Shown in pieces: positions 1 to 23,382 of a stretch of DNA of 23,382 nt. Both the position numbers and the translations under genes were made by a program. How positions within the stretch are numbered: the first letter of the stretch is position 1; each line of letters begins with the position of its first letter. The DNA is from a virus: IMG/VR virus record IMGVR_UViG_3300009507_001408, positions 1-23,382 of that record; one strand, written 5' to 3'. The notes beneath the pieces were generated by a model. It was not told the DNA's origin. It worked only from the letters and a program-made list of their open reading frames with translations, and did no database searches.

Positions 1-552
1 AACCAGAACAACACCAAGACCGCATCCAAACTCTTGGGCTATCTAATTAAGGAAGACCACTGGTCACCATTTGAGATGGTGCATATGACAATGGAGATCA
101 AGACTACTCGTGATATCGCACGGCAGATTCTCCGTCACCGTTCGTTTTCATTCCAAGAGTTCTCCCAACGGTATGCGGTGAGTGAGAACATTAATGTGGT
201 TCGTGAGACCCGAACCCAAGATGAGAAGAACCGACAGAACTCTATTGTGACTGATGACCAATATCTCAAGGACGAGTGGTTCCGATCTCAAGCAAGGGTT
301 CGTTACTTGGCCAAGAAGGAATACGAAGGTGCGTTGAAGTTAGGCATCGCAAAGGAACAGGCACGGGCATTGTTGCCCGAAGGTCTGACCGAGACAACCT
401 TGTATATGGCAGGTAGTCTACGCAGTTGGATTCATTACTGTGACCTGAGACGAGCAAATGGCACACAGAAGGAGCATATGATCGTGGCAGACCAGTGTTG
501 GGATATTATTGGTCAACACTTCCCTGATATAGTGAAGGCACTTGATGAGTGA
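1..552 (+). CDS. thyX: Flavin-dependent thymidylate synthase ThyX (5' end cut by window)
   Basis: ThyX makes dTMP from dUMP using methylene-tetrahydrofolate, FAD and NADPH. The frame is open to base 1, so the true start lies upstream and about 30 N-terminal residues are probably missing; an in-frame TTG at 34 is internal. The ThyX signature RHRX7S is visible as RHRSFSFQEFSQRY, encoded at about 130-171. A second conserved block, ARALLPEG followed by SWIHYCDLR, matches the family's LP...T...R.W.HF..R region that contacts dUMP and flavin. The gene overlaps the next start by 8 bases. With the DUF3310 gene downstream it suggests the phage boosts its own dTTP supply. Confident call. Confidence 0.95.
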   Translation, partial: NQNNTKTASKLLGYLIKEDHWSPFEMVHMTMEIKTTRDIARQILRHRSFSFQEFSQRYAVSENINVVRETRTQDEKNRQNSIVTDDQYLKDEWFRSQARVRYLAKKEYEGALKLGIAKEQARALLPEGLTETTLYMAGSLRSWIHYCDLRRANGTQKEHMIVADQCWDIIGQHFPDIVKALDE

Positions 553-1216
553 GATAACGATTCGCAATAAGGACTTTCTGAAACTTCTTGACGATACTGT
601 TGAGAGGTTTCTGCCTCATCGTGAACTGATGACTGAGTTGTCGGCAAACGAGGGTGGAGTTGCTATCGGACGAGGTAAGTTCTATTGCGAACCACGACAC
701 CTTCAAGAGATGATTCGGAAGGGTGCTGATCATATCGGGTTTCCCGAACACGCATATGGGTTTCAAGTGTCCCACGGTGCCAAGTCTCATCCTGAGATAT
801 TTGAACCATTGAAGATGTTGACTAAGAGTGAACTGGTTCGTATGTTTGGTGCCAAGGGCAACTCCCTGACATCCTACTATCCTCCCAATGGGTATGTGGG
901 TTGGCACACGAACTGGAACGCGCATGGTTACCAGATGATTATCACTTGGTCAGAAGACGGTGATGGTCACTTCTCTTATTATGATAAAGAGAAAGATGAG
1001 ATTATCACAGAGAAAGATGTTAAGGGGTGGCAAGCAAGGTGGTATCGGTTTGGTCGTGTAGACGAACCAGAACATCATTGTTGGCACACTGCTTGGACTA
1101 ACTGTCCGAGGTTTACCCTTGCGTTCAAGTTTCCCTATGGGGATTATGGTGAGAGAGAAGACCAAGCACTTGAAGCAATCCAAGACCTGATTTGTGAAAT
1201 GGAAACAAGTACTTGA
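545..1216 (+). CDS. 2OG-Fe(II) oxygenase-like protein with an HxN metal motif
   Basis: A 223-residue protein starting at ATG 545 inside the end of thyX; a TTG at 542 is less likely. The C-terminal half looks like the double-stranded beta-helix of 2-oxoglutarate/Fe(II) dioxygenases: YYPPNGYVGWHTNWN at about 111-125, then TWSEDGDGHFSYYD, then HHCWHTAWTNCPRFTLAF at 177-194. The likely ligands are H121 and a distal His (H178 or H181), with R189 as the 2-oxoglutarate arginine. The usual HxD carboxylate is replaced by N123, so activity is uncertain. Small proteins of this type are common in marine T4-like phages, where their substrates are mostly unknown. It shares no similarity I can see with the second oxygenase at 10351 beyond the fold. 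Confidence 0.65.
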   Translation: MSEITIRNKDFLKLLDDTVERFLPHRELMTELSANEGGVAIGRGKFYCEPRHLQEMIRKGADHIGFPEHAYGFQVSHGAKSHPEIFEPLKMLTKSELVRMFGAKGNSLTSYYPPNGYVGWHTNWNAHGYQMIITWSEDGDGHFSYYDKEKDEIITEKDVKGWQARWYRFGRVDEPEHHCWHTAWTNCPRFTLAFKFPYGDYGEREDQALEAIQDLICEMETST

Positions 1217-1241
1217 CTTTTCGCCATAATGGTGATATACT
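1213..1241 (+). promoter_or_regulatory. Sigma70-type promoter for the DUF3310-KAS-desaturase operon
   Basis: TTGACT (1213-1218) and TATACT (1236-1241) with a 17-base spacer. The -35 overlaps the stop codon of the preceding oxygenase gene. Transcription should begin near 1248 and read the genes from 1274 onward. Seen directly in sequence; usage is inferred. Confidence 0.8.
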
Positions 1242-1273
1242 GTACACTTATATAACTTAATTGAGGGAAAATC

Positions 1274-1564
1274 GTGAAAGGATCAATGCAACATAATATT
1301 GAATACAAGTATGCCGAAGACAAGGCAATGACCGAACTAATGGATTATATTGATGGAACCTATGGAGAACACTACTCCAAGAATAAGTTTCAAGCAACTG
1401 AGTTTATTATTGATGGTGGTCATGGTGATGGTTTCTGTATCGGTAACATAATGAAGTATGCCCAACGGTATGGTAACAAGAATGGTTACAATCGTGCTGA
1501 CTTGATGAAGGTGTTACACTACGCAATCATCCAACTTCATGTACATGATGTGAATGGTAGGTAA
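1274..1564 (+). CDS. DUF3310 family protein (nucleotide-kinase-like, T7 gp1.7 relative)
   Basis: A 96-residue protein. The block GDGFCIGNIMKYAQRYGNKN followed by RADLMKVLHYAIIQL is the recognisable DUF3310 core (FxxGNxxKYxxRY...DLxKAxxY). The family includes T7 gp1.7, a phage nucleotide kinase acting on dTMP and dGMP, so a role in dNTP supply beside thyX is plausible, but the link is at family level only. The GTG start at 1274 has GAGGG at 1263-1267, six bases upstream; an in-frame ATG at 1286 has a poorer spacing. It is the first gene after the 1213 promoter. Confidence 0.75.
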   Translation: MKGSMQHNIEYKYAEDKAMTELMDYIDGTYGEHYSKNKFQATEFIIDGGHGDGFCIGNIMKYAQRYGNKNGYNRADLMKVLHYAIIQLHVHDVNGR

Positions 1565-1566
1565 TT

Positions 1567-2730
1567 ATGAAAGATAGAGTAGTTGTTACTGGTGTAGGTT
1601 TGGTGGACACCCTTGGAACATATCCGATGGAGTGTTTTGAGAATATGATTGATGATCATTATGAACCACCTATTGACTTTGAGACTGACGTAGAATCCCT
1701 TAAAGGGAATAAGTGTTTTAGAGCACGTGAAGTAAACTATGTGATTCCCGAGGGGATTTGTAAAACTACCCATGCTTCACTATCTACCGCATCTAAGAAT
1801 GCTATTCATGTTGTGCAACAGGCAATAGGTGACATTGACAGTACTGATGTTGCGGTGGTTTTCAGTTCGGTTGCTATTAAACAAGAGACTATGGCAAAAC
1901 CTTTCCTTGATAAGATGATAGGTGGCAGACGTTTGTCCCCCCGCAGTGGAGTGCAGTACCTAAAAGACTTTACTGTAGGAATGCTCAGTCAAGTGTTTGA
2001 TTTCCGTGGTGCGTGTGTCAGTATGGATGCCGCCTGTGCGACTGGTCTGTATTCTATTGACTACGGGATGCATTTACTAGATACCCATAAGTTTGTTGTT
2101 GTGGGTGGTACTGATAGTCCCGCAGTAGATGACAACATGTTTATCTTCAGTCAGTTGGGTGCACTTGGTACCGAGTCAAGACCCTTTGATAAGAAACGTG
2201 ATGGGTTCATTATGGGTGAGGGTGCAGGTGCCATGTTATTAGAGAAAGAGTCTGATGCACGAGCACGAGGTGCCAACATCATTGGATACATCAACACCGT
2301 ATCTCATCATACGGATGGAGCACTTGGTAAACCTACTGCACCAGACCCTAACTGTACAGGATCACTTGCGGCAATGCGATCCGTAACAAATGATTCTGCG
2401 GGAGAAATTGCCTTTGTAAATGCTCATGGCACATCAACTCCATTGGGAGATGACCTAGAGTATAATGCAATTCAACAAGTTGTGCCTAGTGTACCCGTGA
2501 TTAGTTTCAAGTCAAAGGTGGGACACTCTCTCGCGGCAAGTGGTATCAACGAAACAATCTATAGTTTGATGTGTCTTTACAACGGAGTGGTACCGAAGAA
2601 CTTCAATATAGATGACTGTGATCACGAATTTGTCTATAAATACAAGAAACAGGTTAAAGATAAGTTTGCGATGAAGAATTCATTTGCCTTTGGAGGCAGG
2701 TCTTCTTCATTGATATTGGAGGTGGAATGA
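1567..2730 (+). CDS. Beta-ketoacyl-ACP synthase (KAS I/II, FabB/FabF-like)
   Basis: A 387-residue condensing enzyme of the thiolase fold, which extends acyl-ACP with malonyl-ACP in fatty-acid synthesis. All catalytic residues of the family are present: nucleophile C157 in MDAACATG, H287 in NAHGTSTPLGD, K315 and H320 in FKSKVGHSLAASG, and the C-terminal NSFAFGGRSSS loop. N-terminal VVVTGVGLVDTLG matches the family start. Length is slightly under bacterial FabF (about 410). It begins two bases after the DUF3310 stop and overlaps the desaturase by 4 bases (ATGA), so the two are probably translated together. No acyl carrier protein is visible here, so it would have to use host ACP. A complete KAS in a phage is unusual; a role in polyketide-type chemistry cannot be excluded. 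Confidence 0.9.
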   Translation: MKDRVVVTGVGLVDTLGTYPMECFENMIDDHYEPPIDFETDVESLKGNKCFRAREVNYVIPEGICKTTHASLSTASKNAIHVVQQAIGDIDSTDVAVVFSSVAIKQETMAKPFLDKMIGGRRLSPRSGVQYLKDFTVGMLSQVFDFRGACVSMDAACATGLYSIDYGMHLLDTHKFVVVGGTDSPAVDDNMFIFSQLGALGTESRPFDKKRDGFIMGEGAGAMLLEKESDARARGANIIGYINTVSHHTDGALGKPTAPDPNCTGSLAAMRSVTNDSAGEIAFVNAHGTSTPLGDDLEYNAIQQVVPSVPVISFKSKVGHSLAASGINETIYSLMCLYNGVVPKNFNIDDCDHEFVYKYKKQVKDKFAMKNSFAFGGRSSSLILEVE

Positions 2731-3443
2731 TAACAAATTGGATAGGTAAAAGAACTGGATACGTGCATACGACATTCTATATGTTGTGTGTACTTCTTGC
2801 TATTGTATGGTTGCCATCATACTCTATTATAGAGTTGTCAGTCTGGTTTGTGCCTTTCTATTTACTCGCGGCATATTTAATCTCAGGATTCCAACATAGG
2901 TATTGTTCACATAAGTCTTGGCAACCAAGTCTTAGAGTTGAATCTATTAGTGCGTTTCTTTGTGCCGCATTCTTATTGACACCATCTATGGGGTGGGCAT
3001 CTACTCATAGGACTCATCATAAACACACTGATACCGATAAAGACCCACATGGGAATGCTCATAGTATTCTACGTAACTTCTTAGTATTCAATTACCCACC
3101 CAAGATGACTCTGATTCCTAGATGGATGCTTAGACATCCTGTCTATCAACTCCAAGCAAAGTACTACTGGGAGACGGGTATTGTGGTAGGTGCATTGATG
3201 TTCTTGGTAGGATTAGGAACCGCATGGGTGTCATTCATTGCATTCTGTTATATCTTCCAAGTCACTTTGAATATGATCGGTCATCTGAATAGGAATCCAG
3301 TGAACAATACTATAGGTGCGATAATGTGGGGAGGTGAGTTATATCATAAGAACCACCATGACAAACCTAGTCTATCGCAGTTTGGTTTATTTGACGCAAC
3401 ATACCACTTTTTTATTAAACACTTAGATACTAGAGGTAAATGA
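2727..3443 (+). CDS. Membrane fatty-acid (acyl-CoA/acyl-lipid) desaturase
   Basis: A 238-residue integral membrane protein with the three histidine boxes of the stearoyl-CoA/DesC-type desaturases that bind the di-iron centre: HRYCSH (57-62), HRTHH (94-98) and HKNHH (207-211). There are hydrophobic segments near 15-30, 36-55, 72-88 and 150-182. The NMIGHLNRNPVNN stretch before the third box is also typical. It is shorter than most bacterial homologues (about 270-320), mainly at the N-terminus, but keeps all metal ligands. Desaturases need electrons from a ferredoxin or cytochrome b5; none is encoded nearby. The ATGA overlap with the ketosynthase implies a joint role in changing the host's membrane acyl chains (inference). 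Confidence 0.9.
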   Translation: MITNWIGKRTGYVHTTFYMLCVLLAIVWLPSYSIIELSVWFVPFYLLAAYLISGFQHRYCSHKSWQPSLRVESISAFLCAAFLLTPSMGWASTHRTHHKHTDTDKDPHGNAHSILRNFLVFNYPPKMTLIPRWMLRHPVYQLQAKYYWETGIVVGALMFLVGLGTAWVSFIAFCYIFQVTLNMIGHLNRNPVNNTIGAIMWGGELYHKNHHDKPSLSQFGLFDATYHFFIKHLDTRGK

Positions 3444-3445
3444 TT

Positions 3446-3652
3446 ATGTACGAGATTTTTAATATGTTTGTAGGATTCTGTATAGTTATGATGGGGTTCC
3501 TTCTGCTATACATGAACCTTCATATGGAGAAAGAGAAAGCATGTGGAGATTCACTTCCCCTCCCGTGGGAGAAGGGTGGATGGATGAATCGCGCCAAACG
3601 AAAGATATTTGACAAGTCAGACATCATATATCGCGATGGTGATAATACTTAA
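3446..3652 (+). CDS. Small single-pass membrane protein, unknown
   Basis: A 68-residue protein with one hydrophobic helix (about residues 4-24, FNMFVGFCIVMMGFLLLYMN) and a charged C-terminal tail with WEKGGWMNRAKRK. AGAGG at 3432-3436 is nine bases from ATG 3446; an upstream in-frame ATG at 3440 overlaps the desaturase stop and is also possible. It is the last gene of the KAS-desaturase operon, since a new promoter follows at 3661. It might assist the desaturase in the membrane, but nothing in the sequence proves this. Function not recognised. Confidence 0.6.
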   Translation: MYEIFNMFVGFCIVMMGFLLLYMNLHMEKEKACGDSLPLPWEKGGWMNRAKRKIFDKSDIIYRDGDNT

Positions 3653-3660
3653 AATAATGC

Positions 3661-3690
3661 TTGACAATCCTTGTTCATTCGTGTTATAAT
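3661..3690 (+). promoter_or_regulatory. Sigma70-type promoter, consensus hexamers
   Basis: TTGACA (3661-3666) and TATAAT (3685-3690), both perfect consensus, with an 18-base spacer. The -10 and leader (3685-3708) are repeated exactly at 11820-11843. It drives the small-protein genes from 3717. Confidence 0.85.
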
Positions 3691-3708
3691 ACTTGTATTG
3701 AGAATGAG
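3685..3708 (+). repeat. Leader repeat type B, copy 1
   Basis: 24 bases from the -10 box into the 5' leader are identical to 11820-11843. The conserved part includes TTGTATTGAGAATGAG just before the ribosome-binding region, so the copies probably share start site and translation signals. Confidence 0.8.
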
Positions 3709-3716
3709 GAATGATT

Positions 3717-4061
3717 ATGAATATTATTGAATATACCACTGATGTGAATGCCAACGGGTCTTCCCGTCAAAGCACTACCAACACCACCTATGACAAGTTA
3801 GTATCCGTTCTGGGTGAACCGACCTATGTTGATATGGGTCGTGATGAGAAAGTCAACTGTGAATGGTCTATGAAGGTTGAGTACCAAAACCCACTGTCTG
3901 ATGACCCCACTGATACTAAGACCGATATTGTCACCATCTACAACTGGTGTACTGGTAGTATCCCCTATACACTTTACCCTTGGCATATTGGTGGTAAGTC
4001 ACTGATTGCCGAAGAGTTAGTTAACACAATTATCCGTAATGAAATTTCACCGAAGGAGTGA
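3717..4061 (+). CDS. Small conserved phage protein, unknown function
   Basis: A 114-residue soluble protein beginning MNIIEYTTDVNANG. GAGGA at 3706-3710 lies six bases before ATG 3717, so this start is preferred over the ATG at 3711, which directly abuts it. The middle (TYDKLVSVLGEPT ... VNCEWSMKVEY) and end (VTIYNWCTG ... YPWHIGGKS) have the look of a small, compact alpha/beta domain that I have seen in phage hypothetical proteins, but I cannot assign a fold or role. First gene after the 3661 promoter. Confidence 0.7.
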   Translation: MNIIEYTTDVNANGSSRQSTTNTTYDKLVSVLGEPTYVDMGRDEKVNCEWSMKVEYQNPLSDDPTDTKTDIVTIYNWCTGSIPYTLYPWHIGGKSLIAEELVNTIIRNEISPKE

Positions 4062-4066
4062 TTAAT

Positions 4067-4165
4067 ATGATGACACAAGAACAGTACGCACGATTATCAG
4101 GAGCAATCTACGGATTGTATATCCTAATCTTTACAACCTCTTTATTGAATATGGTGACACAATGA
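4067..4165 (+). CDS. Tiny membrane protein, 32 residues, unknown
   Basis: Begins MMTQEQYARLSGAIYG and continues into a hydrophobic helix of about 15 residues (LYILIFTTSLLNMV). GGAG at 4055-4058 is eight bases from the ATG, and its stop overlaps the next start as ATGA at 4162-4165. The ribosome-binding site and coupling to both neighbours support a real gene despite its size. Role unknown. Confidence 0.55.
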   Translation: MMTQEQYARLSGAIYGLYILIFTTSLLNMVTQ

Positions 4166-4353
4166 GTAGAATGGGACAGTTTGTTTACGAATGCCAAGAG
4201 ATTGCTGAGAGCAATTACAACGAATCACGTGAGGTAGTTATTGCTGAAGTGGAGAGAGCATTCTTCCGAGATAAGTCATTGATCCCGATGGCAATGACTG
4301 CCGCACTGGATCACTGGGAAGAGATTCAAATGGACTTGCAGAGTACCTATTAA
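4162..4353 (+). CDS. Small soluble helical protein, unknown
   Basis: A 63-residue acidic protein, MSRMGQFVYECQEIAE..., probably all helical, with no motif I recognise. It is translationally coupled (ATGA) to the tiny membrane protein before it. Its stop codon is followed at once by a TATAAATA box at 4355. Likely an early accessory protein; function unknown. Confidence 0.6.
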   Translation: MSRMGQFVYECQEIAESNYNESREVVIAEVERAFFRDKSLIPMAMTAALDHWEEIQMDLQSTY

Positions 4354-4354
4354 T

Positions 4355-4362
4355 TATAAATA
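4355..4362 (+). promoter_or_regulatory. T4-type late promoter box (TATAAATA)
   Basis: A perfect TATAAATA in the 28-base gap before the small gene at 4382. In T4 this box occupies about -13 to -6, which would put the start near 4368 and leave AGGAG (4371-4375) in the transcript. Late usage is inferred. Confidence 0.5.
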
Positions 4363-4381
4363 CAGTCTTTAGGAGTGCGTT

Positions 4382-4552
4382 ATGCAAAAGGCAAAGAGAA
4401 TAAAGTCTCGTCATGCACGAGTACTGTTTGATAAGGACAGTCCTTTTACCCACAAAGTGGTACCAGACAAGACGAAATACAAAAGAAAATCCAAATATCC
4501 TCGCAATCGCGGGGATTTTTTTTACCTTTTAGAAGTCAATCTGTATAAATAA
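4382..4552 (+). CDS. Small basic protein, 56 residues, terminator inside the gene
   Basis: Starts MQKAKRIKSRHARVLFDKDS and is strongly basic through KTKYKRKSKYPRNRG. AGGAG (4371-4375) lies six bases before the ATG. The last third of the frame is formed by an intrinsic terminator (4498-4523) whose T-run encodes the FF of DFFYLLEVNLYK. The gene could therefore be only partly transcribed past its own end, or the real product may be shorter in other strains. Possibly a small nucleic-acid-binding protein from its charge; that is inference. Confidence 0.5.
   Translation: MQKAKRIKSRHARVLFDKDSPFTHKVVPDKTKYKRKSKYPRNRGDFFYLLEVNLYK
4498..4523 (+). terminator. Rho-independent terminator
   Basis: A 7-bp stem (TCCTCGC with GCGGGGA, one G-T pair, four-base loop) followed by eight T residues at 4516-4523. 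It separates the sigma70-driven small genes from the envelope gene chain that starts at 4559. Confidence 0.85.
4544..4551 (+). promoter_or_regulatory. Possible T4-type late promoter for the curli/cyclase gene chain
   Basis: TATAAATA between the terminator and ATG 4559. No sigma70 -35/-10 pair is visible in this gap, so it is the best candidate for driving 4559-10385. T4 spacing would place the start around 4557, giving a nearly leaderless transcript for the first gene, which is odd and lowers confidence. Confidence 0.4.
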
Positions 4553-4558
4553 AGGTGT

Positions 4559-4837
4559 ATGGATATATTCACCCTAATAAACGAATTGGGGTTTCCTATC
4601 GCATCCGCCTTAATCGGTGGTTTCTTTATGTTTCTGACACTGAAATATATCATGGATGGCGTAATCGGGCAAGTGAAGTCGTTACGAGGTATAGTGGGAA
4701 GTCTTGATAATCGTGTAAAAACTATGAACCATGATATGGTTCGTATGGATACTACTATGTGTGTTGTTCTGGGAATAAGACCAGACCTCAATCGTATTAG
4801 TAGAGCAGACGGTAAAGAAGATGCAAGGAGAGATTGA
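4559..4837 (+). CDS. Small membrane protein, holin-like layout, paralogue of the one at 5315
   Basis: 92 residues: a short N-terminus, one hydrophobic helix at about 11-30 (GFPIASALIGGFFMFLTLKYI), then a soluble helical tail with SLDNRVKTMNHDMVRMD. The same plan and motif order (FGFPI..A, then a heptad-like D.R...ND..R) recur in the protein at 5315, so the pair looks like diverged duplicates. The layout resembles small phage membrane proteins of the BhlA/UviB type, some of which act as holins, but similarity is in architecture only. AAGG lies just upstream of ATG 4559. It heads the gene chain that leads into csgF and csgG. Confidence 0.6.
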   Translation: MDIFTLINELGFPIASALIGGFFMFLTLKYIMDGVIGQVKSLRGIVGSLDNRVKTMNHDMVRMDTTMCVVLGIRPDLNRISRADGKEDARRD

Positions 4838-5313
4838 TGGTTGACCCCTTTACGGCAGTAGCAACAGCAACTGCGGCATTCAATGGTATCAAGAAAATGG
4901 TTGAGGCAGGACAGAATATAGAGTCCACCTTCGGTCAGATTGGTAAGTGGTACGGAGCAGTTGCTGACTTCAATGAGGCAAAGAGACAAGCAGAGAACCC
5001 ACCACTTTTTAAGAAATTGGTAAACAAGACTTCGGTTGAAGAGGAGGCAATGAATGCCTTCATTCAAGAGAAGAAGATAAAAGAACAAGAAACACAATTG
5101 CGTGAACTGTTACTTTACATGTACGGACCTAGTGCGTACAGTGAGTTGACTCAAATGCGTAGAGAGATAAGGGACAAACGAGAGCAGACGGTATACGCAC
5201 AAGCACGTAGACAGAAAGCATTCTTTTGGAATGCACTCGGTTGGAGTTCCGTAGTAGTTCTTGCCTATGGATTCTGGTATATGGTGATGCTAATTGTAAA
5301 CGCAAGTCAGTGA
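4837..5313 (+). CDS. Tail-anchored helical membrane protein, probably a phage structural or envelope protein
   Basis: 158 residues starting at ATG 4837 (AAGGAG at 4825-4830), overlapping the previous stop by one base. The N-terminus MVDPFTAVATATAAFNGIKK is a glycine/alanine-rich helix; the middle (residues about 40-130) is charged and coiled-coil-like, with VEEEAMNAFIQEKKIKEQE and MYGPSAYSELTQMRREIR. A C-terminal transmembrane helix at about 132-154 (NALGWSSVVVLAYGFWYMVM) anchors it. I recall similar unnamed proteins in marine T4-like phages but cannot name a function. Placed between the two paralogous small membrane proteins, it may form a complex with them (inference). Confidence 0.6.
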   Translation: MVDPFTAVATATAAFNGIKKMVEAGQNIESTFGQIGKWYGAVADFNEAKRQAENPPLFKKLVNKTSVEEEAMNAFIQEKKIKEQETQLRELLLYMYGPSAYSELTQMRREIRDKREQTVYAQARRQKAFFWNALGWSSVVVLAYGFWYMVMLIVNASQ

Positions 5314-5314
5314 T

Positions 5315-5563
5315 GTGGAAATAGTAGACACGGTAAAAGATTTTGGTTTTCCTATAGTTGCGGCAGTTGGTATGTTGTACATGATTTACTTCGTCTGGAA
5401 AACAATTACCAGTGAAGTGGAAAAGAATCTAGAAGAAACGATGACCACCCTAATAGGACTAATTGACCGCATTAGAATGCTTGATAATGATATAATACGA
5501 TTGCAACAGAAATTAGATACTGCAATTGAAATGAGGAGAAAAAAAGATGAAGAAGAGACATAG
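5315..5563 (+). CDS. Small membrane protein, paralogue of the one at 4559
   Basis: 82 residues from GTG 5315, one base after the previous stop codon. A hydrophobic helix at about 11-29 (FGFPIVAAVGMLYMIYFVWK) is followed by a coiled-coil-like tail (IDRIRMLDNDIIRLQQKLD) ending in basic and acidic clusters. It shares its plan with the 4559 protein. Possible holin or inner-membrane scaffold; not proven. The end overlaps the csgF gene by 17 bases, which couples it to the curli genes. Confidence 0.6.
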   Translation: MEIVDTVKDFGFPIVAAVGMLYMIYFVWKTITSEVEKNLEETMTTLIGLIDRIRMLDNDIIRLQQKLDTAIEMRRKKDEEET

Positions 5564-6032
5564 TTGGATACAACTCCTTGAGGGTATGTCACTGACAGTT
5601 GCGATGATTATGATGTTACTCGTAATCACAGAACTATCATTTGCCGCACCCATAGAGCACAAATTCAAATCCCCTTCCTTCAGTGGTATTAATCAATCTA
5701 GTCACTATCTTACCATTGAGAATCAAGAGACCTCTCGGAAAGACGCGATCAAACAAGAATTGAAAGACCTCCAAGAACAATTGGAGAGGGATGCCGAGAA
5801 CACGACTCTGGCAAAGTTTATTAGGAATGTTGAAAGTAGAATTTATTCTACATTGTCCAGACAAATAGTAGATGGTATGTTTGGAGAGAATCCTTCTACT
5901 ACTGGTGAGTTCAACATAGAAGGAACGGGTATATCGTATGTCACTGATGGTGATGTTGTGATATTGACAATTACAGACGAGGATGGCAGTGTTACGACTA
6001 TTACTATTCCCCTTGGTGATTTTGGTATCTAG
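5547..6032 (+). CDS. csgF: CsgF-like curli secretion accessory protein
   Basis: 161 residues. A long N-terminal hydrophobic segment (11-32) ends in ELSFA, a good signal-peptidase site after A33, so the mature protein begins APIEHKFKSPSFSG. This matches the start of mature CsgF (F.F.NP.FGG in E. coli), the segment that threads into the CsgG barrel. The C-terminal region (DGDVVILTITDEDGSVTTITI) matches CsgF's final beta hairpin (ITD..TG..ttI.v). Mature length of about 128 is close to E. coli CsgF (119). AGGAG at 5534-5538 precedes ATG 5547. It overlaps csgG by 44 bases, as expected for partners. Family assigned by reading the sequence, not by search. Confidence 0.8.
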   Translation: MKKRHSWIQLLEGMSLTVAMIMMLLVITELSFAAPIEHKFKSPSFSGINQSSHYLTIENQETSRKDAIKQELKDLQEQLERDAENTTLAKFIRNVESRIYSTLSRQIVDGMFGENPSTTGEFNIEGTGISYVTDGDVVILTITDEDGSVTTITIPLGDFGI

Positions 6033-6789
6033 TTGTGCTTCTCTTGGAGGAGGGGACTTTGAGATACCAACAGTGGAACAACCAGAAGTTCAGTACACTC
6101 TACTACAAGAGGAACTGGTAAATGTGGGTGTACCTGCTAGGAGACCTACGGTTGCGGTCTACCAGTTCACTGATCAGACGGGGCAGAAGAGACAAAACAG
6201 TGGGGGTGGGACTTCCTTTAGTTCTGCGGTCACTCTGGCACCAGATGTATATCTGATTCGTGCCTTGACTCGTGCGGGTAGTGGAAAATTCTTTAAGGTT
6301 GTGGATCGTCAGATTCTTGACCATCTGACGAAAGAACGACAGTTAATACGTCAAACTCGTCAATCTTATGAGGGAAATGACTCTCAGAAGTTACCAGCGC
6401 TAACATTTGCTGGCATGATAATTGCAGGAGGTATAGTAGGATACGATACTTCCGTTGACACGGGTGGTGCGGGTGCCAGATATCTTGGCATAGGTACTTC
6501 TCGTGAATTTAGTATAGACACAGTTACAATCAATATACGATTGGTGTCAGTTGCTACAGGTGAGGTATTGTTGGATGTAATTTCCTCCAAGACCATACTC
6601 TCTACAGGAACAAGTGGAGATGTGTTTAGATTTATAGAACAGGGTACCGAACTGATAGAGATTGAGTCAGGTGTTACCCAAAACGAATCTGTATCTATTG
6701 CGACTCAACGTGCAATTGAGGCAGGTGTTCTAGAACTTATCTTGAGAGGAGATCAACGAGGGTTTTGGAATATAACGGGAGAGAAGTAA
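5989..6789 (+). CDS. csgG: CsgG-family outer-membrane secretion pore (lipoprotein)
   Basis: 266 residues. A lipoprotein signal peptide ends ILVSSC with C16 as the lipidated cysteine. GTG 5989 is preferred because GAGG (5979-5982) lies six bases upstream; ATG 5983 directly abuts it. CsgG features are clear: VAVYQFTDQTGQ, the GGIVGYDTSVDTGGAGARYL block with IGTSREFSID, INIRLVSVATGEVL, SKTILS, VFRFIEQG, and RGFWNI near the C-terminus, all aligning with E. coli CsgG. CsgG forms a nonameric outer-membrane channel exporting curli subunits. In the constriction loop (QKRQNSGGGTSFSSA) the Phe is kept (F77) but the E. coli Tyr51 and Asn55 positions are changed and the loop is about two residues longer. 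The pore may thus differ in selectivity. Confidence 0.93.
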   Translation: MLRLLLFPLVILVSSCASLGGGDFEIPTVEQPEVQYTLLQEELVNVGVPARRPTVAVYQFTDQTGQKRQNSGGGTSFSSAVTLAPDVYLIRALTRAGSGKFFKVVDRQILDHLTKERQLIRQTRQSYEGNDSQKLPALTFAGMIIAGGIVGYDTSVDTGGAGARYLGIGTSREFSIDTVTINIRLVSVATGEVLLDVISSKTILSTGTSGDVFRFIEQGTELIEIESGVTQNESVSIATQRAIEAGVLELILRGDQRGFWNITGEK

Positions 6790-7535
6790 TGAACGCTAGT
6801 AAAACAGGAAGTATCTTTGCTATGATGTTCGTGGTTGGTTCTGTGTATGTTTATGCAGACAATGAGATATATATTGACCAAGTAGGTAGTACCAGTGCTA
6901 TTGAAATAATTCAGGATGGTTCAGGAAACGTAGTTGGGGGTGATGAATCACAACTCGCTGCAGGCGCTCCATCTAAGTTTATACTGAATGGTAATAGCAT
7001 GGACTTTAATGTTAACATGTCCGGTAGCACTAACAAACTTTTTGGTTCAATATATGGAACTAGTACTGTTGATATTGACTTGGATGGATCAGGTAATAAT
7101 CTTGAGTTTGATGTTGACAAAGATAATACCTATGGTGCGACAGGGGGGAATTATCTGATATCAGTCACGGGTGGTAACAATGACTTAGATTTTGATTTTG
7201 GGTCAAATGATACCGCGAATGATACAGACTTTGACTTTATATTGGATGGTGATTTCAATGCCGCTGATATAAATATTGATGCGTCAAGTCTAACATTCAA
7301 CATGGATGTGATATCCGATAATAGCAATCTGGTGTATACTGGTACTGGGTATGACGGACATAGTTTTGATTTGGAAGGTTCAGGAAACTACTGGGACATT
7401 GATATAGTCCAAGAGTCTACTTTACAGTCTGACATTTTGGAGATTGATTATGAAGGATCAGGAACAAGTCAAGGTAATGCTACTATTTGTATTCACCAGT
7501 CTGATAGCGGCACCTCTAGTACATGCGGTCAGTAA
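6789..7535 (+). CDS. Secreted curlin-like, Asp/Gly/Asn-rich repeat protein
   Basis: 248 residues from ATG 6789, overlapping the csgG stop by one base (TAATG) with GGGAGAG upstream. A signal peptide (MNASKTGSIF... ending VYVYA) precedes repeated short units. The first units, IYIDQVGSTSAIEIIQDGSG, follow the curlin pattern of I.Q.G..N...Q; later units keep DGSGN/EGSGN (for example LDGSGNNLEFDV, LEGSGNYWDIDI) with many alternating Asp residues. This fits a beta-solenoid amyloid subunit like CsgA, though more acidic. The end has two cysteines (TICIHQSDSGTSSTCGQ). Right after csgF and csgG, it is the natural substrate of the pore. No CsgB, CsgE or CsgC is visible. Repeat protein is certain; curlin identity is likely but not certain. 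Confidence 0.75.
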   Translation: MNASKTGSIFAMMFVVGSVYVYADNEIYIDQVGSTSAIEIIQDGSGNVVGGDESQLAAGAPSKFILNGNSMDFNVNMSGSTNKLFGSIYGTSTVDIDLDGSGNNLEFDVDKDNTYGATGGNYLISVTGGNNDLDFDFGSNDTANDTDFDFILDGDFNAADINIDASSLTFNMDVISDNSNLVYTGTGYDGHSFDLEGSGNYWDIDIVQESTLQSDILEIDYEGSGTSQGNATICIHQSDSGTSSTCGQ

Positions 7536-8568
7536 TGACGTAGGTGCAGTGGATCGTGCAGTTGGATGGAGACAGATAGTAAGAGATGGGAAACCATTAG
7601 AACCAAGTAAAGGTGAACAAATCGTATCTGAAGATGACCTTCGTACAGGTGAGGGTCGCCTTCAGGTACAATTTGTTGATGACAGCAAACTACGTATGAC
7701 CGAACACACCCGCATTGTGATTGACAATGTGGTCTTTGACGAAGACCCAAGTAAGTCAGACTTGGCAATGACGTTCGCCCAAGGCACAGCAAGATTTGTA
7801 TCTGGACAACTGGGAAAGGTTGACCGAGAGAATATAAGACTCAAGACCCCTACCGCATCTATCGGTATCAGGGGTACAGATTTCACAGTAACAGTTGACG
7901 AATTTGGAAAGACCCTTGTGGTACTTCTACCAGATGTAAACGGTATCTCATCGGGTGAGATTATTGTTTCCACAATGACAGGGGAAGTGGTGCTCAATAA
8001 ACCCTTTGAATCTACAACGACTACTGTGATGGAGACACCCCCATCGGAACCCGCAATCCTAGACTTGACTCTGGATATGTTGAACAATATTATGATCATC
8101 AATCCTCCCAAGAAGAAACAAACTCCCGAAGAGTTTATGATTGAAATAAACGCAGATAAGAACATTAACTCATTAGATGTGGACTTCCTTGACGAAGACT
8201 TGTTGTCCGAAGAGGCACTGGAAAAAAACTATCTAGAGTTCAATGAACTTGATATGGACTACCTAGATGTTGATCTACTAGAGGATGTGTTGAATAGTTT
8301 TGATGCACTGGGAGAGGATGTACTGGAAGAACAACAGTCTAGTGGTGATTTACGTCTCAGTGGTACCGAAGAGGGGTTTGATCCTGTCACGCAGGTCGCG
8401 ACTATAATAGAGGGCGATAAGGTTACTATAGGCAGAGAGGTCAATGACAAAGTAAGAATATCGGTAGATAAGTCTTCTATGACAGTTATAAGTATAGAAC
8501 AAGACGGTAAAGAACTAGACCCCATCAAACTGAATGGTATGGACAACACGATAAATATAGTACAATGA
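7450..8568 (+). CDS. Secreted FecR-domain protein
   Basis: 372 residues. ATG 7450 is preferred (GGAG at 7439-7442, seven bases away) and gives a signal peptide MKDQEQVKVMLLFVFTSLIA ending PLVHA. The FecR domain follows at about 30-190: GWRQIVRDGKPL, GEQIVSEDDLRTGEGRLQVQ, SKLRMTEHTRIVID, MTFAQGTARFVSG, then the hallmark KTPTASIGIRGTDF and SGEIIVSTMTGEV. After a proline/lysine linker comes a Leu/Asp-rich acidic stretch (about 225-315) and a beta-rich end. FecR domains sense or relay signals in the periplasm. No transmembrane helix beyond the signal peptide is seen, so it is probably free in the periplasm, where it could meet the CHASE2 domain of the next protein (ATGA overlap). The start overlaps the curlin-like gene by 86 bases. 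Confidence 0.88.
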   Translation: MKDQEQVKVMLLFVFTSLIAAPLVHAVSNDVGAVDRAVGWRQIVRDGKPLEPSKGEQIVSEDDLRTGEGRLQVQFVDDSKLRMTEHTRIVIDNVVFDEDPSKSDLAMTFAQGTARFVSGQLGKVDRENIRLKTPTASIGIRGTDFTVTVDEFGKTLVVLLPDVNGISSGEIIVSTMTGEVVLNKPFESTTTTVMETPPSEPAILDLTLDMLNNIMIINPPKKKQTPEEFMIEINADKNINSLDVDFLDEDLLSEEALEKNYLEFNELDMDYLDVDLLEDVLNSFDALGEDVLEEQQSSGDLRLSGTEEGFDPVTQVATIIEGDKVTIGREVNDKVRISVDKSSMTVISIEQDGKELDPIKLNGMDNTINIVQ

Positions 8569-10385
8569 AAACATGGCATGTCCTCATCACACTGGGGTTG
8601 TTAGTAGGATTAAGATTTCTTGACCCCTTTCTATTAGAGAGTGCGCGACTCTCATTCTTTGATTCTCTACAGAGAAGTCAAGAGGCATCTGTGTCCGAAC
8701 AGATCGTACTGGTAGACATAGATGAGAAGACCCTAGACAAGTTTGGACAGTACCCCATCCCCCGTAAGGTTATGGCAGATGAGATTGACAAGATTGATGG
8801 CAGTATAATTGCATTCAATATCTTGTTCTCAGAAGAAGACAGGATGGGAGGTGACGAATACTTTGCAGAGATTCTATCATGGAAACAAGCAGTGGTTGCC
8901 ATCGCACCATCCAACAGAACCAACACAGACTACAGACCACCTCGTATCGGTACTGCGACATTCGGTGACAGAGATGCCGAAGATTTCCGACCATTAATGG
9001 GCGGTATGCTGTTTGCCCAACCGATCATCCATGACAATGCATTTGGTTATGGTACGATATCATCCGCACAGGATGTTGATGGTATTGTCAGAAGACAACC
9101 CCTACTAGAGAACTTTGATGGTAGACTCTATCCCGCATTTGCGTTAGATGTACTACGAGTTGCCGCAGGAGATTCATCTTACCAGATATCCACGGATGAC
9201 TATGGTATTGAATTCGTTCGTATCCCCAAGTTCAAACCAGTGCCTACAGATGCAGTCGGTAACGTTACAATCGCATACTGGAATGAGTTCAAGAGATACT
9301 CGTTCACGGAACTGGACACTATACCAGAAGGTTCAATAATCATCGTAGGAGCAACCTTTGAGGGTTCTAATGTAGTTAGTACACCAATGGGTTCTATGTA
9401 CCCCCATGACATTCAAGCAAACCTAGTCAAGACAATGATTGATGGAGTGGTACTCAAAAGACAGTCTGAATTTATTTTGTACGAGGTCTTGACAACTCTT
9501 GCACTGTGTGCTATACTCTTACTGTTGTTAACTCAGGGTACTATACCAATTTCAGGATTGGCATTTAGTGTCTTTGTGATGGGTCTATATGTCTTCGCAA
9601 CGGATACCTTTGCCACATATTACTTATTGTTTGACCCTGTGTTCCCTATACTGACTGTGGTGCTAGTATTCGCACACGGTTCCTTTGTACAGTTCTATAC
9701 ACAGTTCAAAGCAAAGCAGATGATCAAGGGACAGTTCGGTACATACCTTTCACCCGACATGGTAGATATGCTTGCCAATGATCCAAGTCTAATGAAGTTG
9801 GGTGGAGAGAAGAAGGAGATGACGTTCTTATTCATGGACATATGTGGATTCACCCCCATATCAGAACACTACAAAAACAAGGACGATGCAGAGGGTTTGG
9901 TCACATTAATTAACAATTATCTCAATGAAATGACTAATATTATCCTAAATAACGGAGGTACAATTGACAAGTATATGGGAGATTGTATCATGGCATTTTG
10001 GAATGCCCCCCTACCGTGTGAGGATCATGCGGAAATGGCAGTAAAATCCGCAATAGAGATAGAAGAGAAAACTAATGAACTTAGACGAAGATATAGTGAA
10101 CAGGGTCTACCCCCCATCAATGTTGGAACTGGCATCAATACAGGCACTTGCATTGTTGGTAATATGGGTAGTGAGTCAAGGTTTGATTATTCAGTCATCG
10201 GAGACTCCGTTAACCTTGCCGCAAGACTTGAAGCAACTGCCGCAAGAGGAGACTACCTTGAATACAAGACCATCTACTCAAGTCACACAATGGAACAACT
10301 TACAAACATTAAATCGCGACCAATAGGTACGATTAAGGTTAAGGGTAAAGATGAGGAAATTGACATCTACACGATGGATAGATGA
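8565..10385 (+). CDS. CHASE2-domain adenylate cyclase (class III, membrane receptor)
   Basis: 606 residues that would make cAMP in the host. An N-terminal membrane helix (5-20) is followed by a periplasmic CHASE2 sensor (about 25-300; VLVDIDEKTLDKFGQYPIPR, the DVDGIVRRQPLL block, and IIIVGATFEGSNVVSTPMG are typical). Three transmembrane helices follow (about 303-322, 328-345, 352-372), then a class III cyclase domain (about 415-600). Catalytic residues are intact: metal Asps D425 (LFMDICGFT) and D473, substrate-specifying K469 and D547, and transition-state N550 and R554 (IGDSVNLAARLE). The Lys/Asp pair points to ATP rather than GTP. It is the last gene of the envelope chain and overlaps the FecR gene by 4 bases. 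I know of no common phage counterpart; host acquisition is likely. Confidence 0.93.
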   Translation: MKTWHVLITLGLLVGLRFLDPFLLESARLSFFDSLQRSQEASVSEQIVLVDIDEKTLDKFGQYPIPRKVMADEIDKIDGSIIAFNILFSEEDRMGGDEYFAEILSWKQAVVAIAPSNRTNTDYRPPRIGTATFGDRDAEDFRPLMGGMLFAQPIIHDNAFGYGTISSAQDVDGIVRRQPLLENFDGRLYPAFALDVLRVAAGDSSYQISTDDYGIEFVRIPKFKPVPTDAVGNVTIAYWNEFKRYSFTELDTIPEGSIIIVGATFEGSNVVSTPMGSMYPHDIQANLVKTMIDGVVLKRQSEFILYEVLTTLALCAILLLLLTQGTIPISGLAFSVFVMGLYVFATDTFATYYLLFDPVFPILTVVLVFAHGSFVQFYTQFKAKQMIKGQFGTYLSPDMVDMLANDPSLMKLGGEKKEMTFLFMDICGFTPISEHYKNKDDAEGLVTLINNYLNEMTNIILNNGGTIDKYMGDCIMAFWNAPLPCEDHAEMAVKSAIEIEEKTNELRRRYSEQGLPPINVGTGINTGTCIVGNMGSESRFDYSVIGDSVNLAARLEATAARGDYLEYKTIYSSHTMEQLTNIKSRPIGTIKVKGKDEEIDIYTMDR

Positions 10386-10878
10386 TTTCTTATCACCCGA
10401 AGAATACTCGGAAGTTCAAGAGATCGGAAAGACCATTCATATGTATGAAGCATACCAGTATGCTGATAGGTATGGTGATAGCAAAAGTCTCAACCCACTC
10501 ATTAACTTCAATTGGAAAGCATGGGAGGGTTGCAGACGTAGTCCCAACATGATTAGTTATTTGGACCATATCGTAGATAAGATTAACAATACATTTGATG
10601 TTGAGGTGAGTAGGTTAGAATACTTCCAACACCCCCTAACGAACTTTCCTACATACGAACCCTCGCCAGGACAACATATTGATGGTAGGTTTCATTTCTC
10701 TGGTGTCCTCTATCTGGACACCGGATGTATAGGACTAGGTACCACAGTAGATGACCAGTACATTGAATGGAAACCTAATCGTCTATTGACCTTTGACGCA
10801 CATACTCCCCATAATCCCCATATCGGTGGCACCGAACGTAAGGTGCTGACGTTCTTCTCTTATAAGAAAAAGTTCTAA
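10351..10878 (+). CDS. 2OG-Fe(II) oxygenase-like protein
   Basis: 175 residues starting at ATG 10351 with AAGGG (10341-10345), overlapping the cyclase end by 35 bases. The C-terminal half has a dioxygenase beta-helix pattern: GQHIDGRFHFSGVLYLD with H109 and D111 as the HxD pair, then LTFDAHTPHNPHIGGTERKV with H154 or H157 as the distal ligand and R163 as the likely 2-oxoglutarate contact. Phage proteins of this group hydroxylate unknown substrates. It does not belong functionally with the curli/cyclase genes in any way I can see; it may be carried at the end of the transcript. Confidence 0.7.
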   Translation: MRKLTSTRWIDDFLSPEEYSEVQEIGKTIHMYEAYQYADRYGDSKSLNPLINFNWKAWEGCRRSPNMISYLDHIVDKINNTFDVEVSRLEYFQHPLTNFPTYEPSPGQHIDGRFHFSGVLYLDTGCIGLGTTVDDQYIEWKPNRLLTFDAHTPHNPHIGGTERKVLTFFSYKKKF

Positions 10879-10908
10879 GAAACACCCCTCTTATTCCATT
10901 TTATTCTA

Positions 10909-10925
10909 CTTATTATGAAAATAAG
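10909..10925. promoter_or_regulatory. Palindrome CTTATT-N5-AATAAG upstream of a promoter, copy 1
   Basis: Inverted repeat ending two bases before the -35 at 10928; with one extra outer A-T pair the arms reach seven bases. The same arms and five-base gap occur at 14666-14682 and nearly at 11778-11794, always just upstream of a -35. Candidate operator or activator site. Confidence 0.5.
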
Positions 10926-10927
10926 TG

Positions 10928-10956
10928 TTGACGAAACCTGCGTGGGAGGTTATAAT
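10928..10956 (+). promoter_or_regulatory. Sigma70-type promoter
   Basis: TTGACG (10928-10933) and TATAAT (10951-10956) with a 17-base spacer. It drives the four small genes from 10990 to 11793. Its -10 and leader are repeated at 14703-14737. Confidence 0.85.
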
Positions 10957-10982
10957 GTGTATACAAAATGAGAAAAGAGAGA
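10948..10982 (+). repeat. Leader repeat type A, copy 1
   Basis: 35 bases spanning the -10 box and 5' leader are identical to 14703-14737. The segment holds a GTGTATAC element just after the -10 and ends in the AGAGAGA ribosome-binding region. Confidence 0.85.
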
Positions 10983-10989
10983 GAAAACT

Positions 10990-11133
10990 ATGTACTTTAT
11001 CCGAAACATGATTAACGATGCACGAGTTAACGATATGACCTTTGACACTATGACTGCGGCATTGTCGTGGAGAATGAGTATGGGTCGCTCGTTTATGAGT
11101 GAGACTTGGGTTGATTATAAGGAGACTGTATAA
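10990..11133 (+). CDS. Small protein, 47 residues, unknown
   Basis: MYFIRNMINDARVNDMTFDT... is Met-rich (seven Met) and probably helical. It is the first gene after the 10928 promoter, with a purine-rich AGAGAGAG ribosome-binding region in the repeated leader. Its stop overlaps the next start by one base (TAATG at 11131-11135). Too short for family assignment; it may be an early host-takeover peptide by position. Confidence 0.55.
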   Translation: MYFIRNMINDARVNDMTFDTMTAALSWRMSMGRSFMSETWVDYKETV

Positions 11134-11282
11134 TGAATTTGATTTACGGTTTGATTGGAGGGTTCTGTGTGATGGGTGCAGTCGGTGGTCTGGAACAAGA
11201 CACGATGACCATTACTCAGTGTTTGTTTTGGTCTTGTATTGGTTTCACCTTCGCAGGTTATGCTATGAGAGAGGTGGTATAA
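11133..11282 (+). CDS. Small membrane protein, 49 residues, two helices
   Basis: MNLIYGLIGGFCVMGAVGG and a second hydrophobic stretch (CLFWSCIGFTFAGYAM) suggest a two-helix hairpin in the inner membrane. AAGGAG (11119-11124) lies eight bases before the ATG. Both ends couple to neighbours by TAATG overlaps. Unknown role. Confidence 0.6.
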   Translation: MNLIYGLIGGFCVMGAVGGLEQDTMTITQCLFWSCIGFTFAGYAMREVV

Positions 11283-11557
11283 TGTACTACACTCATGCAA
11301 AGAATCAAGTTGGATGTTTCACTGAGAAAGAAGTGGGTAACTACTTTGAGTACTCTGAGAATCCCGACAGAAAAGAAGGGTGTGAAGAATGGTGTTGTTA
11401 CCCCCATATAGTGTGGGTTGGTTCTATTGGTGACAGTGGATATCGTTATGCCAAAGTCAAAAAGACTGTTGCTTACGTTGTGACTGACGAAGATGAATTT
11501 GGTCTCCCTGTTGTGGAGAAATGGTTTCTTAAAAAGAATGTGGAGTATGTTGTATGA
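11282..11557 (+). CDS. Small protein, 91 residues, unknown
   Basis: Starts at ATG 11282 (GAGAGG at 11269-11274), giving MYYTHAKNQVGCFTEKEVGN.... A longer frame opens at 11099 but would overlap the two preceding genes entirely, so the internal start is preferred. It contains a CEEWCC cysteine cluster at about 37-42 and an additional Cys near the N-terminus, which could bind a metal, but no known zinc finger is matched. Beta-rich C-terminus. Coupled to the next gene by ATGA. Confidence 0.65.
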   Translation: MYYTHAKNQVGCFTEKEVGNYFEYSENPDRKEGCEEWCCYPHIVWVGSIGDSGYRYAKVKKTVAYVVTDEDEFGLPVVEKWFLKKNVEYVV

Positions 11558-11793
11558 TTAATGAAAATGGTATTGAAGTAATCCCTACCCATATCGGAGG
11601 TGTGTGGAATATCACACATTCCTTTACACAGTCTAAGACAGATGTCAATGAATACTTCTACAATCCTGAGTTGGACAAGTTTGGTATCAAGGATGACTGG
11701 GTCTGCAAAGACGGTTGGGAACGTATTGTTGTTGACGCATCTCTACCCGCACAAGAAGTTGACAAAATCTTTTTTAACTTATTTTCAAAATAA
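11554..11793 (+). CDS. Small soluble protein, 79 residues, unknown
   Basis: MINENGIEVIPTHIGGVWNI... with many aromatic and acidic residues; no recognised motif. It overlaps the previous gene by 4 bases and is the last of the 10928 operon. Its final codons form part of the palindrome at 11778-11794 that precedes the next promoter. Confidence 0.65.
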   Translation: MINENGIEVIPTHIGGVWNITHSFTQSKTDVNEYFYNPELDKFGIKDDWVCKDGWERIVVDASLPAQEVDKIFFNLFSK

Positions 11794-11794
11794 C
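11778..11794. promoter_or_regulatory. Palindrome CTTATT-N5-AATAAC upstream of a promoter, copy 2
   Basis: Same arms and spacing as at 10909 and 14666, with one mismatch in the last base. It overlaps the stop codon of the preceding gene and ends two bases before the -35 at 11797. Confidence 0.45.
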
Positions 11795-11796
11795 GC

Positions 11797-11825
11797 TTGA
11801 CTTTAGTTGTGGTAGAGTGTATAAT
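11797..11825 (+). promoter_or_regulatory. Sigma70-type promoter
   Basis: TTGACT (11797-11802) and TATAAT (11820-11825) with a 17-base spacer. It drives the 11862 gene and DUF932 gene, and probably those to 14652. Confidence 0.85.
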
Positions 11826-11843
11826 ACTTGTATTGAGAATGAG
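11820..11843 (+). repeat. Leader repeat type B, copy 2
   Basis: Identical over 24 bases to 3685-3708, from the -10 box into the leader; the sequences differ on both sides. Confidence 0.8.
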
Positions 11844-11861
11844 AAAACAGAGGAAATAATT

Positions 11862-12215
11862 ATGGGAATTCATGTAAGCATTTATAAGCAAGTACCGTAT
11901 GGTAACGATTTTCTAGATGGCATAGATTGCACCAATGGTGGTGAGTCATCTTACTCAAAAGGTTTCACTGTGGTAAACGCAGAAGGTCCTTTTGAACCGT
12001 GTGAGGATTATCCTGCCGCAGAACTTGTGATGGCAGAACCAATTGGTGGTAGAAAGATTTTGAGACTCATTCCAGAGTCGGCAAAAGGTAAGGGGACAAT
12101 GTTCGGTGGTAACTATGCAGGTTGTTCTGACTCAAGGTTTTCAAGACTTTGTGATCGGTTACTTGGTGGTTCGTTCTACGGTGCAGTTGCAGTCCACGAT
12201 AGAGTTGAAGGTTAA
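11862..12215 (+). CDS. Conserved-looking soluble protein, 117 residues, unknown
   Basis: ATG 11862 with GAGG (11850-11853), giving MGIHVSIYKQVPYGNDFLDG.... A longer frame from GTG 11817 would begin inside the promoter and is rejected. The protein is rich in Gly, Cys and acidic residues (DCTNGGESSYSKGFTVVNAE; PCEDYPAAELVM; GGNYAGCSDSRFSRLCDRLL). No family recognised. First gene after the 11797 promoter, directly before DUF932, 14 bases apart. Confidence 0.7.
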   Translation: MGIHVSIYKQVPYGNDFLDGIDCTNGGESSYSKGFTVVNAEGPFEPCEDYPAAELVMAEPIGGRKILRLIPESAKGKGTMFGGNYAGCSDSRFSRLCDRLLGGSFYGAVAVHDRVEG

Positions 12216-12229
12216 TTAGGAGATAAGTT

Positions 12230-13195
12230 ATGAGTCACGAAGTAGAAATGGTAGAAGGTGTCGCACAAATGGCATACGCAGGGGAAACCCCTTGGCACGG
12301 ATTAGGAACGAAGGTCGCACCCGATCTTTCTCCGATCCAGATTATGAGTAAAGCAGGACTAGATTGGACTGTTGAAAAAGAAACTATGACCACTGCGTCT
12401 GGTGTTGAGATTGAAGGCAAGAAAGCATTGGTGCGTTCTGCTGACAATAAGGTACTTGATGTTGTTGGTGATAACTGGAACCCTGTACAGAATGAGCAAG
12501 CATTTGAGTTCTTCTCTGAGTACACTCTTGCGGGTGACATGGAAATGCACACTGCGGGTTCTCTGAAAGGTGGTCAGATGGTATGGGCACTTGCGAAGGT
12601 CAAGGAGTCGTTTGATATCCTTGGTGGAGACCAAGTTGATTCTTACCTGTTGTTCTCTAACCCACACAAGTATGGTAAGGCAATTGATGTTCGGTTCACT
12701 CCAATCCGTGTAGTGTGTAACAACACCTTGTCCATGTCTCTGGGTCAGAATGTTGCGAACTCGGTGACAATGAATCACCGCAATGAGTTCAACCCTGACA
12801 TGGTTAAAGAGCAAATGGGTATTGCATCCGAGAAGTTTGCGAAGTACAAAGAGATGGCAACGTTCCTCTCTACCAAGCAGTTCTCTATGGACGCATTGGT
12901 TCAGTACTACAACGAAGTGTTCCCTCGTACCTACCAAGGTAAGAAGGATGTCCAAGTCAAGACCTTTGCTGATCTGTCCTCTAATGGTCAAAAAGCATTC
13001 TCTTACTTGGAGACTCAGCCAGGCGCAGAGTATGGTGCGGGTTCATGGTGGCAAGCACTGAACAGTGTGACCTACTTGACTGACCACAAGATGGGTCGTG
13101 AGACTGATTCACGTTTGACATCTGCATGGTTTGGTGCGAACCAGACTCGTAAGATTCGTGCGGTTGAGAAGGCAGTTGAGTTCGCTGTTGCTTAA
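12230..13195 (+). CDS. DUF932 phage/plasmid-like protein
   Basis: 321 residues beginning MSHEVEMVEGVAQMAYAGET, then PWHGLGTKV, the usual opening of the DUF932 / TIGR03299 family (phage/plasmid-like protein). Other family blocks: VGDNWNPVQNEQAFEFF, GGQMVWALAKV, LFSNPHKYGKAIDVRFTPIR and VCNNTLSMSL. The family is widespread in phages and plasmids and has no firmly known function; roles near DNA replication or anti-restriction have been suggested by context. AGGAG at 12218-12222 gives a strong start. The codon choice (many GGT, CGT, AAG, ACC) suggests high expression relative to neighbours, as judged by eye. Followed by a perfect hairpin at 13212. Confidence 0.85.
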   Translation: MSHEVEMVEGVAQMAYAGETPWHGLGTKVAPDLSPIQIMSKAGLDWTVEKETMTTASGVEIEGKKALVRSADNKVLDVVGDNWNPVQNEQAFEFFSEYTLAGDMEMHTAGSLKGGQMVWALAKVKESFDILGGDQVDSYLLFSNPHKYGKAIDVRFTPIRVVCNNTLSMSLGQNVANSVTMNHRNEFNPDMVKEQMGIASEKFAKYKEMATFLSTKQFSMDALVQYYNEVFPRTYQGKKDVQVKTFADLSSNGQKAFSYLETQPGAEYGAGSWWQALNSVTYLTDHKMGRETDSRLTSAWFGANQTRKIRAVEKAVEFAVA

Positions 13196-13211
13196 ACAAA
13201 TGATAGATAAT

Positions 13212-13231
13212 GGGTAGGGATGTCCCTACCC
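13212..13231 (+). other. Perfect RNA hairpin between DUF932 and the next gene
   Basis: GGGTAGGGA pairs fully with TCCCTACCC around a two-base loop (or an 8-bp stem with a four-base loop). No T-run follows, so it is not a standard terminator. It sits 25 bases before ATG 13256 and could stabilise the upstream mRNA end, attenuate transcription or gate the AGGAGAAGG site that follows. Confidence 0.7.
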
Positions 13232-13255
13232 AACTTTACAGGAGAAGGAATAATA

Positions 13256-13534
13256 ATGAAATTTGATGTAAATGATGTTGTTGCAGTAATGTGTAATAGT
13301 GGTGAATATGTAGGTAAGTTTGCCAGTGACAATGCGGATTCGGTAACAATCACTGACCCTCGCATGGTAGTAAGTACCCAAGAAGGTTTGGGATTCGCAC
13401 ATGGTATTTGTGTAACTGGTGAGGCAGATGTTAGGTCTGTTGATATCTTAAAATCAAGTATGTGTTTTGTCACTATGGTCAATGATGACTTGCGTAAAGC
13501 ATACACCAAGAACACTAGTGGTATAATTCTGTAG
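13256..13534 (+). CDS. Small beta-rich protein, possibly Sm-like
   Basis: 92 residues from ATG 13256 with AGGAGAAGG at 13240-13248; an apparent earlier GTG/ATG start at 13220 would fall inside the hairpin and is rejected. The N-terminal half (FDVNDVVAVMCNSGEYVGKF then SVTITDPRMV) has the strand-loop-strand pattern of an Sm/LSm motif (a bent sheet with a G in strand 2 and a conserved D after it). The C-terminus ends KNTSGIIL. Many phages carry unnamed proteins of this type. RNA binding is inference from fold resemblance. Confidence 0.65.
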   Translation: MKFDVNDVVAVMCNSGEYVGKFASDNADSVTITDPRMVVSTQEGLGFAHGICVTGEADVRSVDILKSSMCFVTMVNDDLRKAYTKNTSGIIL

Positions 13535-14652
13535 TGAGTAGAATTCTTTGTATAGACTATGGCATGTCAAACTTTCACAATCTGGTGGAGTTGGCACACG
13601 ATGGTCATACAGTGTTTACTACTGATAATTCCGCGAAGTCGTATTACGATTCGTTCGGCATCACGGTTGTTGATGCCGAACACACTTCACGACAATCCTA
13701 TCTTGAATGGTTTCTGAGTGACAATCAGATTGACACCATTCTTTATATGAGTCCCTATGTCAATATACCAGATAATTGGAATATTGATGTCATTGGTCTA
13801 AACGAACGAAGTGCTCATCTAGAGACTCGTAAACTCTGGTGTCGCAGACAGATCGGAAAACTGGGAGTCAAACTTCCAGTGCTACTGGATGACATTCAAG
13901 TACCATGTGTTGTCAAACCCAACAAGACCCACCACGATGCGGTCTACTGCACGTTTGTTGTACTGGATAGTACGGCAGAGCAGTACGTTCAAGATTGGTG
14001 GATACCCAAGGGTCATCCGTACTATGTTGAAGAATATTTGGATGGCACGGAGGTCAACATTGAATTTGTTGTATCTGGTGGTAAGTGGTCTATCCAACAC
14101 TGTCAAGAAAGCACTGGAGAGAATGTCGCAAAGATCGCGGGTAATTATTCTCACTTTGCCAAGTATGTGCAGTACGGTGAGTTGTCTGATGACAACCGTG
14201 AACTGTGTATTGAAAACGCGACCAAGATTCTGGATTGGGTCGCGACACTGGGTGGTCAGTTCCAAGGGCAGATAACAGGAATGATAAAGGATGGCGAATG
14301 GTACTTCCTTGAGATCAACTCTCGTCTTGCCACTCCCAATAGTCTACCTATCTTTGTGAGAGGGTATGAGTATCTAGAGTCTCTGTCTAGTGGTAAACCA
14401 GAGATACTTGGAGATGCCATCTATATGGCAGATGTTGAGAAGATCGTGGTACGTCCTCGGTTTCCTGACTCGGTCTACCCCTTTCATCTACATGAGAAGT
14501 ATGGGGTATCTGTGCCGTGCGGACTGGATATTGTTGATGATGAGTACCAAGTTGCCCGTGAATTTGAAGGAATTGTGATTATTGATGACCATATACCCCC
14601 TGATTTCGTAAAAGAATTTGAAAATAATTCACAATTTTTCGTAAGTCATTGA
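13534..14652 (+). CDS. ATP-grasp enzyme (PurD / carbamoyl-phosphate-synthase-like)
   Basis: 372 residues from GTG 13534, overlapping the previous stop by one base, with only a weak ribosome-binding site. The order fits an ATP-grasp ligase: an N-terminal Rossmann-like part (RILCIDYGMSNFHNLVELA), GLNERSAHLETRKLWCRRQI, the ATP-binding strand VPCVVKPNKTHHDAVY, hinge VEEYLDGTEVNIEFVV, and the metal-binding end GMIKDGEWYFLEINSRLATP (E and N before R). Resemblance is closest to glycinamide ribonucleotide synthetase (PurD), but the residues that bind the purine intermediate are not clear, so it may ligate another acid and amine. The substrate is unknown. Confidence 0.7.
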   Translation: MSRILCIDYGMSNFHNLVELAHDGHTVFTTDNSAKSYYDSFGITVVDAEHTSRQSYLEWFLSDNQIDTILYMSPYVNIPDNWNIDVIGLNERSAHLETRKLWCRRQIGKLGVKLPVLLDDIQVPCVVKPNKTHHDAVYCTFVVLDSTAEQYVQDWWIPKGHPYYVEEYLDGTEVNIEFVVSGGKWSIQHCQESTGENVAKIAGNYSHFAKYVQYGELSDDNRELCIENATKILDWVATLGGQFQGQITGMIKDGEWYFLEINSRLATPNSLPIFVRGYEYLESLSSGKPEILGDAIYMADVEKIVVRPRFPDSVYPFHLHEKYGVSVPCGLDIVDDEYQVAREFEGIVIIDDHIPPDFVKEFENNSQFFVSH

Positions 14653-14665
14653 TATGTAAGGAAAT

Positions 14666-14682
14666 CTTATTTCAGAAATAAG
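14666..14682. promoter_or_regulatory. Palindrome CTTATT-N5-AATAAG upstream of a promoter, copy 3
   Basis: Arms identical to those at 10909-10925 (here reading as a 7-bp stem around CAG), ending directly at the -35 of the 14683 promoter. Confidence 0.5.
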
Positions 14683-14711
14683 TTGACAAAAGTTGTCCCA
14701 TCGGTTATAAT
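14683..14711 (+). promoter_or_regulatory. Sigma70-type promoter
   Basis: Consensus TTGACA (14683-14688) and TATAAT (14706-14711), 17-base spacer. It drives the two zincin genes and probably the genes to 16958. Confidence 0.88.
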
Positions 14712-14737
14712 GTGTATACAAAATGAGAAAAGAGAGA
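14703..14737 (+). repeat. Leader repeat type A, copy 2
   Basis: Identical over 35 bases to 10948-10982, covering the -10 box and leader to the AGAGAGA ribosome-binding region. The spacers upstream of these 35 bases differ. Confidence 0.85.
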
Positions 14738-14742
14738 TGATT

Positions 14743-15183
14743 ATGTCAAAGTTTGTAGGTGTTGTCGGTGGTAACAAGTTCCAACGTGAAGTTGTTCAGA
14801 AAGTTGCCGACCATGTGATTGCTAAGTTGCTTCCAAAACACCGCAATGTTGAGGTGTTGATCTCACTGAAGAACCTCAAGAAAGATGGTGTTGAAGGTTG
14901 GTGTATGCAGGAAGAGGAACGACTCTTCAGTGTTGACATTGAAAAGACTATGAGTCTCAAAGAAATCATCGTTTGTGTTTGTCACGAACTGGTTCACGTC
15001 AAACAGTATGTTAAACGTGAGATGGTTGACTTCTATGACAAGAAGGCACAGAATCGCAAAATCCGTTGGAAAAAGACTGTCTACGGTTATGGTACTGCAT
15101 ATGCCCGTCAACCTTGGGAGAAAGAAGCATTCAAGATGCAGGATGAACTTGCTAACGAAATCTGGGAAAAGGGGATTATTTAA
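14743..15183 (+). CDS. HExxH zincin-like metallopeptidase domain protein, first of a pair
   Basis: 146 residues from ATG 14743 (ribosome site AGAGAGA in the repeated leader; a frame opening at 14683 would start inside the promoter). HELVH at 81-85 lies in a hydrophobic helix (IIVCVCHELVHVKQY), the core of a zincin. A later PWEKEAF (124-130) supplies a likely third ligand (E126 or E128), the gluzincin arrangement seen in several small phage zincins. Substrate unknown; a small cytoplasmic protein without signal peptide, so an intracellular target is likely. Its end overlaps the second zincin gene by one base. Confidence 0.75.
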   Translation: MSKFVGVVGGNKFQREVVQKVADHVIAKLLPKHRNVEVLISLKNLKKDGVEGWCMQEEERLFSVDIEKTMSLKEIIVCVCHELVHVKQYVKREMVDFYDKKAQNRKIRWKKTVYGYGTAYARQPWEKEAFKMQDELANEIWEKGII

Positions 15184-15803
15184 TGTACAACTATTTTGAT
15201 TACCCAACATGGGGTTCATTGGAATTCAAATACAATAAGTATCTTTCCAAACATAAGGCAAAACAGAATAAGGGTGCGGGAGGTAGTCGGGATTCCGAGA
15301 CCACCAAGACCTATGAAGCAGAGTGGGCATTTGCCAACCTTGTGAACAACCCTGAGTTTAAAGACATCAAGGAAGCACAACGGTTTGCCAAGAAACTCTA
15401 CAAGACCAAGATTTGGATCAAACTGTGGCAGAAGTCTGTGGAATCAGATGTTGGTCGTATCTTCAACTCCCAACCCGAAGTGGTTGCTATGAAGAGTAAG
15501 TCCAAGAAGTTCTCTGGTCTGACCAACGGAAAAACTGTCAGTCTGTGTACTATCACTGGGATGGGTAAGTATGTCCTACTCCATGAACTCGCACACTGTC
15601 TAGGTCATATGCACCACGGACGATCTTTCCGACAGTGCGTCCTGAGTCTGGTTGGTCAGTTCATGGGTGCCAATGAGAAGAAATTACTAAAGGCGGAGTT
15701 TAAGAAACGTAAACTTGCCTATGGTGAAGCAAAGAAACCGCAAACATTTGAACAATGGTCTGCGGCATATAAACGAATGGAAAATATGAGGAAGTCTCTA
15801 TGA
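15183..15803 (+). CDS. HExxH zincin-like metallopeptidase domain protein, second of a pair
   Basis: 206 residues. HELAHCLGHMHHGRSF at 134-149 contains HExxHxxGxxH, the metzincin zinc motif (H134, H138, H144 with E135), and also the HG..F end found in SprT-like and related proteins (H145). The N-terminal part has a basic stretch (KAKQNKGAGG) and the tail is basic (KKRKLAYGEAKK), so binding to nucleic acid or to DNA-bound proteins, as in SprT, is possible. It is coupled to the first zincin by TAATG. The two are not close in sequence outside the motif. Confidence 0.75.
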   Translation: MYNYFDYPTWGSLEFKYNKYLSKHKAKQNKGAGGSRDSETTKTYEAEWAFANLVNNPEFKDIKEAQRFAKKLYKTKIWIKLWQKSVESDVGRIFNSQPEVVAMKSKSKKFSGLTNGKTVSLCTITGMGKYVLLHELAHCLGHMHHGRSFRQCVLSLVGQFMGANEKKLLKAEFKKRKLAYGEAKKPQTFEQWSAAYKRMENMRKSL

Positions 15804-15979
15804 GTAGAAATAATGAATTTGCGGTCTGTGCGGTATTGGTCGCGTTCGCATTTGTAGTGGGGTCTATGATAGGTGCCACTTCAACACAAAACTCTTGGAG
15901 GTTGGATGCCGCATCAACTGAGTGTGCTCAGTTCAATCCCCTGACTGGGCATTTTGAGTGGTTAACCGATGAGTCCTAA
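15800..15979 (+). CDS. Small single-pass membrane protein, 59 residues
   Basis: MSRNNEFAVCAVLVAFAFVV and GSMIGA form one transmembrane helix (about 7-26), followed by an outward tail with CAQFNPLTGHFEW. That ending (aromatic-rich NPxTGxFEW) recurs in small phage membrane proteins I have seen, without a known function. Overlaps the zincin gene by 4 bases and the next gene by 11. Too short for firm assignment. Confidence 0.65.
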   Translation: MSRNNEFAVCAVLVAFAFVVGSMIGATSTQNSWRLDAASTECAQFNPLTGHFEWLTDES

Positions 15980-16277
15980 AGACGAATTACCTCCGATAGA
16001 GGAGATCGCAAACAGCAAACGATGGTTTAAGTCTGCGACTCCGAAGCATACCTTGGACTGGTATGTCAAGTGGATAGCATCAATCTTCCTCTTACTGGGT
16101 ATGTCGGTGAGAGGAATTGACGAATTTGTACAGTATGACTTGACAATATCTGTCATTGGTGTTACACTATGGTTGTGGGTTTCGTTGTTGTGGAGAGACC
16201 GCGCATTAATCCTAGTGAACAGTGTGGGACTATTACTTTTACTCCGCAACCTATTACAGACATTTATAACTGGATAA
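15969..16277 (+). CDS. Multi-pass small membrane protein, unknown
   Basis: 102 residues. A soluble N-terminus (MSPKDELPPIEEIANSKRWF) precedes two or three membrane helices: WIASIFLLLGMSV (about 35-47), ISVIGVTLWLWVSLLW (about 60-75) and ILVNSVGLLLLL (about 81-92), with the WRDRA turn between the last two. The start overlaps the previous gene by 11 bases. Function not recognised. Confidence 0.65.
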   Translation: MSPKDELPPIEEIANSKRWFKSATPKHTLDWYVKWIASIFLLLGMSVRGIDEFVQYDLTISVIGVTLWLWVSLLWRDRALILVNSVGLLLLLRNLLQTFITG

Positions 16278-16280
16278 ACT

Positions 16281-16958
16281 ATGAACTTTATACACGAACA
16301 AATTGAACTGACTGAGATGAACGCGGTCACTACAGAATCGGGTCGTAAATATCGTACACCTGATGGCATTGACTTACCATCTATTACTACAGTACTGTCA
16401 ATACTGTCTCGTGATTCTATTGCCAAATGGCGTAAACGTGTTGGTGAAGAAGAGGCAAATCGTGTCTCTACTCGCGCATCTGGACGTGGTACACGTGTCC
16501 ACGAAATATGTGAGAAGTATGTCAACAATGATCCTGACTACAAGAAGGGTTACACTCCTGACATCATTGCATCTTTCCTTGATCTCAAACCTATCCTAGA
16601 CTCACGTCTAACTAAGGTCTATGCTCAAGAAGCACCTCTCTACTCTACCCATCTGGGTGTGGCAGGTCGTGTTGACTGTGTGGGTGTCTTTGATGGTAAA
16701 CTATCAATCATTGACTACAAGACCTCTATGAAACCCAAGAAGAAAGATTGGGTCAAGAACTACTTCATGCAGGAAGCAGGTTATGCTGTAATGTGGGAAG
16801 AACGTACAGGTATGCCGATTACTCAATTGGTTACCATCATCTCGGTTGATAATAATGAACCTCAAGTGTTTGTTGAACATCGTGATAACTGGATTAATAC
16901 TCTAAAAAACACAATTAAACAGTATAATGAGGAACAATCAACATCCGTTCTATTATAA
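16281..16958 (+). CDS. RecB/Cas4-type PD-(D/E)XK exonuclease
   Basis: 225 residues. The RecB-family nuclease residues appear in order: H74 in GRGTRVHEICEKY, D132 in GVAGRVDCVG, D145 and K147 in LSIIDYKTS, and Q164/Y168 in the QxxxY motif (FMQEAGY). Such phage enzymes degrade or resect DNA in recombination or host-DNA breakdown. No helicase or single-strand annealing protein is visible next to it in this window. The stop codon overlaps the TATAAATA box at 16954, so it is the last gene before the late cluster. Confidence 0.88.
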   Translation: MNFIHEQIELTEMNAVTTESGRKYRTPDGIDLPSITTVLSILSRDSIAKWRKRVGEEEANRVSTRASGRGTRVHEICEKYVNNDPDYKKGYTPDIIASFLDLKPILDSRLTKVYAQEAPLYSTHLGVAGRVDCVGVFDGKLSIIDYKTSMKPKKKDWVKNYFMQEAGYAVMWEERTGMPITQLVTIISVDNNEPQVFVEHRDNWINTLKNTIKQYNEEQSTSVLL

Positions 16959-16961
16959 ATA
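16954..16961 (+). promoter_or_regulatory. T4-type late promoter box (TATAAATA)
   Basis: A perfect TATAAATA at the end of the exonuclease gene, about 40 bases before ATG 17001. T4 spacing predicts a start near 16967 and a 34-base leader with GGGA before the ATG. Best late-promoter candidate of the window, fitting the virion-type genes downstream. Confidence 0.65.
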
Positions 16962-17000
16962 GATGTATAATTTTAGTTTTATAACCTATGGGAATACGCG

Positions 17001-18293
17001 ATGTTTTCTTTTCAAAAGTTTCTGTCCGAGGAAGTTGCTGTTGGCGACTTCCCCGAAGGCGTTTTCGGTGAACTCTCGGTAGAGAAGAAATCGGAAAACT
17101 CCAAAACAGCAATCTTTGTTGTGAGGTCAGATGACCGATTGGGTGACCGTGATGAGATATTACGTAATCTGAAACAAGCAGGAGTTAAAGCAGAAGTACG
17201 AGAGAAATCGGGACAGGGTGTTGACCCCATCTTTATTGACTCTCAGTTTGATGTTAATGTCATCCTTCTACTGAAACCTAAGTCCGGTGGTATCGGTGAG
17301 ACCACCCTAAACGCATCTATCACTGAGTTGTTCCCTGCTATCGCATGGGAGACTAGTTATAAAATGACAACCAATGTTGATGACTTCTACTACCACCTTC
17401 TAGAACAAGACCCATCCAAACTCAAATGTGTCAATCCTAAAGACTTGGATGCCGCAGTTGATACTATCCAGAAGGCATCTGAATCATCTAAGTTCACCGA
17501 GAAGATGTTGAACGCGATGGGTGTCTACAAGTATCTACAGGAAGAGAACAAGTCTAAAAGAATCAAACAAGTTTACTGGGGATATCGTGCCAAACCTACA
17601 GGTGTTCCTAAGAACCATCCTGGCGATATCTTCATTGAGTTTGTTGATGGTGAGATGTTAGGTGTCTCACTCAAAGCGGGTGGCAAAAAGACTAAAGAAC
17701 CTAAACTCAATACCTATGTGAATCCTGTATTCACCGCATTCAAACAGGTTCGTAAAGTATCTGTATTGCGTAGAGAACTACATACCAAGGTATTCTCTCA
17801 GATTGAGGGTATGCCTTCCTCTGGTCAATATGACAAGTCAAAGAAAAGAGTCACTTCTCAACTACTTGTTAAACTCAATAAAGATGACAATACAAAGTAT
17901 GAGCGTCTATATGACCAACATCTAGAGATTTGTCGTAAGAGTGTTATTGACCTATTCAATGAGAACAAAGATACGACACTTGATTACATTAGGTCTGAGG
18001 TTCTACGTGATGCGCCCGATGTTCCTACCAAGGTAATCAAAGCAGTGAAGGACTCTTTTGAGGAAATTACTGCTGACGATGAACTGGGTGTGTTCTTGCC
18101 TATGGTTAAGTTTGTAAGGGCATATCCATCAACATCATCCAAACAAAACTGGTTCTTAGAGTTGAAATCTCGCGACACTACTGTTACAATGGAGATGTCA
18201 ATACGGACTAATAAGTCTGGTAATGCGGGACAGAAAAAACTAGGACAGTTCTTTAATCTGGCAATCAAGTATAACTCATTGAGTACCAAGTAA
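17001..18293 (+). CDS. Probable packaged head protein with possible PD-(D/E)XK-like domain
   Basis: 430 residues. The start MFSFQKFLSE resembles the capsid-targeting leader of T4 internal proteins (MKTYQEFIAE), with LSE at residues 8-10 as a likely site for the prohead protease, which cuts after (L/I)xE. The middle has GDIFIEFVDGEMLGVSLKAG (208-227), a D...(S)xK arrangement like type II restriction-type nucleases that use SLK; D209 and K225 would be active-site residues. The Glu/Asp normally before xK is Ser, so catalysis is not certain. It is the first gene after the 16954 box and is coupled to the next gene by TAATG. Nuclease function is inference; head location is a stronger inference. Confidence 0.6.
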   Translation: MFSFQKFLSEEVAVGDFPEGVFGELSVEKKSENSKTAIFVVRSDDRLGDRDEILRNLKQAGVKAEVREKSGQGVDPIFIDSQFDVNVILLLKPKSGGIGETTLNASITELFPAIAWETSYKMTTNVDDFYYHLLEQDPSKLKCVNPKDLDAAVDTIQKASESSKFTEKMLNAMGVYKYLQEENKSKRIKQVYWGYRAKPTGVPKNHPGDIFIEFVDGEMLGVSLKAGGKKTKEPKLNTYVNPVFTAFKQVRKVSVLRRELHTKVFSQIEGMPSSGQYDKSKKRVTSQLLVKLNKDDNTKYERLYDQHLEICRKSVIDLFNENKDTTLDYIRSEVLRDAPDVPTKVIKAVKDSFEEITADDELGVFLPMVKFVRAYPSTSSKQNWFLELKSRDTTVTMEMSIRTNKSGNAGQKKLGQFFNLAIKYNSLSTK

Positions 18294-19510
18294 TGAAATT
18301 TGCTGAATACATAACAGAACAGAAGAATACCCACATGACCCACATTGAGGATAAGGTTCTCTATGGGGGTGTGAAAGGTACACGAGAGGCAATCAACGCA
18401 TTGCGTGAACTCCGTGACATGTTAGCAGGACAGACTGATTCTAAACTGTCTACCAAGTGGGATGGTGCTCCCGCAATCTTCTGTGGTCAAGACCCTATTG
18501 ATGGTGAGTTCTTTGTTGCCAAGAAGGGTGTGTTCAATGCCAATCCCAAAGTCTACAAGTCCAATGCAGATATTGATGCGGACATCAAGAGTGGTGACCT
18601 CGCAACCAAGATGAAACTCGCATTGAAACATCTACCAGAACTTGGTATCAAAGGTGTTATTCAAGGAGATTTCTTATTCTCAAAAGGAGACACTAGTGAT
18701 GAAGTTATTGAGGGTCAGAAGTATACAACCTTTCATCCCAACACGATCATCTACGCAATCCCCTATGACCAAGCAAAGGAAGTGCGACAAGCAAAGATCG
18801 GAATCGTGTGGCACACCACCTATACAGGTAATTCTTACGAATCACTCAAGGCATCCTATGGAGTGGACGTATCCAAATTTAAGAAAAGTAAAAACGTCTG
18901 GTCGCAAGATGCGATGCTTAGAGACGTATCTGGAGCAACCCTAGATAAGAAAGAGACTGCCGAAGTTACCAAACATTTGTCCGATGCGGGTAAGATATTC
19001 AATAAGATATCTGGTTCCACACTGCGTGAGTTAGAAGGTAATGAAGACCTTGCAACCTTGATTGAACAGTATAATAACACTTTTGTGCGGAATCAAACCG
19101 TGATTGGCAACACTAATACGCACGTAACAGGTCTACTGAAGTGGTTGAACGATAAGTTCCAGAAAGAGAAAGATAAGAGAAGTACTGAGAAGGGTAAGGC
19201 AACCCAACAGAAGAAGTTGGATGACTTTATGAAGTTCTTCTCACAAAAAAACAAAAAGAATCTGGTAATGATGTTTGATTTACAAAAAAACATTGTACTT
19301 GCGAAATTAAAACTTATAAATAAACTTAATAGTATTTCAAAAATTGATGCGTTTGTTCAAAACAAGAAGGGTTATAAGACCCGCACAGGTGCAGAAGGTT
19401 TTGTTGCTATTGACAAATTAGGTGGTGATGCGGTCAAATTGGTTGACCGTCTAGAATTTTCGTATAACAACTTCAGTCCAGATATTCTGAAGGGATGGGA
19501 AAAACCGTAG
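18293..19510 (+). CDS. Ligase-like nucleotidyltransferase with capsid-targeting leader
   Basis: 405 residues beginning MKFAEYITEQ, a T4-like leader ending ITE at 7-9. Motifs of the covalent nucleotidyltransferase (DNA/RNA ligase, capping enzyme) superfamily appear in order: motif I K55-W-D-G in LSTKWDGAPAIF, a GVIQGDFLF block (121-129) where motif III is expected, then near the C-terminus EGFV (368-371) as motif IV and VKLV with K382 as motif V, followed by DRLEFS. A helical insertion of about 150 residues separates the motif III and IV regions. An ATP-dependent RNA or DNA ligase activity is therefore plausible. Similar unnamed proteins occur in marine T4-like phages as I recall. If packaged, it would enter the host with the genome. 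Confidence 0.65.
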   Translation: MKFAEYITEQKNTHMTHIEDKVLYGGVKGTREAINALRELRDMLAGQTDSKLSTKWDGAPAIFCGQDPIDGEFFVAKKGVFNANPKVYKSNADIDADIKSGDLATKMKLALKHLPELGIKGVIQGDFLFSKGDTSDEVIEGQKYTTFHPNTIIYAIPYDQAKEVRQAKIGIVWHTTYTGNSYESLKASYGVDVSKFKKSKNVWSQDAMLRDVSGATLDKKETAEVTKHLSDAGKIFNKISGSTLRELEGNEDLATLIEQYNNTFVRNQTVIGNTNTHVTGLLKWLNDKFQKEKDKRSTEKGKATQQKKLDDFMKFFSQKNKKNLVMMFDLQKNIVLAKLKLINKLNSISKIDAFVQNKKGYKTRTGAEGFVAIDKLGGDAVKLVDRLEFSYNNFSPDILKGWEKP

Positions 19511-19520
19511 AGGTAAAAAT

Positions 19521-19904
19521 ATGTCCAAACCAATAGGACTCAAAGAATTCATTAAGATATGTGAATCTCCAGACGAGGCATTGAATATGCAACAACGTCT
19601 GAAGATGGCGCGTACCTTTAAAAAGAACAAAGCAAAAATCGCAATGGGTCGTAAAAGAGCAGAGCGAAGGGTTGCGTCTCCCGAAAAAATCAAACTCCGT
19701 GCCAAGAAACAAGCACGTATGACTTTCCTCAAGAAGATCACTAAAGGTATGGACAAGGGTGAATTGTCCATGTCCCGCAGACAGTCAATTGAAAAACGCC
19801 TAGATAAGATGAAACCTAAGATAGATAAACTTGCCAAGAAACTTCTCCCGAAGGTTCGTAAGGCAGAATTGACAAAGAAAAGAGGCGGAAAAAAGAGTGA
19901 TTAA
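19521..19904 (+). CDS. Small, highly basic protein of the head cluster
   Basis: 127 residues, about one third Lys/Arg (RTFKKNKAKIAMGRKRAERR and so on), probably all helical. The start MSKPIGLKEFIKICE could be a capsid-targeting leader ending ICE at 13-15. Such basic proteins in T4-like phages are packaged with, and may neutralise, DNA. AGAGG lies seven bases upstream of the ATG. The end overlaps the next gene by 8 bases. DNA binding is inferred from charge. Confidence 0.65.
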   Translation: MSKPIGLKEFIKICESPDEALNMQQRLKMARTFKKNKAKIAMGRKRAERRVASPEKIKLRAKKQARMTFLKKITKGMDKGELSMSRRQSIEKRLDKMKPKIDKLAKKLLPKVRKAELTKKRGGKKSD

Positions 19905-21480
19905 AGATTTTAAGTCATATCTAACCGAAGAAGCAAAGGAAGTTTATTTTACATTTGGTAGAATGAATCCCCCTACAATTGGTCACGGAAAGGTATTGGA
20001 TACCATTGCAAAGAAAGCAAAGGGTGCAGACTGGAAAGTCTATGTCTCTCAGTCCCAAGGAACTAAAGACCCTCTGTCATATTCTGACAAGGTGAAACAC
20101 CTCCGCAAGATGTTCCCCAAGTATGGTCGTAACATCATGGTGGACAAGGGTGTCAAAACCGCATTTGATATCGCAGTTAAGTTGTACGATCAAGGATACA
20201 AACAAATCACTATGGTAGTCGGGGAAGATCGTCTACGTGAGTTTGATGTCCTGTTGAACAAGTACAATGGCAAGAAGGCACGTCACGGATTCTATAACTT
20301 TCAATCTATCAAGGTTGTTTCCGCAGGGGCAAGAGACCCCGATGCCGAAGGTGTAGAAGGAATGTCTGCATCCAAACAACGTGCCAACGCAAAAGAGAAT
20401 GATTACACTGCCTTTACACAAGGTGTGCCAACGTCTATGTCCGATAAAGATACACGGAAGTTGTTCAATGATGTAAGGAAGGGACTAGGTCTCAAGGAAG
20501 AGACATCTTTTAAACGACACATTGAATTACCAAAAGTATCGGATATCCGAGAGCAGTTCGTTAAGGGTGAGTTGTTTGAACTCGGTGATACTGTTGTTAT
20601 CAAAGAAAGCGAAGAGGTTGGTATTGTATCCGTACTGGGTTCTAACTATGTCATCGTAGAATGCGGTGACCGTAAAGTTCGTAAGTGGTTGGATGCAGTA
20701 GAACTGGTTGAGAAGAAAGCACCTCAAGACTCTGACATTAAGGACAAAGAAGGTACTCAACCTAAGAAGTACTATGCGGGTCTGAAGAAGTCTACCAAGT
20801 CTAAAAGAGACGCACACTTCAAGAAGCATGGCAAGAAGGCAGACGATGATGAATCTGCGTACAAACCTGCGCCTGGCGATGCCACTGCTAAGACCAAACC
20901 ATCCAAGTACACTAAGTCATTCAAGGACATGTACGAAGAAGTCAGTCAGAAAGAACTCAATGATCTTGAGAAGTTTGCTGACCGACTACTCAATAAGTTT
21001 GATGTTGATATTGAATTCACTCGTCACTTTGCTGATCGTATGAATGACAAACGCAACAAACCTGCTATTACTGTTGCAGAGTTACAACGTCTATTCAAGA
21101 AGATGGCACAGAACAAGGGTAAGAAGATCAAGAAACATGGTAACAGTGAAGCAATCCTCAAGGATATGCAATCTGACCTAAATCTGCCCGTAGTCATCAA
21201 CTGGAAGAATGGTGAGTTTGAAGTTGTTAATAAAACAATAATGCGTAAGAAGGCATTCAAGTCCCCTGACCCTGAACTGAAGTATGAATCAGCAGGTGAA
21301 GAAGGTACTGACGAGTTGGTCAAGAAGTACAAGAAAGATACTCCGATGGAAGAAGATGCAGTTAAAGATGCACAACAACGTATCAATCGTGAGAAAGAAC
21401 AAGACAAAAAGAAACACGACTCATTACTTGACCGTGCCAGACTTGCACGTGCAAGAGCTAAGAATAGGAAAACCAAATGA
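19897..21480 (+). CDS. Multidomain HxGH nucleotidyltransferase with capsid-targeting leader
   Basis: 527 residues from GTG 19897. The leader MIKDFKSYLTE (LTE at 9-11) resembles T4 capsid-targeting sequences. Residues 15-170 form a cytidylyltransferase-like domain: GRMNPPTIGHGKVL (TIGH at 27-30) and GMSASKQR (155-162), equivalents of the HxGH and ISSTxxR nucleotide-binding motifs. Residues about 225-272 (LGDTVVIKESEEVGIVSVLG...) resemble an SH3/KOW-like barrel. A basic linker (KKYYAGLKKSTKSKRD) follows, then a small domain at about 370-455 starting FTRHFADRMNDKR. The tail is charged. Domain chain seen in sequence; substrate unknown. It may act on injected RNA, lipid or NAD-type substrates; the sequence does not decide. 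Confidence 0.7.
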   Translation: MIKDFKSYLTEEAKEVYFTFGRMNPPTIGHGKVLDTIAKKAKGADWKVYVSQSQGTKDPLSYSDKVKHLRKMFPKYGRNIMVDKGVKTAFDIAVKLYDQGYKQITMVVGEDRLREFDVLLNKYNGKKARHGFYNFQSIKVVSAGARDPDAEGVEGMSASKQRANAKENDYTAFTQGVPTSMSDKDTRKLFNDVRKGLGLKEETSFKRHIELPKVSDIREQFVKGELFELGDTVVIKESEEVGIVSVLGSNYVIVECGDRKVRKWLDAVELVEKKAPQDSDIKDKEGTQPKKYYAGLKKSTKSKRDAHFKKHGKKADDDESAYKPAPGDATAKTKPSKYTKSFKDMYEEVSQKELNDLEKFADRLLNKFDVDIEFTRHFADRMNDKRNKPAITVAELQRLFKKMAQNKGKKIKKHGNSEAILKDMQSDLNLPVVINWKNGEFEVVNKTIMRKKAFKSPDPELKYESAGEEGTDELVKKYKKDTPMEEDAVKDAQQRINREKEQDKKKHDSLLDRARLARARAKNRKTK

Positions 21481-21719
21481 TTAGAATGGCACTAACCAAA
21501 CGTGCGGGACAACTCATTGAGGGTGCCCTTGCGGATAAGTCAAAGAAGTCTGGTATCTCAGTAGATACATTAAGAAAAGTTTACAATCGTGGTGTTGCCG
21601 CATGGAAGACTGGTCACAGGCCAGGCACTACACCACAACAATGGGGATACGCACGAGTAAATGCGTTCATAGTCAAAAAGAAAAAAGGTGGTTTGAACCA
21701 CGATAAGGATTTAGCATAA
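21477..21719 (+). CDS. DUF5824 family protein
   Basis: 80 residues. KSGISVDTLRKVYNRGVAAW followed by KTGHRPGTTPQQWGYARVN is the DUF5824 signature, which is frequent in phages and large DNA viruses and whose function is unknown; in other phages it is often fused to larger virion-associated proteins. QLIEG at 12-16 is an LxE site of the prohead-protease type. ATGA overlap with the previous gene; AAGGA at its end serves the next gene. Confidence 0.75.
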   Translation: MIRMALTKRAGQLIEGALADKSKKSGISVDTLRKVYNRGVAAWKTGHRPGTTPQQWGYARVNAFIVKKKKGGLNHDKDLA

Positions 21720-21720
21720 C

Positions 21721-23382
21721 ATGAAAACTATAAAAGAAATACTTGCAGAATGTAAAGGTGAGGAAGACTTCAAACCACACATGATGTATGACCCCAAAAC
21801 TGGGAAAGGTTATAAGGCAAACACCTACGCAGACCATGTGAAGATGGACAAGATGGGTTACACCCACGAGAAACCAGAAATCAAAGAAGATTTTAATCCC
21901 GCTGCCGCAATCATGCTTTCATATCTTGCCGCACTTACACCATTTTTCTATATGGCTGGAAAGGGAATGATGAAGGAACTAGGACTGTTGAAGTCAAAGG
22001 CGGGAAAGAAAGGATTCAAACCTAGTAAGGAAGATAAAAGTCTTTTACAAAAGTTTATGGACATTGTTAAACGCAAAAAACCTGATGCGGTTAAGAATGC
22101 AATGAAGAAGGCAAACGAGTCGGTTGAACTAGAAGAAGGTGTGAGTAAGACATATAAAGGTAACACTATACACCAAGTAGGTAAACATAGAAGTTCTGAT
22201 GACAAGGTGGCATATAAATTATCTAATGCAGATGCTAAAATTCTGAACAAGTTTATGAAGTCTGCAAGTGCAAAAGAACGCACACAAATGCATAATATGT
22301 TCTGGGACACTGACGAGAAAGACACCGATAATGTCACTGCAGCGAAAGGACCTAAGATGGCAGTTGCCTACGCAAAGAAAAAAATCAACGAAGCATCTAA
22401 TCCATATGCTAAAATAGGTGGTTCATCTAAAAATCCAGAGGTTAGGAAAAATCTTAAAAAGTCAATTGCAGACCTCAAAAAGAAAACTCATGGCAAGAGT
22501 AAAAAAGAAGAACTAGAAGAAGGTGCAGAGAACTACACCATGAAGAAGGGTACATATACTCGTAAGGTGGATGGTAAGACTGCTGATAAAATGAAGAAAC
22601 AGGGTTGGAAGTTAGTTGCTCGTGAAGGACTTGAAGAAGCATTCCAACAATTCTTGGATAAGTCACCTAGTAACTGGGGTGAGGACAAGGTTGTTGCCTA
22701 CGGAGAAAAGAAAGGTCACAAAGTGATCGGTGTAGTTGGTACTGGTAAGGTAGATGGTATCGTACTGTTCGGTCTGGATGCGGGAGACAAGAAGTATGTC
22801 GGTAAGGAAGCAAAGGTCAAGACTGGTCAAACAGTATTCCGTTATGCTACTCGCAACAGTATGGCAGGTGACCTCTTTCCTCTAATTAAGATTGATGTTA
22901 AACGTGGATTGATGTATCATCTAACACAAGCATCAAGTTCTGGTGATATTGACCACGCAGAGTTTGAGAGCAGAAGTGTTAAGTTAAAGTACCTTCGTTT
23001 TGCCGCAACTGCTAATCTCCGTGATGTTACTGGGTTTGATCCTGGCTTTGGTTCAATGAAAGAGAACACAGGTTTTGATCTAGACACCCATATGGAGAAT
23101 GCTCGTGCCAAACGAGATGCAATGGGTGCTATGGGTAAAAGAGGTAAGGATAGTGCTGATATAGATACTGATGCAACAGACGATGATCGCAAGGCGGCAT
23201 CTAAGAATGTTCTGATGCAAATCCGTAAGTTGTCTGACCTACCCAAAGGTGGTGAGATTGAGTTTGAAGGTGGCAAGAAGGGTAAGATTTCTCAAGACGA
23301 TGCAGATAAGGTTGTCAAGATGTTTAACACTCTGAAGAAACCACAAGACAAGGCAAAGTTCCAGAAAGTAATTTCTAAAGAC
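21721..23382 (+). CDS. Long head-type precursor protein with several LxE/IxE sites (3' end cut by window)
   Basis: At least 554 residues; the frame is open to the last base. The start MKTIKEILAE is nearly that of T4 internal proteins (MKTYQEFIAE), with LAE at 8-10. Further (L/I)xE sites followed by small residues occur at LEE139|G, INE224|A, LEE267|G and LEE306|A, and a weaker IKE56|D. The protein therefore looks like a precursor cut into several pieces by the prohead protease. The first piece contains a hydrophobic helix (AAAIMLSYLAALTPFFYMAG, about 61-80), unusual for a head protein. Pieces between are basic and short; the last region (307 on) is a larger beta-rich domain (VVAYGEKKGHKVIGVVG...). 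No catalytic motif recognised. AAGGA about 11 bases upstream supports the start. Confidence 0.75.
   Translation, partial: MKTIKEILAECKGEEDFKPHMMYDPKTGKGYKANTYADHVKMDKMGYTHEKPEIKEDFNPAAAIMLSYLAALTPFFYMAGKGMMKELGLLKSKAGKKGFKPSKEDKSLLQKFMDIVKRKKPDAVKNAMKKANESVELEEGVSKTYKGNTIHQVGKHRSSDDKVAYKLSNADAKILNKFMKSASAKERTQMHNMFWDTDEKDTDNVTAAKGPKMAVAYAKKKINEASNPYAKIGGSSKNPEVRKNLKKSIADLKKKTHGKSKKEELEEGAENYTMKKGTYTRKVDGKTADKMKKQGWKLVAREGLEEAFQQFLDKSPSNWGEDKVVAYGEKKGHKVIGVVGTGKVDGIVLFGLDAGDKKYVGKEAKVKTGQTVFRYATRNSMAGDLFPLIKIDVKRGLMYHLTQASSSGDIDHAEFESRSVKLKYLRFAATANLRDVTGFDPGFGSMKENTGFDLDTHMENARAKRDAMGAMGKRGKDSADIDTDATDDDRKAASKNVLMQIRKLSDLPKGGEIEFEGGKKGKISQDDADKVVKMFNTLKKPQDKAKFQKVISKD

Follow-up and report, generated by a model that had tools for sequence, protein, structure and literature searches.

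The window analysed here, a 23,382-base IMG/VR virus record taken in full, carries on its plus strand a compact run of genes (approximately 4559-10385) that begins directly downstream of a hairpin which resembles a terminator and has a T run behind it (4497..4516, +). On the 3' side of this hairpin lies TATAAATA (4544..4551, +), a candidate promoter of the T4 late type situated 7 nt 5' of the module's first ATG. The first gene, sm1 (4559..4837, +; 92 aa, phrog_18771), is followed by sm2 (4837..5313, +; 158 aa), which encodes a coiled-coil-like protein with a C-terminal hydrophobic segment and is limited to some close relatives of the window, and by sm3 (5315..5563, +; 82 aa, GTG start). Next come CsgF (5547..6032, +), the outer-membrane pore lipoprotein CsgG (5983..6789, +), a curlin-like repeat protein (6789..7535, +), a FecR-domain protein (7450..8568, +) and a CHASE2 sensor combined with a class III cyclase (8565..10385, +), and a second late-promoter-like site, GATAAATA (8550..8557, +), stands 7 nt 5' of the cyclase ATG. 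From sm3 through the cyclase all neighbouring genes overlap: CsgF and CsgG share 50 nt, the CsgG stop overlaps the curlin ATG at 6789 (a TTG at 6765 is only a mechanical ORF start), and the FecR stop overlaps the cyclase start. A sequence-only reading of this DNA had described CsgF, CsgG and the curlin-like protein as one overlapping operon; this three-gene core agrees with ours in coordinates and strand, but the extent assigned to it was too narrow, and the FecR-domain protein, the CHASE2-cyclase, the upstream pair of membrane proteins and the late promoter had all been missed.

Flanking genes in the window encode ThyX, a ketoacyl synthase, a desaturase, a PD-(D/E)XK nuclease and a cytidylyltransferase-like protein. 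Because of this setting, and because a T4 portal gene was found in 8/8 long module-bearing records tested (101-149 kb), the window is placed among T4-like marine myophages (Kyanoviridae-type), in line with the earlier view that the module sits among phage genes. The ketoacyl synthase (FabF-like) gene adjoins the fatty-acid desaturase gene at 1567-3443; freshwater pelagimyophages without curli genes have been reported to carry lipid genes of this type (PMC7029224). An ATP-grasp-like protein, slightly under the Pfam cut-off, is encoded at 13534-14652, and searches of the window returned neither Rfam matches nor tRNA genes.

By profile, the identities of both secretion components are certain. CsgG matches PF03783 with an E of 1.9e-45 and the solved CsgG in the PDB with an E of 6e-42, it bears the lipobox-like sequence LVSSC, and at its constriction Phe56 of the E. 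coli protein is retained, whereas the positions of Tyr51 and Asn55 are changed. CsgF matches nearly the full length of PF10614 above the cut-off (E 6e-17), and its mature N-terminus, KFKSPSFSG, aligns weakly (E 0.28) with that of the solved CsgF, FQFRNPNFGG. CsgC, CsgD and CsgE were not found in the ORFs scanned. A 1.5-kb record filed as a Salmonella phage (OR851715.1, L005) also encodes, at 295-957, a CsgG 37% identical to that of the window.

Identification of the third component relies on its repeats and its relatives. The curlin-like protein contains a signal peptide together with six units of the form hydrophobic-x-[hydrophobic/Q/D]-x-G-x-x-N, where shuffles of the same composition contain 0.36 on average and reached six in 0 of 20,000 trials; across 32 relatives 15 columns are invariant, those holding Q, G and N in the first repeats included. 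In a profile search the window protein itself did not match the Pfam curlin model, whereas 10 of the 13 members of its alignment did so weakly, and syntenic homologues from HTVC008M (gp018), Melnitz and contig L066 exceeded the curated Pfam cut-off. Of the claims put forward in the sequence-only reading, that of a phage-borne curli secretion module holds, with CsgF and CsgG both recovered by the profile search that it had proposed and curlin repeats present in the protein and its relatives. The protein is degenerate, Q being retained chiefly in the terminal repeats and the core being acidic. Its AlphaFold2 model (mean pLDDT 80) found no Foldseek match in the PDB at E <= 0.001 (best E about 0.1); when aligned by VIA-align with the top Foldseek chains it groups with beta-helical and solenoid proteins (best Z 16.9), and a beta-solenoid is the predicted fold. 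A second curlin gene, placed between those for FecR and the cyclase, occurs in 32 of the 49 contigs that were anchored on the cyclase and reach at least 4.7 kb upstream of it; profile searches detected none in the close clade of the window. Since the window curlin is degenerate and its clade lacks the second one, nucleation would have to differ from that in E. coli. In HTVC008M the second curlin, gp018 (L002, 8534-9859), is annotated only as 'hypothetical' and combines a PA14 domain with CsgB-like repeats, an arrangement that fits an adhesive role and makes it a possible adhesin tip.

The genes preceding CsgF have been labelled 'histidine kinases' (PMC9599517). Members of the sm1/sm3 group are proteins of about 90 aa (82-92 aa in the window), in which an amphipathic helix accompanies a single hydrophobic stretch near the N-terminus. 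By profile comparison sm1 and sm3 are paralogues (hhalign probability 98.8). A search of 27 members at E up to 1 returned no Pfam kinase domain, so that the kinase identity was rejected. A holin family, phrog_4898, is weakly matched by 18/27 of them, sm3 included, with a best E of 3.7e-5, a similarity that could suit any protein with one transmembrane segment and an amphipathic helix. The relabelling applies to the present phage group and not to the podophage versions; in the podophage record MW574966 no curli gene is annotated within the first 45 kb. In a single contig, L066, the sm pair lies on the opposite strand, after the cyclase.

The label of 'FecR regulator' also needs revision. The protein matches PF04773 (E 6e-12) and its model superimposes on PupR (Z 14.8, rmsd 2.5 over 132 residues). 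An N-terminal hydrophobic helix (residues 2-20) leads directly into the extracytoplasmic domain, and no cytoplasmic anti-sigma domain precedes the membrane segment; the protein is not an anti-sigma factor. Its best NCBIfam matches are the surface lipoproteins Lsa33 and LipL45. The predicted layout runs from a signal peptide through the FecR fold and a low-confidence acidic linker to a conserved beta domain (pLDDT 83-90) that ends, in nearly all members, in I-x-I-x-Q. A search with the whole model gave no clear fold match for this C-terminal domain; a match of the model to a surface-anchoring domain (5ix9) was set aside, as it falls in the N-terminal half (residues 28-127, Z 7.1) rather than in this tail and may reflect no more than a common arrangement, and a structural tie of the tail to curlin is suggestive only. 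The cyclase matches PF05226 (1.6e-38) and PF00211 (2.8e-19), and its class III catalytic motifs are intact.

How firmly do these parts belong together? Scans of IMG/VR contigs recovered 151 relatives of CsgG and at least 598 of the cyclase. CsgF, CsgG, curlin, FecR and sm3 accompany the cyclase in 49/49 of the contigs anchored on it that have 4.7 kb or more of sequence before it, and sm1 does so in 47/49; around CsgG, in contigs with room, CsgF, curlin, FecR and sm1 are present in 37/37 and the cyclase in 34/37, many of the contigs counted in this way being related, so that these are not independent events. The curli genes, FecR and the cyclase thus act as one block in phage contigs, and in no contig examined did the FecR/CHASE2-cyclase pair occur without the exporter, a strict linkage that is a fresh contribution of this analysis. 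Among 754 alpha- and gammaproteobacterial genomes, a sparse sample searched with phage-derived profiles, CsgF matches occurred in 13; in the neighbourhoods examined CsgG was present and curlin frequently so, whereas FecR, cyclase and sm genes were all missing, and a bacterial source of the whole block was therefore set aside. Because FecR genes do stand beside CHASE2-cyclase genes in alphaproteobacteria (4/30 loci examined), the block in phages seems to have been put together from two bacterial modules and phage genes. Phage-type curli modules also turned up on short contigs (L086-L095, L100) in MAGs assigned to Maricaulis, Flavobacteriaceae, Synechococcus, Pirellulales, Rhodobacteraceae and Pelagibacter; sm genes accompany the modules in these apparent bacterial carriers, which have the look of phage DNA binned by mistake, and misbinning of this kind would give false bacterial counts of type VIII secretion systems.

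The timing of expression may be read from the upstream region. The T4 late promoter is an 8-bp TATA box with its first base at -13 (PMC2988020), of which NATAAATA is the cyanophage form (PMC2984593). NATAAATA occurs no more than 80 nt from the start of sm1 in 62/80 distinct upstreams, and before the first gene in 20/29 after dereplication to one representative per 80% CsgG identity, as against 3.1% (40 nt) to 8.9% (160 nt) before other genes of the same contigs. The inner genes of the module practically lack it (sm3 1/81, CsgG 0/102, FecR 0/92), and it precedes the cyclase in 23/103 upstreams. Since a motif of the T4 late type precedes the first gene, the module is probably expressed late in infection; the motif is evidence for late expression, short of proof. 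Many exact copies of TATAAATA stop 5 nt short of an ATG (27 module-first genes and 12 others; motif sites were noted in the window at 4544-4559 and 8550-8565, in L002, L008, L015, L066 and elsewhere). If the spacing is that of T4, transcription would then begin at the start codon itself, and late mRNAs in these phages are predicted to be leaderless. Late-promoter prediction had failed in pelagimyophages in the 2020 study (PMC7029224), and promoters go unmentioned in the 2022 module paper (PMC9599517).

The module itself is a further case, real and well preserved, of the published pelagiphage curli module. CsgF/CsgG operons in phages were described by Zaragoza-Solas 2020 (PMC7029224), and Wittmers 2022 described the whole module, in which curlin repeat proteins, FecR and cyclase join the pore and its chaperone, along with its transfer from one phage family to another and its expression as seen in metatranscriptomes (PMC9599517); the earlier supposition that only single CsgG genes had been annotated in phages was thus mistaken. 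Defence against superinfection and capture of siblings have likewise been proposed already (PMC9599517, PMC7029224), and in the later literature we found no work testing the function of the module. With the pelagiphage versions the window shares the T4-like marine setting, high conservation and the order of small gene(s), CsgF, CsgG, CsgA/B, FecR, an optional further CsgA/B and cyclase, the same gene order being present in cultured HTVC008M and Melnitz. It differs in that its clade lacks the second CsgA/B (frequent, though not universal, in pelagiphages), that the genes it carries in place of the 'histidine kinases' contain no kinase domain, and that the late-promoter motif is unreported there; with a G+C of 42%, against 34% for the HTVC008M locus, the window phage possibly has another host. 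The CsgF, CsgG, curlin, FecR and cyclase genes of the Methylophilales phage Melnitz are syntenic with those of the window, its CsgG being 39.5% identical. Buchholz 2022 states that csgA and csgB are missing in Melnitz (PMC9004378); the GenBank record (MZ577097.1, L003) annotates two curlin repeat proteins, at 6830-7549 and 8608-9624, contrary to that statement. Compared with the csg operons of E. coli (type VIII secretion), CsgG, CsgF and curlin-type repeats are held in common, whereas FecR and the CHASE2-cyclase are added and the curlin repeats are weakly conserved; bacterial FecR and CHASE2-cyclase pairs, although similarly adjoining, lie apart from the CsgF loci examined, in contrast to the phage pair, which is joined to the secretion operon. 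What is new here is the late-promoter motif, the two relabelled parts, the variant without a second curlin and the linkage of cyclase to exporter.

On balance we think it fairly probable that the locus equips the phage with a type VIII (curli-type) module for secretion and fibre formation, organised as one translationally coupled and late-transcribed operon, its most likely product, judging from the sequence, being a curlin fibre displayed on infected cells late in infection. CsgF, CsgG, FecR and the curlin-like protein would reach the periplasm by way of the host Sec system. CsgG would form the outer-membrane pore and CsgF its cap; the curlin-like protein would leave through this pore and fold on the surface as a beta-solenoid able to stack into a fibre. 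FecR and the CHASE2-cyclase are probably an envelope-sensing pair that would report assembly via a cyclic nucleotide, a readout that requires a receptor. Acting in the last phase of infection, the fibre would most simply hold cells together or mask receptors, and progeny might then encounter fewer competitors or more hosts. Against this model speak cultures infected with Melnitz, in which no clumping was seen (PMC9004378), together with the degenerate curlin of the window, the missing second curlin gene of its clade and the CsgE gate, not found among the ORFs scanned.

Other explanations compete with this one. Buchholz 2022 favoured lysis as the task of the Melnitz CsgGF pore (PMC9004378), and by extension the pore could have been repurposed for release, opening the outer membrane late in infection with the holin-like sm1/sm3, the curlin-like protein serving as plug or regulator. 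The late-promoter motif before the first gene, an sm1/sm3-type gene beside the pore in nearly every contig, the weak holin matches of the sm family, the gate protein not found and the changed Tyr51 of the constriction would all suit such a role, which we regard as possible but rather unlikely, given how weak and unspecific the holin similarity is and that a curlin repeat protein and FecR/cyclase, unneeded by a simple lysis pore, are retained in nearly every complete locus. Unlikely, too, is a late surface organelle in which fibre exporter, envelope sensor (FecR and CHASE2-cyclase) and holin-like pair are combined, so that fibre assembly or pore opening would be coupled to lysis timing.

An open CsgG pore for uptake of nutrients or macromolecules during infection has also been proposed (PMC7029224, PMC9599517); the altered constriction and the failure to find CsgE among the ORFs scanned agree with it, but the late-promoter motif opposes a nutrient role throughout infection, and the secreted curlin-like protein and CsgF would be left unexplained, so that we hold this to be quite improbable. 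It is scarcely credible that the locus is mis-assembled or a bacterial curli operon: CsgF/CsgG/curlin operons do occur in bacteria, but FecR, cyclase and sm genes, absent from the sampled bacterial CsgF neighbourhoods, are present in more than 100 viral contigs, module-bearing contigs of 101-149 kb carry the T4 portal, and the phage-type hits in bacterial MAGs, with their sm genes, have the appearance of misbinned phage contigs.

Curli modules are carried by well over 100 marine T4-like phage contigs. The corrected 'histidine kinase' and 'FecR regulator' labels alter what should be tested, and the FecR/CHASE2-cyclase pair suggests that these phages bring their own second-messenger sensor of the envelope. 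The conserved late-promoter motif, if confirmed, would limit the options to functions exerted in the last phase of infection.

Follow-up and report, generated by a model that had tools for sequence, protein, structure and literature searches.

The question raised by this locus is what a phage does with a secreted FecR-domain protein and a membrane receptor adenylate cyclase encoded beside it, and whether the cyclase would serve to raise cAMP in the host. The window analyzed is the whole stretch of 23,382 bases, a virus record (IMG/VR IMGVR_UViG_3300009507_001408). The best explanation, which we hold with moderate confidence, is that the two genes form the sensing end of a curli (type VIII secretion) operon that belongs to the phage and is expressed late.

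Organization of the locus

The order of the operon is small membrane proteins, CsgF, CsgG, curlin-like protein, FecR and cyclase. The FecR and cyclase ORFs share 4 nt (ATGA) and together end the operon. The features are:

4497–4516, + strand: terminator-like stem-loop with a T-run (8 pairs, 5 GC, TTTTTTT tail), which would close the preceding transcript
4544–4551, + strand: T4-type late promoter TATAAATA, directly 5' of sm1, the first gene of the operon
4559–4837, + strand: sm1, 92 aa, one TM segment, phrog_18771
4834–5313, + strand: sm2, 159 aa, C-terminal TM segment, phrog_32327
5315–5563, + strand: sm3, 82 aa, one TM segment, phrog_18771, a paralogue of sm1
5547–6032, + strand: CsgF (PF10614, 6e-17)
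5983–6789, + strand: CsgG, outer-membrane curli secretion pore (PF03783, 1.9e-45); the N-terminal LVSSC reads as a lipobox
6789–7535, + strand: curlin-like secreted repeat protein in the CsgA/B position, assigned from its place in the operon and its local resemblance to annotated copies
7450–8568, + strand: FecR-domain protein, predicted periplasmic (PF04773, 6e-12; PHROG phrog_37870, 1.3e-59)
8565–10385, + strand: CHASE2 receptor adenylate cyclase (PF05226, 1.6e-38; PF00211, 2.8e-19; phrog_35576, 8e-191)
10928–10956, + strand: sigma70-like promoter TTGACG-17-TATAAT, by consensus match only, 3' of the operon at the putative start of the next transcription unit

A first-pass annotation of the sequence had recognized the FecR and CHASE2-cyclase genes, and their coordinates and identity are confirmed by the ORFs and by the Pfam and PHROG matches. 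The curlin-like protein has no Pfam match; its counterparts in Pelagibacter phage HTVC008M and Methylophilales phage Melnitz carry a curlin-associated annotation. A holin identity for sm1 and sm3 was considered and rejected, with no credible Pfam match at E values up to 1. An Rfam search of the window gave no riboswitch or other RNA family; a riboswitch has been reported in Melnitz. The closest record for two other proteins of the window is Phage C48C1, with 64–73% identity.

Conservation of the phage module

The module is frequent in marine Kyanoviridae-like phages, with at least 598 confirmed stretches in a scan of IMG/VR, and HTVC008M and Melnitz have the same gene order as the window. Linkage was counted in 51 phage loci in which the sequence extends 4.9 kb or more 5' of the cyclase. 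The genes for sm1, sm3, CsgF, CsgG and FecR are 5' of the cyclase in all 51 loci; the curlin-like gene is kept in 50, and the gene order is identical in 50. The first gene of the module is always sm1, and sm2 is present in few loci. Most loci have an additional ORF that separates FecR from the cyclase; its Melnitz copy bears a curlin repeat protein annotation. In the subgroup to which the window belongs, FecR and cyclase genes touch or almost touch in most loci; outside this subgroup there is an extra stretch between the two genes, usually of 0.7–1.7 kb.

The presence of CsgF, CsgG and FecR before the cyclase in every locus bears out the link to a curli module proposed in the first-pass annotation. 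The same annotation had called a membrane cyclase receptor unusual for a phage, and this is not supported, given the abundance of the module and a 2022 publication. Wittmers et al. (PMC9599517) described curli genes with FecR and adenylate cyclase in pelagiphages, their spread and their expression in metatranscriptomes, and CsgF and CsgG in phages had been described earlier still (PMC7029224, PMC9004378). The gene set is already known, and the window is a confirmed member of the published phage module. What is new is the CHASE2 type of the sensor, a corrected active-site residue, the complete linkage of the genes, the evidence for late control of a single operon and for a FecR-CHASE2 pair, the single phage clade of cyclases under purifying selection, and the apparent absence of a cAMP receptor from SAR11 and from the phages. 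The CHASE2 domain is unmentioned in PMC9599517 (0 occurrences), PMC7029224 and PMC9004378.

Probable late expression

The motif TATAAATA is present in 6 copies on the + strand of the window versus 0.9 expected, and the copy at 4544–4551 sits between the terminator-like hairpin and sm1. In the phage loci it is found 5' of sm1 in 39 of 52 and is 5' of 4 of 77 cyclase genes, with none in 271 positions 5' of the genes from sm3 to FecR; the background is 0.026 per 165 nt. The loci share ancestry, and the counts are therefore not statistically independent. Because the motif precedes sm1 and is not found before sm3 to FecR within the loci, the pattern points to transcription of the module as a single late operon. 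By analogy with T4 biology, this operon would be under late sigma-type control.

The receptor cyclase

The protein encoded at 8565–10385 has the parts of a CHASE2 receptor, i.e., a TM segment, an extracytoplasmic CHASE2 domain, TM helices and a cytosolic output domain. These are TM 6–24, CHASE2 10–320, hydrophobic helices at about 304–370 and a class III catalytic domain at 416–598. Hydrophobic segments are at 6–24, 304–322 and 352–370, and the structure model has a further helix at 327–352.

The catalytic domain has the residues characteristic of class III cyclases: two metal-binding Asp, a Lys base selector and the Asn/Arg transition-state pair. D425, K469, D473, N550 and R554 are in place and are near-invariant among 80 phage homologues. 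The first-pass annotation listed these five residues correctly, together with D547; the latter is conserved but is not base-selecting. The second base-selecting position is S543, which is aligned to a Thr of P. aeruginosa CyaB; Ser or Thr is found there in 78 of the 80 phage relatives and in all 80 cellular ones. Thr or Ser at this position is the rule for class IIIb, and the S543 pattern is consistent with a class IIIb adenylate cyclase. K469 suggests that ATP is preferred (Glu occupies that position in the guanylate cyclase Cya2), and the product would be cAMP. The earlier proposal of an intact phage cyclase under a CHASE2 receptor is thus upheld as far as residues can indicate, with those of the ATP type kept. 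In Melnitz a Ser replaces the transition-state Asn at the N550 position, so cyclase activity may not be universal in the module.

The phage cyclases are under purifying selection. Pairwise dN/dS between close relatives is about 0.05–0.07 for the catalytic domain and about 0.1 for the sensor and for FecR, as read from pairs with measurable dS (those with saturated dS are uninformative). Most pairs show the strongest constraint in the catalytic domain. In an unrooted tree with 57 cellular relatives (best matches only), the phage cyclases, including two podophage copies, fall on one side of a branch with an SH-aLRT of 100, and are one clade separate from the cellular ones.

The FecR protein and its proposed pairing with CHASE2

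The FecR protein has a hydrophobic N-terminal stretch at residues 9–27 that ends in ...PLVHA. This can be read as a signal peptide, which agrees with the secreted FecR of the first-pass annotation. There follow the FecR fold (about 28–213), an acidic segment with L at every fifth position (about 240–285), which is seen across the phage FecR alignment, and a small beta domain (about 300–372). The structure model, predicted with the Melnitz row left out of the input, has a mean pLDDT of 74. Residues 59–213 of the model match the cell-surface signalling domain of PupR (Z 14.8, 2.7 A, 135 residues). Residues 28–122 give a match within chance range to the surface-anchoring adhesin domain 5ix9 (Z 7.3, 2.5 A, 73 residues); this Z value may reflect only a common arrangement. 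At the sequence level, the FecR profile had no convincing match among solved structures. When compared with cellular ORFs, the profile of the FecR part gave 44 domain matches and that of the C-terminal domain none. A homology between curlin and FecR through a terminal IxIxQ motif was also considered and rejected, as profile searches in both directions were empty.

A search for the FecR-CHASE2 cyclase pair in other genomes, as suggested earlier, shows it to be recurrent in phages and present also in bacteria. Among 56 cellular CHASE2 adenylate cyclase (CHASE2-AC) loci with complete flanks, 22 encode FecR no more than 1.5 kb away. The CHASE2-AC gene of some marine Alphaproteobacteria is inside a type I secretion operon in which HlyD has a cNMP-binding domain; small cNMP-binding proteins adjoin, and an RTX/FecR protein is encoded nearby. 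The SAR11 family has a CHASE2 protein of its own in 7 of 60 genomes, a count that leaves out two further matches on phage contigs (L172, L173). All seven are fused to a SpoIIE/PP2C phosphatase, and FecR adjoins the gene in five. Clusters of FecR and CHASE2-AC are known from Campylobacterota (PMC9239204), and a Burkholderia biofilm operon encodes FecR/LysM with a CHASE2 histidine kinase (HK) (PMC5192318). The presence of FecR beside CHASE2 proteins with several different outputs (AC, PP2C, HK) supports a FecR-CHASE2 sensor pair. A role of FecR as the partner of CHASE2, proposed in the first-pass annotation, is likely from this recurrent neighborhood, and the two would be in physical contact.

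The question of a cAMP receptor

The cNMP-binding domain PF00027 is not found in any of 16 phage records, i.e., the window contig (E values up to 1) and 15 others, three of which were deposited as complete genomes. It is also absent from 58 of 60 SAR11-family genomes (the family of G317), which may be incomplete. Nine genomes with a CHASE2-AC of cellular origin were examined, and PF00027 is present in each. The 60 SAR11-family genomes are without class III cyclases of their own; two cyclases found among them are on the phage contigs L172 and L173 and were for this reason not counted as cellular. Genomes G317 and G228 carry all four SAR11 16S probe sites. In SAR11, cAMP is apparently without an evident canonical receptor, as judged from these domain searches. 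This gap is shown for SAR11 and not for the host of the window phage; the contig GC of about 42% is well above the 28–31% of the SAR11 loci read.

The earlier suggestion of a phage-driven rise in cAMP that signals to the host is doubtful, because neither the phages nor most SAR11-family genomes have a canonical cNMP receptor. A tentative alternative is that SAR11 phages bring a cAMP generator to cells lacking both a class III cyclase and a canonical receptor, as part of a self-contained or non-canonical cyclic-nucleotide pathway that is late and controlled by the state of the envelope or curli. Such a pathway might use a novel receptor, or cAMP might act on the secretion apparatus.

Proposed role and alternative explanations

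As the sensor end of the curli operon, FecR would be exported to the periplasm and would report curlin secretion or the state of the CsgG pore or outer membrane. FecR would be read by the CHASE2 domain of the receptor in the inner membrane, and the class IIIb-type cytosolic domain would presumably make cAMP late in infection. Counted against this explanation are the finding by Buchholz et al. of no clumping with Melnitz (PMC9004378), the Ser of Melnitz at the N550 position, the lack of cNMP-binding proteins in the phage records and in 58 of the 60 SAR11-family genomes, the extra ORF that in most loci follows FecR and precedes the cyclase, and the cellular CHASE2-AC loci without csgG or csgF.

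The module may instead set the time of lysis, with CsgG as a pore and FecR, CHASE2 and cyclase coupling envelope state to lysis rather than to fibres. This is possible but rather unlikely. The late promoter and the small one-TM proteins sm1 and sm3 suit it, a lysis hypothesis has been proposed for Melnitz CsgGF (PMC9004378), and podophage contig L173 encodes Rz/Rz1-like spanins, endolysin and terminase a short distance 3' of the cyclase. However, the curlin-like gene is conserved (50 of 51), the module does not adjoin annotated lysis genes in the myophages checked, and sm1 and sm3 have no holin match. It is improbable that the cyclase is no longer a host-signalling enzyme, being either inactive or a partner of the curli complex with a role in structure or transport. 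The missing transition-state Asn of Melnitz would agree with this, as would the lack of a canonical receptor in the phages searched and in most SAR11-family genomes, but about 80 sequences keep the other catalytic residues, and constraint is strongest in the catalytic domain for most pairs.

An iron(citrate)-type FecR that regulates the curli genes, as proposed in PMC9599517 and in keeping with the Pfam match, is very unlikely. There is no anti-sigma domain N-terminal to the hydrophobic stretch, which begins at residue 9, no FecI sigma factor or TonB receptor is found among the window proteins scanned (part of the window ORFs), and FecR adjoins CHASE2 receptors in many bacteria. Judged by its sequence, the window FecR is very probably not an anti-sigma or iron regulator. 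An anti-defence or Pycsar-like cyclase is highly improbable: PADLOC PycC models match the cyclase domain, but only over the shared catalytic fold, and the contig has no cNMP-binding effector (PycTM, PF00027; E values up to 1). Pycsar membership was rejected on these grounds, and the CHASE2 membrane receptor and constant linkage to curli genes also argue against it. The chance that the locus is a host fragment or a misassembly, for which the existence of cellular relatives could be cited, is negligible. It is already refuted by the phage-only clade and by the gene order, which is shared by 50 of 51 loci (CsgF, CsgG and FecR in all 51) and recurs in independent contigs and two cultured phage genomes.

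Phages with a transmembrane envelope sensor and second-messenger enzyme of their own have been the subject of scarcely any bench work, and the genes are frequent in the ocean. The late operon and the pairing of FecR with CHASE2 across outputs give both genes a concrete, testable role. The receptor gap in most SAR11-family genomes turns the assumption of host cAMP signalling into a question for which HTVC008M and HTCC1062 provide a test system.

Comparison with known systems

In Sinorhizobium meliloti, the CHASE2 cyclases CyaD1, CyaD2 and CyaK with NsrA increase cAMP in response to a protein signal that is perceived via an outer-membrane barrel (PMC13001267). The likeness is a CHASE2 cyclase with a signal through an outer-membrane protein; the difference is that this bacterial system acts through the CRP-family Clr, a counterpart of which was not found for the phage module. 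The pairs in Campylobacterota and Burkholderia share with the phage a secreted FecR encoded beside a CHASE2 receptor. They differ in that no curli genes are present (csgG or csgF near CHASE2-AC in 0 of 80 cellular loci), and in outputs that are AC or HK, with SpoIIE/PP2C in SAR11. Unlike the phage protein, cellular FecR frequently occurs as a segment of a long adhesin-like or RTX protein. The best solved relative of the cyclase by sequence is the catalytic domain of P. aeruginosa CyaB (PDB 3r5g, 1.2e-36), which has the same Lys but has Thr in place of Ser at the second base-selecting position.

The closest known system is the T8SS/curli module of Wittmers et al., with CsgF, CsgG, CsgA/B, FecR, often a second curlin, and adenylate cyclase, HTVC008M being an example shared by both studies. 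The second curlin is missing in the window contig, and FecR consequently overlaps the cyclase. Where that module has a 'histidine kinase' before CsgF, the window has three proteins of 82–159 aa without a kinase domain. The defining genes of the module, CsgF, CsgG, curlin repeat protein and FecR, often with the cyclase, are all present in the window in the same order.

Phage module

The curli module of the window begins with a pair of small proteins, and its FecR has two sequence features:

4559-4837 and 5315-5563, paralogous one-TM proteins (phrog_18771) at the module head
7450-8568 (FecR), residues about 240-285, acidic segment with Leu at every fifth residue (LDVDF LDEDL ...)
7450-8568 (FecR), residues 368-372, IxIxQ C-terminal ending

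The phrog_18771 pair is present at the module head in all of the loci checked (51/51). No counterpart of the phage FecR C-terminal domain was found in cellular FecR proteins. Binning placed two phage contigs with the curli-FecR-adenylate cyclase module, L172 and L173, in the SAR11-family genomes G447 and G411; in L173, spanins, endolysin and terminase are located just downstream of the module.

The cyclase of Melnitz, an OM43 phage, has an altered active site:

L083 (Melnitz) 6971-9019, cyclase, motif HSYDVLGDSVSTAARIE

The motif has Ser in place of the transition-state Asn and Asp in place of the base-selecting Ser. Because of these two substitutions, its activity may differ.

Cellular clusters

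CHASE2 proteins are also encoded in cellular clusters:

L175:4049-8916, CHASE2-SpoIIE phosphatase with FecR and a conserved, apparently secreted protein (about 435 aa), a SAR11-family genome's own
L160:6021-21224, HlyD adaptor-cNMP-binding domain fusion, ABC exporter, CHASE2-adenylate cyclase and small cNMP-binding proteins, marine Alphaproteobacteria

Clusters similar to the first are found at L184, L185, L187 and L189, likewise of the SAR11 family. The second, which has an RTX/FecR protein encoded nearby, possibly represents a cAMP-gated type I secretion system; cNMP-binding matches close in size to its own are present in the genomes of L107, L120, L130 and L139.

Comparison with fonsimyophages

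Fatty-acid genes lie upstream of the curli module in the window:

1567-3443, beta-ketoacyl synthase and fatty-acid desaturase

fabF and desaturase have been counted as unique to freshwater fonsimyophages, which are without curli (PMC7029224), whereas this contig carries the fatty-acid genes and curli together.
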